Shown piece by piece: positions 1 to 64,000 of a DNA stretch of 64,000 bases (position 1 is its first letter; every line of letters begins with the position of its first letter). The position numbers were made by a program, and so were the translations under genes. The notes under the pieces were generated by a model. It had not been told where the DNA came from. It saw nothing but the letters and a program-made list of their open reading frames with translations, and made no database searches. Source of the DNA: Actibacterium sp. 188UL27-1 (GTDB lineage: Bacteria > Pseudomonadota > Alphaproteobacteria > Rhodobacterales > Rhodobacteraceae); NCBI RefSeq assembly GCF_016901225.1, contig NZ_JAFEUL010000001.1:424773-488772 (forward strand), read 5' to 3'.

Positions 1-1405
1 GCCCCTTTGCTTTCGCCAAGGGCTCCATCTCCGACTGCAGGGGGGTCAACACATCCATCAACGGCACGGGCGCCACGTCAAAGGACGCTTTTCCGGCCTC
101 CAACCGCGAGATATCCAGCAACGCGTCGATGATCTGTTCGACCGAGGATAGCGCGCTTTCGGCTTTGTGGATGATAGCTTTGTCGGCGGCGGTACGGGTC
201 GGCCCGTCCAATGCTGACACATAGAGCTTTGCCGCCGAGAGCGGTTGCAGCAGGTCGTGGCTGGCTGCTGCAACAAATCGGGATTTCGAGGCATTGGCGC
301 GTTCTGCCGCTGCCAGCGCGTCTTCCAGATCCAGTGTCCGGTCCAGAACGCGTTGCTCCAGCAATTCATTGGCATCGAAGAGCGCCCGGGCTGCCTCTCG
401 TTCAGCCGAGACATCGGTGAAGCTGATCACAAAGCCATGGTCGGGCATTTCCTGGCAAAAGACCGCTAGGGTCATGCTGTCACCGCTGCGGATTTCGAAC
501 GACAGAGGTGGACGGTCCGCGGTTTGTGCGATCCAGGCCACCAGGTCCTTGCGTGTGACGCCGCCTTCGAAGCGGATATCGTCGGACAGACGATCCAGCA
601 ATTGGTGGAAACCTGCCCCAATGCGGAACCGGGTTGCGGGCACGGACAGCAAGGTGCCCACCTTGCGATTCCAGCCCGCCAACCGGGCATTGCGGTCAAA
701 GATGCAGACGCCCTGATTCAGGTGATCCAGCGTGGCGCGCACCATCCGGGCCTGTTTGTCGATCAGTTTGCTGCGCTCTTCCCGCTCGATCCGCATGATA
801 TCGGTGATATCTGTCTGCAGGATCACGGTGCCACCATTGCCCGTGCGATGCTCGCTAACTTGCAGCCACCTGTCCCAGATCAGGCGCACGTTGAACATTA
901 CGCTTTTGTCGCGGTGCCGACTGATCCGCCTTTGGGCCCAATCGGACGGTCCTTGCCCGTCTGGCAGCGCCAGAAATCGACTTTCGCTGATGAGTTGGAC
1001 GTAATCGACAAAGCTGAGGCCGGGATGAAGTTCATCCGATACGTCCAGCATCTGCTGACAAAACCGGCTGTTTGACAGGACCAACGTATCGTCGGGGCTG
1101 AACAGGGCAAAACCTTCGCTCACGGCCTCTATCGCGTCGGTCAGATCGGTGCGGGCCTGTTCGGTCGCGGCATTGGCCTCGGCCAAGCGCGCATTGCTTT
1201 CATGGAGCAGGTCGAGCGTGCGCTCCAGATCGCGGGTGCGGGAGCGGACCTCATCCTCCAGCATCGCGGCACGTTCGAATTGGATGTAGGCTAGGCCGGA
1301 GCGGTCGGTATCCTGCTCGACCCGCCGCATCAGCGCAGCGCTAATCTGAAGGAGCTTTTCGTTTTGCCGCTCCAGGCTGTCCTCCGGATTGAGGATCGAC
1401 ATCAT
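1..1405 (-). CDS. PAS-containing sensor histidine kinase (C-terminus outside window)
   Basis: About 468 N-terminal codons are visible; the gene runs off the left edge. The protein opens with a coiled-coil-like region (about residues 5-90), then two PAS-like segments (about 95-210 and 225-345), then a dimerisation/phosphoacceptor box with FVAAASHDLLQPLSAAK, where His383 is the likely phosphorylated residue. This SHDL-QPL box is typical of the NahK/ErcS-type kinases; the ATPase domain and any receiver lie outside. No membrane segment is visible, so it is probably cytosolic. Its start (ATGATG) overlaps the TGA stop of the upstream FIST gene, which implies translational coupling. FIST protein, kinase and LuxR regulator beside a quinoprotein dehydrogenase resemble the Pseudomonas regulators of ethanol oxidation, so control of exaA is the likely role (inference). 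Confidence 0.85.
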   Translation of the reverse strand, partial: MMSILNPEDSLERQNEKLLQISAALMRRVEQDTDRSGLAYIQFERAAMLEDEVRSRTRDLERTLDLLHESNARLAEANAATEQARTDLTDAIEAVSEGFALFSPDDTLVLSNSRFCQQMLDVSDELHPGLSFVDYVQLISESRFLALPDGQGPSDWAQRRISRHRDKSVMFNVRLIWDRWLQVSEHRTGNGGTVILQTDITDIMRIEREERSKLIDKQARMVRATLDHLNQGVCIFDRNARLAGWNRKVGTLLSVPATRFRIGAGFHQLLDRLSDDIRFEGGVTRKDLVAWIAQTADRPPLSFEIRSGDSMTLAVFCQEMPDHGFVISFTDVSAEREAARALFDANELLEQRVLDRTLDLEDALAAAERANASKSRFVAAASHDLLQPLSAAKLYVSALDGPTRTAADKAIIHKAESALSSVEQIIDALLDISRLEAGKASFDVAPVPLMDVLTPLQSEMEPLAKAKG

Positions 1406-2583
1406 TTGGCGATGTCTTGATCTTGGGCCGGATAGATCGCGACACCGGTCATCGTGTGGTTCACATGCATCGCCCGGTATTGCTCGCCATAGGTCGAAAA
1501 GCCCACGACATTGTTGTCGGTCAGGATTTTCGAGATCTTGTGGGTCATCTGGCGTTGCCCGGCCTCCAGCCGCCGGAGCAGGCAGTCACATGCCAGCACC
1601 ATTGCCGGCGCAGTGCCTTGGGCCAAGGCGTTCAATTCTCGGTCGAGATGTTGATCCATCGCTTCGGGCTCGGCCAGTGTCAGGACGGCGCCTTCATCGA
1701 TGGCAGAGAAAAAAATCAACTCGCCCTCGCGGTTGACCCGCTGGATTGCGCGGACATGGTGACGCCCGCCAAGCCGCACCACCAGTGGATGGGCCGCAAA
1801 AGTGAACTGGTCCAGCTGTCCTGGATCCTTGCCGAGAATGCGCGCATATTCAGTTGCCGCAGGCTCTGCATTGATCTGTTGCACGACCCGGCGCGAGGGA
1901 TCGGCGCGCGTGACCACCATGCGCCGTTCGGTTGGGATCAGGTGATCGAGGCTGAACACCTTGATCGGGCAGGCGGTACGCACAAGGGTCAGAAGGGCTG
2001 CGTCTTGCAAGACGGCCTTTCCAAGTGCCAGGTGTGTCTTTTGAAAATCAGTCCCATCGCCTGCCGACCCGCCAAATAGCGGAACGGGGCCAAGGCCGGA
2101 TGCCAACATGGCGGTTAATTCATCTTCCCGCATCGACAGACCATCGATCATGAGAAAAGCGAATTCGTTGGAAAAACCCGGTGCTTGGGACGCCAGTGCA
2201 GAGCGGGCCTGCACCACGCGGTCGATCTGTGATTGGGGATCGAGGGTCGACAGGTCCCGGATATCGAGCGTGGTTGTCGCAAAACTGGCACTTGGCAAAG
2301 CAGTGGCCACGATCTGCCCGTCAGTATACCCATTCGCGCCAATCTCGCCCGCAGTGGTGCAGGCAATGACGGTCGCATGATCAAAGACCTCTGTCGCTTG
2401 TCGTGCGACATCATCGAAATCCGCCAGGGGGCTGACGAACAGGCAAACCAACGACAAATCACGTGACCCGAGCAAAGGTGCGAGGGCTGCGATTTGGGTT
2501 TCCCCGGTCACATCAACCTGCGCAGTGCGCGGCTGTCTATCGTTCTGAGCCTCCCGGGCAGACGGTGGGCTAGTTCCGTCCAC
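1402..2583 (-). CDS. FIST domain sensory protein
   Basis: A 393-residue protein from a GTG start. It has the FIST_N signature CTTAGEIG (residues 75-82), a second glycine motif FGGSAGDG (about 165) and a FIST_C half ending near residue 385. FIST domains are predicted to bind small ligands, perhaps amino acids or aromatic compounds. No signal peptide or membrane helix is seen, so it should act in the cytosol. It overlaps the kinase start by 4 bases (ATGA), so the two are made together, and the kinase may read the FIST ligand state. The start is the least certain part: GTG lies about 9 bases after a GGGA element and no ATG is in frame nearby. Confidence 0.85.
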   Translation of the reverse strand: MDGTSPPSAREAQNDRQPRTAQVDVTGETQIAALAPLLGSRDLSLVCLFVSPLADFDDVARQATEVFDHATVIACTTAGEIGANGYTDGQIVATALPSASFATTTLDIRDLSTLDPQSQIDRVVQARSALASQAPGFSNEFAFLMIDGLSMREDELTAMLASGLGPVPLFGGSAGDGTDFQKTHLALGKAVLQDAALLTLVRTACPIKVFSLDHLIPTERRMVVTRADPSRRVVQQINAEPAATEYARILGKDPGQLDQFTFAAHPLVVRLGGRHHVRAIQRVNREGELIFFSAIDEGAVLTLAEPEAMDQHLDRELNALAQGTAPAMVLACDCLLRRLEAGQRQMTHKISKILTDNNVVGFSTYGEQYRAMHVNHTMTGVAIYPAQDQDIAK

Positions 2584-2626
2584 GAGATATTCCCGATTAT
2601 ATTGTTATTGGCTGACGATATGTGGC

Positions 2627-3325
2627 CTAGACTGCGTTTGGCAAGACATTCCCGAAATGCGCTTCTTGGGCAATGAGCACGGCCTGGGTGCGACTATGGA
2701 CGCCAAGCTTGCGCATTATGGCGGTTACATGGGCCTTTACAGTGGTTTCCGCGATCGAAAGATCATAGGCGATTTGCTTGTTCAGCTTGCCTTCACAGAT
2801 CAGCTGCAGAATGCGGGCCTGCTGGTTGGTGAGGGTCGACAGTCGGTTCAATGCCTCGTCCCGGGCATTGCTGTTATCCGAATCTGTCGCTACCTCGACA
2901 AAGCCGTCAGGGGTATAGGTCCCACCGCTGAGGATGGCATGGATCGCCTCGCCGAAAACCTCACGCTGACTGTGCTTGGGCACGAAACCGGCCGCACCGG
3001 CGCGCAGCGTGTGTGTGATCATGCGATTATCCGCCATGGAGGACACGACCACGACCGGCACGCCCGGTGCTGCTGTTTTCAGGCGGATCAGACCATCGAG
3101 CCCGTTCACGTCCGGCAGGTTCAAGTCCAGCACGATCAAGGCGGGGTTGCTGCCATTGTGAATTTTATCCAGCGCGGCACCCAGCCGATCAGCCGTATCG
3201 ATGTCACTGAAGGATGCCACCGATTTGAGTGTCAAGGACAGGGCATCGCAAAACAGCGGATGATCGTCGATGACAAGGGCGCGGTCCGGTACGGCGTTCG
3301 ATAGGGAAGAAATGGCAGGCGTCAT
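2627..3325 (-). CDS. NarL/LuxR-family response regulator
   Basis: A 232-residue response regulator. The receiver has the acidic pair Asp20-Asp21, phosphoacceptor Asp67 in IVLDLNLPD and the conserved Lys117 in FVPKHS. A LuxR-type helix-turn-helix covers about 163-228 (LTNQQARILQLICEGKLNKQ... TTVKAHVTAIMRKL). The ATG has GGAG 7 bases upstream. It lies between the FIST/kinase pair and exaA, all on the same strand, and is most simply the partner of that kinase and an activator of the PQQ-alcohol dehydrogenase genes, like ErbR/AgmR or PedR of pseudomonads (inference from context and family). Confidence 0.9.
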   Translation of the reverse strand: MTPAISSLSNAVPDRALVIDDHPLFCDALSLTLKSVASFSDIDTADRLGAALDKIHNGSNPALIVLDLNLPDVNGLDGLIRLKTAAPGVPVVVVSSMADNRMITHTLRAGAAGFVPKHSQREVFGEAIHAILSGGTYTPDGFVEVATDSDNSNARDEALNRLSTLTNQQARILQLICEGKLNKQIAYDLSIAETTVKAHVTAIMRKLGVHSRTQAVLIAQEAHFGNVLPNAV

Positions 3326-3461
3326 GAATGCTCCGATCTAAAATTCAGCCTAACGGGGCAGGTGGGGCAGCGTCATTAGCCAAATGGTCTTAGGTCTGGT
3401 GGAATTATCAAACAGCGCGTGCCGGGGGCCCGCATTACATTCCGCGCATCCTGCGCCGGGG

Positions 3462-3488
3462 GTTTCGGATCAAAAGATGATCCGAAAC
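3462..3488. repeat. Perfect 10-bp inverted repeat (hairpin)
   Basis: GTTTCGGATC and GATCCGAAAC face each other over a 7-base loop, followed on the plus strand by TTTT. It sits in the 328-base gap between the response regulator start and the exaA terminator. No plus-strand gene ends here, so it is either a terminator-shaped orphan or a dispersed genomic palindrome. Apart from this hairpin, the exaA terminator and a GGTCTTA site at 3386-3392, I see nothing in the gap. Confidence 0.6.
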
Positions 3489-3600
3489 TTTTGGGTCATT
3501 TCGCTGTGCCGACGTCAATTCCCCAGATCTGCCGATGCTCGGCGGCATCGGCTTCATGTTGATCCATGTCATAGCTCATACCGTTGAGGGCTGAACAATG

Positions 3601-3633
3601 AAAAAGGGCGCGCCTGATCTGGCACGCCCTTTC
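3601..3633 (-). terminator. Rho-independent terminator of exaA
   Basis: On the minus strand AAAGGGCGTGCC pairs with GGCGCGCCCTTT (one wobble) across the loop AGATCA and runs into a T tract. It lies 21 bases after the exaA stop codon, so it should end the dehydrogenase transcript before the regulator gene. Confidence 0.85.
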
Positions 3634-3653
3634 TGATTGAATGTGTGGCTGAG

Positions 3654-5417
3654 TCAGTTGGCAGAGGCCAACTGCTTTGGCAGTTTGAACGTCCAGAGCA
3701 GGCCACCTTGGTTCAGGTAGTTCACCTTGGAGGCCACTTCGCCGCCCCAGAGCGGCACAGCGCCACCCCAGCCAGAGATGACGGAAACATATTGCTCGCC
3801 ATCCTGCTCCCATGTGACGGGCTGACCGACGATGCCGGAGCCGGTCTGGAAGGACCAAAGCTCTTCACCCGTTTCGTCGTCAAAGGCGATGAACTTGCCT
3901 TCGGGCGTGCCGGTGAACACCAATCCACCTGCGGTTGTCATCACGCCACCCCAAAGTGGGGCGTCGTTCTTGAACTCCCACTTTGTTTCGCCGGTATCGG
4001 GGTCGATGGCCTTGAGGCTGCCGATATGGTCTTCGTAGTTAGGCTTGATGGTAAAGCCCGCTCCCAGATAGGCAGCCCCTTTTTTATAGGTGATGGGCTC
4101 GTTCCAGATGTCCATGCCCCATTCGTTGGAGGGCACGTAGAAGTTGCCGGTTTTCTGGCTGAACGCCATGGGCATCCAGTTCTTGCCACCCAGGAAAGAG
4201 GGCGAGGCAAAGATCACTTCACCCTTCTTGCCATCAGCTGCGGCAGATGGATCGCCGGGACGGTTGGCTTCGTTAAAGATCGGGCGACCATTTTCATCGA
4301 TGCCTTCGGCCCAGCTGATATCCTTGACGAAGGGAACAGCCGAGATGAATGCGCCATCCTCACGATTGAGCACGTAGAAATAACCATTCCGGTCAGCAGT
4401 GGCCCACCGCTTGTTGCCCTCGCGGTCGGTATAGGCGACGACCTCGTTCACGCCGTCATAATCCCAGCCTTCGCGCGGTGTGGTCTGGAAATGCCACTTG
4501 ATCTCACCCGTGGCGGGATCGATGCCGATGCGGCTGGCAGCATAGAGATTGTCGCCCGTACCATCGTTGTTCTGGCCTGCATCGCGCAACCAGCTGTTCC
4601 AAGGTGCGGGGTTGCCAGCACCAAAGACCAGAGTGTCCGTTTCGATATCGTAGGATCCACCCAGCCAAGTGGCGCCACCGCCGGTTTTCCACATATCGCC
4701 GGGCCAGGTGGCGTTCAACTCACCCGTCATGGTGCTTTCTTCGCCGTTCAGCGTACCCATGTGACCTTCGATCACGGGGCGGGTCCATACCATCTCACCC
4801 GTTGCCGCGTCGCGCGCCTGCACTTCGCCGACGATCCCAAACTCACCGCCAGAATTGCCGGTTATGATAAGGCCGTTCACGACCAGCGGTGCGGCGGTGT
4901 AGCTGTAACCGGCCTTGTAATCGGCAATCTTCTTGCGCCAAACCACATCGCCAGTATCCTTGTTCAAGGCGACGATCCGTGCGTCCAGGGTGCCGAAGTA
5001 GACGTTGTCGCCATAGATCGCAGCGCCGCGGTTGACCACGTCACAGCAGGGCAGGATACCTTCGGGCAAGCGCGCATCATACTGCCAAATCTCTTGCCCG
5101 GTCTTCACGTCGATGGCGTAAAGGCGGCTGTAAGATCCGGTGATATACATTATCCCGTCATGGATCAGTGGCTGCGTTTCCTGGCCGCGTTGTTTCTCTC
5201 CACCCAGGCTGAAGGCCCATGCGGGAACCAGGTTTTCAACGTTTTCCTTGTTCAGCGTGTCGAGCGGGCTGTACCGTTGAAGATGGCGGCCCATCCCATT
5301 GGTCAGGATATCGCCGGGCGTGGCCTGGTCATTGGCCAGATCTTCCTCGGTCACCTCGGCGTAGGCGGCTGTTGTTGCCAGTACCGTCGCCGTTACGGCA
5401 GCTATGAAGCGGTTCAT
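3654..5417 (-). CDS. exaA: PQQ-dependent alcohol dehydrogenase, ExaA/PedH type
   Basis: A 587-residue periplasmic quinoprotein that oxidises primary alcohols and passes electrons to a c-type cytochrome. A Sec signal peptide ends at AAYA (about residue 20). Beta-propeller tryptophan-docking repeats run throughout (for example [16 protein letters not shown]). The vicinal disulfide Cys124-Cys125 is present. Metal ligands by family pattern are Glu192, Asn269 and catalytic Asp319; Asp321 two residues on (WDYDG) is the extra acidic ligand linked to lanthanide-dependent enzymes. The start was chosen at an ATG with GGGAGGAG upstream and followed at once by the signal peptide; the open frame extends further. 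The gene has its own terminator and a divergent regulatory region. The Ca versus lanthanide assignment is inference. Confidence 0.93.
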
Positions 5418-5504
5418 TGGGCTCCTCCCTTTACCAATGCACAAATAGCCTGCGTGTGAATACAGGCCCTCCCACACCAATAGAGAGAGGCTGTGTAATC
5501 AGGG

Positions 5505-5568
5505 AAATGCCACATTGGTCGTAAGACCCCAGGGCTCTTGACAGGCTGCGGCCCTGACTGTGGCATTT
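5505..5568. promoter_or_regulatory. Nested palindromic operator between exaA and the desaturase operon
   Basis: Two perfect 10-bp arms, AAATGCCACA (5505-5514) and TGTGGCATTT (5559-5568), are centred 54 bp apart, about five helical turns. Inside lie GGTC-GTAA-GACC (5517-5528) and the arms CAGGGC (5530-5535) / GCCCTG (5551-5556). The element fills the core of the divergent intergenic region and is a strong candidate for the binding site of the neighbouring LuxR-type regulator. The symmetry is seen directly; the regulator is inferred. Confidence 0.65.
5538..5566 (+). promoter_or_regulatory. Putative sigma-70 promoter of the 5594-8784 operon
   Basis: TTGACA at 5538-5543 is followed 17 bases later by TGGCAT (5561-5566), a weak -10 lying inside the right arm of the palindrome. 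A transcript would start near 5573, just ahead of the GGAGG at 5581. The weak -10 fits a promoter that needs an activator. Confidence 0.45.
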
Positions 5569-5593
5569 GCCGATGAGAGAGGAGGGTCAAGGG

Positions 5594-6118
5594 ATGAGAT
5601 GGACCGCGTGGACGGTGTCCCTTGGTCTGGCGGGGGCGGCCTGGGCCGAGGACAGTCGCGGTGTTTGGCTGGAGGCGGAAGACGGGGGCCGCATCCGCAT
5701 CGCTACTTTGCATGACACGGGCCAGACCTACCGGGTCGAAATGGCCAGGGCGCCGTTTGTGGATCATTTCCTATCGATGCGCCCGTTCAAACGCCTGGAA
5801 GGGCCCCAGACCCATTGGTGCCACGTCCCCTATCCCTATGACCAGGTTTGCATATCGCCCGAGGTCGATCCGACCGATCTGAAATATGAGTTTCTGTTTC
5901 TTTGGAAAGGTGCGACGGAATACGGGATCAACATGTGGAATGGGGTATATTATAAGTTGGAGAAGGCAGACCAGGGGTGGGTGGGCATGCTGCACGAGAT
6001 GAATATGGATCTGCTGTCGGCCCCTCCGCCGGTTGGCATGACACACCCGTTTGATACAGCCAATCTGGAACCGGGTGATCCGGCGCGCTTCTGGCTGCCC
6101 CGTCTGGTCATTGAATAA
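5594..6118 (+). CDS. Small exported protein of unknown function, first gene of the desaturase operon
   Basis: A 174-residue protein with a short Sec signal (MRWTAWTVSLGLAGAAWAED, cleavage near 18). The mature part is rich in aromatic residues, with two cysteines (in HWCHVPYPYDQVC) that could form a disulfide, and no membrane helix after the signal. I do not recognise the family. The start was chosen at the ATG after GGAGGG; an upstream in-frame ATG at 5567 has no signal sequence. Its TAA is followed directly by the ATG of the desaturase, so the two are cotranscribed and probably coupled. By context it works in the periplasm with the alcohol oxidation system. Confidence 0.75.
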   Translation: MRWTAWTVSLGLAGAAWAEDSRGVWLEAEDGGRIRIATLHDTGQTYRVEMARAPFVDHFLSMRPFKRLEGPQTHWCHVPYPYDQVCISPEVDPTDLKYEFLFLWKGATEYGINMWNGVYYKLEKADQGWVGMLHEMNMDLLSAPPPVGMTHPFDTANLEPGDPARFWLPRLVIE

Positions 6119-7015
6119 ATGGATCATTGGGACCTGATCGCCGGAATGTCTGCGCAGGATCGTGCAGCCCTGACCAGACGCCGCAATGCACCTGGTCTGT
6201 GGCACCTGGCAGGCCATCTGACGTTGATCGCCGCGACGGGCACCTGGATCGCGGCGGGTTGGCCGTTTTGGGGAGCGGTGCTGCCGGTGCATGGCATCTT
6301 TCTGGTGTTCCTATTCACCCTGACCCATGAAACGACCCACAAGACGCCATTTGCCACCCCTTGGCTGAACGAATGGGTCGGGCGCGCCTGCGGTTTCGTG
6401 CTGCTGATCCCATTTGAATGGTTTCGCTATTTCCACCTGGCCCATCACCGCCATACCAACATACCCGGCAAGGACCCCGAGCTTGAGGGTGGTGGCTTGC
6501 CTGGCACCCGCCGCGCCTATTGGTGGAGGGTCTCGGGCCTCCCTTACTGGTTTCGCGTTATCCGGCAGATCGCCGCGCTGGTAAGAGGGCAGGGGATGGC
6601 GGACTATATTCCCAACGCCGCGCGCCCGCTGATCGTGCGGGAAGCACGGACCATGCTTGCGATCTATGCGTTGGCCGTCGGCAGCCTTGCCATCTCTCCC
6701 GCCCTGTTCTGGCTGTGGATCCTGCCCGTGGTTCTGGGTCAACCAGCCCTGCGGCTCTACCTGATGGCTGAACATGGCCGCTGCGCCTTCGTGGCCGACA
6801 TCCTGGACAATACCCGCACCACATTCACCAACCGGATCGTGCGGTTCCTGGCATGGAACATGCCGTATCATACCGAACATCACACCCTGCCCAACGTCCC
6901 CTTCCATGCGCTGCCCCGCCTGCACCGGATCATGGCACCACACCTGAAGCATACCGCGCCGGGGTATCGATGGTTCAACTGGCGCCTGCTACGGGATCTG
7001 CCGCCGGCGCCCTGA
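6119..7015 (+). CDS. Membrane fatty acid desaturase / hydroxylase family protein
   Basis: A 298-residue integral membrane di-iron enzyme. The three histidine boxes are present: His70-ETTH74, a second HLAHHRH box (His106 to His112) and a third HTEHH at 251-255. Hydrophobic segments lie near 30-66, 88-100 and 175-205. The family introduces double bonds or hydroxyl groups into acyl chains or carotenoids; the substrate here is not evident. It starts immediately after the stop of the exported-protein gene and is followed by a binding protein and ATPase. A desaturase in a PQQ-dehydrogenase locus suggests membrane adjustment to alcohol stress or processing of a hydrophobic substrate, but that is inference. 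Confidence 0.88.
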   Translation: MDHWDLIAGMSAQDRAALTRRRNAPGLWHLAGHLTLIAATGTWIAAGWPFWGAVLPVHGIFLVFLFTLTHETTHKTPFATPWLNEWVGRACGFVLLIPFEWFRYFHLAHHRHTNIPGKDPELEGGGLPGTRRAYWWRVSGLPYWFRVIRQIAALVRGQGMADYIPNAARPLIVREARTMLAIYALAVGSLAISPALFWLWILPVVLGQPALRLYLMAEHGRCAFVADILDNTRTTFTNRIVRFLAWNMPYHTEHHTLPNVPFHALPRLHRIMAPHLKHTAPGYRWFNWRLLRDLPPAP

Positions 7016-7085
7016 TTTCGGCCTTTGGTCGCATATCGGCTGTTGCGGGCGGCGATTACCTTGCGCGCAACAGGGAGGAGACACC

Positions 7086-8057
7086 ATGTTTTACAGGGTG
7101 ATAGGTGGGGCGGTTCTGGCCGCGGCCCTTAGTGTCAGCGCGGCGCTGGCGGAAACACCGGTTCTGCGCGCCGCGGTTTTGAAATTCGGCACCGTCAATT
7201 GGGAGCTTGATACGATCCAGTACCACGGCCTGGACGCGGCCAACGGATTCACGCTTGATGTGCAGGGCATGGCGGGTGGATCAGCCGCTAAGGTTGCCTT
7301 CCAGGGTGGAGAGGCCGATGTCATCGTGTCCGATTGGCTTTGGGTGGCGCGGCAGCGGGCGGCGGGCAAAGATTACGTCTTTATCCCTTATTCCAAGGCC
7401 GTAGGCGGCGTTATGGTACCCGAAGACAGCACAGCGCGAAGCTTGGCCGATCTCAAGGATGCCAAAATCGGCATTGCCGGTGGGCCACTCGATAAAAGCT
7501 GGTTGATCCTGCAGGCCTATGCTCAACAGGAATACGATTTGGATCTGGCGGGCGAGACCGAGCAGGTCTTTGGCGCGCCGCCTTTGATCTTTAAGACAGC
7601 CCTGGGCGGTGACCTGGGCGGCGCCATCAACTACTGGCACTTCATGGCCAAGATGGAGGCGGGTGGCATGCGCAAGCTGGTTGATGTCAGCGTTGCCTCT
7701 ACCGCCTTGGGGCTGGATCCCGAAACGCCTTTGCTGGGCTATGTCGTCTCAGGTGAATTGCTGCGCGACAATCCGGATCTGGTCCAGGGTCTGGCCCGTG
7801 CCTCCCGCGCGGCCAAGGATATGCTGGCCACCGATGACAACGAATGGGACCGCCTGCGCCCGCGCATGAATGCCAAGACAGATGCGCAATTCGCGGCGCT
7901 GAAATCAGGGTTCCGCGCCGGTATCCCGACCGAGGGCCCGGTCGATGAAGCCGCTGCCGACAAGATGCTCAAGCTGATGGTCGAACTGGGCGGGCCTGAT
8001 CTGCTGGGTAAAGCGACTGAATTGCCCGATGGTGTCTTTGTGCAACCTGGCAGTTGA
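7086..8057 (+). CDS. NMT1/SsuA-type ABC transporter substrate-binding protein
   Basis: A 323-residue periplasmic protein with a Sec signal (cleavage after ALAE, about residue 23). The fold markers are those of the NMT1/THI5/SsuA group: KFGTVNWELDTIQYHGLD near the N-terminus, GGEADVIVSDWLW (about 74) and ADLKDAKIGIAGGPLDKSW (about 121). A GGAGGAG element precedes the ATG. The following gene is the matching type of ATPase, but no inner-membrane permease gene lies beside it. Ligand unknown; an alcohol-derived or cofactor-related compound is possible from context. Confidence 0.87.
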   Translation: MFYRVIGGAVLAAALSVSAALAETPVLRAAVLKFGTVNWELDTIQYHGLDAANGFTLDVQGMAGGSAAKVAFQGGEADVIVSDWLWVARQRAAGKDYVFIPYSKAVGGVMVPEDSTARSLADLKDAKIGIAGGPLDKSWLILQAYAQQEYDLDLAGETEQVFGAPPLIFKTALGGDLGGAINYWHFMAKMEAGGMRKLVDVSVASTALGLDPETPLLGYVVSGELLRDNPDLVQGLARASRAAKDMLATDDNEWDRLRPRMNAKTDAQFAALKSGFRAGIPTEGPVDEAAADKMLKLMVELGGPDLLGKATELPDGVFVQPGS

Positions 8058-8064
8058 TGCGCCG

Positions 8065-8784
8065 ATGACGGTTCTGCGATTGGCCGAAGACAGCGATGAC
8101 GGTGCCGGGGCGGGCCGGCCCGCACAGCCGGTTCTTCGGTTGGACCTTCGATCGTTGCGGTTGGGCAAGCGGGATGTCCTGGGCCCGATCTCGCTGGAGG
8201 TGCGACCTGCTGAAACCGTTGTTCTGACAGGGCCATCGGGTATCGGAAAAACATCGTTGTTGCGGGTTGTGGCCGGGCTGCAGACGCAATTTGATGGCGT
8301 CTGTCAGGCACCCGACCGGCTGTCGATGGTGTTTCAGGAACCCACGCTTTTGCCTTGGCGGTCGGCGCTGAATAATCTGACCCTGACAACGGGTATCTCT
8401 GCCAGCACTGCGGTGCTGGCGCTGAATGATGTGGGCCTAGCCGACCACGCGGATGCCTATCCCGGGGCATTGTCCCTGGGGCAGCAGCGGCGCCTTGCCC
8501 TGGCCCGCGCCTTTGCCGGAGCGCCGGATCTGCTTTTGATGGATGAACCTTTCGTCTCGCTCGACCCCGATCTGGTGGAGGAGATGATGGCGTTGTTCGC
8601 GCGCCTGCGCGCGGCCCGTCAGGTGGCCACGTTGATGGTCACCCATTCGGCAGATGAAGCAAAGATGCTTGCCTCCCGTATTGTCGAACTGGGCGGATCG
8701 CCGGCCCGGATCATGTCAGACCGTCAGAATAACGGCGCGTATTTCCAATTGTCGGCGTCGGGCGTGACCTCATCCAAATCATAA
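8065..8784 (+). CDS. ABC transporter ATP-binding protein (importer type)
   Basis: A 239-residue nucleotide-binding subunit. Walker A is GPSGIGKTS, the Q-loop is VFQEPTLLPW, Walker B is LLLMDEP and the H-loop is VTHS. The signature is LSLGQ rather than the usual LSGGQ. The ATG lies 8 bases after the stop of the binding-protein gene with no clear Shine-Dalgarno, so translation may depend on coupling. The usual third component, a permease, is missing from this operon. The 3' end overlaps the convergent Sel1 gene by 61 bases. Confidence 0.88.
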   Translation: MTVLRLAEDSDDGAGAGRPAQPVLRLDLRSLRLGKRDVLGPISLEVRPAETVVLTGPSGIGKTSLLRVVAGLQTQFDGVCQAPDRLSMVFQEPTLLPWRSALNNLTLTTGISASTAVLALNDVGLADHADAYPGALSLGQQRRLALARAFAGAPDLLLMDEPFVSLDPDLVEEMMALFARLRAARQVATLMVTHSADEAKMLASRIVELGGSPARIMSDRQNNGAYFQLSASGVTSSKS

Positions 8785-9269
8785 TCGGCCCGTTGCAGGC
8801 GTTTGGCGATCTCCAGCCCGTCGCGCGCGGCATCGTCCACATATTTGCGGCCAAGACTTTCATCCCGGGCCACGCCATGGCCACGCATCAGGTCCAGCCC
8901 GTAATTGAACTTGCCGACGGGGTCGCCCAACTCAGCCGCCTTGCGGTCCCATTCAGCGGCAGCATCGGGGTCGTAAGAGCCGCCTAGGCCGTTATTGTCC
9001 AACTGGCTCATCCAGGTCATCGTGCCGGTATATCCATCGCGTGCGCAGTTCTCGAACAGGCGTCTGGCGGCGTCATGTTCGCCCTTTTTCGTGATCGCGT
9101 AGCCGGTGGAGCAGATCACCATACCGGTTTCGCCCTGTTCCGCGCGTTCCAGCATCGATTCCCATGTCAGTTCCGACGGGTTGAGGATGCCGCCAGGATC
9201 CGCATCCTCGGTTTCGGCCAGCAAAGGTGTTGCGGCAAAACAGGCAATGAGTATGAGGCGTGGCAGCAT
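8724..9269 (-). CDS. Exported Sel1-repeat-like protein
   Basis: A 181-residue protein with a Sec signal (cleavage near LLAE, residue 19). Short alpha-helical repeats of the Sel1/TPR kind follow, for example KKGEHDAARRLFENCARDGYTG and KAAELGDPVGKFNYGLDLMRG. Such exported repeat proteins act as scaffolds or adaptors; no catalytic residues are seen. It is convergent to and overlaps the ABC ATPase gene by 61 bases. A role with the PQQ system is possible only from position. Confidence 0.75.
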   Translation of the reverse strand: MLPRLILIACFAATPLLAETEDADPGGILNPSELTWESMLERAEQGETGMVICSTGYAITKKGEHDAARRLFENCARDGYTGTMTWMSQLDNNGLGGSYDPDAAAEWDRKAAELGDPVGKFNYGLDLMRGHGVARDESLGRKYVDDAARDGLEIAKRLQRADYDLDEVTPDADNWKYAPLF

Positions 9270-9337
9270 GATGAGGCTCCTTTTATGGGCTGTTTAGCAC
9301 GAAAGCGGTGCGATTTCAGGCCTGTTATGGTCGTAGA

Positions 9338-10129
9338 TTAGGCTTTGCGCCGGATCAGGCCGCGAGACGGGTCATAGCCCCAAAGGGCGGCTGCGGTGAA
9401 AAGGGCCGTGGCCAGCAGAGTCCAAAGCAGGGCCGCGCCATTCCATTGCAGATAAAGCGAAAAGCGGATCAGCTCGACCGCGTGGGTGAAGGGGTTGAGC
9501 GCGCAGATCATGTGGAGCGTTTCGGAGCTTTCTGCCATTTTCCACAAGGGATAGAGGGCCGAGGAGAGGAAGAACATCGGGAAGATCACGAAGTTCATCA
9601 CGCCTGCAAAATTTTCTAACTGTTTGATAAAGCTGGACAAGGCGAGGCCAAGCGCGCCCAGCATCAGCCCCGCCACGATGAGGGCGGGCAAGACGGTGAT
9701 GTAGCCTGTCGCAGGAATCCAGATGCCATAGAGGGCCGCGATGGCCAGGAAAGTATAGACCTGCAGGATCGAGATGGCGGTAGAAGCCAGAAGTTTGCTG
9801 AAGAGCAGCCACCAGCGCGGGAGTGGTGCGGTGAGCAGGAGGCGCATGGAGCCCATTTCCCGGTCATAGACAAGGCTGAGCGACGATTGCATCCCATTGA
9901 AAAGAAGGATCATTCCGCACAGGCCGGGGATGATGTAGGTCTCGTATTCGATATAGGTTTGATACGGTGGGGTGATGCTGAGGCCGAGGGCGGCGCGGAA
10001 GCCAGCGGCAAAGACCAGCAACCAAACGAGGGGTCGGACCAGGGCTGCGATGAAGCGTTCCCGCTGGTGGATGAAGCGCAGCGCTTCGCGGGCCAGGATG
10101 GCTGTAAGAGTGGTGAGATAAGGCCGCAT
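9338..10129 (-). CDS. ABC-2 type permease of the PQQ-alcohol dehydrogenase system (PedC-like)
   Basis: A 263-residue inner-membrane protein with an amphipathic N-terminus (RFIHQRERF) and about six hydrophobic segments ending near residue 255, the layout of ABC-2 exporters. Paired with the next ATPase it matches the transporter known to accompany PQQ-dependent alcohol dehydrogenases (PedC-type permease). The ATG at 10129 lies 5 bases after the ATPase stop; a TTG slightly upstream is the alternative. No good Shine-Dalgarno is present, because the DNA just upstream is a dispersed GC-rich repeat. The exported substrate is not known for this family. Confidence 0.85.
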   Translation of the reverse strand: MRPYLTTLTAILAREALRFIHQRERFIAALVRPLVWLLVFAAGFRAALGLSITPPYQTYIEYETYIIPGLCGMILLFNGMQSSLSLVYDREMGSMRLLLTAPLPRWWLLFSKLLASTAISILQVYTFLAIAALYGIWIPATGYITVLPALIVAGLMLGALGLALSSFIKQLENFAGVMNFVIFPMFFLSSALYPLWKMAESSETLHMICALNPFTHAVELIRFSLYLQWNGAALLWTLLATALFTAAALWGYDPSRGLIRRKA

Positions 10130-10134
10130 CGGGA

Positions 10135-10914
10135 TCAAATGGCGCTGCCGGGGGGCCAGCCCCCCGAACCCCCCGGAGTATTTTCACCAATAAGAATGGG
10201 GGTTTGAGTCATGTCGAGGAACGTCTTGGACAGGGGCTGATTTTGGGTGATGGCCTGTGCGGTGTCATTGGCCAGAAGGTGGCCTTGGTGTAGGATCAGA
10301 AGGTGGTCGTTGTGGCGGACTTCGTCGGTCAGGTGGGTGGCCCAAAGGACCGTGAGCCCGGTTGCTGTCAGGTCGTGGACATGGGTTGTAATTGCATTGC
10401 GGGCGGCGGCGTCAAGGCCGACTGTGGGTTCGTCTAGCAGCAATATCAATGGGTTGTGGACAAGGGCGCGGGCAATTTCCGTGCGGCGGCGATGCCCGCC
10501 ATTGAGGGTGCGGGCGCGTTCGTTCTGGCGGTCGCGGATGTCGAGGCGGTCGAGGGCGGCGTCGATTTGGATTGCTGCGGTTTTCCCTGCGAGGCCATGG
10601 AGAGCGGCGAAATAGCGGAGATTTTGCCGGATCGTCAGGTCCAGATCCAGAGTGGGTTGCTGAAAGACGACACCCATCGCGGCCAGGGCCTGGCGGGGCC
10701 GGGTGGCGAGGTTTTTTCCTGCAATTTCAATGGCTCCCGCGGGTGTTGTGAAGAGCCGGGTCAGGAGCGCGAAGAGGGTGGATTTGCCGGCCCCATTGGG
10801 ACCGAGCAAAGCGCAGAATTGGCCTTGCTTGATCCGGAAGGTGACGTCCTGAAGGACCTGTTTCGCGCCATAGGCATAATCGAGATGGCTGACGTTGAGG
10901 CCGGGTGATGTCAT
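10135..10914 (-). CDS. ABC transporter ATPase of the PQQ-alcohol dehydrogenase system
   Basis: A 259-residue exporter-type ATPase. Walker A is GPNGAGKST, the Q-loop is VVFQQPTLDL, the signature region is TLNGGHRRRTEIARAL (NGGH in place of SGGQ), Walker B is LLLLDEPTVGLD and the H-loop is ATHL. Its ATG overlaps the stop of the Asp-rich protein gene by one base (TAATG) and it is followed at once by the permease. The last 20 or so residues (GENTPGGSGGWPPGSAI) are encoded by a dispersed palindromic repeat and look like a recent extension of a protein that would otherwise end near residue 238. Confidence 0.9.
   Translation of the reverse strand: MTSPGLNVSHLDYAYGAKQVLQDVTFRIKQGQFCALLGPNGAGKSTLFALLTRLFTTPAGAIEIAGKNLATRPRQALAAMGVVFQQPTLDLDLTIRQNLRYFAALHGLAGKTAAIQIDAALDRLDIRDRQNERARTLNGGHRRRTEIARALVHNPLILLLDEPTVGLDAAARNAITTHVHDLTATGLTVLWATHLTDEVRHNDHLLILHQGHLLANDTAQAITQNQPLSKTFLDMTQTPILIGENTPGGSGGWPPGSAI
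10141..10200 (-). repeat. Dispersed GC-rich palindromic repeat, family A copy 1
   Basis: On the plus strand it reads gccGGGGGGCcaGCCCCCC, then gaaccccccgGAGTATTTTcaccAATAAGAA. The same arrangement recurs at 12440-12506. It has a C/G-rich hairpin followed by an AT-rich tail and resembles REP-like elements of Rhodobacteraceae. This copy overlaps the 3' end of the ABC ATPase gene and supplies its C-terminal codons. Confidence 0.7.
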
Positions 10915-11372
10915 TATTCTATCGTGATTTCAAGGCGTTGTGTTTCGCCGGTGGAGCCTGGAATTTTGAGGTAATAGCTGCCTGGTTTGATGGCGACGAA
11001 GCCGATCTCCATCTCACCGGCTTCATCGAATTCGATGGAATCAACACCGAGCGGGCGGATTTCGAGCCCTTCGACGACGATTTCATCGATCCAGATGGCG
11101 CGGAAAAACTCTGGTCCGACCAGGGCCAGTTCCTGGCTGCCATCGCCCTGGATTTCAAATTCGTAGTATTTTCCGGACTTTAGCACCCATGGCGCTTCTG
11201 TCAGAGGGATGCCTGCGCCGAGCTGGATGGGCTCCAGATCCTCTTTGTTGGAGGCCGACAGGATGCCAGCAAGGCCGAACCCGTTATCATCGTCGTCGTC
11301 ATCGGTGTCCTGGGCGAAGGCGGCCGTTGTGGCCATGGCGAGGATCGCGGTCAGGGTGATGAGGGATTTCAT
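10914..11372 (-). CDS. Asp-rich exported protein of the PQQ-dehydrogenase locus
   Basis: A 152-residue protein with a Sec signal ending at AFAQ (about residue 21). The mature N-terminus begins with an acidic run, DTDDDDDDNG, then a beta-rich domain with the pattern of a small cupredoxin-like or carbohydrate-binding-like sandwich (LKSGKYYEFEI, FFRAIWIDEIVVEGLEI, IKPGSYYLKI). There is no Cys, and no His in the mature domain. The ATG has AAAGGAC upstream. It is cotranscribed with the exporter. The acidic run could bind Ca or lanthanide ions, which would fit the neighbouring dehydrogenase, but that is speculation; I do not recognise the family with certainty. Confidence 0.75.
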   Translation of the reverse strand: MKSLITLTAILAMATTAAFAQDTDDDDDDNGFGLAGILSASNKEDLEPIQLGAGIPLTEAPWVLKSGKYYEFEIQGDGSQELALVGPEFFRAIWIDEIVVEGLEIRPLGVDSIEFDEAGEMEIGFVAIKPGSYYLKIPGSTGETQRLEITIE

Positions 11373-11464
11373 GGGATGTCCTTTCAGGGAAAAACGGGGG
11401 CATATTCCATGCAGAACCGATGCACATTCCATACATATGCCATACATACGCATCTCGCGGTCTG

Positions 11465-12421
11465 TTAATCTGTTGGGCGGAAGGCAGCGCCCCAGGGGAA
11501 GCGGCCTACCTTGATGGATTTGAGCGCCCGGCGCTCTGCCACGTCGATGACGGTGACATCGCCGGAGACGCCATTTGTGGTGAAGAGCAGTGAGCGGTCT
11601 GCATTGAAGTCCATGTGCCAGACCCGGCGGCCGACAAGGATGTAGTCTTCGACCTCGTAGGTTGCGGCATTGACCACTGCGACATGGTTGGAGGGGCCGA
11701 GGGCCACGAAGGCATGGGTGTCGCCTTCGGTCATTTCGAACCCGACGGGCTGGACACGGTCGGGATGGACGCCGTCCACCTCGAAATCGATCTTTGTCGT
11801 CTCTGCCTGGGTTTCGACATCGAAGACCGAGATCGTGCCGCCAATTTCAGCGCTGACCCAGAGCTCGGACCCATCCTTGATGAACTCGGCATGGCGGGGG
11901 CGGCTATCGACCAATGTGTTGGCGAAGAGCTGTTGGGTATCGGTGTCGATCCAATGGGCCATATTCGTGGTTTCACTGGTGGTGATGGCTATTTTGCCAT
12001 CGGGGGAGACGGCCATGCCTTCGGGTTCGATGCCCACATTGATCTGGGCGATCACCTCGCGGGTTTCGGTATCGACCACCGTGGTGATCGCGTCATCCTC
12101 GTTCGCGATGTAGAGGTGGCGGTCATTGGGGTGGAGAACGAATTGTTCGGGATCCTCGCCCGATGGGAGTTCATGGAGGATCTTGCCGGTTGTAGGATCC
12201 ATCACCTGGACCGTGTCGCTGTCGGAGGCGCAAATATAGAGGCGGCTGAAATCCTTGGAGAAGGTGATGCCGCGGGGACGCTCGCCCGTCTCATAGGTCT
12301 GGATGACCTCAAGTGTTTCGACATCGATCACGCTGACAGTATCGTCTTTTTCGTTGGTCACCCAGATTTCGTCGGCCAGGGCCGGAGTTGTGAGAAGGGA
12401 AAGGGCGAGGAGGGCGCGCAT
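11465..12421 (-). CDS. PQQ-dependent catabolism-associated beta-propeller protein
   Basis: A 318-residue periplasmic protein with a Sec signal (cleavage after ALAD, about 15). It consists of YVTN/NHL-like blades of about 42 residues: VSVIDVETLEVIQTYETGERPRG, VQVMDPTTGKILHELPSGEDPEQ, TTVVDTETREVIAQINVGIEPEG and so on, about seven in all. This is the beta-propeller family that travels with PQQ-dependent alcohol dehydrogenases and their ABC transporter. The ATG follows GGAGCC. It is upstream of and codirectional with the Asp-rich protein and exporter genes. Its molecular role in the family is not established. Confidence 0.88.
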   Translation of the reverse strand: MRALLALSLLTTPALADEIWVTNEKDDTVSVIDVETLEVIQTYETGERPRGITFSKDFSRLYICASDSDTVQVMDPTTGKILHELPSGEDPEQFVLHPNDRHLYIANEDDAITTVVDTETREVIAQINVGIEPEGMAVSPDGKIAITTSETTNMAHWIDTDTQQLFANTLVDSRPRHAEFIKDGSELWVSAEIGGTISVFDVETQAETTKIDFEVDGVHPDRVQPVGFEMTEGDTHAFVALGPSNHVAVVNAATYEVEDYILVGRRVWHMDFNADRSLLFTTNGVSGDVTVIDVAERRALKSIKVGRFPWGAAFRPTD

Positions 12422-12439
12422 GTTGAGGCTCCGGTTTTG

Positions 12440-12506
12440 GGTGAGAGCGCCGGGGGCTGTCTGCCCCCGGACCCCCGAGAATATTTTTATCAATAAGAAA
12501 AGGGAT
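12440..12506 (-). repeat. Dispersed GC-rich palindromic repeat, family A copy 2
   Basis: Plus strand: gCCGGGGGCtgtctGCCCCCGG, then acccccgaGAATATTTTTatcAATAAGAA. It matches the copy at 10141-10200 in order and spacing. It lies between the stop of the binding protein and the start of the propeller gene and may act as a transcript-stabilising or attenuating hairpin. Confidence 0.7.
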
Positions 12507-12520
12507 GGGTTCGGGGGATG

Positions 12521-13675
12521 TTAGAAGGCGGTACACGAGGATTCCGGTTGGTCGAGGCCGAGCGTGTCAAGCTCGGTCCGTTGGTGGAGGAAGCCGTCGA
12601 GCGGGGCCTGGGCGGCGAGGGCCGAGGCATGGACGAGTGGGATGGGCTGGCGCAATTGGCCGTTCCAGGTGCGGTAGCTAAGGGGGCGGCCTTTGAAGCC
12701 GCCCAGTTCGAAATCGTCACCAAGGATGAAGTCACGCAGGGTCGCGGGATCTGCCGTGTTTGTCCGTGTAACGGCCTCTCCTATCGTGCGGATGGCAGCC
12801 CACGCGGCGTAGTCTTGCGATTGCATCGGGCGGTCCGCCAGATCGGTGAAGCGCGATTGCAGTTGGGCCGCGCCCCATTGTTCGACCACGCGGGACCAAG
12901 CCACGGGCACAAGCCCTTCGGATCCGGCAATGGGGCGCGGTTCCCATGTATTATAAGGGATGTAGCGGCCGAAATCGTGCAGTTCGTCGGCGATCAGCAG
13001 GACATCGTGGTCGCGCAAGTCCTGGGTGAAGAGCGGCACCTCCTGCGCGGCGTTGCGGCGCATGTCCGCGTCAAACACCCATTCCTTGCGGGAGCCCAGT
13101 GTGAGGCCGAATTTTTCTGCCGAAGTGGTCAGGGCGGCCGCGAAGGCCCGGTCGGTCGGGTGGGTGCCTTCGATCAGGGCAAGGTCGGTCCAGCGTCTTT
13201 TCTGGAGCGCCTGCATCAGGGCATCGGTCCGCATGGCGTAGGAGGGGAGGGTGTGCAGCAGGTTGGCGCGGCAGGCGTCATCCCGCAAGGCATCGTCGGC
13301 GGAGGCGGTGTTGAACAGCAGGGCACCTTCGGCTTCGGGCAAGTCGGCGATGGTGGTCAGCGTGTCGGCGGGCGCGTCGATCAGCAGGTAGGGGCTGGAG
13401 GCGAGCGCTGTCCGGGCCGCGGCAATTACATCATCGTCGGGTGCGACTTCGGTCACTGTGAGGACGTATTTGTGACCCAGAAAACCGCCCGTGGTCAGGT
13501 TGTCGGCCAAGCCAAGCGAGGCCCCGTCAATGCCCAGTTGTTCTGGCCTTGGATCGAGATTGGACAGGGTCGGCGGCTGTGGCACGATCTGATGCAAATA
13601 ATTGATCGGTATATCAATTTCAGCCGATGCCGCCGTGGCTCCCCACAGCGCCAGTGCAATGATGGTCTTGCGCAT
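12521..13675 (-). CDS. ABC-type substrate-binding protein, PQQ-dependent alcohol dehydrogenase system
   Basis: A 384-residue periplasmic protein with a Sec signal (cleavage after ASAE, about residue 19). The layout is that of the branched-chain-amino-acid-binding fold. The motif PQPPTLSNLDPRPEQLGIDGA followed by ADNLTTGGFLG (about residues 33-68) is characteristic of the binding protein linked to PQQ-alcohol dehydrogenases. Only an exporter (ABC-2) and no importer permease is present, so it may be a sensor or periplasmic partner rather than an uptake receptor. It heads the leftward operon and is divergent from the cytochrome gene. Confidence 0.88.
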   Translation of the reverse strand: MRKTIIALALWGATAASAEIDIPINYLHQIVPQPPTLSNLDPRPEQLGIDGASLGLADNLTTGGFLGHKYVLTVTEVAPDDDVIAAARTALASSPYLLIDAPADTLTTIADLPEAEGALLFNTASADDALRDDACRANLLHTLPSYAMRTDALMQALQKRRWTDLALIEGTHPTDRAFAAALTTSAEKFGLTLGSRKEWVFDADMRRNAAQEVPLFTQDLRDHDVLLIADELHDFGRYIPYNTWEPRPIAGSEGLVPVAWSRVVEQWGAAQLQSRFTDLADRPMQSQDYAAWAAIRTIGEAVTRTNTADPATLRDFILGDDFELGGFKGRPLSYRTWNGQLRQPIPLVHASALAAQAPLDGFLHQRTELDTLGLDQPESSCTAF

Positions 13676-13814
13676 GATGTCCTCCCTGTCTGACCGTATC
13701 GCAGGGCTTTGCGGGGTGAATTGCGACTTTGGTCTTGGGCTGGCCTAAGGTCTCATTTATCCCTGCGTGGCGGAGTTATAGGACAGGGGAACTGGATAAT
13801 GATGAGGTGGCGTG
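13676..13814. promoter_or_regulatory. Divergent promoter region, binding protein / cytochrome c550
   Basis: A 139-base region between two outward-facing PQQ-system genes. It holds GGTCTTG at 13731-13737 and CTAAGGTCTC just after it, similar to GGTCTTA in the exaA (minus strand, 5522-5528) and response-regulator (3386-3392) promoter regions. This may be a shared regulator half-site, but the motif is short. Confidence 0.35.
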
Positions 13815-14504
13815 ATGTCGATCCGTTCCGTTTTTGCCGTGCTGACCCTGGCCGCTGGGGCCTCTTTTGTGCATGCCCATGGGGATGTGGCACCGCAGCC
13901 CGTGAACACTGATGCGCTGCCGGCGCTGGAGGAGGAGTGGCTGATCGAGAACCCCTATCGCGCCGACGCCGTGGGTGAGGATGTATGGAAGGCCGCCGTT
14001 GATATTGGCGCGTCGGGCTACAATCAGAATTGCGCACGTTGCCATGGGTTGGAGGCGATCTCGGGCGGATTGGCGCCGGATCTGCGGTTCCTGGAGGCCG
14101 AGGAATACGGTGATGAATGGTATGTCGAGCGGTTCCGGGAGGGTTACACCCAGAACGGGATCACCAAGATGCCAGCTTTTGGTGAGCTGTTGGGTCAGGA
14201 GGCTGCTTGGGCGATCCGGACCTATATCGAGACGCGGCCCGACGATCAGGCCATCGTCGACGTGGCGGGTGAATTGAAAGAGATGCGCGACCAGTTGGCC
14301 GCCTGGGGGTCCACCGGAGAGGCCGGCGATGTCGAGGCGCTTAAGACGCGGATGTCGGAGATTGCCGGCGAGATCGAAACGCTGTCAGGCGCACCTGTTG
14401 CCGATAGTGTGGCCTACCGTGCCGCGGCGCAGATTGATGATACACCGGCGTCCCTGACGAAGGCGGCGCAAACGCTAACGGTTGGTTTGTCGGCGGCGAA
14501 CTGA
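13815..14504 (+). CDS. Cytochrome c-550 of the PQQ-alcohol dehydrogenase system (PedF-like)
   Basis: A 229-residue periplasmic cytochrome with a Sec signal (cleavage near VHAH, residue 21). One haem site is present, NCARCHG (about residues 75-79), with an axial Met in ITKMPAFGELL. The C-terminal about 70 residues are helical and charged, without a second haem site. It is the expected electron acceptor for the quinoprotein dehydrogenase. The start is the ATG after GAGGTGG; a GTG three bases earlier is also possible. A strong hairpin follows the gene. Confidence 0.88.
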   Translation: MSIRSVFAVLTLAAGASFVHAHGDVAPQPVNTDALPALEEEWLIENPYRADAVGEDVWKAAVDIGASGYNQNCARCHGLEAISGGLAPDLRFLEAEEYGDEWYVERFREGYTQNGITKMPAFGELLGQEAAWAIRTYIETRPDDQAIVDVAGELKEMRDQLAAWGSTGEAGDVEALKTRMSEIAGEIETLSGAPVADSVAYRAAAQIDDTPASLTKAAQTLTVGLSAAN

Positions 14505-14528
14505 ACTTTATTGGTGGATTCGGGTAGG

Positions 14529-14553
14529 CGGCGCGTCCCTGATTGACGCGCCG
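14529..14553 (+). terminator. Hairpin after the cytochrome c550 gene
   Basis: CGGCGCGTC and GACGCGCCG form a perfect 9-bp stem over CCTGATT, followed by TTCGTGTG. It is terminator-like but with a poor U tract, so partial read-through into the MoxJ-like gene is possible. Confidence 0.6.
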
Positions 14554-14590
14554 TTCGTGTGAGTTAGGGTGTGATAAGTTTCGCGGGGGG

Positions 14591-15484
14591 ATGCGCGTGA
14601 TCCGATGGACTGTCGTTGCGTGGTTGGCTTTTGCCGGGGTGGCGCTGGCTTCTGATCCTTGCGCGGATTGGGTGCCGCAGGCCAAGCCGCAGAATGTGGG
14701 CCGCGATATCGTGGGTCAGGAATTGGACCAGATCATCGACCGGGGCTTTATCGAGTTTGCCGTCTATGAGAATTATCCGCCCTATTCTTGGGAGGAGGGC
14801 AGCACGCCGAAAGGCGTGGATGTCGAGATTGCCCGGCTGATTGCCGAGGATCTGGGGGTTGAGCCGCGGTTCAACTTCATCGGGGCAGCCGAAAACCTGG
14901 AAGCGGATCTGCGCAACAACATCTGGAAGGGCGCGTTGATTGGCGGTCGGATCAGCAACGTCATGATGCGCGTGCCCTATGACAGCGCTTTTAAATGCCG
15001 GGTGGAGCAGGTCGTGTTCACGGGGCAATATCAGGGAGAAAGTATCGGGATTGCCTATGATACCGCTGCATATCCCGAAGATCCGCCGGTGCCCGCCTAT
15101 TTTCGGTTCGATACGGTGGCTGTCGAGAATGACTCGATTGCGGATTTCTACCTGAGTGGTTTGGCAGGTGGGCAACTCTCGGCCAATATCCGACGATATC
15201 CCGATATGGATCAGGCCATGGCGGCATTGGCCGCCGGAGAGGTCAAGGCGGCGATGGGCCCCCTCGCGCAGTTGGAGCACGGGGCCGCCGAAGGTGTCGA
15301 CATCCACCAGCCGCCCCTACCGGGTTTTTCGGTTGGAACCTGGACCCTGGGATTGGCCGTGAACTTCCGATACCGGCCCTTGGCCTATGCCGTGGATGAT
15401 GCCGTGCGCTATGGTTTGGAAGACGGACGCATCCCGGCGATTTACGAGTCCTATGGCCTGACATTCGCGGCCCCGGACAGATAA
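14591..15484 (+). CDS. MoxJ/XoxJ-like quinoprotein dehydrogenase-associated binding protein
   Basis: A 297-residue periplasmic protein with a Sec signal (cleavage near ALAS, residue 20). The fold is that of family 3 solute-binding proteins: ELDQIIDRGFIEFAVYENYPPYSWEEG, then GVDVEIARLIAEDLGVEPRF, and a C-terminal ALAYAVDDAV-type segment. This group occurs beside methanol/ethanol quinoprotein dehydrogenases (MxaJ, XoxJ), where it is thought to help activate the enzyme rather than import a solute. No transporter genes accompany it. The ATG is preceded by GGGGGG; the open frame extends upstream without a signal peptide. Confidence 0.85.
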   Translation: MRVIRWTVVAWLAFAGVALASDPCADWVPQAKPQNVGRDIVGQELDQIIDRGFIEFAVYENYPPYSWEEGSTPKGVDVEIARLIAEDLGVEPRFNFIGAAENLEADLRNNIWKGALIGGRISNVMMRVPYDSAFKCRVEQVVFTGQYQGESIGIAYDTAAYPEDPPVPAYFRFDTVAVENDSIADFYLSGLAGGQLSANIRRYPDMDQAMAALAAGEVKAAMGPLAQLEHGAAEGVDIHQPPLPGFSVGTWTLGLAVNFRYRPLAYAVDDAVRYGLEDGRIPAIYESYGLTFAAPDR

Positions 15485-15563
15485 CCCGACCCTACGCCCT
15501 AAGTCGTATAGCCCGAGGGGCGTACCGGTTTAGGGTAAAGTTCGAACGAAGGATCCCGACACC

Positions 15564-16085
15564 ATGAAGATGACTGCCGAACGTGAAATCGCCGCCACAC
15601 CGCAGGAGGTTTGGGCGGCGTTGTTGGACCCCGAAGTGTTGAAAGCCTGCGTGCCGGGTTGTCAGGAAATGAGCGGGTCTGCCGAGGACGGGTTTGAGGC
15701 AACCGTGGTGCAGAAGGTTGGCCCCGTGAAGGCCACATTCAAAGGGGGCGTGACCCTTACCGACATGGTCGTGCCCGAGCATGTGACCATTACTGGCGAA
15801 GGCAAAGGCGGTGCCGCGGGGTTTGCCAAAGGTGGGGCCGATGTGCGCCTGACCCCGAGCGAGACAGGCACGACGTTGAGCTATGATGTTGAGGCCAAGG
15901 TGGGTGGCAAGCTTGCCCAGTTGGGCAGTCGGATCATTGACGGATTTGCCAAGAAAATGGCCGATCAGTTTTTTGAACGCTTCCAGCAAGCCGTTGAAGG
16001 CCCCGGCGAAGAGGCGGTCGATGCCGATCCCGATGCGACGTCGGACGAGAAGAAAAAGGGATGGTTGAAGCGGCTTGTGAGTTAA
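15564..16085 (+). CDS. coxG: CoxG-like SRPBCC protein of the molybdenum hydroxylase cluster
   Basis: A 173-residue protein. Residues 1-145 form an SRPBCC/CoxG domain ([30 protein letters not shown] and [32 protein letters not shown]); the tail is charged. CoxG binds the membrane and recruits the CO dehydrogenase in Oligotropha; in form II clusters its role is less clear. It precedes the small subunit gene by 51 bases and is the first gene of the cox operon. Confidence 0.88.
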
Positions 16086-16136
16086 GCCTGCCGACCCAGG
16101 ACGAATACAAGAGACGACCCAGGGAGGACAGAGAGA

Positions 16137-16622
16137 ATGACATCAGTAACCATGACGGTGAACGGCAAATCCGTCAGCGGTGATGTGGAGGGACGCACGC
16201 TGCTGGTGCAGTTCCTGCGCGACGATCTGAAATTGACCGGCACCCATGTGGGCTGTGACACCAGCCAATGCGGCGCCTGCCAGGTCCATGTGGATGGCAA
16301 GGCGGTAAAGGCCTGCACCATGCTGGCGGCCGAGGCGGACGGTGCGGACGTCAAGACGATTGAGGGTATGGCGAATGCCGATGGGTCCCTTTCCGTCATT
16401 CAGCAGGCGTTCCAGGACCATCACGGCCTGCAATGTGGGTTCTGCACGCCTGGTATGGTGATGACCGCTGCGGCGCTGCTGAAAGAGAACCCGAAGCCCA
16501 CCGAGGCCGAAGTGCGCCACTATCTGGAAGGCAATATCTGCCGCTGCACAGGCTACCACAATATCGTCAAGGCGATCCTGGCGGCGAGTGGTCAAGAAGT
16601 GACCCAGATCGCTGCCGAGTGA
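16137..16622 (+). CDS. coxS: Molybdenum hydroxylase small subunit, 2Fe-2S (form II CoxS)
   Basis: A 161-residue iron-sulfur subunit. The plant-type cluster motif [21 protein letters not shown] covers about residues 41-61, and the second cluster has CGFC (about 100) and CRC (about 138). It passes electrons from the molybdopterin subunit to the FAD subunit. It lies 5' of the large subunit with the form II order S-L-M. Confidence 0.93.
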
Positions 16623-16707
16623 TTTCTCCGGGCGCTCGATGGGCGCCCGTTTCGTGACATCTGAGGCGCGCTATCCTGCAGCGCCTTGAGTTTTTGGGAG
16701 GATTATC

Positions 16708-19080
16708 ATGCCGAAGGATAGTGGCATTGGCGCATCTCCGAAGCGCCGCGAAGACGTAAGGTTTTTGACCGGGAAGGGTCAATATACCGATGACATCAAC
16801 ATTCACGGCCAGGCCTATGCGCATTTTTTGCGTTCGGAAGTGGCCCATGGCACTATCAACGGGATCGATACGTCTGCAGCGGCATCCATGCCGGGCGTCG
16901 TTCAGATCCTGACGGCCAAGGATTTTGAAGGTGTGGGCGGCGTGCCCTGCGGCTGGCAGGTGACCGACCGCCACGGTGAGGCCATGCAAGAGCCCAAGCA
17001 CCCGGTCTTGGCCGAGGGCAAAGTGCGCCATGTGGGCGACCCGATTGCCATGGTGATCGCGGATACGTTGGAACAGGCACGCGATGCGGCTGAGGCGATT
17101 GATGTAGACATCACCGAGCTTGAGCCAGTGATGGACATGAAGGCGGCCATCAAAGACGGCGCCACCAAGGTGCATGACGATCTGATATCTAACCTTTGCT
17201 ATGACTGGGGGTTTGTCGAGGAAAACCGCGAGGCCGTGGATGAAGCGATCAAATCCGCTGCCCATGTGACCACGCTGGAATTGGTGAATAACCGCCTGGT
17301 CGCCAACCCGATGGAGCCGCGCGTGGCTGTGGGCGATTACGCCCCAGGCACTGACGATTACACGCTCTATACGACCAGTCAGAACCCCCATGTGATCCGG
17401 CTGCTGATGGGGGCCTTCGTTTTGGGCATTCCCGAGCACAAGCTGCGGGTCGTTGCCCCCGATGTGGGCGGCGGCTTTGGTGCCAAGATCTATCACTATG
17501 CCGAAGAGGCCGCCTGTACGTTCGCGGCCAAGCAATGCGGGCGCCCGGTCAAGTGGACCTCCAGCCGGTCGGAGGCGTTCATCTCTGACGCCCATGGCCG
17601 TGATCATGTGACCAAGATCGAGTTGGCGCTGGATGCGGATCACAAATTCACCGCGATCCGCACCGATACCTACGCCAATATGGGCGCGTATCTCAGCACT
17701 TTTGCCCCGTCGATCCCAACCTGGTTGCATGGCACGTTGATGGCGGGGAACTACACCACGCCATTGATCTATGTGAATGTGAAGGCCGTTTTCACCAACA
17801 CAACGCCGGTCGATGCCTATCGCGGGGCCGGTCGGCCAGAGGCCACGTTCCAGTTGGAGCGGGTGATCGACAAGGCCGCGCGGGAACTGGGTGTGGATCC
17901 GGCGGACCTCCGGCGCAAGAACTTCATCAAGCCCGATCAGTTCCCCTACGCCACCCCGGTGGCCGTGGAATACGATACTGGTGATTATGATGCCACGCTC
18001 GACAAGGGCATGGAGATGATCGACGCCGCCGGGTTCGAGGCGCGCGCCGCCGAGAGCAAGGCCAAGGGCAAGTTGCGTGGCCTGGGCATTGCACATTTCA
18101 TCGAAGCCTGCGGGATCGCGCCGTCGAACCTGGTGGGTCAGTTGGGTGCGCGCGCCGGTTTGTACGAAAGTGCGACCGTGCGGGTGAATGCGACCGGCTC
18201 GATCAGCGTAATGACGGGCTCGCACAGTCATGGGCAGGGGCATGAGACCTCCTATCCGCAAGTGGTGGCCGAGATGCTGGGCATCGACGAGAGCATGATC
18301 GACATCGTCCATGGGGACACGTCCAAGACACCGATGGGCATGGGGACCTATGGGTCACGCTCCATCGCCGTGGGTGGGTCTGCCATGGTGCGGGCAACCG
18401 AGAAGATCATCAACAAGGCCAAGAAGATTGCGGCACATCTGCTGGAAGCCTCTGAGGCCGATATCGAGTTGAAAGACGGTGCGTTTAGTGTGGCCGGTAC
18501 CGATAAGTCGGTGGCTTGGGGCGATGTGACCCTGGCGGCCTATGTGCCCCACAACTATCCGCTGGAGGATATCGAACCGGGTCTGGAGGAGACGGCTTTC
18601 TATGATCCGTCGAACTTCACCTACCCGGCAGGTGCCTATATCTGCGAGGTCGAGGTAGACCCGGAGACCGGCAAGGTGGATGTGCTGAAATTCGTCGCTG
18701 CGGATGATTTTGGCAATGTGATCAACCCCATGATCGTTTACGGGCAGGTCCATGGTGGCGTGGCGCAAGGGATCGGGCAGGCTCTGCTTGAGAACTGCGC
18801 CTATGACGAAAACGGGCAGCTTCTTTCGGGGTCGTACATGGATTACACCATGCCGCGGGCCGATGATCTGCCGATGTTCGATGTGGACCATTCCTGTGTC
18901 ACGCCGTGTACGCATAACCCGTTGGGTGTGAAGGGTTGCGGTGAAGCGGGGGCCATCGGAACGCCGCCCGCCATCGTCAACGGGGTGATCGACGCGTTGC
19001 ATCGTGCCGGTCATACCCATGTGTCCCATATCGACATGCCCTTGACGCCAGCGCGCGTTTGGGCGGCGATGAACGGCTAA
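16708..19080 (+). CDS. coxL: Molybdenum hydroxylase large subunit, form II CoxL
   Basis: A 790-residue molybdopterin-cytosine-dinucleotide enzyme of the xanthine oxidase family. The active-site loop is AYRGAGR (residues 370-376), the form II signature, instead of the AYXCSFR of true CO dehydrogenases; no active-site Cys is present. The catalytic Glu is Glu746 in [13 protein letters not shown]-binding glycine motifs (GGGFGAK near 255, [13 protein letters not shown] near 505) are visible. It may oxidise an unknown aldehyde, purine-like or other heterocyclic substrate; CO oxidation is doubtful. The ATG follows TTGGGAGG. Confidence 0.92.
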
Positions 19081-19099
19081 ACCAGTCCATGGACGACAG

Positions 19100-19150
19100 A
19101 TAACCCCCTCCCCCGACCCCTCCCCCTTATCAGGGGGAGGGGTGCGCCAG
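19100..19150. repeat. Inverted repeat family B, copy 1 (inside the cox operon)
   Basis: CCCCTCCCCC and GGGGGAGGGG form a perfect 10-bp hairpin around TTATCA, preceded by a further CCCCCTCCCCC run and followed by TGCGCC. A diverged copy in opposite orientation lies at 53243-53290. It sits between coxL and coxM and could lower expression of coxM. Confidence 0.65.
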
Positions 19151-19182
19151 TGGCCGAGGGTAGGAGGTAGGAGGAGAATGAG

Positions 19183-19974
19183 ATGCATAATTTTGAGTTT
19201 GTGAAACCAGGGACCATTTCCGATGCCGTGGCGGCCCTGGGCGGGGAAGAGGCGCAGGCTTTGGGCGGTGGGCAGACCTTGCTGCCCACGATGAAGCAGC
19301 GTTTGGCGGCCCCGACAACCCTGGTTAGCCTGAGCGGCGTGGGCGAGATGGTAGGGGTTTGCACCAATGATGCGGGCGAGATCTGCATCGGTGGCGCGAC
19401 CACCCATGCCCAGGTGCAGGCCGAGACAGCCAGCAGTTATCCCGGCTTATCGGGCTTGGCGGGGCAGATCGGTGATCCGGCTGTGCGCAACCGTGGAACG
19501 ATTGGCGGGAGCCTGGCAAATAATGATCCGGCTGCTTGCTATCCATCGGCTGCCCTGGGATCCGGCGCGACCATCGTGACAAACACGCGTGAGATCGCGG
19601 CGGATGACTATTTTCAAGGCATGTTTACGACTGCCTTGGATGAGGGTGAGATCGTCACTGAAGTCCGCTTTCCCGTGCCGATGGCGGCGAATTATCAAAA
19701 ATTCGTCCAACCTGCGTCGCGATTTGCCCTGACCGGCGTGTTCGTGGCCAAATATGCAAGCGGCGTGCGGGTTGCTGTGACGGGCGCATCCGAGAATGGT
19801 GTGTTCCGGTGGAGTGAGGCAGAGGCGGCGTTGTCCTCAAGCTTTACCGCCGATGCAGTCAAGGACTTGTCGGTGCCCGCCGATGGGATGATCGGTGATT
19901 TGCATGGGACGCCGGACTATCGCGCGCATCTGGTCAAGGTGATGACGGGGCGGGCGGTGACTGCTGCCCAATAA
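19183..19974 (+). CDS. coxM: Molybdenum hydroxylase FAD subunit (form II CoxM)
   Basis: A 263-residue FAD-binding subunit. The motifs are LGGGQTLLP (about 27-35, normally AGGQSLIP) and RNRGTIGGSLANNDPAACYP (about 104-123), which bind FAD. The C-terminal CO_deh_flav_C domain covers about 160-260. It completes the S-L-M set. GGAGGAG lies 6 bases before the ATG. A bidirectional terminator follows. Confidence 0.92.
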   Translation: MHNFEFVKPGTISDAVAALGGEEAQALGGGQTLLPTMKQRLAAPTTLVSLSGVGEMVGVCTNDAGEICIGGATTHAQVQAETASSYPGLSGLAGQIGDPAVRNRGTIGGSLANNDPAACYPSAALGSGATIVTNTREIAADDYFQGMFTTALDEGEIVTEVRFPVPMAANYQKFVQPASRFALTGVFVAKYASGVRVAVTGASENGVFRWSEAEAALSSSFTADAVKDLSVPADGMIGDLHGTPDYRAHLVKVMTGRAVTAAQ

Positions 19975-19990
19975 TCCTGTTTGATCTATG

Positions 19991-20033
19991 ATCAAAAGGC
20001 CTGCCTGGTGTTCCACCGGTGGGCCTTTTTGAT
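19991..20033. terminator. Bidirectional terminator between coxM and hrpB
   Basis: ATCAAAAGGCC pairs with GGCCTTTTTGAT (one bulged base) around a 20-base loop. T and A runs on the two sides allow it to serve the converging coxM and hrpB transcripts. Confidence 0.8.
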
Positions 20034-20050
20034 TTAGCCCAATAAGAAAG

Positions 20051-22486
20051 TCAGGATCGCGGTTTGGCACGCAGGGTTGGGTCCGCTTGGGTCGGGTCCT
20101 CGGGCCAAGGGTGCCGAGGGTAGCGCCCCCGCATGTCCTTGCGCACATCGGCATAGCTGGAGGTCCAGAAGGCCGGCAGATCGGTCGTGGTTTGTACAGG
20201 GCGTTGGGCGGGGGACAGAAGTGTGACCCGCAGTGGTGTCCGGTTGGGACCGATCACCGGATGCTGCATTTGGCCGAACATCTCTTGCAGACGCACGGCG
20301 ATCTCGGGCGGATCCGTGGCATAGTCAATGGGGATGTCGCGACCCATCGGTGTTTTGAAGCGGGCGGGCATCTGGGTGTCCAATTTCTGCAATACATCCC
20401 AGCCGATATGGGTGCGCAGAGCATCAGCCAGATCCAGTGCCTTGATGTCTTCCGCTGTTCGCACCGTACCGAGGAATGGCAACAACCATTGGTCCGCATT
20501 ATCAAGCAACGCCTCGTCCGACAGATCGACGATGGTGCCACCAAGACGGGCATAGAGTGCTGCGCGTGCCTGAAGTCTGCGCGACGGTTTCGACCATGGC
20601 AGGCCCAGATCGCGAATGCCGTCCAAGGCTGCATCGGCCAGATGATCTGCAGGCACGTCCCGCCAGAGTTGATCGGCCAGGATCACTGCGCCGAACCGCT
20701 CTTGCCGCCGCGCGGTCACGCGCTTGTCCCGACGCGACCATTCGGCAATCTCGCTCCAACCGATCCGGTCTGCATACAAGCTGCGCAGCTCTGCTTCGGA
20801 GATTTGCGTTTGAAGGCGGATCCTCGCCTCGCGTGCGGTGCCGTCTAGGTCAAGTGCGACGATCAATCGTGTGGCCGCCGACGGATCTTCGGGCGCCATG
20901 ACGGCCCCTTTACCGCCCGAAAGCAACCAGCGGGGCGCATCACCGGGACGATGCAGGCCGATTCGGTCGGGATAAGCGAGAGCAGCCATTTGCGCTACGC
21001 TCAGATCCTCCCCCCCGCTGGCAACCTTTGCCAATCGCTTGGTCTCGCTGCGGATACGGTCCACCCCCTGTCGGTTCACCTCGAACGGGTGGCGCTGTCT
21101 GAAATCGGCTGGATCCCGCACCGCATCCAACCGCAGGGACAAATCGCTGGGGGCGCCGTGCAGCGGGTCCCGGTCGGCCAAGAGGGCGGCCAACGGAGCA
21201 GCGTCAGGACCTGCGCGAACCAGCATGTGTGCCAGACGCGGGTGAAGGGGCAGCCTGGCCAACTGTCGTCCATGGTCGGTGATCCGCCCGGCATTGTCCA
21301 ATGCGCCAAGGCCATGCAACAGTTCCTGTGCCTCTGCCAGGGCCGGGCCAGCCGGCGGGGTCAGAAAGGGCAGGTCGGTCGTGCCCCATGCCGCGCATTC
21401 CAGCGCCAGCGGGGTAAGATCTGTCATCAGGATCTCGGGGTCGGGGAACTGTGCCAATGCGCCGTCCTCGCCCTTGGTCCAGAGCCGGTAGCAAGTGCCG
21501 GGCGCCAAACGTCCGGCCCGACCCGCGCGCTGTGTTGCCTCGGCCCGCGTCACCTTCTCGGTCACAAGCCGCGACATGCCGGATCCTGGATCGAACCGGG
21601 TGCGCCGGGCCAGCCCGCCATCCACGACGCATGTGATCCCTTCGATGGTCAGGGAGGTCTCGGCGATTGCGGTGGATAGCACCACTTTCCGGCCTGCCTG
21701 AGCCGGGGCAATCGCGGCCTGCTGTTCGGCGAAGGGCAGCGCGCCGTAAAGCGGATGCAAGCTGACCTTGGCCGGCAGATCGTGGGCCAGTTTGGATTGG
21801 GTGCGCCGGATCTCTCCTTCACCCGGGAGAAAGACCAAAAGGCTGCCGGTCGTCTCTGACAAGGCGGTGCGCACCAAACGGGCGACTGCGTCATCCAGAC
21901 GGTCTTCCTTGCGGCGAGGTTTGTTGAGCCAACGGATGTCCACCGGATAGCTGCGTCCTTTGGATGTGATGACCGGTGCGCCCATCAGATTGGCCACGGG
22001 ATCGGCTTCCAGCGTGGCGGACATGATCAGTAATATCAGGTCGTCGCGCAATGCCTCGCGTACCTCAAGACACAGGGCCAGTCCCAGATCGGCCGTCAGG
22101 GCGCGTTCGTGGAATTCGTCAAAGATCACCGCGCTGACGCCTGTCAGTTCTGGGTCTGACTGCAGGCGGCGGGTCAGGATCCCTTCGGTAATGACCTCGA
22201 TCCGCGTATGCGGTCCGACCTTGCTGGCCCCGCGCATGCGGTAGCCGACCGTTTGGCCCACCGGCTCCCCCAGCGTTTGCGCCATGCGCTCTGCCGCACC
22301 ACGGGCGGCCAGACGCCGTGGTTCCAGCATAAGGATTGTGCTTTTTACCAACCCGGCTTGCAGGATCGCGAGGGGGACCCGCGTCGTCTTGCCGGCCCCA
22401 GGCGGGGCTTGCAGCACGGCCTGCCCATGGGCTTGCAGGGCTACCAGCAGGTCGGGCAAGGCATCATCGATGGGAAGCGCTGTCAT
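20051..22486 (-). CDS. hrpB: ATP-dependent helicase HrpB
   Basis: An 811-residue DEAH-type helicase. Walker A is APPGAGKTT (about residue 27), the DEFH box is IFDEFHERA and motif III is SATL; helicase motif VI is QRAGRAGR. The C-terminal HrpB domain runs to FWTSSYADVRKDMRGRYPRHPWPEDP, the conserved family end. The start was taken at MTALPIDDALPD, preceded by ACGGAGAT; the open frame continues upstream but without similarity. Typical family length is about 820. Cellular role poorly known, probably RNA or DNA remodelling. Confidence 0.93.
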   Translation of the reverse strand: MTALPIDDALPDLLVALQAHGQAVLQAPPGAGKTTRVPLAILQAGLVKSTILMLEPRRLAARGAAERMAQTLGEPVGQTVGYRMRGASKVGPHTRIEVITEGILTRRLQSDPELTGVSAVIFDEFHERALTADLGLALCLEVREALRDDLILLIMSATLEADPVANLMGAPVITSKGRSYPVDIRWLNKPRRKEDRLDDAVARLVRTALSETTGSLLVFLPGEGEIRRTQSKLAHDLPAKVSLHPLYGALPFAEQQAAIAPAQAGRKVVLSTAIAETSLTIEGITCVVDGGLARRTRFDPGSGMSRLVTEKVTRAEATQRAGRAGRLAPGTCYRLWTKGEDGALAQFPDPEILMTDLTPLALECAAWGTTDLPFLTPPAGPALAEAQELLHGLGALDNAGRITDHGRQLARLPLHPRLAHMLVRAGPDAAPLAALLADRDPLHGAPSDLSLRLDAVRDPADFRQRHPFEVNRQGVDRIRSETKRLAKVASGGEDLSVAQMAALAYPDRIGLHRPGDAPRWLLSGGKGAVMAPEDPSAATRLIVALDLDGTAREARIRLQTQISEAELRSLYADRIGWSEIAEWSRRDKRVTARRQERFGAVILADQLWRDVPADHLADAALDGIRDLGLPWSKPSRRLQARAALYARLGGTIVDLSDEALLDNADQWLLPFLGTVRTAEDIKALDLADALRTHIGWDVLQKLDTQMPARFKTPMGRDIPIDYATDPPEIAVRLQEMFGQMQHPVIGPNRTPLRVTLLSPAQRPVQTTTDLPAFWTSSYADVRKDMRGRYPRHPWPEDPTQADPTLRAKPRS

Positions 22487-22609
22487 ATCTCCGTTATCAG
22501 AAGCTCTGCGCCCAAGCGCAAGCGGGCGCATGCAGTGTTCCCGGGCCACATGGACTGGACAAGATGGTCCGTGCCGGGGCACACCAAAGGGACCGAATTT
22601 GAGGACGTT

Positions 22610-23617
22610 ATGGACGGCAATGGTTTGGCAGAACGGGTGATCGCCGGGGAGCGGCGGGCCCTGGCGCAGGCGATCACCTTGGTGGAAAGTAGACGGGCGG
22701 ATCACCGGGCCGAGGCCATGGGACTAGTCGCGGATCTGGCCCGCACCGGGCGCGAAGCATTGCGGATTGGCCTGTCGGGCACGCCGGGCGTTGGAAAATC
22801 CACCTTCATCGAAAGCCTTGGCCTGATGCTGGTCGATCAGGGGTTGCGGGTGGCTGTTCTGGCCGTCGATCCATCGTCAGCTCGTACCGGTGGGTCGATC
22901 CTGGGGGACAAAACCCGGATGGAGCGGTTGAGCCGCACTCCCCATGCCTTTATCCGCCCCTCGCCGAGCCAGACCCAACTGGGCGGCGTGGCGCGGCGCA
23001 CGCGGGAGGCGGTTTCGGTCTGCGAAGCGGCTGGATTTGATGTGGTGATCATTGAAACGGTGGGTGTTGGGCAATCGGAAACCGTCGTGGCGGAGATGTC
23101 TGATTTGTTCCTGTTGCTGCTCGCCCCCGGAGGCGGGGACGAATTGCAGGGGGTCAAGCGCGGCATCATGGAGATTGCGGATCTGATCCTGGTCAACAAG
23201 GCGGATGGCGATCTGAAACCCGCGGCCACACGGACTTGTGCCGATTATGCCGGTGCGCTGCGCCTGCTTCGCAAAAGGCCCGAGGATCCCAAGGATTTTC
23301 CGAAGGCCATGATGGTCTCTGCCATGCAGGCTGAGGGATTGGAGACCGCTTGGTCTGAAATGCAGGCGCTGGCTGAATGGCGCAAGCAAAGCGGCCATTG
23401 GGTGATGCGCCGTGCCGCCCAGGCGCGCCACTGGTTCGAAGAAGATGTCCGCCAGGGACTGTTGGCGCGCCTGACTACGGACCCGGTGATGATTGCCCAG
23501 ATGGAGGCGTTGGGCCAAGCCGTGATCAGAGGCGAACTGACCCCGGGACATGCGGCAGCCGACATGTTGGCTGCCCTGGGGCAGAACGGGCCCTCTCCTC
23601 TGACAAAGGTTGGCTGA
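22610..23617 (+). CDS. meaB: MeaB-type GTPase, methylmalonyl-CoA mutase chaperone
   Basis: A 335-residue G3E GTPase of the ArgK/MeaB group. The P-loop is GLSGTPGVGKST (about 63-74), followed by AVDPSSARTGGSILGDKTRM, ETVGVGQSE and the base motif NKAD. It protects and reloads B12 in acyl-CoA mutases such as methylmalonyl-CoA mutase and, in Rhodobacteraceae, ethylmalonyl-CoA mutase. No mutase gene is adjacent. The ATG follows GAGGAC by 3 bases. It overlaps or abuts the next, unknown gene, suggesting coupling. Confidence 0.92.
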   Translation: MDGNGLAERVIAGERRALAQAITLVESRRADHRAEAMGLVADLARTGREALRIGLSGTPGVGKSTFIESLGLMLVDQGLRVAVLAVDPSSARTGGSILGDKTRMERLSRTPHAFIRPSPSQTQLGGVARRTREAVSVCEAAGFDVVIIETVGVGQSETVVAEMSDLFLLLLAPGGGDELQGVKRGIMEIADLILVNKADGDLKPAATRTCADYAGALRLLRKRPEDPKDFPKAMMVSAMQAEGLETAWSEMQALAEWRKQSGHWVMRRAAQARHWFEEDVRQGLLARLTTDPVMIAQMEALGQAVIRGELTPGHAAADMLAALGQNGPSPLTKVG

Positions 23618-23621
23618 AAGG

Positions 23622-24650
23622 ATGCGGAACGGCCGCTTTTTTGTGGTGCCGCGGACGGTTGGTCTGGGTCTGGATCTGCTGCAGCTTGAGGGCGGCGGGG
23701 CTGCGCCGGCAGAATTCCACGGTCTGACACGCGACCGCTGCCCGATCTATGCCCGCTACCGCGGTGGTGATTTGTCTGTTTATGTGGCGGACTGTCCCGA
23801 CGCCGATCCAGTGACAGAGGGCACCTTGCAGTTTTCAGAGAACGTTGGCCCGCCGATGCATGGCGCCATGACCCTTGACCAGCTATGCGCATTGGCCGGT
23901 CTGACCGTGCGAGGCCAGGCCCCGGCTGTGCCGGATGCGGCTGATCTTTCCGGTGGCGGTTTGCGAGATCTGCAGCCCGGTACGATCCATTATCAGGAAT
24001 GGTTATCGCTGACATCTGGGACGGCAGAGGATTGGTTGATGGCGCAGGACGTGGTTCTGCGGTTACCGGGGTCGAACCATCGCGGGGGATTTCGGGGCGT
24101 TCGATGCCGGACGGCGAAAGATCTGACAGGTGACTGGTTTCGCATTCTTTTGGGCGAGCCGCCGGATGAGGGGGATCTGGTCGCGCTTTTGAACCTCACC
24201 GATCCGCCTGACCGATCAAACCGGGTGGTGTTGGCCTGTACCTATGGCGGTTTCAACTGGCCCGCGGATTTGACCCCGCGCAAGCCCCCTGCCAGTTGGG
24301 GCGCGATGGAGGGGCCGCTGCCGCGGATGGCGGGCCATGATCCGCATTGCGTGACACGGACCTTGATGATCGAAGCGACGGTCCTGGCCAAAGATGTTGA
24401 TGCCGTTGAGATGCTGCAACGCTTTGATGCCGATCTGACCCGCGCCTTTCCAGATATCCGATTGCTGGCCTTCGATTTGCAGACGCGCGACCGCCGATCA
24501 GGGCTGGACCGGAGCGAGGCCATGGACCCGGCTGTTGTGTCGTGGATTGGTGGCGGGGCGGATCGCTGGCAGTGGATCACCAATGTGGGGACAGTGGCCG
24601 CGCCCGATCTGGTTGGCTTTCGTCCTGCACCGCGCCAGAACCTGGCGTAA
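23622..24650 (+). CDS. Conserved-looking protein of unknown function, coupled to meaB
   Basis: A 342-residue protein (346 if a TTG at 23610, which overlaps the meaB stop, is used). No signal peptide or membrane helix is seen. Visible features are an N-terminal RFFVVPRTVGLGLDLLQLEG, a central GSNHRGGFRG, and a C-terminal part with DLTRAFPDIRLLAFDLQTRDR. I do not recognise a family. Codon use and GC3 are like the neighbours and the frame is free of stops, so it is real. Its position directly after meaB suggests joint expression; no function is proposed. Confidence 0.75.
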   Translation: MRNGRFFVVPRTVGLGLDLLQLEGGGAAPAEFHGLTRDRCPIYARYRGGDLSVYVADCPDADPVTEGTLQFSENVGPPMHGAMTLDQLCALAGLTVRGQAPAVPDAADLSGGGLRDLQPGTIHYQEWLSLTSGTAEDWLMAQDVVLRLPGSNHRGGFRGVRCRTAKDLTGDWFRILLGEPPDEGDLVALLNLTDPPDRSNRVVLACTYGGFNWPADLTPRKPPASWGAMEGPLPRMAGHDPHCVTRTLMIEATVLAKDVDAVEMLQRFDADLTRAFPDIRLLAFDLQTRDRRSGLDRSEAMDPAVVSWIGGGADRWQWITNVGTVAAPDLVGFRPAPRQNLA

Positions 24651-24758
24651 CGGCGCCTTGGGGCCTTGACCCATCAGGCGATTCTCCCTATTGCAGCCAG
24701 ACTGATCTGAGGTCTGCTTGATGGGCCTTTCTTTCATTTCGAAATCGAGGTAGATCCC

Positions 24759-25046
24759 ATGTCGCGTGTCTGCGAACTGACCGGTAAGGGCCCGATGGTT
24801 GGCAACAATGTCAGCCACGCCAACAACAAGACGAAGCGGCGCTTTCTGCCGAACCTGAACGATGTGACGCTTATCTCGGACGCATTGGGCCGGTCGTTCA
24901 AGCTGCGTATTTCGGCGGCGGCCTTGCGTACGGTCGATCACCGCGGCGGTCTGGATGCGTTTTTGGCCAAGGCCAAGGATGCGGAACTGTCCGAAAAGGC
25001 GTTGAAGATCAAAAAAGATGTTGCAAAGTCCCTGGCTGCGGCCTGA
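24759..25046 (+). CDS. rpmB: 50S ribosomal protein L28
   Basis: A 95-residue ribosomal protein with the N-terminal signature [20 protein letters not shown] and [12 protein letters not shown]. It lacks the zinc-binding Cys pairs of some L28 proteins and has the length usual in alphaproteobacteria. It is monocistronic, with its own terminator 25 bases downstream. Confidence 0.98.
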
Positions 25047-25071
25047 CAGACGGATCAACTTGGCTTTGCGT

Positions 25072-25101
25072 GACCTCGTCCTGACTTGGGCGGGGTCTTT
25101 T
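25072..25101 (+). terminator. Rho-independent terminator of rpmB
   Basis: GACCTCGTCC pairs with GGGCGGGGTC (10 bp with G-U wobbles) over TGACTT, followed by TTTTG. It is correctly placed after the L28 stop. Confidence 0.85.
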
Positions 25102-25148
25102 GTATTTCGCGGGTTTGCTTTCGAAATATTGCTGCTAGAGCTTGAGGT

Positions 25149-25505
25149 ATGACGCCTTGGACCCGCCTCCTTGGTGCTGTTTTTGCAGGCCTTCTGACGA
25201 TGACTGCCATTGGTGTTGGCCATGGGCGGGGGCAACCGCCAGTGGCTGGTCAGATGATTTTGTGCCACGGCCAAGACGTGGTCGTCGTTCCTGTAGATGT
25301 GGCCGGTCGCCCTGTTCCGGTTGTGTTTAATTGCCCCGATTGCGCCCTGACTGCTTTTGTTGATCTGCCGGGTGCCGGTCATTTTGGCACCGTGCCTTGG
25401 ACGGATCGGTTGATGATCTTTGATGATCTGATGGCCTGGTTCGACACATTGAAACGTACTTTTGACCGGCCATTTGTCAGGGGACCGCCTGCTGGTTTGG
25501 TTTGA
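25149..25505 (+). CDS. Small exported protein, possible copper-linked (DUF2946-like)
   Basis: A 118-residue protein with an N-terminal signal or membrane segment (LLGAVFAGLLTMTAIGVGHG). Three cysteines follow, one in QMILCHGQDVV and a pair in FNCPDCALTAF, a CxxC that could bind metal. The arrangement resembles DUF2946 proteins found beside copper chaperones. The next gene, 39 bases on, is a PCu(A)C copper chaperone, supporting a copper role. Family assignment is tentative. Confidence 0.7.
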   Translation: MTPWTRLLGAVFAGLLTMTAIGVGHGRGQPPVAGQMILCHGQDVVVVPVDVAGRPVPVVFNCPDCALTAFVDLPGAGHFGTVPWTDRLMIFDDLMAWFDTLKRTFDRPFVRGPPAGLV

Positions 25506-25544
25506 TCTATCCATTTCTTGATTACCCCCGAAAGGAGACACACG

Positions 25545-25979
25545 ATGTCGATGAAATCCCTTGCTGTTGCCGCCGTTGCAATATGTGCCGCGATGCCCGT
25601 TTTTGCCGAAGCGATCGAAGTGGACGGTGCCTATGCGCGGTCTTCGGGCCCCAATGCAAAAGCAGGCGCTGCCTTCATGGAACTGCGCAATACTTCGGGC
25701 GAGGAAGATAAGTTGGTTGGTGCGCGATCCGACGTTGCTGCGCGGGTTGAACTGCACACCCATGAGGACGCCGGTAATGGCGTCATGAAGATGATTGAAC
25801 TGGAAGACGGCATCACGATCCCGGCCGGTGCGAGCCATATGATGGAGCGTGGCGGCGACCATGTGATGTTCATGGGTCTGAAAGAATCCCTTGTTCAGGG
25901 GGAGACCGTGACCGTGACGCTGGAATTTGAGAAAGCTGGCGATGTCGAATTGCAGATCCCGGTTGATCTGACGAAGTAA
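25545..25979 (+). CDS. PCu(A)C periplasmic copper chaperone
   Basis: A 144-residue protein with a Sec signal (cleavage after VFAE, about 20). The copper site is built from His in ELHTHED, the Met pair of GVMKMI and HVMFMG near the C-terminus, the family H-Met-HxM pattern. It delivers Cu(I) to the CuA centre of cytochrome oxidase. AAAGGAG lies 7 bases before the ATG; a longer reading starting at 25518 is not needed. It is probably an operon with the preceding small protein. Confidence 0.92.
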   Translation: MSMKSLAVAAVAICAAMPVFAEAIEVDGAYARSSGPNAKAGAAFMELRNTSGEEDKLVGARSDVAARVELHTHEDAGNGVMKMIELEDGITIPAGASHMMERGGDHVMFMGLKESLVQGETVTVTLEFEKAGDVELQIPVDLTK

Positions 25980-26001
25980 GGGTTTTGAGCAGTCGGACCT
26001 T

Positions 26002-26048
26002 CCGGGGGCGGCCGCTCCCCCACCCTCCCACCGCGCGCCCGCCCCCGG
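26002..26048. terminator. GC-rich hairpin after the copper chaperone gene
   Basis: CCGGGGGCGG (26002-26011) and CCGCCCCCGG (26039-26048) are perfectly complementary around a 27-base C-rich loop. No U tract follows. It may end either the chaperone transcript or the decayed gene on the other strand. Confidence 0.5.
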
Positions 26049-26072
26049 TAGGCCCTGGGGTGGGCGTATTAG

Positions 26073-26478
26073 TCAGGGTGAACTGGCCCTTGGGGGCAGG
26101 TCTGCGCGGATCAGATCGCGCAACATGTCTGGGTTGCTATCGGGAGGTTTATTGATGTTCCGGCGCTCTGTACCTGCCTCATGTTCCCCTAGGTGGGCCA
26201 ACATATCATTGAAGTTGCCGGAGCCCGGCATGATGTGGATGGATAGATTGGCCTGTGTGAGTGCGAAGTCGATGGCAACGAATTCACCCGTTTGGGCCGT
26301 GACATAGGTGTATTTGTACTGTCCATATACTACCATCGATCTCCAAAGCCGTGGCTGAAATCCAGTGACCTCTTGAACGAGGGCTCCAAATCATTGTGCA
26401 TCTTCCCGTCTGCGGGAGGCACTGTGACCAATTAGGTCGTGACGTCCTGATCCCTCGCTTGAATCCTGTTTGGGTCAT
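26073..26478 (-). pseudogene. Decayed DUF1801 (YdhG-like) gene
   Basis: Reading three frames in turn gives a DUF1801 protein: start MTQ, then NRIQARDQDVTT, a TAA stop (26432-26434), LVTVPPADGKMHNDLE, a one-base loss near 26385, then ALVQEVTGFQPRLWRSMVVYG, QYKYTYV and IHIMPGSGNFNDMLAHLGEHEAG to the end. The C-terminal 87 codons stay open. Normal DUF1801 proteins are about 140 residues. At least two lesions, and probably a third near the start codon, break the gene. Its similarity is recognised from the family pattern (P-x-x-W, YxYxY, IYIMPG, LGxHxxG). Confidence 0.75.
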
Positions 26479-26604
26479 CAGCGCACCAGCGTTCGAGGAC
26501 GATAATGGTGTTGCCGCAGCCTGTGCAATTTTCTGCTGTGACTGCTTGAGTCGCCCGGCGCAGACCCCATCTTTGGATCAATGGAGATGAAAAGGAGCGC
26601 TTTG

Positions 26605-26877
26605 ATGAAATGTCCCACCGATGGCACCACCCTGGTGATGGCTGACCGTAACGGGGTTGAGATCGATTACTGCCCGGCATGTCGCGGGGTGTGGCTGGAT
26701 CGGGGCGAGTTGGACAAAATCATCGAACGGTCTGCACCGCAACACGCACCAGTGCAGACTGCCATGGGCCAGCGGCGTGATTACGACGACGATTATGAAG
26801 ATTACGATGATCGGCGTGACCGCAAAGGAAAGCGCCGCGGCGGCGGCTTCCTGAGCGAGTTGTTCGATTTCGACTAG
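26605..26877 (+). CDS. Zinc-ribbon (TFIIB-like) protein
   Basis: A 90-residue protein with a zf-TFIIB-type ribbon: MKCPTDGTTLVM and then CPACRGVWLDRGELDKII. The second half is low-complexity, acidic (DYDDDYEDYDD) then basic (RRDRKGKRRGGG), ending FLSELFDFD. It was started at the ATG 8 bases after AAGGAG rather than an upstream ATG. Such proteins are common single genes with no known role, probably zinc binding. Confidence 0.85.
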   Translation: MKCPTDGTTLVMADRNGVEIDYCPACRGVWLDRGELDKIIERSAPQHAPVQTAMGQRRDYDDDYEDYDDRRDRKGKRRGGGFLSELFDFD

Positions 26878-26978
26878 AGCCTGCTATTGCCCTGTTTTGG
26901 CACGCCAACGTGGGCACTGAGATCTTCTTTTCTATCCCAGTGTCCGTCGCGCCCCTCCTATTACCACGGGGACTATTG

Positions 26979-28025
26979 TCACGGCGTCATTCGCTCGAAA
27001 ACCAGCAATTCCGAATTGAAACCATCGCTGGTGATGAAGCCGAACACCGCAGCATCTGAGCCGACTAATTTGTAGTTGGGTAGCTGTTTGCCGTAGAAAT
27101 CTGACAGAATAGGCTCATCCACACCATAGGGATGGGCTTCACTGCGCAGTTGTTTCCCTTCTCGCAGGTTTCGTAGCAGGATCCATTGCGGTGCAAGCCG
27201 GTCAATATGCTTCAGATAATTGTGGACCACCTGCGGCTCCATCTCCTGAAATGAGATAAAGTTGACAAACAGATCAATTTTTCCGTGGAGGTTTTCGATG
27301 GCCCAATTTGGTAAGACATTCAGTTGGGCCAGATCTTTTATATTACGGTCTTTTCCATCTATAAAATCGGCGACCCCATGGTGCGTGATGTCATCGAAAG
27401 CATGTCGGAGATAATAATCTGCGAAAAAACAGGTCGGTGGGATATCAACATTCAGGTAGCGCATTGCGCGGCCATCGCTGGTTTGCATTAGAATTTCACC
27501 TAATGTCCCGAAACCGCCGCCGATCTCCAGGACGTTTTCGATTTTAGTCAAGTCGGTGAACTGTGCGAGGTAGGTCAATCCCATGAGATAGTTCAACGCG
27601 GAACGGCTATAGACACGGTCGTCGAAGACGAATTGCTCAATCGGCGCGCCTACATTCGATTCAGAAAACGCAAGAAGATGAGGCGCATGTTTGCGGGTGC
27701 CAGCACACAGCACGCGGTAGTCGGCCAACGCGCTGGTTCGGCCCGAAATCCAATCACGCAAGGCTGCGGCCTGCTTGGGCGTTGCCGCGTGGGCAAGCGC
27801 TTCAATCGCGCTGGTCTGCTCATCATCGAAACCGTTTCCCGGTGTGCCATATGTCGGCACGAAAAAGCTGAGTGGCGCGGTTTGTGATCGAAACTCATGC
27901 AATCGATCTGGTGCGAGATCGGGTAAAAGCTGTGCGATCGCTGCGGCCCAGAACGGTGTTGGCGCGTAGAGCGGACCTGCCTGTGCGCTCATCTCAAGAA
28001 TTCGCTGTTCCATCGAAGGCCCCAT
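26979..28025 (-). CDS. Putative sugar O-methyltransferase (NanM-type)
   Basis: A 348-residue protein with an SAM-binding motif VLEIGGGFGTLGEIL (about 165-180), followed by YLNVDIPPTCFFADYYLRHAF and the late NFISFQEMEP segment. These match the putative sugar O-methyltransferase family found in surface polysaccharide clusters. Two starts are possible, ATG at 28025 or 28013; neither has a strong ribosome site. The gene is visibly poorer in GC than its neighbours (runs such as TTTTATATTACGG) and stands alone among housekeeping genes, suggesting acquisition by transfer. Confidence 0.75.
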   Translation of the reverse strand: MGPSMEQRILEMSAQAGPLYAPTPFWAAAIAQLLPDLAPDRLHEFRSQTAPLSFFVPTYGTPGNGFDDEQTSAIEALAHAATPKQAAALRDWISGRTSALADYRVLCAGTRKHAPHLLAFSESNVGAPIEQFVFDDRVYSRSALNYLMGLTYLAQFTDLTKIENVLEIGGGFGTLGEILMQTSDGRAMRYLNVDIPPTCFFADYYLRHAFDDITHHGVADFIDGKDRNIKDLAQLNVLPNWAIENLHGKIDLFVNFISFQEMEPQVVHNYLKHIDRLAPQWILLRNLREGKQLRSEAHPYGVDEPILSDFYGKQLPNYKLVGSDAAVFGFITSDGFNSELLVFERMTP

Positions 28026-28075
28026 TATAGTTTTTGATGCTGGAAAGGATGTCGTTCAATTGACATGGCCGCAGG

Positions 28076-29752
28076 TCACGGTCTGTTGGCGTCGGCGCTG
28101 TCGTCGCGCCAGCGGTTGACGATTGGGTAGCGACGGTCGAGCCAGAAGGCCTTTGGGGTCAGACGGGCGCCAGGGGCTGACTGGAAGCGCTTGTATTCGC
28201 TGATGTAAAGCAAGTGTTCGACCCGCTTTACAATGTCCCGGTCAAAGCCTTCTGTGACGATTTCGGCGACGCTCGCCTCCTCTTCAATCAGCATTTCCAG
28301 GATCCGGTCGAGGACGTCATAGGGGGGTAGGCTGTCTTCATCTTTCTGGTCTTCGCGCAGTTCGGCAGATGGCGGTTTGTCGATGATGCTGGTCGGGATG
28401 ACCGCACCGGCAGGACCTTCCATCCAGGGACGATGATTGGTGTTGCGCCAGCGACAGGTCTCAAACACCCGGGTTTTGTAGAGGTCCTTGATCGGATTAT
28501 AGCCCCCGGACATGTCGCCATAGATGGTGGCATAACCGACGGCGACTTCAGATTTGTTGCCCGTCGTCAAAAGCATCTCTCCGAACTTGTTGCTGAGCGC
28601 CATCAACAACAGACCGCGTAGGCGAGACTGGATGTTTTCTTCTGTGACATCCGGATTGGCGCCATTGAACAAGGGGGCCAGCGCATCGGTGACAGCGGCG
28701 CGGGGGGCCGAAATCGGTACGGTGTCAAGCTGACAGCCCAAGTTGTGGGCGACGGCGGCGGCGTCATCCAGACTGGATTGCGATGTATATTCGGACGGCA
28801 GCATGACGCAGCGGACATTCGCGGCCCCGATTGCATCGGCGGCAATGGTTGCGACGATGGCGCTGTCGATCCCACCGGAGAGGCCCAGCAGCACCTTTTT
28901 GAAGCCCGTCTTGCCCAGATAATCGCGCAAGGATTCGACCATGACACGGTAATCCTGCTCCCATGGGTCGGGGAGTGTTTCCTTGGGGCCGTCCAGGGCG
29001 CGCCAGCCCTCTGGCGTTTCTTCAAAATCAATATGCGCAACCGCATCATCGAAGACCGGCAATTGTGCCATCAAGGCACCGCCCGGGTTCAGAACGAAAC
29101 TGCCGCCGTCAAAGACCTGATCATCCTGACCACCGACCATGTTGAGATAGACGAGCGGCAGGCCCGTTTCGACGACGCGGGCGACCATATGGGAGACGCG
29201 CTCCTCCCGTTTGACCCGGTGATAGGGGGAGCCGTTGGGCACAAGCAGGATTTGCGCGCCGCTTTCCTCTAGCGCTTCGGCAACGGCGGGGTGCCAGGCA
29301 TCCTCGCAAATGGGGGAGCCGATGCGCAGGGGGCCGATCCGGTAGGGACCGCAGATTGGCCCGGGTTCATAAAGACGCACCTCGTCGAACACACCTGTGT
29401 TGGGCAGTTCATGCTTGAAGATGCGGGCGGCCACCTTGCCGTGATGCAAAATGAAATAGGTGTTGTGCAGATGATCGCCTTCCTGCCATGGCCCACCGAT
29501 CCCCAAAGCAGGGCCATCGGCGCAATCAACGGCCAAAGATTCGATCTGTCGGGCGATGTCGGCAACGAATGCCGGTTTCATGACCAAATCCTGCACCTGA
29601 TAGCCGCTCAGAAACATCTCGGGCAGGGCAATCATATCGGCCCCTGCGTCCTTGGCAGCGGTCCAGGCGGCACGGGCTTGGGCCGCATTGGCGCGCAAGG
29701 CGCCCACGGTGGGGTTCAACTGTGCAATCGTGAGGCGGAAACGGTCTGTCAT
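28076..29752 (-). CDS. nadE: Glutamine-dependent NAD+ synthetase
   Basis: A 558-residue two-domain enzyme. The N-terminal nitrilase-like glutaminase has the Glu-Lys-Cys triad in ALPEMFLSG, FKHELPNTG and GSPICEDAWH. The C-terminal synthetase has the PP-loop GLSGGIDSAIVA (about 300) and the TTGNKSEVAVGY segment. It makes NAD from deamido-NAD, glutamine and ATP. The start was taken at MTDRFRLTIAQLNPTVG, the usual family beginning; the open frame extends far upstream without homology. The NAD salvage genes at 46.8-49.4 kb form a separate route. Confidence 0.95.
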   Translation of the reverse strand: MTDRFRLTIAQLNPTVGALRANAAQARAAWTAAKDAGADMIALPEMFLSGYQVQDLVMKPAFVADIARQIESLAVDCADGPALGIGGPWQEGDHLHNTYFILHHGKVAARIFKHELPNTGVFDEVRLYEPGPICGPYRIGPLRIGSPICEDAWHPAVAEALEESGAQILLVPNGSPYHRVKREERVSHMVARVVETGLPLVYLNMVGGQDDQVFDGGSFVLNPGGALMAQLPVFDDAVAHIDFEETPEGWRALDGPKETLPDPWEQDYRVMVESLRDYLGKTGFKKVLLGLSGGIDSAIVATIAADAIGAANVRCVMLPSEYTSQSSLDDAAAVAHNLGCQLDTVPISAPRAAVTDALAPLFNGANPDVTEENIQSRLRGLLLMALSNKFGEMLLTTGNKSEVAVGYATIYGDMSGGYNPIKDLYKTRVFETCRWRNTNHRPWMEGPAGAVIPTSIIDKPPSAELREDQKDEDSLPPYDVLDRILEMLIEEEASVAEIVTEGFDRDIVKRVEHLLYISEYKRFQSAPGARLTPKAFWLDRRYPIVNRWRDDSADANRP

Positions 29753-30006
29753 TGGATCTGCTTTCTGGCACCGGTCTTCCAGACTTATAGGCTGACCCGC
29801 GGCGGGGGGAAGGCCTGCACGGCGCCATCGCTGTTTTCCTGGGCCCTTTTGCGGGTAATCTGGGTTTGGTTCCGGCGTTCTGTTCGGGGTTTTGGGCGGG
29901 AAAGGGCTCAAAACACCGCGTCAAAGTCGTTGTGTGGGATCTTAAGGCTCTATATCGTTCTCGTGGGTGATGAGCGCGGGGTATCTGCGCCGATGAGAGA
30001 GCAGGT

Positions 30007-31449
30007 ATGATCGTAAAGACAACCGTCCTGGTTTGCTGCGCCATGGTGCTGGCGGCACCGTTGGCTGCGCAATCGTCAAGGGTGCAGACCAAGCAATACG
30101 AAAATGGTGGCATCTATGAGGGGACCTTTAAAAACGGGGTCCAGCATGGCCGGGGCACCTATCGGCTGCCCAACGGCTATGAATATACCGGCGCCTGGGT
30201 CGAGGGAGAGATCCTGGGCCAAGGGACTGCGCGCTTCCCGGACGGGTCGATTTATGAAGGGGCGTTTGCCGCGGGCAAGCCCGAAGGGATCGGCAAGATC
30301 ACGTTCGCCGATGGCGGCACCTATGAGGGAACGTGGAAAGATGGCGAGATGACCGGCCAAGGTGTGGCCGATTACGCCAATGGCGTCCGCTATGAAGGTG
30401 GATTCACCAATGCCTTGCATGACGGACAGGGCGTGATGGTGAGCCCAACGGGATATCGGTATGAAGGGACCTGGATCGCCGGTGTCAAAGAGGGCAAAGG
30501 CAAGATCACCTATCCCGATGGTGCGGTCTATGAAGGCAATCTGAGCCGCGGGGAACGATCCGGCCAAGGCAAGTTGGTGATGCCGGATGGCCTGACCTAT
30601 GAGGGTGCATGGCGCGGTGGTCAGATCTCTGGAACCGGGCTGCTGACCCAGCCCAACGGGGATGTCTATGAGGGCGATCTGGTCAACGGCAAACGCGAAG
30701 GCGCGGGCAAGGTGATTTACGCCAATGGCGATGTCTATGAAGGGGCCTTCAAAGAAGACCAGCGCCACGGCCAGGGCACGTTCACGGGCACCGATGGCTA
30801 TGTTTATACCGGTGCTTGGCTGGATGGCCGTATCCATGGCTCAGGGCAGGCGACATATCCCGACGGGTCGGTCTATGACGGCGAATTTGCCGAAGATCTG
30901 GCAGATGGCACCGGCAAGATCACATATCCCGATGGCTCGACCTATGAAGGTGGCTGGAAAGGTGGCGTTATCGAGGGGCAGGGGATTGCGCGATATGCAA
31001 GTGGCCTCGTCTACGAAGGTGGTTTCCGGGATGCAAAGAACCATGGTCAGGGCAAGATGACTTACCCCGATGGCTACAGTTATGATGGAACCTGGAAGGA
31101 AGGCGTGCGGGAAGGCCAAGGCACCGCAACCTATGCCGATGGCACCATCTATACAGGCAGTTTCCTGGACGGGCAGCGCCACGGCGAGGGCGTGATCACC
31201 ATGACCGATGGCTTCAAGTACGAAGGCGGCTGGTTCGGGGGCAAGATTTCGGGCCGGGGCCTGGCGACCTATGCCAATGGCGATGTCTATGAAGGCATGT
31301 TCCAGGAAGGGCGGCGTCAGGGTGAGGGGACGATGACCTATGCCAGCGGCGAAGTGGCCGAAGGTGATTGGGACGACGGCATCCTGACGCAAGTCGCCGA
31401 TGATGCGAGCGAACCCCAGACCGATGCCGTCCAGACTGACACCAACTGA
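30007..31449 (+). CDS. Exported 18-repeat MORN protein
   Basis: A 480-residue protein with a Sec signal (cleavage near APLAAQ, about 22). From about residue 35 to 448 it is a continuous array of 18 complete MORN repeats of exactly 23 residues (YEGxFxxGxxHGxGxxxxxxG), plus a partial nineteenth and a short acidic tail. Position 5 of the repeat alternates largely between Phe and Trp, so pairs of repeats form a 46-residue unit. MORN repeats form elongated beta-strand rods that bind membranes or proteins; a periplasmic or secreted rod is likely. No enzymatic domain is attached. Confidence 0.9.
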   Translation: MIVKTTVLVCCAMVLAAPLAAQSSRVQTKQYENGGIYEGTFKNGVQHGRGTYRLPNGYEYTGAWVEGEILGQGTARFPDGSIYEGAFAAGKPEGIGKITFADGGTYEGTWKDGEMTGQGVADYANGVRYEGGFTNALHDGQGVMVSPTGYRYEGTWIAGVKEGKGKITYPDGAVYEGNLSRGERSGQGKLVMPDGLTYEGAWRGGQISGTGLLTQPNGDVYEGDLVNGKREGAGKVIYANGDVYEGAFKEDQRHGQGTFTGTDGYVYTGAWLDGRIHGSGQATYPDGSVYDGEFAEDLADGTGKITYPDGSTYEGGWKGGVIEGQGIARYASGLVYEGGFRDAKNHGQGKMTYPDGYSYDGTWKEGVREGQGTATYADGTIYTGSFLDGQRHGEGVITMTDGFKYEGGWFGGKISGRGLATYANGDVYEGMFQEGRRQGEGTMTYASGEVAEGDWDDGILTQVADDASEPQTDAVQTDTN

Positions 31450-31514
31450 TTGCCTGTTGTCAAATTGAGCGCGCAAGCGCGCATTACATCCTCCATGGGT
31501 GCCTGAGGCAAATG

Positions 31515-33044
31515 TTACACCCGTTCGCCAGCGGACATCTTTGTGAGGAAGTCGTCCGCCTCTGACAGGAGCGTTTCGCGCTTGTCGTTGGCCATGCGAT
31601 CCCAGGTGCGATACATTTGGGCCATGCGGGGATTTTTCTCGAACAGCGCCCGATGGCGGTTCAGAAATGACCAGTAGAGCAGGTTGAACGGGCAGGCACC
31701 GTCGCCGATCTTGGTCTTAACCTTGTAGTGGCAGGATTTGCAGTAATTCGACATCTTGTCGATGTAGTTGCCAGAACTGACATAGGGTTTTGATCCGACG
31801 ATGCCGCCATCGGCAAACTGGCTCATCCCGATGACATTCGGCGCCTCGACCCATTCATAGGCATCGGCATAGACAGCGAGGTACCAGTCGGCCACTTCCT
31901 GCGGGTTGAGACCGGCGATCAAGGCGAAATTGCCCGTGACCATGAGGCGCTGAATATGGTGGGCATAGGCCTCTGCCTGGGTTTGTTCGACGGCTTTAGA
32001 GAGACAATGCATCTTTGTCTCGGCCCCCCAATAAAGGTCGGGCAGGGCGCGTTGATGGTCAAGCTGGTTGCGTTGGGGATAGTCGGGTCCTTCAAGGAAA
32101 TAAATCCCGCGCATGTATTCGCGCCAGCCGATAATCTGACGGATGAACCCTTCGACCGCATTGATCGGGGCATGGCCGTCTTTATAGGCATCCTCCGCGG
32201 CTTGGCAGACCTCGAGCGGCAAAAGCAGCCCGGCATTCAGATATTGGCCGATGACCGCATGGTACAAAAACCGATTCTCGTTCAGCATCGCGTCCTGGTA
32301 ATCGCCAAAGAGCGGGAGCGCATCAGTGATGAACTGGTTCAGCGCCTGCAATGCCTGATCGCGGTCAGTGGCGAACCAGAACGGATGCAGATCGCCGAAG
32401 TGATTGTCGAAGCGGCTTGTAACAAGGTCGAGCACGGTCTGGGTGATGTCATCGGGCTCGAATTGAGGTGGCCCATCATGGGTCACGTCATCGGGGGCCG
32501 CCTTGCGGTTATCGTGGTCGAAGTTCCACTTGCCCCTTTCCGGCTGATCGCCCTCCATCAAGAGGCCAGTTTTGCGCCGCATGTCGCGGTAGAAATACTC
32601 CATCCGCAATTGCTTGCGTCCATCGGCCCAGGTGGCGAATTCCGCCCGGCTGCTGATGAAGCGATCATCGGTCAGTTGCGTGACCGGAAGAGGGAGGTCA
32701 TCAAAGGCCCGGATAAGCCGCCATTCGCCGGGCTCCGTCACGACCACGCTGTGCGCGCCGGTTTGTTCAGCACGACGCAGGAGTTCACCAGTGAGAGAGC
32801 CGCTGTTTTCGGTATCGTCCAACTCAGTATAATGAACCGTCCATCCAGCCGTGCGAAGATGGGTCGCGAATTTGCGCATCGCGGCAAACAAAAAGGCGAT
32901 CTTCTTGGGGTGGTGACGGACATAGGATGCTTCGTCGCTTACCTCGGCCATGACCACGACGTCGCTGTCTTTGTCGGCCTCGCGCAGGGCGGCAACCTGG
33001 TCGTTCAGTTGATCGCCAAGGATCAAGATGAGGCGTTTCACCAT
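31515..33044 (-). CDS. FeS-type cryptochrome/photolyase (PhrB-like)
   Basis: A 509-residue flavoprotein. The N-terminal domain (KRLILILGDQLNDQVAAL) is of the photolyase-related type, and the C-terminal FAD domain includes NRFLYHAVIGQYLNAGLL, GWREYMRGIYF and GMSQFADGGIVGSKPYVSSGNYI. Four cysteines fit the 4Fe-4S site of bacterial (6-4) photolyases: one in LPLEVCQAA, two in NYCKSCHY and one in GACPFNLLYW. It probably repairs (6-4) photoproducts in light. Its ATG overlaps the stop of the SDR gene by 7 bases, so the two are translationally coupled. Confidence 0.93.
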   Translation of the reverse strand: MVKRLILILGDQLNDQVAALREADKDSDVVVMAEVSDEASYVRHHPKKIAFLFAAMRKFATHLRTAGWTVHYTELDDTENSGSLTGELLRRAEQTGAHSVVVTEPGEWRLIRAFDDLPLPVTQLTDDRFISSRAEFATWADGRKQLRMEYFYRDMRRKTGLLMEGDQPERGKWNFDHDNRKAAPDDVTHDGPPQFEPDDITQTVLDLVTSRFDNHFGDLHPFWFATDRDQALQALNQFITDALPLFGDYQDAMLNENRFLYHAVIGQYLNAGLLLPLEVCQAAEDAYKDGHAPINAVEGFIRQIIGWREYMRGIYFLEGPDYPQRNQLDHQRALPDLYWGAETKMHCLSKAVEQTQAEAYAHHIQRLMVTGNFALIAGLNPQEVADWYLAVYADAYEWVEAPNVIGMSQFADGGIVGSKPYVSSGNYIDKMSNYCKSCHYKVKTKIGDGACPFNLLYWSFLNRHRALFEKNPRMAQMYRTWDRMANDKRETLLSEADDFLTKMSAGERV

Positions 33045-33703
33045 TGAATTTGCTCTCCTTTCCAATCGAAAAACTGCCCGGTTTGGGCCGGGGTCAGTTT
33101 GTCGATCACGGCCAGCAAATTTTCGGCGGCCTCCGCGGGGGGCACGGCCGGGTGTCGCCCCAGATATTTCTGCGTAAACGGTGTTGCGACAGTGCCGGGA
33201 TGCAGCGCCACGCAGACGGCCTGTTTGTGGCTGCGGGCCAGTTCGATCGCTGTTGTGTGTATCACCTGGTTCACGGCCGCCTTTGCGGTGCGGTAGCTGG
33301 TCCAGCCGCCCAAGGCGTTGTCACCAATCGAGCCGACCCGGGCCGATAGCGTCGCCATGACGGCGCGGCCATCCCGGGGGATCAGAGGGATTGCATGTTT
33401 CAGGATCAAGGCAGGCCCGATCGTATTCAGCGCGAACTGATCGGCCATCGCCTGCGCGCTCAGGTGTCTGATCGATTTCTCCGGCGCTTGGCCATCGATT
33501 TCCAACGCGCCGGTGACGGTCAGCACCAGATCGAAAGGACCATTCAGCCTGCCAATATGCTCGGCGATACTTGTTTCTAACGTTACATCCAGACCATCGC
33601 CGGATCGGCTCAGCCCTGTCACATCTATCCCGCGCGCCTTGAGAGCGTTTGCCAAAGCACGGCCAATCCCGCCGCTGCTGCCTATGATCAATGCCCGTTC
33701 CAT
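33038..33703 (-). CDS. Short-chain dehydrogenase/reductase (CsgA-like)
   Basis: A 221-residue Rossmann-fold oxidoreductase. The nucleotide motif is IIGSSGGIGRA (about 7-17), the active-site motif YRTAK, and a Ser before it lies in SARVGSIGDN. The C-terminal LHPGTVATPFTQ is typical of the CsgA-like SDRs. An alternative GTG start lies 6 bases upstream. The stop overlaps the photolyase start. The pairing of this SDR with FeS photolyases is often seen in marine alphaproteobacteria (from memory), but its substrate is unknown. Confidence 0.88.
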   Translation of the reverse strand: MERALIIGSSGGIGRALANALKARGIDVTGLSRSGDGLDVTLETSIAEHIGRLNGPFDLVLTVTGALEIDGQAPEKSIRHLSAQAMADQFALNTIGPALILKHAIPLIPRDGRAVMATLSARVGSIGDNALGGWTSYRTAKAAVNQVIHTTAIELARSHKQAVCVALHPGTVATPFTQKYLGRHPAVPPAEAAENLLAVIDKLTPAQTGQFFDWKGEQIQW

Positions 33704-33736
33704 CGGCACCGCGACGTAGCAGTGCTGTCTGATGGG

Positions 33737-34540
33737 TCAAGCACCGGGCACAAACATCTCCCAGGCGCGGCGGATGTAGTCGACCTTGAAGGTGTGGCCG
33801 CCATCGAAAAGACAGATCTCCAGATATTTGCCAGCGGTGTTTTCGCGCGCCTCGCAGGTCAGTCCGGTCAGCGGTTGGCTGGTCCCTGCGGCCGCATAGC
33901 CACCATTGGTCGCGTAAGTCTGCATGACCTTGGTGATGTCACCTTGACTTGTCTGGGCGATGGGGCGTCCGGCCAAGGGCACCATGTTGTCTGTGGTGCC
34001 GTGATAGTGGATCAGGTTGGCAGGAGGGGCGGGGCAGGTTGTGGGTTCGGGCGCCCAGAACGTGCCGGACAGGGGGGCGAACCCGGCATAACGGGCGCTG
34101 TCATTGCAGGCGAGGGTCCAGGTCATCATGCCGCCAGCGGAAAACCCTGTCGCCAGCACGCGGTCCGGGTCGATCCCGAACTGGGCCACCGCATCGTCTA
34201 GCACCCGCGCGGCATAGGCGACCTCATCACGCTGGCGCACCCGACCTTCCTGTGGCGAATTGGGGATCGTCCAGTCATCGGCAGAGGCATTGAGCGCGAT
34301 CAACGCAACCCCCAGATCCTGCGCAAGGTTTTCCAGGCTGCCGTTTCGCATTGTGCCCTGCGATGAGCCGCGATAGCCATGGGCAAAGACGATTGCACCC
34401 GGGCGTGTCCCCGCGGGAACAGCCTCGGGCATGCGGATCCGGTAGGTACCGTCATCGATCTGGCAGTCGCTATCCGGCCCGCAGGCCCATGCGAGGCTCG
34501 GCAGCGAGACCGCGAGAAGAGCGATAAGAAATCTGGTCAT
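33737..34540 (-). CDS. Exported esterase of the PHB depolymerase/LpqC type
   Basis: A 267-residue alpha/beta hydrolase with a Sec signal (cleavage near AWAC, about 19). The nucleophile elbow is GFSAGG, an oxyanion region is IVFAHGYRGSSQ, and the C-terminal His is in FDGGHTFKVD, with Asp in YHGTTDNMV. The layout matches extracellular polyester or feruloyl esterases. Cysteines (Cys20, Cys26, Cys151 and others) may form disulfides. An upstream ATG is possible, but the signal peptide begins at MTRFLIALL. Confidence 0.85.
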   Translation of the reverse strand: MTRFLIALLAVSLPSLAWACGPDSDCQIDDGTYRIRMPEAVPAGTRPGAIVFAHGYRGSSQGTMRNGSLENLAQDLGVALIALNASADDWTIPNSPQEGRVRQRDEVAYAARVLDDAVAQFGIDPDRVLATGFSAGGMMTWTLACNDSARYAGFAPLSGTFWAPEPTTCPAPPANLIHYHGTTDNMVPLAGRPIAQTSQGDITKVMQTYATNGGYAAAGTSQPLTGLTCEARENTAGKYLEICLFDGGHTFKVDYIRRAWEMFVPGA

Positions 34541-34607
34541 AGCACGTCCGATCCTGACAAATGACATCACTGATGTTTGGGGTCTTTTAAATTCTTCGCA
34601 GCATAGT

Positions 34608-34715
34608 ATGCTTCACAACATGGTGACACATCGCGCATCTAAGACTGCTTTGCCGACCGCCCCTCTGGCGGGCCTAAGTGGCTGCGCGCTTGTTCTACTG
34701 CTTAGCCGCCTCTGA
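34608..34715 (+). CDS. Leucine-rich leader peptide upstream of leuA
   Basis: A 35-codon frame, MLHNMVTHRASKTALPTAPL then AGLSGCALVLLLSRL, ending TGA. Codons 27-34 read Leu-Val-Leu-Leu-Leu-Ser-Arg-Leu using CTT, CTA, CTG, CTT and CTC. Nine of 35 residues are Leu, concentrated at the end and just before a strong hairpin, as in classical leu attenuators. The start is uncertain (ATG at 34620 is an alternative) and no good Shine-Dalgarno is seen. A regulatory, not structural, product. Confidence 0.65.
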   Translation: MLHNMVTHRASKTALPTAPLAGLSGCALVLLLSRL

Positions 34716-34744
34716 GCGTGCCGCCCGGCGCCAGCGCTCAGGGG
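34709..34744 (+). promoter_or_regulatory. Attenuator-like hairpin between leader peptide and leuA
   Basis: CCTCTGAGCG (34709-34718) pairs with CGCTCAGGGG (34735-34744), 10 bp with one G-U, and the loop adds GCC/GGC. The leader stop codon lies in the 5' arm, so a ribosome finishing the leader would melt this stem. An alternative pairing exists between GGCGC (34727-34731) and GCGCC (34756-34760). No U tract is visible, so how the structure controls leuA is unclear. Confidence 0.5.
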
Positions 34745-34798
34745 AGAGATGCTTTGCGCCAAAGGCCCTTACAGAACACCATATGAAAGACATCTGAT

Positions 34799-36361
34799 AT
34801 GACCAACCGATCCCCCAACCGCGTGTTGATCTTTGACACGACCCTGCGCGATGGCGAACAAAGCCCCGGTGCCACCATGACCCATGATGAGAAATTGGAG
34901 ATTGCCGGCCTGCTTGATGAGATGGGCGTTGATATCATCGAAGCCGGGTTCCCCATTGCAAGCGAGGGTGACTTCAACGCGGTGAAAGAGATCGCAGAGC
35001 GCGCACAAAATGCGGTTATCTGTGGCTTGGCCCGGGCAAATACCAATGACATTGATCGGTGTTGGGAGGCGGTCAAGCACGCCAAAAATCCACGGATCCA
35101 TACGTTTATCGGCACTTCCCCTTTGCATCGCGCCATTCCGAACCTGAACCAAGATGAGATGGCAGAGCGCATTCACGCCACAGTCACCCACGCCCGGAAC
35201 CTGTGTGACAACGTGCAGTGGTCACCCATGGATGCGACCCGGACCGAAGACGATTATCTGTGTCGGGTGATCGAGATCGCGATCAAAGCCGGGGCCACCA
35301 CGATCAATATTCCCGATACGGTGGGCTATACGGCCCCGCGCGAAAGTGCCGACCTGATCCGCCTGTTGATCGAACGGGTTCCGGGTGCGGATGAGGTGGT
35401 TTTTGCCACCCATTGCCACAATGATCTGGGCATGGCGACGGCCAACTCCCTGGCCGCGGTAGAGGCTGGCGCGCGCCAGGTTGAATGCACGATCAACGGG
35501 TTGGGGGAGCGCGCCGGCAACACCGCGCTTGAAGAGGTCGTCATGGCCTTGAAGGTACGCAACGATATCATGCCCTTTGGTACGGGGATCGATGCCACCA
35601 AGATCATGAATATCAGCCGCCGCGTAGCCAGCGTCTCGGGCTTCCCGGTGCAGTTCAACAAGGCGATTGTCGGCAAGAATGCCTTTGCCCATGAAAGCGG
35701 GATCCACCAGGATGGCATGCTAAAAAATGCCGAAACGTTCGAGATCATGCGCCCCGAAGACGTAGGCCTGACCGAGACCAATATCGTCATGGGGAAACAT
35801 TCCGGTCGGGCCGCCTTGCGATCAAAGCTGAGCGACCTGGGTTATGACTTGGGCGACAATCAATTGCGGGATGTCTTCGTCCGTTTCAAAGCCCTGGCTG
35901 ATCGAAAGAAGGAGATCTATGACGACGATCTGGTCGCCTTGATGCGTGACACGGGCGGGGGCGAAGAACGGCTGCAGATCAAGTTCTTGCGGGTGATTTG
36001 CGGAACCGAGGCCCCGCAATCCGCAGATTTGACCATGACGATTGATGGGGAGGATCGGCAGACCACGGCGACAGGTGACGGACCTGTTGATGCGGCCTTC
36101 AATGCGGTGAAGCAACTCTTTCCTCACGAGGCGAAGTTGCAGCTTTATCAAGTGCACGCGGTGACCGAGGGCACAGATGCGCAAGCCACCGTCAGTGTCC
36201 GGATGGAGGAGGAGGGTCGCATCGTGAACGGCCAATCTGCCGATACCGACACTGTTGTTGCCTCGGCCAAGGCCTATGTCGCGGCGCTGAACCGCCTGAT
36301 TGTGCGGCGCGAGAAAACGGGAAGCGATACACCCGAGATCAGTTATAAAGACGTGTCCTGA
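34799..36361 (+). CDS. leuA: 2-isopropylmalate synthase
   Basis: A 520-residue enzyme making 2-isopropylmalate from acetyl-CoA and 2-oxoisovalerate, the first committed step to leucine. The N-terminal motif is FDTTLRDGEQSPGAT (about 12-26), the metal-binding HCHNDLG is near 205, and GINGLGERAGN-type sequence (CTINGLGERAGNTALEE) follows. The regulatory LeuA dimer domain, about 395-505, mediates leucine feedback. Length matches the long bacterial form. A Leu-rich leader peptide lies upstream. Confidence 0.96.
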   Translation: MTNRSPNRVLIFDTTLRDGEQSPGATMTHDEKLEIAGLLDEMGVDIIEAGFPIASEGDFNAVKEIAERAQNAVICGLARANTNDIDRCWEAVKHAKNPRIHTFIGTSPLHRAIPNLNQDEMAERIHATVTHARNLCDNVQWSPMDATRTEDDYLCRVIEIAIKAGATTINIPDTVGYTAPRESADLIRLLIERVPGADEVVFATHCHNDLGMATANSLAAVEAGARQVECTINGLGERAGNTALEEVVMALKVRNDIMPFGTGIDATKIMNISRRVASVSGFPVQFNKAIVGKNAFAHESGIHQDGMLKNAETFEIMRPEDVGLTETNIVMGKHSGRAALRSKLSDLGYDLGDNQLRDVFVRFKALADRKKEIYDDDLVALMRDTGGGEERLQIKFLRVICGTEAPQSADLTMTIDGEDRQTTATGDGPVDAAFNAVKQLFPHEAKLQLYQVHAVTEGTDAQATVSVRMEEEGRIVNGQSADTDTVVASAKAYVAALNRLIVRREKTGSDTPEISYKDVS

Positions 36362-36821
36362 ACAGGTGGGCGGGTCATCAGGCCCGCCCCAACAATGACC
36401 AGCCCTTACCAGACCCTGGCGCTGTTCGACGGTGATGGCTAACGATCCAAGCACAGACAGCCGCTTTGCACCACCAGTCCGGAATGTCGCGACGGCCGAT
36501 CTGATGGCGCATCGTATCACAAGGCGCGAAACCTATTTACCCCAGATGCTGATACTCAATCCGGTTCGCTCAAAACAATGCGACGCCGTGGAGGATGAGC
36601 CATCGAAAACAGAGCCGTACATCCACCATGAAAATCTGCGTATGCGGCCCGCTTGGACCGAAAAACATCAACCTGCGCTTCAGGAGGTGCTGAATGATGG
36701 TGCTACGAAAACACTGATGGAATGACCGCTTTTGATCCGCACGTCAGGGGTACGCGTGTCGGATCTGTGCGCAGAGTGTTGGTCGCGGACTGGCGGTCTT
36801 TGTTGCGGGCGTGGCGTCCGG
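36362..36821. other. 460-base gap after leuA
   Basis: It begins with a hairpin GGGCGGG / CCCGCCC (36368-36389) without a U tract, a likely end of the leuA transcript. A 97-codon plus-strand frame (36432-36725) has no recognisable motif and mixed codon use, so I do not call it a gene. Another imperfect stem, GATCCGCAC / GTGtCGGATC, lies at 36734-36765, before the lldD 3' end. Nothing else is seen. Confidence 0.5.
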
Positions 36822-37991
36822 TCAGTTTTCTTTCCAGCGGCCTTCGAAATCTTCGGGAATAAGCAGGATGTCGTGGTCCAGATCTTCGACATGGCGGCGG
36901 CCACACAGGGCCATCGTGATATCCAACTCTTTGCGGATTGTCTCAAGGGCGGCGGTCACCCCCTTTTGGCCCATGGCCCCCAGACCATGGATATAGGCGC
37001 GGCCGATCATGGTGCCCTTGGCGCCCATGGCCATGGCTTTCAGCACGTCCTGCCCAGAGCGGATGCCGCTATCCAGCAGCACTTCGACCTGATCGCCGAC
37101 AGCGTCCATGATCGAAGGCAAGGCGCGGATGGAACTGAGCGCGCCGTCCAATTGCCGCCCGCCATGGTTTGATACGACGATGGCATCTGCCCCCAGTTTT
37201 GCGGCCATCCGGGCGTCTTCGGCATCCAGAATGCCCTTCAGGATGACTTTGCCATCCCATTTCTCCATCAACTTGGCGACCTTGTTCCAATCGAGCGCTG
37301 GGTCGAATTGCTCCGCCGTCCAGGCATGAAGGGACGAGGGATCTTTGACGTTTGCGACATGGCCGATGATGTTGCCAAAAAAGCGGCGCTTGGTCCCCAG
37401 CATCTCCATCCCCCAACCCCATTTCGTGGCCAGGTCGGCGATCACGGGCAGGGTGAATTTTGGCGGTGCGGTCAAACCGTTTTTCAGGTCCTTGTGGCGT
37501 TGGCCGAGGATCTGCAGATCCAGCGTGATCACCAGTGCGGAACATCCGGCATCCTTGGCGCGCTGGATCAGCCGGTCCGTATAGTCTTCGTCCTTCATGG
37601 TGTAGAGTTGAAACCAGAAGGGGGCGGTGGTTTTTCCCGCCACATCCTCGATCGAGCAGATGGACATCGTGGACAGTGTGAAAGGCACGCCGAACTTCTC
37701 CGCCGCCTTTGCGGCGAGGATTTCACCATCCGCGTGCTGCATGCCGGTGAGGCCAACGGGGGCCAGCGCAACCGGTATCGAGACGTCGTGCCCCACCATC
37801 GTCGTCGCCGTGGAACGGTTGGTCATGTCCACCGCCACACGCTGACGCAGGCGGATTTTGTCAAAGTCAGACGTGTTCTCCCGAAACGTCTGCTCGGTCC
37901 AGCTGCCGCTTTCACAATAGTCGTAGAACATCTTGGGGACGCGGCGCTTATGCATGCGCTTGAGATCGTCGATGGTGGTGATGACGGGCAT
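36822..37991 (-). CDS. lldD: FMN-dependent L-lactate dehydrogenase / alpha-hydroxyacid oxidase
   Basis: A 389-residue TIM-barrel flavoenzyme. The catalytic His and FMN-contact Arg lie in SNHGGRQLDGA (about 278-288); the phosphate-binding IGRAYIHGLGA follows near 330. LQLYTMKD-type sequence (FWFQLYTMKDEDYT) is at about 125. It oxidises L-lactate or a related 2-hydroxyacid, passing electrons to quinone. Start preceded by GGGACG. Divergent from the nitroreductase-like gene across a 142-base region. Confidence 0.9.
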   Translation of the reverse strand: MPVITTIDDLKRMHKRRVPKMFYDYCESGSWTEQTFRENTSDFDKIRLRQRVAVDMTNRSTATTMVGHDVSIPVALAPVGLTGMQHADGEILAAKAAEKFGVPFTLSTMSICSIEDVAGKTTAPFWFQLYTMKDEDYTDRLIQRAKDAGCSALVITLDLQILGQRHKDLKNGLTAPPKFTLPVIADLATKWGWGMEMLGTKRRFFGNIIGHVANVKDPSSLHAWTAEQFDPALDWNKVAKLMEKWDGKVILKGILDAEDARMAAKLGADAIVVSNHGGRQLDGALSSIRALPSIMDAVGDQVEVLLDSGIRSGQDVLKAMAMGAKGTMIGRAYIHGLGAMGQKGVTAALETIRKELDITMALCGRRHVEDLDHDILLIPEDFEGRWKEN

Positions 37992-38083
37992 GGCAGCGTC
38001 CCTTTTTCGTCGGATTGGTTAGGTTCTATGACCAATACGACCGTTTGGAGGCAAATGCAAAGGGATCCCCAGCTTGATTTAAG

Positions 38084-38115
38084 TTCTATATCGTACTAAT
38101 TGATGCGATATGAAA
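38084..38115. promoter_or_regulatory. Palindromic operator upstream of the nitroreductase/marR operon
   Basis: TTCTATATCG (38084-38093) and CGATATGAAA (38106-38115) match as an inverted repeat in 8 of 10 positions, with a 12-base spacer. It ends 5 bases before the AAGGAG of the downstream gene. It is a plausible site for the MarR regulator encoded in the same operon; regulator identity is inferred. Confidence 0.5.
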
Positions 38116-38133
38116 TTTATAAGGAGATCTGAA

Positions 38134-39252
38134 ATGCCTCTCTCTCGTCGAAAAACATTGGCCTTGATTGGCGGCGGAACGCTGTTTGCGGCAGCGGCCG
38201 GTGCCGGGACCTTTATCGGGACACGGACACCTCTCAAGGCGCTGGCACCGTGGGATATGGCGGGCAGTTATGGGGATGCGCGGCTTGGGGCATTGTCCTA
38301 TGCGTTGCTTGCGCCGAACCCGCATAACCGGCAGCCTTGGCTGGCCGAATTACAGGGTGAGGACACCGTGATCCTGCACCGCGACCCGGACCGTGATCTG
38401 CCGGTGACCGATCCGTTCGCGCGGCAATTGACCATCGGGATGGGGTGTTTTCTGGGGCTGATGGACATGGCGGCGGGGCAGCAGGGCCTTGCGGTGGAAA
38501 CCCAACTGTTCCCAGAGGGCGAGGATGGCCCTGTCGCCATCTGCCGGTTTGGGGCTGGCGGCCAACCCGATCCGCTCTTCGCCCATGTGATGGAGCGGCG
38601 CAGCCATAAAGAAGCGTTTGAAGCGCGGCCCGTATCAAAGGATGCGACCGCGGCGCTGGCGCTCCATGCGCGGATCGTGACGGAGCGTGCCGAGGTCGAG
38701 ACATTGCGGCGGATCGGTGTTGCGGCCTGGCAGACAGAGGCCGCAACCAAACAGGCCTGGCAGGAAAGCATTGATTTGCTGCGAATCGGCAAGGCCGAGA
38801 TCAATGCCCAACCCGATGGCATTGATGCCGGTGGGGCAATGCTGGAAAGCCTGGCTGCCGTCGGTCTGTTCACGCGAGAGGCGGCTGCCGACCTGAACAA
38901 TCCCGGTACAAAGGGCGTGATCGAAGAGACGACGGATGCGATCACCGGCGCGCCTGCATTTGCGGTCCAAGTCAGCGACAGCAATACGCGCATTGATCAG
39001 ATCGGGGTTGGGCGTGAGTGGTTGCGGCTGAACCTCGCGGCTACGGGGGCCGGGTTGGCATTGCGGCCCATCAGCCAGGCTTTGCAGGAATATCCGGAAA
39101 TGGCCGAGATCTATGCCGAGATACATCAGGTTTGTGCGCCCGACGGCGGGACCGTTCAAATGCTGGGGCTGCTGGGCTACGGTACACGCACGCCGCGCAC
39201 CCCGCGTTGGCCCTTGGAGACCCGTTTGCTGAATGGCCGAAACCTCACCTGA
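38134..39252 (+). CDS. Tat-exported Acg-type nitroreductase-family protein
   Basis: A 372-residue protein with a twin-arginine signal (MPLSRRKTLALIGGG followed by a hydrophobic stretch to about 28). The body has the divergent nitroreductase pattern of the Acg family: YALLAPNPHNRQPW near residue 55, HVMERRSHKEAFEARPV in the middle and a C-terminal GLLGYGTRTPRTPRWPL. It probably binds FMN; such proteins may sequester flavin or reduce an unknown substrate. The ATG lies 7 bases after AAGGAG. Its 3' end overlaps the marR gene by 20 bases. Confidence 0.85.
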   Translation: MPLSRRKTLALIGGGTLFAAAAGAGTFIGTRTPLKALAPWDMAGSYGDARLGALSYALLAPNPHNRQPWLAELQGEDTVILHRDPDRDLPVTDPFARQLTIGMGCFLGLMDMAAGQQGLAVETQLFPEGEDGPVAICRFGAGGQPDPLFAHVMERRSHKEAFEARPVSKDATAALALHARIVTERAEVETLRRIGVAAWQTEAATKQAWQESIDLLRIGKAEINAQPDGIDAGGAMLESLAAVGLFTREAAADLNNPGTKGVIEETTDAITGAPAFAVQVSDSNTRIDQIGVGREWLRLNLAATGAGLALRPISQALQEYPEMAEIYAEIHQVCAPDGGTVQMLGLLGYGTRTPRTPRWPLETRLLNGRNLT

Positions 39253-39712
39253 TGACGCGTTGCCGCTGTATTTTCGGCTGTTCAATGAGATCGGGATCAT
39301 TGAACAGCTCAGCCGGGCGTTGTTAGAGGCGCAGCTGCCCGCGGGCATGCTGGTGTCGCATTTCTCGGTCCTGAACCATCTGATCCGGGTCAAGGACGGG
39401 CGCACGCCGCTGGAACTGGCGCGCGCCTTTCAGATGCCCAAGACAACAATGACTCACACGCTGGGCGGCTTGCATAAGCACCAACTGGTGGAAACCCGGC
39501 CAAACCCCGAGGACAAGCGCAGCAAATGCATCTGGATCACCGATGCGGGACGGGCCTTTCGCGAGGATGCCATTGCCGCCATGGCCCCTGATATGGGGGA
39601 ATTGGCCGCGCATATGGAAGCTGGGATCGCGCAGGATCTGGTGTCCAAGCTGACCGATTTACGTATTTACCTGGATGAAAGTAGGATCGCGAAGACGCGA
39701 TTGCGGGAATGA
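39233..39712 (+). CDS. MarR-family transcriptional regulator
   Basis: A 159-residue winged-helix repressor. The recognition region is RTPLELARAFQMPKTTMTHTLGGLHKHQLVE and the wing is RPNPEDKRSKCIWITDAGR. Helical dimerisation segments flank it. It overlaps the nitroreductase-like gene by 20 bases, so they are coexpressed, and it probably regulates that operon through the palindrome at 38084-38115. Its stop is directly next to the convergent trpA stop. Confidence 0.92.
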   Translation: MAETSPDDALPLYFRLFNEIGIIEQLSRALLEAQLPAGMLVSHFSVLNHLIRVKDGRTPLELARAFQMPKTTMTHTLGGLHKHQLVETRPNPEDKRSKCIWITDAGRAFREDAIAAMAPDMGELAAHMEAGIAQDLVSKLTDLRIYLDESRIAKTRLRE

Positions 39713-40519
39713 TCATGCTATCCGGATCTCGGCGCTGTGCGCGCCGTCGGCGAGGGATCTGACAAAATCCAGAACCTCGGCCACCGGTTTGCCTGAAGCC
39801 AGTTCCGATACAATGGCGGAGCCGACCACGCAACCATCTGCCACGCTGGCAATGTCCTTGGCATTCTCGGGTGTGCGGATGCCGAAGCCCACGATAACGG
39901 GCAGGTCGGTGGCTGCCTTGAGGCGAGCCACATCCGGGGCAACGTCGGAAGACTGCGCGGCGGCCGCACCGGTAATGCCAGTGATCGACACGTAATAAAC
40001 AAAGCCGGACGTGTTTTGCAGCACGGTGGGCAGGCGATTGTCATCTGTGGTCGGGGTGGCCAGGCGTATGAAGTTGAGGCCTGCCTTCTGGGTGGGCAGG
40101 CACAGCTCATCATCCTCTTCCGGTGGCAGGTCCACGATAATGAGGCCGTCAATGCCAGCATCCCTGGCCTGGGTCAGGAAAGTGTCGACCCCCCGCGAGA
40201 AGATCGGATTGTAATAGCCCATCAGCACGATTGGTGTGGTCTGGTCGGTGGCGCGAAAGGTACGGGTCAGTTCTAGCGTTCGATCCAGCGTCATGCCTCC
40301 CGCCAGCGCGCGTTGGCCCGCCAGTTGGATCGTCTCGCCATCGGCCATGGGATCGGTGAAGGGCAGGCCAAGTTCGATGATGTCGACTCCGGCGTCGGGC
40401 AGGCCTTTGACCAGTTCAAGGGATGTTTCGTAGTCTGGATCGCCCGCCATGACATAGGAGACGAATGCCTTTTGCCCGGCGGCAGTGAGGCGTTCGAAAG
40501 TTTGGTCGATCCGGGTCAT
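39713..40519 (-). CDS. trpA: Tryptophan synthase alpha subunit
   Basis: A 268-residue TIM-barrel enzyme cleaving indole-3-glycerol phosphate to indole. The catalytic Glu is in [16 protein letters not shown] (about 46-61), the catalytic Asp in IIVDLPPEE, and the phosphate-binding sequences GITGAA and [10 protein letters not shown] are present. GGAG lies 6-7 bases before the ATG. No trpB is adjacent, so the gene is separated from the rest of the pathway, as in many Rhodobacteraceae. Confidence 0.96.
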
Positions 40520-40726
40520 GGGCGGCTCCTGCAACATGCTGGCACGTGATGTGCCGAACTTGGCCGCCAAAGGCAATGGGGCAGCGGTGATCCAACGGCG
40601 CGCCCTGCCGGGCGCATCACATGCTTTGCCCTTTGCGCCCTGCCACACCGTATCACCGGTTTGGATGCTTGCGGGTTTTGGGGTGCCGGTCTATGGAGCG
40701 CCGATGTTTTCGCAAGGAGCGGCGTG

Positions 40727-41824
40727 ATGGGGTTCAAGACCGGTATCGTGGGTTTGCCGAATGTGGGCAAGTCAACCCTGTTCAACGCGCTGACCCGGAC
40801 TGCGGCCGCGCAGGCGGCGAACTTTCCCTTTTGCACCATCGAGCCTAATGTAGGTGAGGTGGCCGTGCCGGATGGACGGCTGGAGGCCCTGGCCGAGATT
40901 GCCAGCTCAAAACAGATCATTCCGGCGCGAATGACCTTTGTGGATATTGCCGGGCTGGTGAAGGGTGCGAGCAAGGGGGAAGGTCTGGGCAACCAGTTTC
41001 TGGCCAATATCCGGGAATGCGACGCCATTGCCCATGTGGTGCGGTGTTTTGAGGATGACGATGTGACCCATGTGGATGGGCGCGTGGATCCGGTCGCCGA
41101 TGCCCAGACGATTGAGACCGAGTTGATGTTGGCCGATATCGAAAGCATCGAGAAACGGTTGCAGAATATTGTGCGCAAAGTGCGTGGTGGCGACAAGGAG
41201 GCCGTCATCCAGGAGCGGCTGATGAAGGATGCCCTGGCCGTGTTGAACGAGGCGCAACCCGCAAGGGTGGTTGAGGTCGCCGATGATGATCGCAAAGCCT
41301 GGGACATGCTGCAGCTGCTGACGACCAAACCGATCCTTTATGTTTGCAATGTGGGTGAGGCCGAGGCCGCGGATGGCAATGACCATTCCGCCGCGATTGC
41401 TGCGATGGCGGCGGAGCAGGGCGCAGGCAGTGTCATCGCCTCGGCCCAGATCGAAGAAGAGATCAGCCAACTGGAAGTGGAAGAAGCTGCGGAGTTTCTA
41501 GAGGAACTGGGGTTGGAGGAGGCTGGTCTGGACCGGGTGATCCGCGCAGGTTACGCCTTGTTGGGGCTGGAGACCTATTTCACCGTGGGCCCGAAAGAGG
41601 CCCGCGCCTGGACTGTCCCCGCGGGGACACGCGCGCCACAGGCTGCGGGTGTGATCCATGGTGACTTTGAGAAAGGGTTCATCCGGGCCGAAACCATTGC
41701 CTATGACGACTTTGTTGCGCTGCGAGGGGAGCAAGGCGCCAAGGATGCGGGCAAGATGCGGGTTGAAGGCAAAGCCTACACCGTGAAGGACGGGGATGTG
41801 CTGCATTTCTTGTTCAATACCTGA
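40727..41824 (+). CDS. ychF: Ribosome-binding ATPase YchF (Obg family)
   Basis: A 365-residue P-loop protein. G1 is GLPNVGKST (about 8-16), switch I is FCTIEPN, G3 is DIAGLV and the G4-like NVGE replaces NKxD, which explains the ATP preference of the family. A coiled-coil insertion (about 130-165) and C-terminal TGS domain (about 280-363) are present. AAGGAG lies 6-7 bases before the ATG. Housekeeping role at the ribosome and in stress response. Confidence 0.97.
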   Translation: MGFKTGIVGLPNVGKSTLFNALTRTAAAQAANFPFCTIEPNVGEVAVPDGRLEALAEIASSKQIIPARMTFVDIAGLVKGASKGEGLGNQFLANIRECDAIAHVVRCFEDDDVTHVDGRVDPVADAQTIETELMLADIESIEKRLQNIVRKVRGGDKEAVIQERLMKDALAVLNEAQPARVVEVADDDRKAWDMLQLLTTKPILYVCNVGEAEAADGNDHSAAIAAMAAEQGAGSVIASAQIEEEISQLEVEEAAEFLEELGLEEAGLDRVIRAGYALLGLETYFTVGPKEARAWTVPAGTRAPQAAGVIHGDFEKGFIRAETIAYDDFVALRGEQGAKDAGKMRVEGKAYTVKDGDVLHFLFNT

Positions 41825-41947
41825 GCCAGGAAGTTCGGATCGCTGGCGCGATCCGATCGCTTGCGGGCCAGCCATCGGCGCCGTGGGCGCCTCTACCGCG
41901 GTACTTTAATCAACAGAACGCCTGATTTGATGCGCTTGCGGTTAAGG

Positions 41948-44227
41948 TCAGCCGTAATGGGCCACAGGGGTGCCGGCCAGGGCGCTCATATTGTAGAGGC
42001 CGCGGGCGGTGATGGAGGGCGTCACGACATGGGCGCGGTTGCCCATGCCCATCAGGATCGGGCCGACCTCCAACCCATCGGCTTTCATTTTCAGGATGTT
42101 GCGCACGCCCGAGGCGGCATCGGTTGAGCTGAAGACCAGCACATTGGCGGGGCCGTCGAACCGGCCATCGGGCAACAGGCGGGAGCGGATCTTGGGGTCA
42201 AGCGCGCTGTCGACATGCATTTCCCCTTCATAACAGAAATCGCGATCCCGGGCATCGAGCAGCGCCATGGCAGCGCGCATACTGTCGCCGGACCGCGAGG
42301 CGAGGTTTCCGAACTGGGAATGGGAGCAGAGCGCGATGCGCGGCTCCAGCCCGAAGCGGCGCACATGGCGGGCGGCCCCGATAACCGTTTCGGCGATCTG
42401 TTCTGGGGTTGGTTCTGCATGGACATAGGTATCTGCGATGAAAAGCGGACCATCCGGCAGGATGACAAGGCTGAGGGCGCCAATGGGATCCAGTTCCTGT
42501 GTTGAGAGCACCTGGCGGACATAATTCAGGTGCCACAGAAACTGCCCGAACGTACCACATATCAGGCTATCGGCTTCCTGGCGGTGGACCATCACGGCAC
42601 CGATGGCGGTGGTATTGGTGCGCATGATGGCGCGGGCCAGATCGGGGGTGACGCCGCGGCGGGCCATCAACGCGTGATAGGTTTGCCAATATTCCCGATA
42701 CCGTGGGTCATTTTCGGGGTTCACCAGCTCAAAATGCGTATCGGGCCGGATCGTCAGGCCAAGCTCCTTGCAGCGTTCTTCAACGACAGGGGGGCGACCG
42801 ATCAGGATGGGTTGGTCCGTGCTTTCATCCAACATGGATTGGGCGGCCCGCAAGACCCGTTCATCCTCCCCTTCTGCGAAGACGATCTTGCGTTCGGCGG
42901 TTGAGGCGGCTTCGAAAACGGGGCGCATCAGAAGCGCGGATTTGAAAACCGAGCGGTCGAGCTTGTCCTTATAGGCGCGGATATCCGGCAGGGTTTGCGT
43001 GGCCACACCGCTTTCCATCGCCGCTTTGGCGACGGCGCTGGCCACGACACCGACAAGGCGCGGATCGAAGGGTTTGGGGATCAGATAGTCGGGGCCAAAG
43101 GTCATCTGTTCGCCTTGATAGGCGGCGGCGGCTTCGGCGGATGTGGTGGCGCGGGCCAAGGCGGCGATGCCTTCGATACAGCCCAGTTTCATGGCATCGT
43201 TGATCTCGGTCGCACCCACATCAAGGGCGCCGCGGAAGATGAACGGAAAGCACAGCACGTTATTGACCTGGTTGGGATAGTCGCTGCGACCGGTGGCGAT
43301 GATGGCGTCTGGGGCCACTGCGCGAACATCCTCCGGCAGGATCTCGGGCGTTGGGTTCGCCAGTGCAAAGACGATGGGCTGCTTGGCCATTTTCGCGACC
43401 ATGTCCTGGGTCAGTACGCGGGGGCCGGAGAGGCCGAGGAACAGGTCTGCTCCTTCTATGACCTCGTCCAGGGTGCGTTTGTCGGATGGCTGGGCATAGT
43501 CAGCTTTTTGCGGGTTCATATCTTCGGTGCGACCTTCATAGACCAGACCGTGGATGTCGCAGAGCCAGACATTTTGGCGCTTCACGCCCAGTTTGAGTAG
43601 CATGTTGAGGCAGGCGATCCCCGCAGCCCCACCACCGGTGGAGACGACCTTGATATCGCTGAAATCCTTGCCCGTGACGCGCAATGCGTTTGTGGCAGCA
43701 GCGCCCACGACGATGGCGGTGCCATGCTGGTCGTCGTGGAAGACGGGTATGTTCATTCGTTCGCGGCACAGTTTCTCAACAATGAAGCAGTCCGGCGCCT
43801 TGATATCTTCGAGGTTGATCGCGCCGAATGTGGGTTCCAGCGCGCAGACGATATCGGCGAGTTTCTCGGGGTCCGTCTCGTTCAACTCAATGTCGAAACA
43901 ATCGATGTCGGCGAATTTCTTGAACAGGACGGCCTTGCCCTCCATCACCGGTTTTGAGGCCAGCGCACCGATATTTCCAAGGCCTAGAACGGCGGAGCCA
44001 TTGGTGACCACAGCAACCAAATTGCCCCGCCCGGTGTAGCGGGCAGCATCGGCCGGGGTCCGGGCAATCTCCATACAGGCATCGGCCACACCGGGTGAAT
44101 AGGCCAAGGCCAGGTCCAGACCATTGGCCAGCGGTTTGGTCGCGCGCACCTCCAGTTTTCCGGGGCGGGGATGGGCGTGATAGTCTAGCGCGGGCGTGCT
44201 GGCTGCCCCGTTATTCGTATCCGTCAT
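41948..44227 (-). CDS. maeB: NADP-dependent malic enzyme with phosphotransacetylase-like domain
   Basis: A 759-residue fusion. The malic enzyme half (about 1-425) has LALAYSPGVADAC, FHDDQHGTAIV and VVSTGGGAAGIACLNML as malate/metal and NADP motifs. The rest (about 440-759) is a PTA_PTB domain (VFAEGEDERVLRAAQ, IGRPPVVEERC, TNTTAIGAVMVHRQEADSLICG), which in this family is regulatory and binds acetyl-CoA. It converts malate to pyruvate plus NADPH. Monocistronic, divergent from the VOC-cupin gene. Confidence 0.95.
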   Translation of the reverse strand: MTDTNNGAASTPALDYHAHPRPGKLEVRATKPLANGLDLALAYSPGVADACMEIARTPADAARYTGRGNLVAVVTNGSAVLGLGNIGALASKPVMEGKAVLFKKFADIDCFDIELNETDPEKLADIVCALEPTFGAINLEDIKAPDCFIVEKLCRERMNIPVFHDDQHGTAIVVGAAATNALRVTGKDFSDIKVVSTGGGAAGIACLNMLLKLGVKRQNVWLCDIHGLVYEGRTEDMNPQKADYAQPSDKRTLDEVIEGADLFLGLSGPRVLTQDMVAKMAKQPIVFALANPTPEILPEDVRAVAPDAIIATGRSDYPNQVNNVLCFPFIFRGALDVGATEINDAMKLGCIEGIAALARATTSAEAAAAYQGEQMTFGPDYLIPKPFDPRLVGVVASAVAKAAMESGVATQTLPDIRAYKDKLDRSVFKSALLMRPVFEAASTAERKIVFAEGEDERVLRAAQSMLDESTDQPILIGRPPVVEERCKELGLTIRPDTHFELVNPENDPRYREYWQTYHALMARRGVTPDLARAIMRTNTTAIGAVMVHRQEADSLICGTFGQFLWHLNYVRQVLSTQELDPIGALSLVILPDGPLFIADTYVHAEPTPEQIAETVIGAARHVRRFGLEPRIALCSHSQFGNLASRSGDSMRAAMALLDARDRDFCYEGEMHVDSALDPKIRSRLLPDGRFDGPANVLVFSSTDAASGVRNILKMKADGLEVGPILMGMGNRAHVVTPSITARGLYNMSALAGTPVAHYG

Positions 44228-44353
44228 ATGTCCCTCCCCAGGATTGTTTAGCGTTAAACTATTTTTTTGGGCCGTTCTGGCGCGTGCCCGTCTGCCCTAC
44301 CTTGCAAAACTGACAGCGCAAGCACAATCTCCGCTTGGAAAAGGAAAAATCCG

Positions 44354-45445
44354 ATGGTTCAGATACATGCCGAGATGCGGTTACCCACCCAGGATCTGCA
44401 AGAGGATCTGCAGTTCTTCACCAAAATCTTGGGGATGCGGCTGGATTCAATTTATCCGGCTGATGATCCACAGGTGGCCGTGCTGTCGGGTCATGGCATG
44501 CGGTTGCGGATCCAGCAGGGTGCGACAGAGCCACCGGGGACATTGCGCATTCTGACCGATGATCCGGAGGGGTTTGCCAAAGGCGCGCGCACGTTGACGG
44601 CGCCTAATGGCACACGGGTGGAAATTGACGTGTTGAACCCGCCCATGGTTATGCCGCACACCGCGCACCGCTTTGTCGTGCGGCGTCTGGCCGATCAGGC
44701 CCCGTGGGTGATCGGGCGTGCGGGCATGCAGTACCGCGATCTGATCCCAGACCGGTTGGGAGGGGCCATCATCGCCAGCCATATCCGCATACCAGATGGC
44801 GGGCCGGTGCCCGACATGGTGCATTATCATACGGTGGGATTTCAGCTGATCTTTTGCTATCGCGGTTGGGTTGATCTGGTTTACGAAGATCAGGGCCCTC
44901 CCTTTCGGCTTGAGGCGGGTAATTGCGTGATCCAGCCCCCCGAGATCCGGCACCGGGTCCTGCATGCCAGCGACAATATTGAAGTGATTGAGATCGGCGT
45001 TCCGGCGGAGCACGTGACCACCATCGACCATGACATGACCCTGCCCAATGACACAATTGACCCCGACCGGCTGTTCCAGGGGCAGCGTTTTGTTCACCAC
45101 CAGGCAAAGACAGCCGCGTGGGGGCCATTTCGACTGCCAGGATACAAAAGCCGTGACACCACGATTGCGGCTCACACAGATGGGGTGGCTGGCGTACACG
45201 TGATCAGACCGACGGGCGAAGAGACCGGTTGGGTCCGCCATGATAGTGACATCCTGTTCACATTCGTCATGGACGGTACACTGACCTTGGCGGGCGAGGG
45301 GCAGGAGGCCCAGCACCTGACCGCCGGTGACGCATTTGTGGTGCCACCGGGGATGTTGATCCACTATGCTCATCCGTCGGATGATCTGCAGCTTTTGGAA
45401 GTGGCGTTGCCGGGGGTGTTCACCACCACGGTTCAGCCAATGTAA
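44354..45445 (+). CDS. VOC domain fused to two cupin domains
   Basis: A 363-residue soluble protein. Residues 1-105 form a glyoxalase/VOC-like half-domain (HAEMRLPTQDLQEDLQFFTKILGMRLDS). Two cupin domains follow: the first with YHTVGFQLIFCYRGWVDLVYEDQG and FRLEAGNCVIQPPEIRHRVLHA, the second with RHDSDILFTFVMDGTLTLAGEG and LTAGDAFVVPPGMLIHYAHP. Metal-ligand histidines can be seen in both. The combination suggests a dioxygenase or an isomerase on an aromatic or sugar-like compound, not identifiable here. AAAAGG lies upstream of the ATG. Confidence 0.8.
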   Translation: MVQIHAEMRLPTQDLQEDLQFFTKILGMRLDSIYPADDPQVAVLSGHGMRLRIQQGATEPPGTLRILTDDPEGFAKGARTLTAPNGTRVEIDVLNPPMVMPHTAHRFVVRRLADQAPWVIGRAGMQYRDLIPDRLGGAIIASHIRIPDGGPVPDMVHYHTVGFQLIFCYRGWVDLVYEDQGPPFRLEAGNCVIQPPEIRHRVLHASDNIEVIEIGVPAEHVTTIDHDMTLPNDTIDPDRLFQGQRFVHHQAKTAAWGPFRLPGYKSRDTTIAAHTDGVAGVHVIRPTGEETGWVRHDSDILFTFVMDGTLTLAGEGQEAQHLTAGDAFVVPPGMLIHYAHPSDDLQLLEVALPGVFTTTVQPM

Positions 45446-45937
45446 AATGGGTGCCGCACCCTACCCAGATACGACACCCCCCGCAGCCTAACGGCCTTGG
45501 TTTCAATAAAATTTACTCATAATCCTATGAACTTCTCTCGCAGTTGGGGATGAGGACGATTGAAGTTCAAAAACAGGGCCGCAGCAGCAAGGCTAAGCCA
45601 TGCTGTCAGGATCGCTGCGGTTTGAGGCGTGAAATCAGAGACCAACGTGACAGGAACAGGACCAACTGCCAGCGCGTTCAGTACCGTGTAAGCAACGTCC
45701 TTACTCATGAAAAAACCATTCTGATCCGCGCTGTTTGCAGGTCCATCATCAACAAAACGACCCTTTTGATGAAAACATGGCTGCGCTGGGGAAGGCTGCT
45801 GTGTTTTCTGTTCAAAAGACGTTTTCATCAGATGCTCCATGCAGGGCCCACATACCCGGGCTGTAGGCGGACCATCGCCCAAAACAGCCCTGTCGCGCAT
45901 TGGGTTTTGTCAAAGAGATCTGAGTTTTTGTGGTTTC
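45446..45937. other. 492-base gap with one doubtful small ORF
   Basis: The stretch is AT-richer than its flanks. It contains only a possible 63-codon minus-strand frame (45517-45708). I see no convincing terminator, repeat or promoter element. Confidence 0.4.
45517..45708 (-). CDS. Doubtful small membrane protein
   Basis: A 63-residue frame, MSKDVAYTVLNALAVGPVPV then a hydrophobic segment ILTAWLSLAAAALFLNF and a basic tail. One or two membrane helices are plausible. There is no ribosome site and no recognised family, and the frame continues upstream without a clear start. Listed because the hydrophobic pattern is protein-like; it may be chance. Confidence 0.3.
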   Translation of the reverse strand: MSKDVAYTVLNALAVGPVPVTLVSDFTPQTAAILTAWLSLAAAALFLNFNRPHPQLREKFIGL

Positions 45938-46642
45938 CTACGAATCGGTTGCTTCGCGGACCATCGCTTCGAGGCGCTGGACATCGGCGATGACCAGGGC
46001 ATTGCCACCCCGCTTCAACAAACCGGCTTTGGTCAACCGGCTGATTTCGCGGGATACGGCCTCGCGGTGGGTGCTGACCCGGTCGGCGATTTCGGCCAGG
46101 GTCGGGGCGGGTTGCAGGCTGACGGACTGTTCGGTGGTTTCCGTAAGTCGGGCCAGTCGCAGCAATTCGGCGTGGATCCGGTTCTGTACCGCCAGGGTCC
46201 GGAACTCGAACAGGCGCTGCGACATGACACGAAGCTCGGCCACGAAATGGCGCAAGAAGGTATGGGTGATCTCGGGCTCATCATGGAGCAGCAGCAGGAA
46301 GTCACGCTCCGGCAATAGCAAAAGCTCGCAATCATCCAGGGTTTCCACACTGGCAGAACGGTCCAGTCCGTCAATGGCGGCCATCTCTCCGAAAAAGCCA
46401 CCCTGCTCAATGTCCGACAGGATCACGGCCTTGCCATCGGCTGAGTAATTCAGAACCCGCGCGCGCCCTGCCACCAGGAAATAGACATCTCGGGTGTCTT
46501 CCTTGGCTTCGACAATCGATTGCCCCGCCTTGCGACTGACGGGTCTGCAATGGCTGGCGATGCTTGTTAGAATTTCGTCTTCCAGACCGCCGAAGAGAGA
46601 GATTTTTCGTAGCGCGTCAACGATGTAATCGGTGTTTGGCAC
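45938..46642 (-). CDS. Crp/Fnr-family transcriptional regulator
   Basis: A 234-residue regulator started at GTG with AGGA upstream; the open frame continues upstream but without family similarity. The cyclic-nucleotide-binding fold covers about 15-130 (GQSIVEAKEDTRDVYFLVAGRARV, GGFFGEMAAIDG), followed by the dimer helix and a C-terminal HTH with TLAEIADRVSTHREAVSREISRL. No N-terminal Cys cluster is present, so it is not an oxygen-sensing FNR. The recognition helix carries E-x-x-S-R, the FNR-type pattern that reads TTGAT half-sites, rather than the E-x-x-G-R of CRP. Confidence 0.88.
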   Translation of the reverse strand: MPNTDYIVDALRKISLFGGLEDEILTSIASHCRPVSRKAGQSIVEAKEDTRDVYFLVAGRARVLNYSADGKAVILSDIEQGGFFGEMAAIDGLDRSASVETLDDCELLLLPERDFLLLLHDEPEITHTFLRHFVAELRVMSQRLFEFRTLAVQNRIHAELLRLARLTETTEQSVSLQPAPTLAEIADRVSTHREAVSREISRLTKAGLLKRGGNALVIADVQRLEAMVREATDS

Positions 46643-46790
46643 TGCGCGTCCTGCTTTGTTGCTGAAGTCTCCGACTAGCTGCTTAGAGTGTTTTATCGGC
46701 AATCTGAATCGAAATTCGCCCCTGGACGAGTGAAACTGGCGTGAATATCTGCTTGCCCCCGGGCATCGCGCCGATGCCCGGGGGTATATT

Positions 46791-48215
46791 CTACAGCCCA
46801 AACCCGTCGGGCCAGGCTCGCGTGCGTATCTCGTCCAGAGTTTGCAGGTTCAGCAGGATACCGTTGCGGAAGACCGGCCGCAGTGCCTCGGCCCTTTTGG
46901 GGATGTTGTCCAGCCGTCGTGCCACCAAAGCGCCGCTATCGGTCTGCATCACGCCTTGCCGTCCCCGTTTGGACGTTTTGGTGCCTTTTGCTGTGATCGG
47001 ATCCTTGTAAATGTCATGCCACTGCCCGTCGAGATAGAGGGCCGAAGCTTTCATGGAATAGCTAAAGCAATCCCGGTCGACCTTTTGCAGCAACCCGCCG
47101 CCCATGCCAAAGGCGATATTGCCGATGGCCAGACCCCGGTCGATCAGGACGTCCATGATATCGATGATCGAGTGGCGGTTGACGCCATCCCCTTGGATCA
47201 CCCGCACCTTGTTGTTCAGCAGGCGATACCCTTGCGGTGTGGTGGTCGCGCCAAATCGCCCGATCAGCGCCTCGATCACATCGGGCACCACTTGCACAGG
47301 GTCACCGCTATCGGGCCGCACGACCAGCACGCCGTCGCGGGCCAGCACCTGGTCGCGCAAAACCTCGCCCCAATAAGATCGCACGGCGCGCATCAGGTCA
47401 TAGCTGTCCGAGACGCAGGCGATCAGGCCCTTGGGGTTGCGATCCAGAAAGGCGCGCATCTGATCCAACTCACCCGGTTCCCCAAGTGCCGTCATGGTGG
47501 AGTGTTCGGTGGCTGGGATCGAAAAACCTGCCATATCTGCGCCATAAAATTTACGCGCGTAAACAATTGCCATGGCAGTATCAGTACCCATCGCGCTGAC
47601 AAGGTGAGCAAGCCCGCCAATCGCGGCACTTTCACCGCTGGAGGCGCCACGCGCCCCGAAATCGTGCAGCTTGAAGGCGGCCCCGTCCGTTGACCCGTCC
47701 GTGATCATCATTCGTTCCTGGATCTGGCCCATCACATAGTGGGACAGGCTGGCGACGGTGGACGGATACCAGACCGCACGCAGCAGGCGCGTTTCCAGAA
47801 ACGACGGCAGCCACCAACAGGCGGGATCGGTGTTCTGGATCCGCATCTGTGGCACGCCGACCGGGGCCATGGTGCCTTCGGGCAACGCCTCGATCAGGAC
47901 CGGCAGCTTGCCGTCATGGGCATCCACGATCCGTTGCCATCCGGGCAGGTACAGTTCCAGCCCGTGGGTTTTTAGCACAGGTGCGGCCTCGTCGATCATC
48001 TGCTGGGTGACGCGGATCTGCGCCAGCTTGGCCAGTTCGATCTGCAGACCAAAGAACAGCACCGTGTCGATGCCCTCCCATGCCTTTCGCGGCTCGATGT
48101 AGGATGACACATATTCGGTGCCGTCCGGATACTGGGTGGCGTGTGAATACTTGTAGCTGTCTGTGTCAAAAATCGGGTTCTGCGCATTCAGCGCATCTGC
48201 AAATAATGCAGTCAT
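46791..48215 (-). CDS. nadV: Nicotinamide phosphoribosyltransferase
   Basis: A 474-residue NAMPT-type enzyme forming NMN from nicotinamide and PRPP. Motifs: DTDSYKYSHATQYP at the N-terminus, LHDFGARGASSGESAAIGG (about 175-193), VVRPDSGDP (about 297-305) and VIQGDGVNRHSI (about 340). It is the longer nicotinamide form rather than nicotinate PRT. The next gene codirectionally upstream encodes the NMN adenylyltransferase, so the pair completes the two-step NAD salvage route. Confidence 0.93.
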   Translation of the reverse strand: MTALFADALNAQNPIFDTDSYKYSHATQYPDGTEYVSSYIEPRKAWEGIDTVLFFGLQIELAKLAQIRVTQQMIDEAAPVLKTHGLELYLPGWQRIVDAHDGKLPVLIEALPEGTMAPVGVPQMRIQNTDPACWWLPSFLETRLLRAVWYPSTVASLSHYVMGQIQERMMITDGSTDGAAFKLHDFGARGASSGESAAIGGLAHLVSAMGTDTAMAIVYARKFYGADMAGFSIPATEHSTMTALGEPGELDQMRAFLDRNPKGLIACVSDSYDLMRAVRSYWGEVLRDQVLARDGVLVVRPDSGDPVQVVPDVIEALIGRFGATTTPQGYRLLNNKVRVIQGDGVNRHSIIDIMDVLIDRGLAIGNIAFGMGGGLLQKVDRDCFSYSMKASALYLDGQWHDIYKDPITAKGTKTSKRGRQGVMQTDSGALVARRLDNIPKRAEALRPVFRNGILLNLQTLDEIRTRAWPDGFGL

Positions 48216-48302
48216 GTCAGGTCCTCCTCGGACGGTTGATTACCCCTCCGGACCTCCCGGATGGGCGTTGCTGGCAGTCGCGGGCCAGCGCCGCATTCGC
48301 GA

Positions 48303-49409
48303 TCAGGTGGCGTGGGCCATCAGGATGGAAGAATATGCAAAGGGCACATCCGGCACGAGCGCCTGAATGATGTCGAAATGATCCTCAAAAATCGTATCCG
48401 GCGTAATCTCGGTAATAGGTACCCATTTGGCGTCCACCGCATCGCTGCCGCTTTTGACACGCTCCATCTTTTCGCGGTCTTGGAGTTCAAAGACAAAGGC
48501 CTCCGTCCGGACCCAGCCGCGTTCCGAGCGTTCGGGGTGGTCAAAGACCTGGCGATGCCGCAACCGACTGCGCAGCGCGCCTTTGGGCATATCGAGGCCC
48601 GCCTCTTCGTAAAGCTCCCGCACCACGGCTTCGATTGCGGTTTCGCCCGGGTCGATATGGCCGCCGGGCAGGGCCCAGAGCCCGCGACCCGGTTCGCGCT
48701 GCCGTTGGATCATCAGGATATGGCCCGATTGCACGACCACCGCATCCGCCGTGTTGATCGGAAACGGATAGCCATAGACCTGTTCCGCAGCCGCGATTCG
48801 CGCGCGGTGATCTTTGACAAAGGTTGCCTCGGCCTGCACCCGAGCCACCGCGCCGGGATGCGCGGCCATCCAATCCTGCACCAAAGCTACCTGCGCCGGG
48901 CCAAACCTGTCTGGCCCATGGGCCGCATCCGCCGGAAAGAACAATGTCTCCCGCAGGTCGGTGGCGTTGATGATCTTGCCCTCATGCTCGGTCGGTGCGG
49001 CAGGCAGCATCTGCCATTCCGGAAACCAGCGTAGGTATTGGGATGACCTGTCCTTTTCAAACCCGGTGATCGCGATATCGGTCTGGTCCGGGTCCAGCCC
49101 TTTCGCCCGCATGTGCAGCCGCACGGCCGTCCGCACATTCGTGGCCCAGGCCCGGTCATTGTAGAGTGTGTCAACCAGCGGCAGCACGTCGACCGGAAGG
49201 CCAGTATTGCGAAGCGATTCGTTAATGAAACCCAACCGCTCCGCATAGCTGAACGGGTTTTTCCAACTGCGCGGTCGGTAGGCGCTGCCCACCAGCATCA
49301 GCATGCTGTCGGCTTGCGTTGAGACGGATAAGATCACGTCGAGATGACCGATATGGAAGGGTTGGAACCGTCCGATAAAGACGGCCAAGGTATGGCGTTG
49401 ACTGCCCAT
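48303..49409 (-). CDS. Bifunctional NMN adenylyltransferase / Nudix hydrolase
   Basis: A 368-residue fusion. The NadM-type domain has GRFQPFHIGHLDVI (HxGH, about 13-26) and the second motif AITGFEKDRSSQYLRWFP. The C-terminal Nudix domain has the full box GGHIDPGETAIEAVVRELYE EAGL (about 245-268). It adenylates NMN to NAD; the Nudix domain may clear ADP-ribose-like products. It lies 87 bases upstream of nadV on the same strand, forming an operon. The space is written only in the motif, not in the protein. Confidence 0.93.
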   Translation of the reverse strand: MGSQRHTLAVFIGRFQPFHIGHLDVILSVSTQADSMLMLVGSAYRPRSWKNPFSYAERLGFINESLRNTGLPVDVLPLVDTLYNDRAWATNVRTAVRLHMRAKGLDPDQTDIAITGFEKDRSSQYLRWFPEWQMLPAAPTEHEGKIINATDLRETLFFPADAAHGPDRFGPAQVALVQDWMAAHPGAVARVQAEATFVKDHRARIAAAEQVYGYPFPINTADAVVVQSGHILMIQRQREPGRGLWALPGGHIDPGETAIEAVVRELYEEAGLDMPKGALRSRLRHRQVFDHPERSERGWVRTEAFVFELQDREKMERVKSGSDAVDAKWVPITEITPDTIFEDHFDIIQALVPDVPFAYSSILMAHAT

Positions 49410-49616
49410 GGCATGCGACCTCCGCTATGCTATTTGCTGTGATCGGACCTCCCGACCACGGGTAAAGGATACTCCCAGACCTTGCGGAAAGGAACCCCCG
49501 GGCAACGCATAGCCGGTAGAACAAACCGTTTCGCGGGCGCATGCGACCGCGCGGTCACTCGTTCTAAACCGGGCGCAGACTATATGGCGGGGTGTCAGCG
49601 TAACAGGATCCCAACT

Positions 49617-50939
49617 ATGACCGAATATAAACACCGCCCGATGGGGCTGCCCGTGCCAGATGGCCGGTTGTCCCGGCTGGCGCGCCTGGGCGGGATGGCG
49701 GCGGGTGTCGCGGGCAATATCGCGGTCAATGGCGGCCGCCAGCTGGTGTCGGGCCAGCGGCCCAAGATGAATGACCTGTTGCTTACCCCTGCCAATGCCG
49801 CGCGGATCACCAGCCAACTGGCCCAGATGCGCGGCGCGGCCATGAAGATGGGCCAGCTTATGTCGATGGAGGGGGGCGATTTCATCCCGCCCGAACTGGC
49901 GGAGATCTTGGGCCACCTGCGCGCTGACGCCCATTACATGCCGCCTGCCCAGCTGAAAAAGGTTCTTTCTGCCAATTGGGGTGCCGATTTTCTGAAGCGG
50001 TTCAAACGGTTTGATGTGCGGCCCATCGCAGCTGCTTCGATCGGGCAGGTCCACCGTGCGCAAACGAAAGACGGGCGCGATGTGGCGATCAAGGTGCAAT
50101 ATCCTGGCGTTCGCAAAAGCATTGACAGCGATGTCAGCAATGTCGCCTCGCTTTTGCGTTTGACTGGCCTGCTGCCCAAGGAGTTGGACATCGCGCCTAT
50201 GCTGGCCGAGGCAAAACGCCAGCTGCATGAAGAGGCCGATTACCAACGCGAAGGGGACATGCTCGACCAGTTCGGGATCCTCTTGGCCGACGATCCCCGG
50301 TTTGTTGTCCCACAGCTTCACCCTGATCTGACGACGGAGAACATCCTTGGCATGGATTACATCGATGGCGTCGCTATTGAGACGCTTACCGACGCCTCCC
50401 AGGACACCCGGGATACTGTGATGAACGCGCTGGTCGCTTTGGTCGTGCAGGAGCTTTTTGAGTTCAAACTGATGCAAACCGATCCTAACTTTGCCAATTA
50501 CCGCTATGATCCCGACACGGGCAAAGTCGTCCTGTTGGATTTCGGCGCGACACGCCCCTTTTCTGACGGGATGGTTGAGAGGTATCGTCAACTTCTGCGC
50601 GCTGGCCTGTCCGATGACCGTGAGGCGCGCCGCGCCGCCATGATCGAGATTGGGTTTTTCACCGCCGACACGCAGCCCAAACACCAAAACCAGATCCTGG
50701 ATATGTTCGCCATGGCGATGGAGCCGGTCCAGGCCGGTGGCACCTTTGATTTCGCCGAAACCGATCTGGCTGGCCGCCTGCGCATGGCCGGGATGGAGAT
50801 CGCGGCAGAGCGTGATTTCTGGCATATCCCGCCCATGGACACGCTTTATGTCCAGCGCAAGATGGGCGGGATCTACTTGCTGGCCAGCCGTCTGAAGGCG
50901 CGGATCAACCTGTCGCCGTTGATCGCGGCGGCCACCTGA
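49617..50939 (+). CDS. ABC1/UbiB-family atypical kinase
   Basis: A 440-residue member of the AarF/ABC1 family. The KxGQ motif is KMGQLMSMEG (about 80), the Ala-rich nucleotide loop is AAASIGQVHRA (about 140), followed by the invariant Lys in VAIKVQYPGV, the ExD motif EADYQREGDM, and catalytic Asp and metal-binding DFG in QTDPNFANY and LLDFGATR. It may support quinone biosynthesis or lipid homeostasis. The start follows AGGATC; the frame extends upstream without similarity. No C-terminal membrane helix is obvious. Confidence 0.88.
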   Translation: MTEYKHRPMGLPVPDGRLSRLARLGGMAAGVAGNIAVNGGRQLVSGQRPKMNDLLLTPANAARITSQLAQMRGAAMKMGQLMSMEGGDFIPPELAEILGHLRADAHYMPPAQLKKVLSANWGADFLKRFKRFDVRPIAAASIGQVHRAQTKDGRDVAIKVQYPGVRKSIDSDVSNVASLLRLTGLLPKELDIAPMLAEAKRQLHEEADYQREGDMLDQFGILLADDPRFVVPQLHPDLTTENILGMDYIDGVAIETLTDASQDTRDTVMNALVALVVQELFEFKLMQTDPNFANYRYDPDTGKVVLLDFGATRPFSDGMVERYRQLLRAGLSDDREARRAAMIEIGFFTADTQPKHQNQILDMFAMAMEPVQAGGTFDFAETDLAGRLRMAGMEIAAERDFWHIPPMDTLYVQRKMGGIYLLASRLKARINLSPLIAAAT

Positions 50940-51011
50940 TCAAACGGATCGACAGCGGCCCAATCCCCCGGCAAGATGCCCTGGAACGGCACAGACCGAG
51001 GGGAGGATATA

Positions 51012-52070
51012 ATGAAAACCATCAAGGGGCCGGCATTGTTTCTGGCGCAATTCGCGGGCGATGATGCGCCGTTCAATTCGTGGGATACGATCACGAAATG
51101 GGCGGCTGATTGCGGTTACAAAGGTGTGCAGGTGCCCAGCTGGGATGCGCGCCTCTTCGATCTGGCCCAAGCCGCCACGTCCAAGGATTACTGCGACACG
51201 TTCAAGGGCCAGGCCGCCGAAAACGGGGTGGAGGTGACAGAGCTTTCGACCCATCTACAGGGTCAACTGGTTGCCGTTCACCCCGCCTATGACGCCGCGT
51301 TTGACGGCTTTGCCGACCCTTCCGTGCATGGCGACCCCAAGGCGCGACAGGCCTGGGCGGTTGAGCAGGTCAAGATGGCCATCACGGCTTCGGCCAATCT
51401 GGGGATCAAGAACCACGTCTCCTTCTCTGGTGCGCTGGCCTGGCCCTATATCTATCCCTGGCCGCAACGCCCCGCGGGCCTGGTTGAAACCGCTTTCGAT
51501 GAACTGGCGGCCCGTTGGCGCCCGATCCTCGACCATGCTGATGCCCATGACGTTAATATCTGTTACGAGATCCACCCGGGCGAAGACCTGCATGACGGCG
51601 TCACGTTCGAGATGTTTCTGGACCGCGTCGACAACCATCCTCGCTGCAACATGCTCTATGATCCGTCCCATTACGTGCTGCAGTGTTTGGATTATCTGGA
51701 CAATATCGACATCTACAAAGATCGGATCAAGATGTTCCACGTCAAGGATGCGGAGTTCAATCCGACCGGTCGCCAGGGGGTCTATTCCGGCTACCAGCCC
51801 TGGGTTGACCGGGCGGGCCGGTTCCGTAGCCTGGGCGACGGACAGGTCGATTTCGCCGCAATTTTTGCGAAAATGGCTGCCAATGATTTCGATGGCTGGG
51901 CCGTGGTCGAGTGGGAATGCTGCCTGAAACATCCCGAAGACGGTGCGCGCGAAGGGGCGCAATTCGTCAAGGATCACATTATCCGGGTGACCGAACGCGC
52001 CTTTGATGATTTCGCCGATGGCGGTACGGATGATGTCATGAACCGCAAAATACTCGGGATAGGCGCGTAA
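51012..52070 (+). CDS. Sugar phosphate isomerase/epimerase (xylose isomerase-like TIM barrel)
   Basis: A 352-residue TIM-barrel protein. Metal ligands are suggested by ICYEIHPGEDLHDG (Glu/His), DPSHYVLQ (Asp/His), HVKDAEF (His/Asp) and VVEWECC (Glu). It is the isomerase/epimerase partner often found next to Gfo/Idh/MocA oxidoreductases in carbohydrate or inositol catabolism. GGGAGGA lies before the ATG. The stop is one base before the oxidoreductase ATG. Confidence 0.88.
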   Translation: MKTIKGPALFLAQFAGDDAPFNSWDTITKWAADCGYKGVQVPSWDARLFDLAQAATSKDYCDTFKGQAAENGVEVTELSTHLQGQLVAVHPAYDAAFDGFADPSVHGDPKARQAWAVEQVKMAITASANLGIKNHVSFSGALAWPYIYPWPQRPAGLVETAFDELAARWRPILDHADAHDVNICYEIHPGEDLHDGVTFEMFLDRVDNHPRCNMLYDPSHYVLQCLDYLDNIDIYKDRIKMFHVKDAEFNPTGRQGVYSGYQPWVDRAGRFRSLGDGQVDFAAIFAKMAANDFDGWAVVEWECCLKHPEDGAREGAQFVKDHIIRVTERAFDDFADGGTDDVMNRKILGIGA

Positions 52071-52071
52071 G

Positions 52072-53214
52072 ATGGTGGATCAGAACAAAGGCCCCATCCG
52101 CCTCGGCATGGTCGGCGGTGGCAATGATGCGTTCATCGGTGGCGTCCACCGGATCGCGTCGCGCATCGATGACCGGTACCGTCTGGTCGCGGGCGCGCTG
52201 TCCGCAACCCCCGAAAAAGCCCAGGCCTCTGGCGCGGCCCTCGGCCTGCCGCCCGACCGGATCTACGACGATTACATCACCATGGCCACGCACGAGGCTG
52301 CACGCGATGACAGGATTGAGGCCGTCTCCATCGTCACGCCAAACCACGTCCATATGGAGGCCGCACGCGCCTTTTTGCGCCAGGGCATCCATGTGATCTG
52401 CGACAAACCCCTGACCTCCACCCTCGACGATGCGGAAACGCTGGTGGCGGAGGTCGAAAACAACAACGCCCTCTTCATCCTCACCCATAACTATACCGGC
52501 TACCCGATGATCCGGCAGGCACAGCATATGATCGCCGCTGGTACGCTGGGTCAGATCCGGGTGGTTCAGGTCGAATATGCGCAAGACTGGCTGACTACGC
52601 CTCAAGATTTCAAACAGGCCGCATGGCGAACCGATCCCGCGCGGTCCGGCGCGGGCGGTTCAACCGGGGACATCGGCACCCATGCCTATAACCTCGCCTG
52701 CTTCGTCACCGGACTGACCCTGGACAGCCTCGCCGCCGACCTTCAGGCCTTCGTCCCTGGACGGCCAGTCGACGACAATGCCCATGTGATGCTGCGTTTC
52801 AAGGAAGGCGCACGCGGCATGCTCTGGTGTAGTCAGGTCGCGCCGGGCAACGAAAATGGCCTGCGCCTGCGCGTCTATGGCGAGAAAGGTGGCGTGGAAT
52901 GGGGGCAGGAAGACCCAAATTACCTGTTCTTTTCCCCTTTCGGTGAGCCGACCCAGCGGATCACTCGAAATGGCCCGGGCGCCGGGGATGCCGCAGCCGT
53001 CGTCAGCCGTATTCCCCCTGGCCATCCCGAAGGCTACCTGGAAGGCTTCGCGAACATCTATACCGCAGCGGCCGATGCTATCCGCGCGCATCAGGCAGGC
53101 CAACCGCTCACCGACAGCCCCCTTCCCACCGTCCATGACGGCCTGAACGGCATGAAATTCATCCATGCCTGTGTCACATCCTCCGCCCAAAACGGCGCTT
53201 GGATACAGGTCTAA
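52072..53214 (+). CDS. Gfo/Idh/MocA-family oxidoreductase
   Basis: A 380-residue NAD(P)-dependent sugar dehydrogenase. The dinucleotide motif is LGMVGGGNDAFIGGVHR (about 10-26), the catalytic Lys lies in ICDKPLTS (motif EKP variant DKP), and the second catalytic region is GGSTGDIGTHAYNLACF with the His. The N-terminal domain is Rossmann, the C-terminal one a mixed beta sheet. It works with the upstream isomerase on an unidentified sugar or inositol. Confidence 0.9.
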   Translation: MVDQNKGPIRLGMVGGGNDAFIGGVHRIASRIDDRYRLVAGALSATPEKAQASGAALGLPPDRIYDDYITMATHEAARDDRIEAVSIVTPNHVHMEAARAFLRQGIHVICDKPLTSTLDDAETLVAEVENNNALFILTHNYTGYPMIRQAQHMIAAGTLGQIRVVQVEYAQDWLTTPQDFKQAAWRTDPARSGAGGSTGDIGTHAYNLACFVTGLTLDSLAADLQAFVPGRPVDDNAHVMLRFKEGARGMLWCSQVAPGNENGLRLRVYGEKGGVEWGQEDPNYLFFSPFGEPTQRITRNGPGAGDAAAVVSRIPPGHPEGYLEGFANIYTAAADAIRAHQAGQPLTDSPLPTVHDGLNGMKFIHACVTSSAQNGAWIQV

Positions 53215-53242
53215 TTGATCTGGGAGCAGGCCTCTCAACGCG

Positions 53243-53290
53243 CGCCTCCCTCCCCCAATCTGGGGGAGGGATGGGGGGAGGGGGCATCAC
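53243..53290. repeat. Inverted repeat family B, copy 2
   Basis: CCCTCCCCC and GGGGGAGGG form a hairpin around AATCT, followed by a GGGGGGAGGGGG run. Read on the minus strand it aligns with the copy at 19100-19150. It lies between the converging oxidoreductase and pcs genes and could act as a bidirectional terminator. Confidence 0.65.
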
Positions 53291-53299
53291 CCGATGTTT

Positions 53300-54013
53300 C
53301 TATCGCGCGGAGGCGCGGCGCGGGGACCATGGCGGAATAACCTGCTGAAGCACTCCGGCAAAAACCAGGTAAGTTGTCGTCGCAGCCAAAATCACCTGGC
53401 CCCAATCGGGCAAGCCAAACTCCGTCCAGGCTGCCCAGATCGCGCACATGGTCCATAGCACCGCCACGGGCAAGGACACGGTCCGCCAACGTGCCGTCCG
53501 CACCGGGTGAATGAACCGGATCGGCAAAAACATCGCCGCGGCCAGAACAACAATCGCCAACAAGCTCGCCCAGCCCGGCGGCTCCACGGCGAATACTACC
53601 AGAACCACCATGTTCCAGCAGCCCGGGAAGCCCCAAAACGATGCGTCCGAGGTCTTCATACCCGTATAGGCAAAATAGATCGCGCTGGCGAAGGTGATCA
53701 CGAACAACCCGGCCCAACCCATCCAGTCCGGGACGATACCCGAAGCATAAAGGGCGTAGGCTGGGATAAAAACATATGTCAGATAGTCGATGATCAGATC
53801 CAGCAGGGCTCCATCCACCTGCGGCGCAAAGGTCTTGACGTCGTATTTCCGCGCCAGTGGCCCATCGATCCCGTCCACGACAAAGGCAATCATCAGCCAC
53901 AGCACCATAATCGACCAATTTGCATTGATTGCCGATAGCAAGGCCAACATAGCAAAAACCGCGCCCGTGGCGGTCAACAGATGTATGGAAAGGGCGCGCA
54001 GCTTATGTGTCAT
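53300..54013 (-). CDS. pcs: Phosphatidylcholine synthase
   Basis: A 237-residue integral membrane CDP-alcohol phosphotransferase that condenses CDP-diacylglycerol with choline. The signature DGIDGPLARKYDVKTFAPQV, followed by DGALLDLIIDYLTY, matches bacterial Pcs rather than PgsA. About seven to eight hydrophobic segments are present. The start was taken at MTHKLRALSIHLLTATG; length matches rhizobial Pcs (about 240). A longer frame starting near 54139 overlaps xerC and is not used. Confidence 0.9.
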   Translation of the reverse strand: MTHKLRALSIHLLTATGAVFAMLALLSAINANWSIMVLWLMIAFVVDGIDGPLARKYDVKTFAPQVDGALLDLIIDYLTYVFIPAYALYASGIVPDWMGWAGLFVITFASAIYFAYTGMKTSDASFWGFPGCWNMVVLVVFAVEPPGWASLLAIVVLAAAMFLPIRFIHPVRTARWRTVSLPVAVLWTMCAIWAAWTEFGLPDWGQVILAATTTYLVFAGVLQQVIPPWSPRRASAR

Positions 54014-54107
54014 CGGTCCGTCATATAACCACAGACTAAGCGAAATGCCACCGATCTGATAGGTTAACAACAGTACGGAATAAATGACTGGCCGTGCCGT
54101 GCGCCGG

Positions 54108-55040
54108 CTATTCGCCGGCGAGGGGATGCGCCTTTTCATAGACCTCCATTAACCGGGCCGTATCGACAGCCGTGTAGGCTTGTGTAGTCGACAAGGAGGC
54201 ATGGCCCAGCAGATCCTGGATGGCACGCAGATCCCCGCCCGCACTCAGCAGATGCGTGGCAAAGCTGTGGCGCAGGGCATGGGGGGTCACAGTGGATGGC
54301 AGGCCCAATTGCAGACGTACGGATTGCATCAATTGCTGAACGATGCGCGGGTTCAACTTGCCGCCGCGTACGCCGCGAAACAGGGGCGCGGCACCAGGCA
54401 GATCATGGGGGCATAACCGGACATATGCGGCCACGGCATCGCGCGCGGGGTCAATCACAGGGATGACCCGCTCCTTTTTGCCTTTGCCAATTATCCGGAG
54501 CGAACCGGGCAGGGGGGCCTGCCCGGCGGTCAGGCCAAGCGCTTCTGAAATCCGCAAGCCACAGCCGTAAAGCAGCGTCACCACGGCCAGATCCCGGGCT
54601 GCGACCCAAGGCTCGCGCGCTTGCACTTCAACCAGATCCAGCACCGCCTTGGCCGCATCCACCTCCAAGGGGCGGGGCAGTTTGGCATGGAACCGCGGCG
54701 CCCGGGTCGACAGAACCGCAGTAGCATCAAAACCTTCGCGCTCGGCATTCCAGCCCGTGAAGTTCTTCACCGCAGACAAGGCCCGCGCGAGGGAGCGGGC
54801 TCCAACGCCCCGCCCCCGCTCATGGGCCATCCACGCGCGCATCTCGCCGATGCTGAGTTCTCCCAGAACAGCGACGCCTTGGGGACCACCTTTATGCTGG
54901 GTGAGAAAAGCCAGAAATCCCAAAAGGTCGCCGCGATAGGCCTCAACCGTGGTGTCAGCGACATTATCGATTGCCGCAATATGGGCCAACCAACGCCCAA
55001 GCGCATCTAGCAAAGCGGGGGATGTGGTCAGCACCCCCAT
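54108..55040 (-). CDS. xerC: Tyrosine recombinase XerC
   Basis: A 310-residue recombinase acting with XerD at dif to resolve chromosome dimers. Catalytic residues are visible: Arg in CGLRISEALGL, His and Arg in TPHALRHSFATH, a third His in LLGHASLSTTQ and the nucleophile Tyr in AYTAVD. The N-terminal SAM-like core-binding domain spans about 10-100. It lies 3 bases downstream of DUF484, an arrangement also found in gammaproteobacteria. Chromosomal, not an integrase of a mobile element. Confidence 0.93.
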   Translation of the reverse strand: MGVLTTSPALLDALGRWLAHIAAIDNVADTTVEAYRGDLLGFLAFLTQHKGGPQGVAVLGELSIGEMRAWMAHERGRGVGARSLARALSAVKNFTGWNAEREGFDATAVLSTRAPRFHAKLPRPLEVDAAKAVLDLVEVQAREPWVAARDLAVVTLLYGCGLRISEALGLTAGQAPLPGSLRIIGKGKKERVIPVIDPARDAVAAYVRLCPHDLPGAAPLFRGVRGGKLNPRIVQQLMQSVRLQLGLPSTVTPHALRHSFATHLLSAGGDLRAIQDLLGHASLSTTQAYTAVDTARLMEVYEKAHPLAGE

Positions 55041-55043
55041 GCA

Positions 55044-55757
55044 CTAATCCAACCAGCGGCGCATCTGTCGTTCGAACACACCGGCGAAAAAGCCCAGCAG
55101 ATCTGTCCCCTGGCTTGGGCGGAACTGGTGCGGATCTTCGGCCCCCAGCACCAACATGCCGGGCAGCCGGCCCTTGCCAAAGTCCAGGCGCAAAACCGCC
55201 TCGGACTGGATCCAATCCGCTGCCTCCCCGTAAACGACGTCGCTGTCAGGGCGCAGCTGGCGCAGGATCACCTGCCGCGACGGCGCTGTCGCGTCGCGGT
55301 TGCGCATCCCGTAATCCTCGACAAAGCCGGGGCGGACCACGGCCAGAACCTCCCCCAGCTGCGTCACGACCTTGTCGGCATCATTGTCGTGGCTCTCAAG
55401 CACCAGCCGGATCGCATCGACGCGCAGGATACTCGCAACCTCTTCGCCCAGATTGCGCAGGAAAACCTCAAAATCCACCGGATCCAGCATGGCCAGAACG
55501 GCACGGTGCACCTGATTGGTCCCCGCCAGATTTTCATAGGCCGCAGCAATCACCGAGCGATGGGTATCTTCCAACCGGTCAAGCCGCTGTTCCAGCCGAT
55601 CCATGGCGATCCCGCGCAGGTCGACGACATTGCCGCCCAGCGCGTTCTCATTGGCATCGATCAGCGCGCGCATCACGTCATGGTCGTTCAAAATGACATC
55701 GGGTTCGTGTAGGATCTTTTTTCGAAGTACCTTAAGATCCACGGCGTGGTCGCTCAT
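55044..55757 (-). CDS. DUF484 family protein
   Basis: A 237-residue protein with an N-terminal coiled coil (VVDLRGIAMDRLEQRLDRLEDTHR) and a GAF-like C-terminal domain (VLAMLDPVDFEVFLRNLGEEVASILRVDAIRLVLE). This is the usual DUF484 layout. Its function is unknown; it is often encoded just upstream of xerC, as here. Confidence 0.88.
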   Translation of the reverse strand: MSDHAVDLKVLRKKILHEPDVILNDHDVMRALIDANENALGGNVVDLRGIAMDRLEQRLDRLEDTHRSVIAAAYENLAGTNQVHRAVLAMLDPVDFEVFLRNLGEEVASILRVDAIRLVLESHDNDADKVVTQLGEVLAVVRPGFVEDYGMRNRDATAPSRQVILRQLRPDSDVVYGEAADWIQSEAVLRLDFGKGRLPGMLVLGAEDPHQFRPSQGTDLLGFFAGVFERQMRRWLD

Positions 55758-55813
55758 ATCTATCTGCCCTCAAACGGTTTTTGGTTAACCTTTGGCGACA
55801 GCCTGTTGCCGGA

Positions 55814-56467
55814 TCAAAGGATCTTTTGCCCCGTTTTCTTCCAGTCTGACAGGAATGCGGCAAGCCCTTTGTCGGTCAACGGGTGTTCGGCCAGCTTTTT
55901 GATGACGTTAGGTGGCGCTGTGGCCACATCTGCCCCCAACAAGGCGGCATCCGACATGTGGTTGACGGACCGGATCGAGGCGGCCAGTATCTCGGTTCCG
56001 AAATCGTAATTATCATAGATCGTGCGGATGTCGGCAATCAGGTCCATACCATCGATGTTGATGTCATCCAGACGTCCGATGAAGGGCGAGATGAAGGTCG
56101 CGCCAGCCTTGGCTGCGATCAACGCCTGGTTGGCGGAAAAGCAAAGCGTGACGTTCACCATGTTGCCTTCGCCCGAAAGCACTTTGCAGGCCTTCAGGCC
56201 CGCCCATGTCAGGGGAACCTTGACGGTGATATTTTCGGCGATCTTGGCCAGCTTACGGCCTTCGGCGATCATATCGTCGGCCTCAACGGCCACGACTTCA
56301 GCCGAAACAGGGCCGTCGATCAGATCGCAGATCTCTTTGGTCACCTCCAAAATGTCGCGGCCAGATTTCATGATCAGCGATGGGTTTGTCGTCACCCCAT
56401 CGACCATGCCCAGGTCATTCAGCTCGGCAATTTCGGCAATTTCGGCGGTATCTACAAAGAACTTCAT
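55814..56467 (-). CDS. fsa: Fructose-6-phosphate aldolase / transaldolase
   Basis: A 217-residue small transaldolase. The N-terminal [18 protein letters not shown] and [14 protein letters not shown] are the family signature, and the Schiff-base Lys lies in [16 protein letters not shown] (about residue 85). The short length places it in the FSA/TalC group. Start at the ATG with GGGAGG upstream. It is divergent from priA. Confidence 0.93.
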
Positions 56468-56544
56468 CGGTGGCCTCCCGGGCATGTCAGGCAATGTTCG
56501 CCGTGTGCCTAACCCAAAGGAAACGCCTGCGGAAGCCCTCCTGC

Positions 56545-58758
56545 ATGACTGACCTGTTAGCGGTCACATTTAACTGCGATTTTCCGCCCGGATCACGGGT
56601 TGGCGTGCTGACAACGCAGCCGCTGGACCGGATCCTGGACTATCTGGCGCCCGAAACCGGCTGCTCGGTCGGCGATTTCGTTGAGGTTCCATTAGGCCCG
56701 CGCAAGGTGCTGGGCGTGATCTGGGGTCAAGGCGCAGGTGATTTCGACGCGGCCAAGCTGCGCCGTGTGACCCGCGTCCTTGATGCCCCGCCCATGCGGG
56801 AGGAGTTGCGCACCTTCCTGGGTCGCACTGCCGATTATACGCTAACGCCGATGCCCGCAATGCTGCGCCTTGCCACCCGTGCGCCGGGCCTCAGCGATCC
56901 GCCTTCGATGCGCAAGGTCTATAAACTGGGGGATGACGAACCCTCCCGCATGACGCCAGCCCGCACCCGTGTTTTGGACATCCTTGGGGCCATGTCCGAC
57001 CAGGCTTTTACCCTAAAGGAGTTGGCTGATCATGCCGGGGTCACGTCTTCTGTCATCACCGGTCTGGTCAAACTCGGCGCCGTGCGAGAGGAGGCGAGCC
57101 CTCGCGACAGCCCCTATCCCCGCCTTGATCCCGCTCGCCCCGGCGTTGCCCTGAGCGACGCGCAGGTCGCGGTTGCGGATCAGCTCCGCGCCAGCATCCG
57201 CACAGGCACCTACGGTACCACCTTGCTGAAAGGCGTCACCGGCTCCGGCAAGACGGAGGTGTATCTGGAGGCTGTCGCGGAATGCCTCGCCAAAGGTCGC
57301 CAAGCTCTGGTCCTGCTGCCTGAAATCGCATTGACCGGTGAATTTTTGGCCCGTGTTGAGGCGCGTTTCGGTGCCCGCCCGGCCGAATGGCATTCTGGTG
57401 TGACCCTGACCGAGCGCCGCCGGTGCTGGAAGATGGTCGCGAGCGCCGAGGCACAATTCGTTGTGGGGGCCCGGTCAGCGCTGTTTTTGCCGTTTCGTGA
57501 TCTGGGGCTGGTCGTGGTGGATGAGGAACATGACACCTCCTACAAACAGGAGGAGGGCGTCCTTTATAACGCGCGCGACATGACGGTCCTGCGGGCATCC
57601 CTCTGCGATGCGCAGGTCATCCTGGCTTCGGCCACGCCGTCGCTGGAAAGCTGGGCCAATGCCGAGGCTGGCAAATACCAGCGCGCCGAACTTGGTGCCC
57701 GGTTTGGTACCGCCGTCCTGCCTGAGATGCGCGCGATTGACATGCGCGCTGAAAACCTGCCCGGCGGGCGCTGGATTTCTCCAACTTTGCAGAAAGCCGT
57801 CGAGGCGCGGCTCGATGCTGGCGAACAGGCCATGCTGTTCCTCAACCGCCGGGGGTATGCGCCGGTTACGGTCTGCCGTGCCTGCGGGTACCAGGTCGGC
57901 TGCACCCATTGCGATGCGCGCATGGTCGAACACCGGTTTCTCAAACGCCTGATGTGCCACCAATGTGGTGAGACGCGGCCAATGCCGCAGGCTTGCCCCG
58001 CCTGCAAGGCCGAGGGGAAGATGGCCGCCGTGGGCCCCGGGGTCGAGCGCATGGCCGAAGAGGCCGCGGCGCTCTTTCCCAAAGCGCGGCTGGCGGTCCT
58101 GTCGTCGGATCTGTTCGGCTCTGCCCGTGCTTTGAAAGAGGCGATTGAGACAATTGCCCAAGGCGGCGCTGACATCATCATCGGCACGCAATTGGTCGCC
58201 AAGGGGCACAACTTTCCCCTGCTCACCCTGGTGGGCGTCATCGATGCTGATCTGGGCCTCATGGGATCCGACCTGCGCGCCGCCGAACGCACATTCCAAC
58301 TTATGCGGCAGGTGGCGGGCCGGGCTGGTCGCGCTGACAAGCCGGGCACCGCCCTGATGCAAACGCACCAGCCAGATCATCCGGTGATCCGCGCCATCCT
58401 GTCCGGCGACGAAGAAGGCTTCTGGCGGGCGGAGGCGGCGGAGCGTCAGGCCGCTGGTGTCCCGCCCTATGGCCGGATGGCGGGCATCATCCTGTCATCT
58501 CCGAATGTGCAGGAGGTCTTTGACCTGGGCGAGGCTCTGGCGCGGGGTGATGCACCGCTCCGCCGGATCGGTGCCCAGGTCTTTGGACCGGCTCCCGCCC
58601 CCATCGCCCGGGTCCGCGGCAGACACCGGGTCCGCCTACTGGTGAAGGCTGATAAGGGCGCGCCGCTCCAGGCGGCCTTGGCCCAGTGGATCGCTCAATT
58701 CAAGCCGCCCAACACCTTGCGTCTATCGGTCGATGTGGATCCGCAAAGCTTTTACTGA
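56545..58758 (+). CDS. priA: Primosomal protein N' (replication restart helicase PriA)
   Basis: A 737-residue helicase. An N-terminal DNA-binding domain is followed by Walker [12 protein letters not shown] (about 228), the DEEH box and motif III SATPS. Eight Zn-binding cysteines lie in CRACGY, CTHC, CHQCGE and CPAC (about 447-492). QVAGRAGRA is motif VI. It restarts stalled forks. Start at the ATG before [14 protein letters not shown]; the frame extends upstream without similarity. Confidence 0.95.
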
Positions 58759-58983
58759 TCTGCGCGTACAAAGTCGCTAACATGTTGGCTTTGTGCGAAA
58801 ACCTGTAATCCAGATCGGTGCACACGCTCTGTGCATCGGGCGCGTTGCACAGCATCTTGGGCCGTTATCGGATATCACGGCGCCGTTATTGCGCAGCACG
58901 GCCACCATAGCGCCTTGTCCCGCCGATTACAGCCTGCCCGGCCAACGCTAAATGCGCCGGGCCTCCACCCATCGGAGCCTATT

Positions 58984-59529
58984 ATGATCCAGCGTTTCAT
59001 TTTGATGATCGCCGCGGGCCTTGGCCTGTCGGCCTGTGCAAGTTTGACCGAAGACCAGTGTATTGCCGGTGATTGGTACGGCATTGGCGTCAGGGATGGC
59101 GGCAATGGCCGCTACCTCAGTTACATCAATGACCATCGCAAAGCCTGCGAAAAAGTGGGCGCCGCCCCAAATCAAAGCCAGTGGCAAGCGGGTCGCACTG
59201 CCGGGTTGCCGCGCTATTGCAATGCCGACAACGCCTACCGCATCGGTCAGCGTGGCGTCTCCATCAACAATGTCTGCACGCCAGCGCAACGGGCCGAGAT
59301 GACCAAACCCCATGCCCTTGGGCGCCGTTATCACGAGATCACCCAGCGCATCTCGTCCTTGCAGAATGAGCAATCGGGGATCCGGCTGTCCTTGGACCAA
59401 AGGCGGGTTCAACGCGCCAACGGCCCCGAGACGGAAGAAGAACGCAAGCTGCGCCGCCGGTTGCGGCGACTTGACAATCAGGTTGAAGATCTGCGCAACC
59501 AGCGCCTTCTGGTGACGCTGCTTCTATAG
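58984..59529 (+). CDS. Lipoprotein of the DUF2799 type
   Basis: A 181-residue protein with a lipobox LSAC (Cys18) after a short hydrophobic signal, so lipidated and membrane-anchored. The conserved core contains DWYGIGVRDG, GRYLSYINDHRKACEK and YCNADNAYRIGQRG, the DUF2799 pattern. The C-terminal third is a charged coiled coil (TEEERKLRRRLRRLDNQVED). Function unknown. Confidence 0.85.
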   Translation: MIQRFILMIAAGLGLSACASLTEDQCIAGDWYGIGVRDGGNGRYLSYINDHRKACEKVGAAPNQSQWQAGRTAGLPRYCNADNAYRIGQRGVSINNVCTPAQRAEMTKPHALGRRYHEITQRISSLQNEQSGIRLSLDQRRVQRANGPETEEERKLRRRLRRLDNQVEDLRNQRLLVTLLL

Positions 59530-59544
59530 CGGGGCGCGTGCTGC

Positions 59545-60384
59545 TTAGGTTGAGTACAGAACGGGGCGGTCTGCCGTCGACAAAAGCTCGCTTGTGGCCG
59601 CCCCGATCATGAAATCATAGGCGCGTGAATGGCCAAACGCGCCCGTCACGATCAGATCTGCGCCTTGCTCCACGGCCTCCTGGCAGATCACCTTGGCCAC
59701 GCTGTGACCGGCCAGCGGCCGATGGCGCACTGTGGGTTTGAACCCATGGCGGCTACAGCTCTCGGCCAGGTCGTTGGTCGTGTAATCCGCCAGTTCATCC
59801 ATATCGTCGCTTCCGACGCGCAGTAAAAAGAAATCGGCACCCTCCTGCGCCAGGCCAAAGGCATCATGGGCAGCCCGCGTCGCCTCCCGCGTGGCGCTCC
59901 ACCCCAGGACGATGGTTTGGCCCAAGTGATCGGCCTGATATCCGGTGGGGACGACCAGAACAGGCCGCCCGCTGTCGCGGATCACCCGATCCTGGGTAAA
60001 GGCCTCCTCACCACGACCTCCGCCGCGGTCGACCTGGCTCATCACGATCAGATCGGCGCCTCGGGCACTTTCAACGATCCGGTCGGCGGCCGTCGATGTT
60101 TCGATCCGGATCTCGCGCCATTCGGCGGTGACGTCTTCGGGGCCGCTGATTTTTTCGAACAGGGCTTTCAGGTCATCGGCCTTTTCCCGTTGCCCTTCAT
60201 CGAACCCGGCGGCCATCTGCGGTGGCATATGGGCTGCGATTCCGGGGTAAACCATCAGCGTCTCGATCACATGTAGGCCGATCAGATGGGCGCCATGCTG
60301 TCGGGCCAGCAAGACGGCGCTTTTCACCGTGGCTTCGGGCGTGGCACCTGCGCCGATGACGACAAGGATGGTTTTGAGCGACAT
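59545..60384 (-). CDS. Universal stress protein with two Usp domains
   Basis: A 279-residue tandem Usp protein (about 1-145 and 155-279). The first domain begins MSLKTILVVIGAGATPEATVKSAVLLARQHGA, the second ends GAFGHSRAYDFMIGAATSELLS. The nucleotide motif G-2x-G-9x-G is recognisable, with Ala at the last variable position. A perfect FNR-type box lies 61 bases upstream, so induction by low oxygen is likely, as for many Usp genes. Confidence 0.9.
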   Translation of the reverse strand: MSLKTILVVIGAGATPEATVKSAVLLARQHGAHLIGLHVIETLMVYPGIAAHMPPQMAAGFDEGQREKADDLKALFEKISGPEDVTAEWREIRIETSTAADRIVESARGADLIVMSQVDRGGGRGEEAFTQDRVIRDSGRPVLVVPTGYQADHLGQTIVLGWSATREATRAAHDAFGLAQEGADFFLLRVGSDDMDELADYTTNDLAESCSRHGFKPTVRHRPLAGHSVAKVICQEAVEQGADLIVTGAFGHSRAYDFMIGAATSELLSTADRPVLYST

Positions 60385-60444
60385 GGGCGACCTCCGATAA
60401 TGACGAGCCAGGCCCCTTATTAGGCCGTTGCACCTACGTTAACC

Positions 60445-60458
60445 TTGATCGGGATCAA
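60445..60458. promoter_or_regulatory. FNR/FnrL-type box upstream of the universal stress gene
   Basis: TTGAT-CGGG-ATCAA is a perfect inverted repeat with the canonical 4-base spacer. It is centred about 67 bases before the Usp start codon. It is also 60 bases upstream of the divergent DUF3775 gene. Confidence 0.7.
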
Positions 60459-60517
60459 TGTCGCCGTCCGGGCTTTAGGTTAGCCTGTGATCCAGGATGA
60501 CTGACGGGAACAGTGCC

Positions 60518-60925
60518 ATGATCGAACTGACCACACCATCTGATCACATGCGTGAGATACTGGACCGGATGCGGGCCGTCATGGGCCGCGAGGGTGAGGT
60601 GAGCCCGGATCCGGGCGGAAACCCATCTGATGATGACGGGCCCGCCACGGCCCAGGAAACACTGGGTGATCTGCAACAAAGCGAACTTGCCGCCGATATC
60701 GATATGCTGGATATCGACCAACAGCACGAATTGGTGGCCCTGATGTGGGTCGGTCGCGGTGATTTCAGTGCGAGCGAATGGGCGGAGGCGATGGCCCTTG
60801 CCGCCGAACGCCACGATGGCCCAACGGCACGCTATCTGCTCTCCCATCCCCGGGTAGCGGACCAGATCGCCAGCGGGTTGGAGGATCTGGGCCACGACCA
60901 TGTGCTGCAAGACGGCATCTACTGA
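60518..60925 (+). CDS. DUF3775-like protein
   Basis: A 135-residue acidic cytosolic protein (142 if the ATG at 60497 is used). The C-terminal LDIDQQHELVALMWVGRGDFSASEWAEAM and ARYLLSHPRVADQIASGLEDLG match DUF3775. Function unknown. A hairpin GGGCG-AAA-CGCTC followed by GTTTTT (60939-60961) is a plausible terminator. Confidence 0.8.
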   Translation: MIELTTPSDHMREILDRMRAVMGREGEVSPDPGGNPSDDDGPATAQETLGDLQQSELAADIDMLDIDQQHELVALMWVGRGDFSASEWAEAMALAAERHDGPTARYLLSHPRVADQIASGLEDLGHDHVLQDGIY

Positions 60926-61056
60926 CCGGCAGAGGTAAATTGGGCGAAACGCTCGTTTTTCTGCCCGCGATAAGTGATTCTTGTGGTATAAAAATACCTG
61001 CGTGCGGCATCGGGGACCGGACGCCACCCCTCAACTGACTGACGAAGGAATATGTG

Positions 61057-61422
61057 ATGGCTGGACAGACCAAAGAGGACCACAGCCCAACTCAAACAAT
61101 GCTGAGCGCCTTTCAGGATATGCAAAAGGCCGGGCTTGGGCCAGCGGCGTGGATGGGCACAACCTGGATGCAGCACATGAGTAGCCTGGGATCGGAATGG
61201 CTGACCTTTGTGTCAGAGCGCATCCAGGAAGACGTCAAGACCCAGCATGCGCTGCTGCACTGCAAGGATTTGGCCACCGCTCAACATGTTCAGATGCAAT
61301 TCCTGCAAAAGGCAATCGACGATTATCAGGCCGAAACCGGCAAGATCGTTGAAATGAACACCCAAATCATGGATGATCTGAGAGCGTCCTGGCAGGCCGA
61401 CCCGGCAGGCAAAACATCATGA
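61057..61422 (+). CDS. Phasin-like protein
   Basis: A 121-residue helical protein without signal peptide: MLSAFQDMQKAGLGPAAWMG, GSEWLTFVSERIQEDVKTQHALLHCKDL and a C-terminal amphipathic helix. The heptad-like pattern and length match small phasins that coat polyhydroxybutyrate granules. AAGGA lies before the ATG. No PHB synthesis gene is nearby, so the assignment rests on pattern alone. Confidence 0.65.
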   Translation: MAGQTKEDHSPTQTMLSAFQDMQKAGLGPAAWMGTTWMQHMSSLGSEWLTFVSERIQEDVKTQHALLHCKDLATAQHVQMQFLQKAIDDYQAETGKIVEMNTQIMDDLRASWQADPAGKTS

Positions 61423-61432
61423 TATGATCCCG

Positions 61433-61483
61433 ACCGGGCGGGGCGGTGATGATGTGTATCTCCCGCCCCCCGGTTTGGTCTTC
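61433..61483 (+). terminator. GC-rich inverted repeat after the phasin-like gene
   Basis: ACCGGGCGGGGCGG faces CCCGCCCCCCGGT with imperfect pairing across about 15 bases and is followed by a T-containing stretch. It is a probable terminator, not a perfect one. From here the DNA becomes visibly AT-richer. Confidence 0.4.
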
Positions 61484-61632
61484 TTGCCAACTGGCAGATA
61501 CCCTTGGCAGTTACGTGATAAGTCGGTATTGCCAGCAAAAATGTGTTTCCAAGTGTGAAAGGTATAATGGACCGCGAACTATCAAGTTCACTTCAAAGAA
61601 GTGGGTTTGTATGTCACAAAGAGTAGACGGTT

Positions 61633-62463
61633 TTGTTTTTAGAGTTCCCCTTGAAAAAATTTCCCGAACTTTTTTTGTTTACCAGCGATGACGCCATTGC
61701 ATCGCAAGCAATTTCTGCAGGTGTCGATGGTATCGTCATCGACTGGGAACATGTTGGAAAATCCGATCGGCAGCTCAATTACGACACGGAAATCAACGCG
61801 GATACGGTCGAAGATGTCGCTCGTTTGCACGCGACCGTGCCCACCGCCAACATATTGGTCCGGATCGAAGCGGCCCCGGGTATCATGGAAGATCAGGTAG
61901 AGGCGGCAATAGGCGCAGGTGCCGCCACGCTGATGCTGCCCATGGCCCGCTCGGCGCGAGATGTTGAGGTATTTCTGAACGCTGTGAATGGACGGGCAAA
62001 ATCGGTTATCCAGATCGAAACCCAGGATCTTTTCGAACGATGTGGCGACCTGAAAGATCTTGAATGGGACTATGCCTATATCGGATTGAATGACCTCGCC
62101 ATTTCCCGTGGGCGTGAATGGTTGTTTGAGGCATTCGTGGATGGCACCGTCGATGACATTTTCGAAACCCTGCCGGAACGAAAGATTGGTTTGGGCGGCC
62201 TGACTGTTGTTTCAGGTGGCGCACCATTGCCATTTCCGAAACTTTTTTCCGAAATGGCCCGGCTTGGTTGTGCTATGACCTTCATGCGGCGATCCTTTCA
62301 CCGCGAAATTGTTGGGCGCGATCTTAAATCCGAACTCGATGCCGCACGCAGTCTGTGGCACGCTTTTGATCAGCGTGGCCCCGAGGCTGTGGCCCACGAT
62401 CACCGCCTGTTCATCGAAGCTGTGGAGGGTCACGCCGTCTCGATCGGGCTCAAGACCGCTTGA
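61633..62463 (+). CDS. HpcH/HpaI-type aldolase / citrate lyase family protein
   Basis: About 276 residues of TIM-barrel aldolase: GVDGIVIDWEHVGK (about 30-43), LVRIEAAPGIMEDQ (about 73-86), VIQIETQDLF and GLNDLAISRGREW. It probably cleaves or condenses a 2-oxo-acid substrate. The start is uncertain: this frame offers only TTG codons (61633, 61651), while an ATG at 61611 opens a different frame that would join smoothly if one A of the A6 run at 61654-61659 were absent. It precedes genes for a hydroxyacid dehydrogenase and a glycosyltransferase, suggesting synthesis of a modified sugar or acid for a glycan. Confidence 0.75.
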   Translation: MFLEFPLKKFPELFLFTSDDAIASQAISAGVDGIVIDWEHVGKSDRQLNYDTEINADTVEDVARLHATVPTANILVRIEAAPGIMEDQVEAAIGAGAATLMLPMARSARDVEVFLNAVNGRAKSVIQIETQDLFERCGDLKDLEWDYAYIGLNDLAISRGREWLFEAFVDGTVDDIFETLPERKIGLGGLTVVSGGAPLPFPKLFSEMARLGCAMTFMRRSFHREIVGRDLKSELDAARSLWHAFDQRGPEAVAHDHRLFIEAVEGHAVSIGLKTA

Positions 62464-62510
62464 GCCAGGCCCTGACACGTCCCTCGCTTTCTCCAATGTG
62501 ACCGGATCCA

Positions 62511-63467
62511 ATGCCGTTTCTGTCTACGCCGCTGAATATCCTGCTGATGCACAGCAAGTTCGAGCCGTCGGCCGGGCATCTGGCAGCACTTGAACGTGCA
62601 GCAGGCGGGCGCATCACCGTCGCCCGCTCGGAGCCAGAGGCATGGGAGGGTATCGCGGATGCAGACATTGTGATCGGGCACCGATATCTGCGCCAAAGTC
62701 TGAAGAAAGCCGCCAACTTGCGCTGGGTGCAGAGCACAAGCAGTGGAGTGGATCGGTTGCCTTTGGCTGATCTGAAAGCGGGGGGTGTCCGGTTGACCTC
62801 CAATCTGTCGGGTAATCTATTGGTGGCGCGCCATGCCGTGACACTGGCCTGGGCCGTGGCCCGTAATCTGCCCCTGGCACGGGACCGTCAGGTGGTGGGT
62901 CGTTGGGATAACGCGTTCATTTGGCCGCCTTTGCCACGCCGTGCCATGGTCTTTGGTCATGGGACAATCGGGGCGGAAATCGCGCGGTTATTGCATAACG
63001 ATGGGATCGAAGTGCATGTGGTGGTGCGCCAGCCACGGATCGAGCAAATCCAGGATGTCACCGCGTTTTACTGGGACGAGCGTTGGCGTGACATGCTGCC
63101 CCAGATGGATTGGGTCTTCCTTGCCCTGCCCAATACGGCTGACACGCAGCATCTGTTTGACGAGGCCACGTTGCGCCACATGGCGCCTCGGGCCGTTCTT
63201 GTGAATGTGGGACGTGGGACAACCGTGGATACCAGAGCGCTTGGCCGGGTCTTGGAAAGTGGGCATTTGGCGGCGGCGGCATTGGACGTTTTGGATCCAA
63301 AGCCCACGCAACCCGACGATCCGTTTTGGAGGACACCGCGCTTGGTGCTCACCCCCCATGTCGCGGCCCATGCCAACGAAGCCCTCGACTGGTTCGAGGC
63401 GTTCATGGAGGCGCAGCTCAATCGCGCCCTGACCTCCGACACGCTCGCGGCAGAGGTGCGATTGTGA
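62511..63467 (+). CDS. D-isomer-specific 2-hydroxyacid dehydrogenase
   Basis: A 318-residue NAD(P)-dependent enzyme. The Rossmann motif is VFGHGTIGAEIARLL (about 145-159), the substrate Arg lies in VNVGRGTTVDTRAL and the catalytic His in LTPHVAAHANEA. It reduces a 2-oxoacid or oxidises a hydroxyacid. Its stop overlaps the next gene by 4 bases (GTGA), so the dehydrogenase and glycosyltransferase are coupled. Confidence 0.9.
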   Translation: MPFLSTPLNILLMHSKFEPSAGHLAALERAAGGRITVARSEPEAWEGIADADIVIGHRYLRQSLKKAANLRWVQSTSSGVDRLPLADLKAGGVRLTSNLSGNLLVARHAVTLAWAVARNLPLARDRQVVGRWDNAFIWPPLPRRAMVFGHGTIGAEIARLLHNDGIEVHVVVRQPRIEQIQDVTAFYWDERWRDMLPQMDWVFLALPNTADTQHLFDEATLRHMAPRAVLVNVGRGTTVDTRALGRVLESGHLAAAALDVLDPKPTQPDDPFWRTPRLVLTPHVAAHANEALDWFEAFMEAQLNRALTSDTLAAEVRL

Positions 63468-64000
63468 CCAGCAGAACTGCACCGGGACCCCAAACCCCCT
63501 ATGATGTGATCATCCCGCTTTACAATGGTGGGCAGACTATCGAGACCGTAATCGATGGCTTGACCCGGCAGACCCGGCACCCCTCCCGCATTATCGTCAT
63601 TGATGACGGGTCATCCGACGGCGCGCCGGATCGTTTGGCCGCGCAGGAGGGCATAGAGGTGTTGCCCAACCCTGAAAAAGGGGCCAATGCGGCGCGTCAA
63701 TTCGGTCTCAGCCAGTCGACCGCACCCTATCTTGCATTGCTGGATCAGGATGATGCGCCGTGCCCGTGGCATTTCGAACAGCTTGCCCAGGCGCTGGATG
63801 ATGACCCGACATGCCCTGCCGCCATGGCCAACGCTTTTGAAGATGTGCGCCAGGAGCCGCGGCGGGGGCCAACCGGGCCTGGTGCCGCCTCTCCCCTTGA
63901 TCCTTGGGGTGGGTTTCCGTTTTTCTCCCGCAACCCGTCAGCCCTGCTGATCCGTCGGCAATCCCTGGATGCGATCGGTGGGTGGAGTTCGGAATTTCCG
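63464..64000 (+). CDS. Family 2 glycosyltransferase (C-terminus outside window)
   Basis: About 179 N-terminal codons from a GTG that overlaps the previous stop. The GT-A fold opens with YDVIIPLYNGGQTIETVIDGL, then IIVIDDGSSDGAPD and the DxD-like LLDQDDAPC, as in GT2 enzymes that use nucleotide sugars. The rest lies outside the window. With the upstream aldolase and dehydrogenase it suggests a surface polysaccharide or glycoconjugate cluster. Confidence 0.9.
   Translation, partial: MTSRTAPGPQTPYDVIIPLYNGGQTIETVIDGLTRQTRHPSRIIVIDDGSSDGAPDRLAAQEGIEVLPNPEKGANAARQFGLSQSTAPYLALLDQDDAPCPWHFEQLAQALDDDPTCPAAMANAFEDVRQEPRRGPTGPGAASPLDPWGGFPFFSRNPSALLIRRQSLDAIGGWSSEFP

Follow-up and report, generated by a model that had tools for sequence, protein, structure and literature searches.

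A conserved 17-bp box upstream of exaA

The PQQ alcohol dehydrogenase gene exaA in the 64-kb stretch of Actibacterium DNA analyzed here (the window) is, in our judgment, quite likely activated through a class II box at 5507 to 5523 on the minus strand (box A), which is predicted to bind the response regulator (RR) encoded at 2627 to 3325 and to serve a regulon for PQQ-dependent alcohol oxidation. Conservation of the box, its position, the identity of its motif and the clustering of similar boxes around it are the observations on which this reading is based. The features concerned are the following.

2627 to 3325, minus strand: LuxR/NarL-type response regulator, the proposed binder (Response_reg, PF00072, 72.4 bits; GerE, PF00196, 74.9 bits)
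3654 to 5417, minus strand: exaA, PQQ alcohol dehydrogenase (TIGR03075, 771.5 bits versus a cut-off of 480; nearest solved structures, 6zcv and 6zcw)
5507 to 5523, minus strand: box A, ACTU-like predicted activator box facing exaA, TACGACCAATGTGGCAT, kept in 57 of 63 exaA upstream regions
5594 to 6118, plus strand: divergent gene for a conserved, exported-looking protein with orthologues beside exaA
6119 to 7015, plus strand: fatty-acid desaturase-like gene (PF00487, 136.2 bits)

With its TIGR03075 score above the cut-off, exaA is a PQQ-dependent alcohol dehydrogenase gene of the exaA/pedH type. The divergent genes had been described as a desaturase operon; a desaturase gene is indeed present as the second gene, but the first encodes the protein at 5594 to 6118, for which no Pfam or NCBIfam family was matched. 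This first gene is conserved in more than 60 loci, and among the relatives with 10-kb loci the desaturase gene adjoins it only in L041.

Orthologous loci were fetched by way of the divergent neighbor from 28 of 395 genomes of the family (the window's own included) and from 43 GTDB contigs, and 50 nonidentical intergenic regions between exaA and the divergent gene were recovered, counting the window. A motif search in these regions returned TATTGCACAATGGTCGTAnGACC and not the outer arms of the inverted repeats discussed below. The exact pattern was found at 23 sites in 22 of the 395 genomes, and the reversed control gave 0. Of the 23 sites, 21 were placed roughly 100 bp before an exaA homologue, irrespective of which gene stood on the divergent side (in one of them, L112, exaA is lost at the contig end and the place was identified by the flanking g2 gene). 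The best other match, in L156, lay at the end of a coding sequence and was judged to be due to chance.

When the loci from the exact-pattern search were added to the intergenic set, 63 exaA upstream regions were available, and the 57 boxes lay at a near-fixed distance of 81 to 119 nt from exaA, with one at 205 nt. The consensus on the exaA strand is TACGACC-AT-TGTGCAAT, a 17-bp imperfect inverted repeat with TGTGGCAT as its core-proximal part, and the GGTC of box A is near-invariant across the relatives. Five of the six exceptions were contigs with the regulator missing from the locus or only 38 to 42% identical; the orthologous exaA loci that lack the box (L063, L065, L066, L069 and L070) suggest a different operator there. 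The sixth, L025, fell below the exaA-derived threshold, and its best match to the Pseudomonas matrix described next (15.0) was at the same place.

Box A resembles the ACTU box of CrbR

The heptamer recognized by NarL is TACYYMT. Box A is like NarL heptamer pairs in being an inverted repeat for a NarL/LuxR-type response regulator and unlike them in its half-site, GGTCGTA/TACGACC. A closer counterpart is the ACTU box of CrbR (ErdR) in Pseudomonas fluorescens, an imperfect inverted repeat at −52 to −36, mutation of which abolishes activation; in Pseudomonas, it controls the acetate genes acs and actP (PMC5715377). The ACTU matrix was made from 20 of the sites listed in that paper, none of which belongs to the loci compared here and most of which are the authors' nonsignificant predictions. 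Its best match was box A in 45 of the 57 regions, and in most of the remaining 12 a nearby second box scored higher, with box A still detected. In the window, box A scored 12.3 (99th percentile of shuffled sequence, 12.0), was the top match in its own region and ranked third of 127,968 positions.

Like the CrbR box, box A is a 17-bp imperfect inverted repeat of the type TACGACC-NN-GGTCGAAT that matches the published consensus, lies just upstream of the core promoter and goes with a LuxR-family response regulator. Unlike the CrbR-controlled acetate genes of gammaproteobacteria, the genes that it precedes are for PQQ alcohol oxidation in Rhodobacteraceae; moreover, its distal half has drifted to TGTGCAAT, and the regulator beside exaA scores below the ErdR cut-off. 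A second ACTU palindrome, often near-perfect, was seen 39 to 71 nt from box A on the divergent-gene side in L011, L012, L024, L035, L037 to L039 and L041 to L043. The window is without it.

The response regulator

The regulator has a receiver domain and a GerE helix-turn-helix and is thus of the LuxR/NarL type. Its best NCBIfam model was that of ErdR/CrbR (NF041830), with about 169.5 to 169.9 bits versus a cut-off of 390, and by this comparison, the protein is a relative of CrbR and not CrbR itself. The next-best ErdR-type protein in the genome reached 63.8 bits, versus about 169.5 for the regulator adjoining exaA. Every tested genome with the motif carried an RR orthologue matching at 52% or more over the full length, except that an incomplete metagenome-assembled genome (MAG) had fragments of one; in motif-less genomes, the best match was at most 43%. 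Phylogeny confounds this co-occurrence, since most of the loci without the motif come from Rhizobiales-type MAGs. The helix-turn-helix was 83 to 97% identical in all aligned orthologues but one (L147, 71%) and 50 to 60% identical in the others, a pattern that is likewise confounded by phylogeny; the recognition-helix segment AETTVKAHVTAIMRKLG was kept in nearly all orthologues.

Could box A be bound by a different LuxR-type regulator, for example, a CrbR/AgmR paralogue encoded elsewhere in the genome? CrbR reads ACTU-type boxes in Pseudomonas (PMC5715377), related LuxR-type regulators probably share half-site preferences, and the RR orthologue need not adjoin exaA, as seen in L060 and L071. 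We nevertheless consider such a binder unlikely, since the adjacent RR far outscores every other ErdR-type protein of the genome, its helix-turn-helix hardly varies where the motif occurs and a site of the box A type precedes some of the RR genes themselves.

The cluster is reminiscent of the ped cluster of Pseudomonas. In the passages of PMC12997753 on which we draw, AgmR/ErbR (PedR1) of the Pseudomonas ped/exa system is a LuxR-type activator whose gene adjoins a NosP-type FIST gene, and it regulates genes for PQQ alcohol dehydrogenase, cytochrome c and PedA1A2BC-type ABC proteins. As far as the ped cluster is described in these passages, the exaA cluster is like it in combining a LuxR-type regulator beside FIST with PQQ dehydrogenase, cytochrome c and ABC genes and differs from it in the additional molybdenum hydroxylase operon and in that no hybrid kinase gene was seen beside the RR in the window. 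A published AgmR binding box was found neither in these passages nor in a literature search of incomplete coverage. The FIST protein (1402 to 2583), which adjoins the regulator as in the ped cluster, is NosP-like but below the NosP cut-off (368 versus 450 bits).

Inverted repeats between exaA and the divergent gene

Four stretches make up the inverted repeats that drew attention to this region.

5505 to 5514, plus strand: left outer arm, AAATGCCACA, of which 8 of 10 bp coincide with the distal half of box A
5559 to 5568, plus strand: right outer arm, TGTGGCATTT; it copies the distal half of box A, is not a box and is kept in no relative
5517 to 5528, no strand assigned: inner palindrome, GGTCGTAAGACC (GGTC-N4-GACC), made up of the left half of box A and a right half-site in back-to-back orientation, with a TA in common
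5530 to 5556, no strand assigned: CAGGGC (5530 to 5535) and GCCCTG (5551 to 5556), a pair without a counterpart in the aligned relatives

The preliminary description had read them as three nested perfect palindromes that form a cooperative switch. All three were found by direct reading, and the 54 bp given for the outer arms is their start-to-start distance; when extended, the arms are complementary over 12 of 13 bp. Perfect inverted repeats of at least 10 bp with a gap of at most 60 numbered 16 in the window, where Markov sequence gave 4.8 ± 2.1. Of random 176-bp intergenic regions of like composition, 1.4% should contain an exact 10-bp inverted pair and 0.025% all three pairs nested, the latter figure having been chosen post hoc.

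A single cooperative operator with arms 54 bp apart, on which two dimers loop or clamp the promoter, would fit the exactness of the outer pair over 10 bp, the repetition of the distal half of box A in the right arm, the rarity of the nested arrangement in random intergenic sequence and the full second box that some relatives carry about 33 to 71 nt away. Conservation speaks against it: no relative keeps either the outer pair or the inner 6-bp pair, and we regard this operator as very improbable. Two of the three inverted pairs were thus without conservation. The outer pair as such was kept in 0 of 49 relatives and is present in the window alone; upstream of the exaA homologues, the position of the left arm is kept as ATTGCACA/ATTGAACA, but that of the right arm is not. 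Neither the right arm nor the CAGGGC/GCCCTG pair has a counterpart in the orthologous regions; the cooperative switch is not supported, and both are, to judge from the alignments, probably accidental. As a complete second box, the right arm was rejected as well, since it is without the TACGACC half and has an ACTU score of −12.3 in the register of box A. Searches for further copies in the genome were also negative: the arm sequence gave 8 sites versus 6 for the reversed-pattern control, and the sole exact site of GGTCGTAnGACC was that at exaA, with fewer one-mismatch matches than in the control.

Comparison of the relatives leaves box A, a single 17-bp box, as the actual unit; it takes in most of the left outer arm along with the GGTC half of the inner palindrome. 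The GACC half is conserved chiefly where TTGACA is also found. As three nested palindromes, the arrangement is mostly chance, yet it overlaps a real, widely conserved 17-base control site. The assignment to the nearby LuxR-type regulator gains good indirect support from the type of box, the promoter geometry and the additional boxes in the cluster; the earlier reading was right in spirit, a LuxR-type operator, and wrong in architecture, which is one box plus a half-site.

Promoter geometry at exaA and a predicted mode of activation

5479 to 5484, minus strand: −10 position of exaA, TCTATT (4 of 6 matches), at box A offset 39 to 44

Alignment of 56 loci on box A revealed a conserved [AG]ATA[AC]T at offset 39 to 44 and no good −35; the −10 of exaA in the window deviates from this family sequence. 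With the conserved −10 at +39 to +44 of box A and a start placed 7 nt beyond it, the box lies at about −51 to −35, which, with the start site so inferred, is almost the published ACTU position of −52 to −36. That box A is core promoter sequence instead of an activator site, as its closeness to exaA at a near-fixed distance might suggest, is hardly credible, because it ends 22 nt before the −10 and so is not a −35 element, recurs before other genes of the cluster at a similar offset from a −10-like hexamer and matches an activator box.

If box A is an activator box, the phosphorylated RR would bind it as a dimer at about −51 to −35 and recruit RNA polymerase to an exaA promoter with a recognizable −10 and no good −35. 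Since such a promoter would need recruitment by the RR, exaA should be low or off without it. What we infer in this scheme is the identity of the binder, its dimerization and phosphorylation, the sign of its effect and the part played by the half-site described below.

The proposed divergent promoter

5522 to 5528, plus strand: half-site TAAGACC, directed toward the divergent gene (25 of 57 loci have the exact GACC)
5538 to 5543, plus strand: TTGACA, the probable −35 for the divergent gene, with 9 nt between GACC and it (box frame 16 to 21)

The sequence GGTCGTAnGACC consists of the left half of box A and an opposite-facing half-site, TACGACC or TAAGACC, with a shared TA. TTGAC was present in 20 of the 25 loci with GACC versus 3 of the 32 without it (Fisher's exact test, P = 5.6e-8), and the spacing from GACC to TTGAC was 9 nt in 20 of the 23 loci that have TTGAC. 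On the exaA tree, the two change together on 3 branches versus 0.9 expected (P = 0.043), and much of the association is thus shared ancestry. TTGACA lies exactly at the place expected for a −35 in the box frame, and from this arrangement the right GACC half-site and TTGACA probably serve the divergent gene. No −10 downstream of TTGACA was conserved in the aligned loci, and the divergent promoter therefore stays a proposal. The right outer arm had been said to cover the −10 of a TTGACA promoter; TGGCAT (5561 to 5566) does lie inside the arm, with a 17-nt spacer, but matches at only 3 of 6 positions. In the half-site frame of the divergent gene, a weak −10-like hexamer (3 of 6) was found at offset 37 to 39, and a scan of the region with the sigma-70 consensus called no promoter. 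In the proposed mechanism, the TAAGACC half-site would stand back-to-back with box A, sharing the central TA and ending 9 nt before TTGACA, and through it, the same bound protein would probably also serve the divergent gene.

Further boxes and a proposed regulon

Matches to the ACTU matrix were also found before other genes of the cluster.

7018 to 7034, plus strand: ACTU-like box before the NMT1-like SBP gene, TCGGCCTTTGGTCGCAT (rank 28; same place, about −70, in SBP relatives)
13721 to 13737, minus strand: ACTU-like box before the PQQ-associated ABC operon, CAAGACCAAAGTCGCAA (second-ranked in the window)
13740 to 13756, plus strand: second ACTU-like box, back-to-back with the former and directed toward the cytochrome c gene, CTGGCCTAAGGTCTCAT (eighth-best score of the window, 10.7)
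15493 to 15509, plus strand: ACTU-like box before the CoxG/molybdenum hydroxylase genes, TACGCCCTAAGTCGTAT (rank 1, score 19.4; 55 nt upstream)

The top three matches in the window are three intergenic sites of the exaA cluster. Each of the five boxes in the window is followed at offset 37 to 39 by a weak −10-like hexamer (3 to 4 of 6), for example, TATAGG at 37 for the box at 13740 and TAGGGT at 38 for that at 15493; taken alone, none of these hexamers is remarkable. In relatives, boxes above the 95th percentile of shuffled sequence were found in 10 of 13 regions for ABC_bind, in 22 of 34 for SBP (a count to which, in some regions, the exaA box itself contributes) and in 9 of 27 for the RR. 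The FIST upstream regions, which lie downstream of the RR on the same strand and served as an internal negative control, had boxes in 0 of 23 relatives. The SBP boxes of the relatives have a conserved TGnTA...T of their own at +35 to +43, and the box before the window's own RR is weak (rank 1855 with the ACTU matrix).

Given this distribution, one regulator very probably switches on a set of alcohol-oxidizing genes via a conserved site in marine Rhodobacteraceae. Beyond exaA, the same RR would use the related boxes before the SBP/ABC genes, the PQQ-associated ABC operon and cytochrome c gene and the molybdenum hydroxylase operon, and together these operons would form an alcohol-oxidation regulon. 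The box at 15493 to 15509 suggests that the molybdenum hydroxylase is an aldehyde-oxidizing partner of exaA under the same control. It is an even call whether all of this amounts to an undescribed Rhodobacteraceae regulon in which an AgmR/CrbR-like RR controls PQQ alcohol oxidation, its ABC helpers, cytochrome c and the molybdenum hydroxylase through ACTU-type boxes, with two divergent promoters sharing one operator whose half-sites are fused back-to-back over a common TA. A literature search of incomplete coverage returned no report of the exaA box or of such a regulon in Rhodobacteraceae. If the assignment is right, it provides a testable binding site and a target list for alcohol oxidation in an abundant family of marine bacteria, and a CrbR-type box known from Pseudomonas acetate genes would be used across proteobacterial classes, here at the step just before acetate.

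The two boxes at 13721 to 13756 are 2 bp apart and would act on the ABC operon and the cytochrome c gene, which diverge from this site. In several relatives, too, boxes were seen here on both strands.
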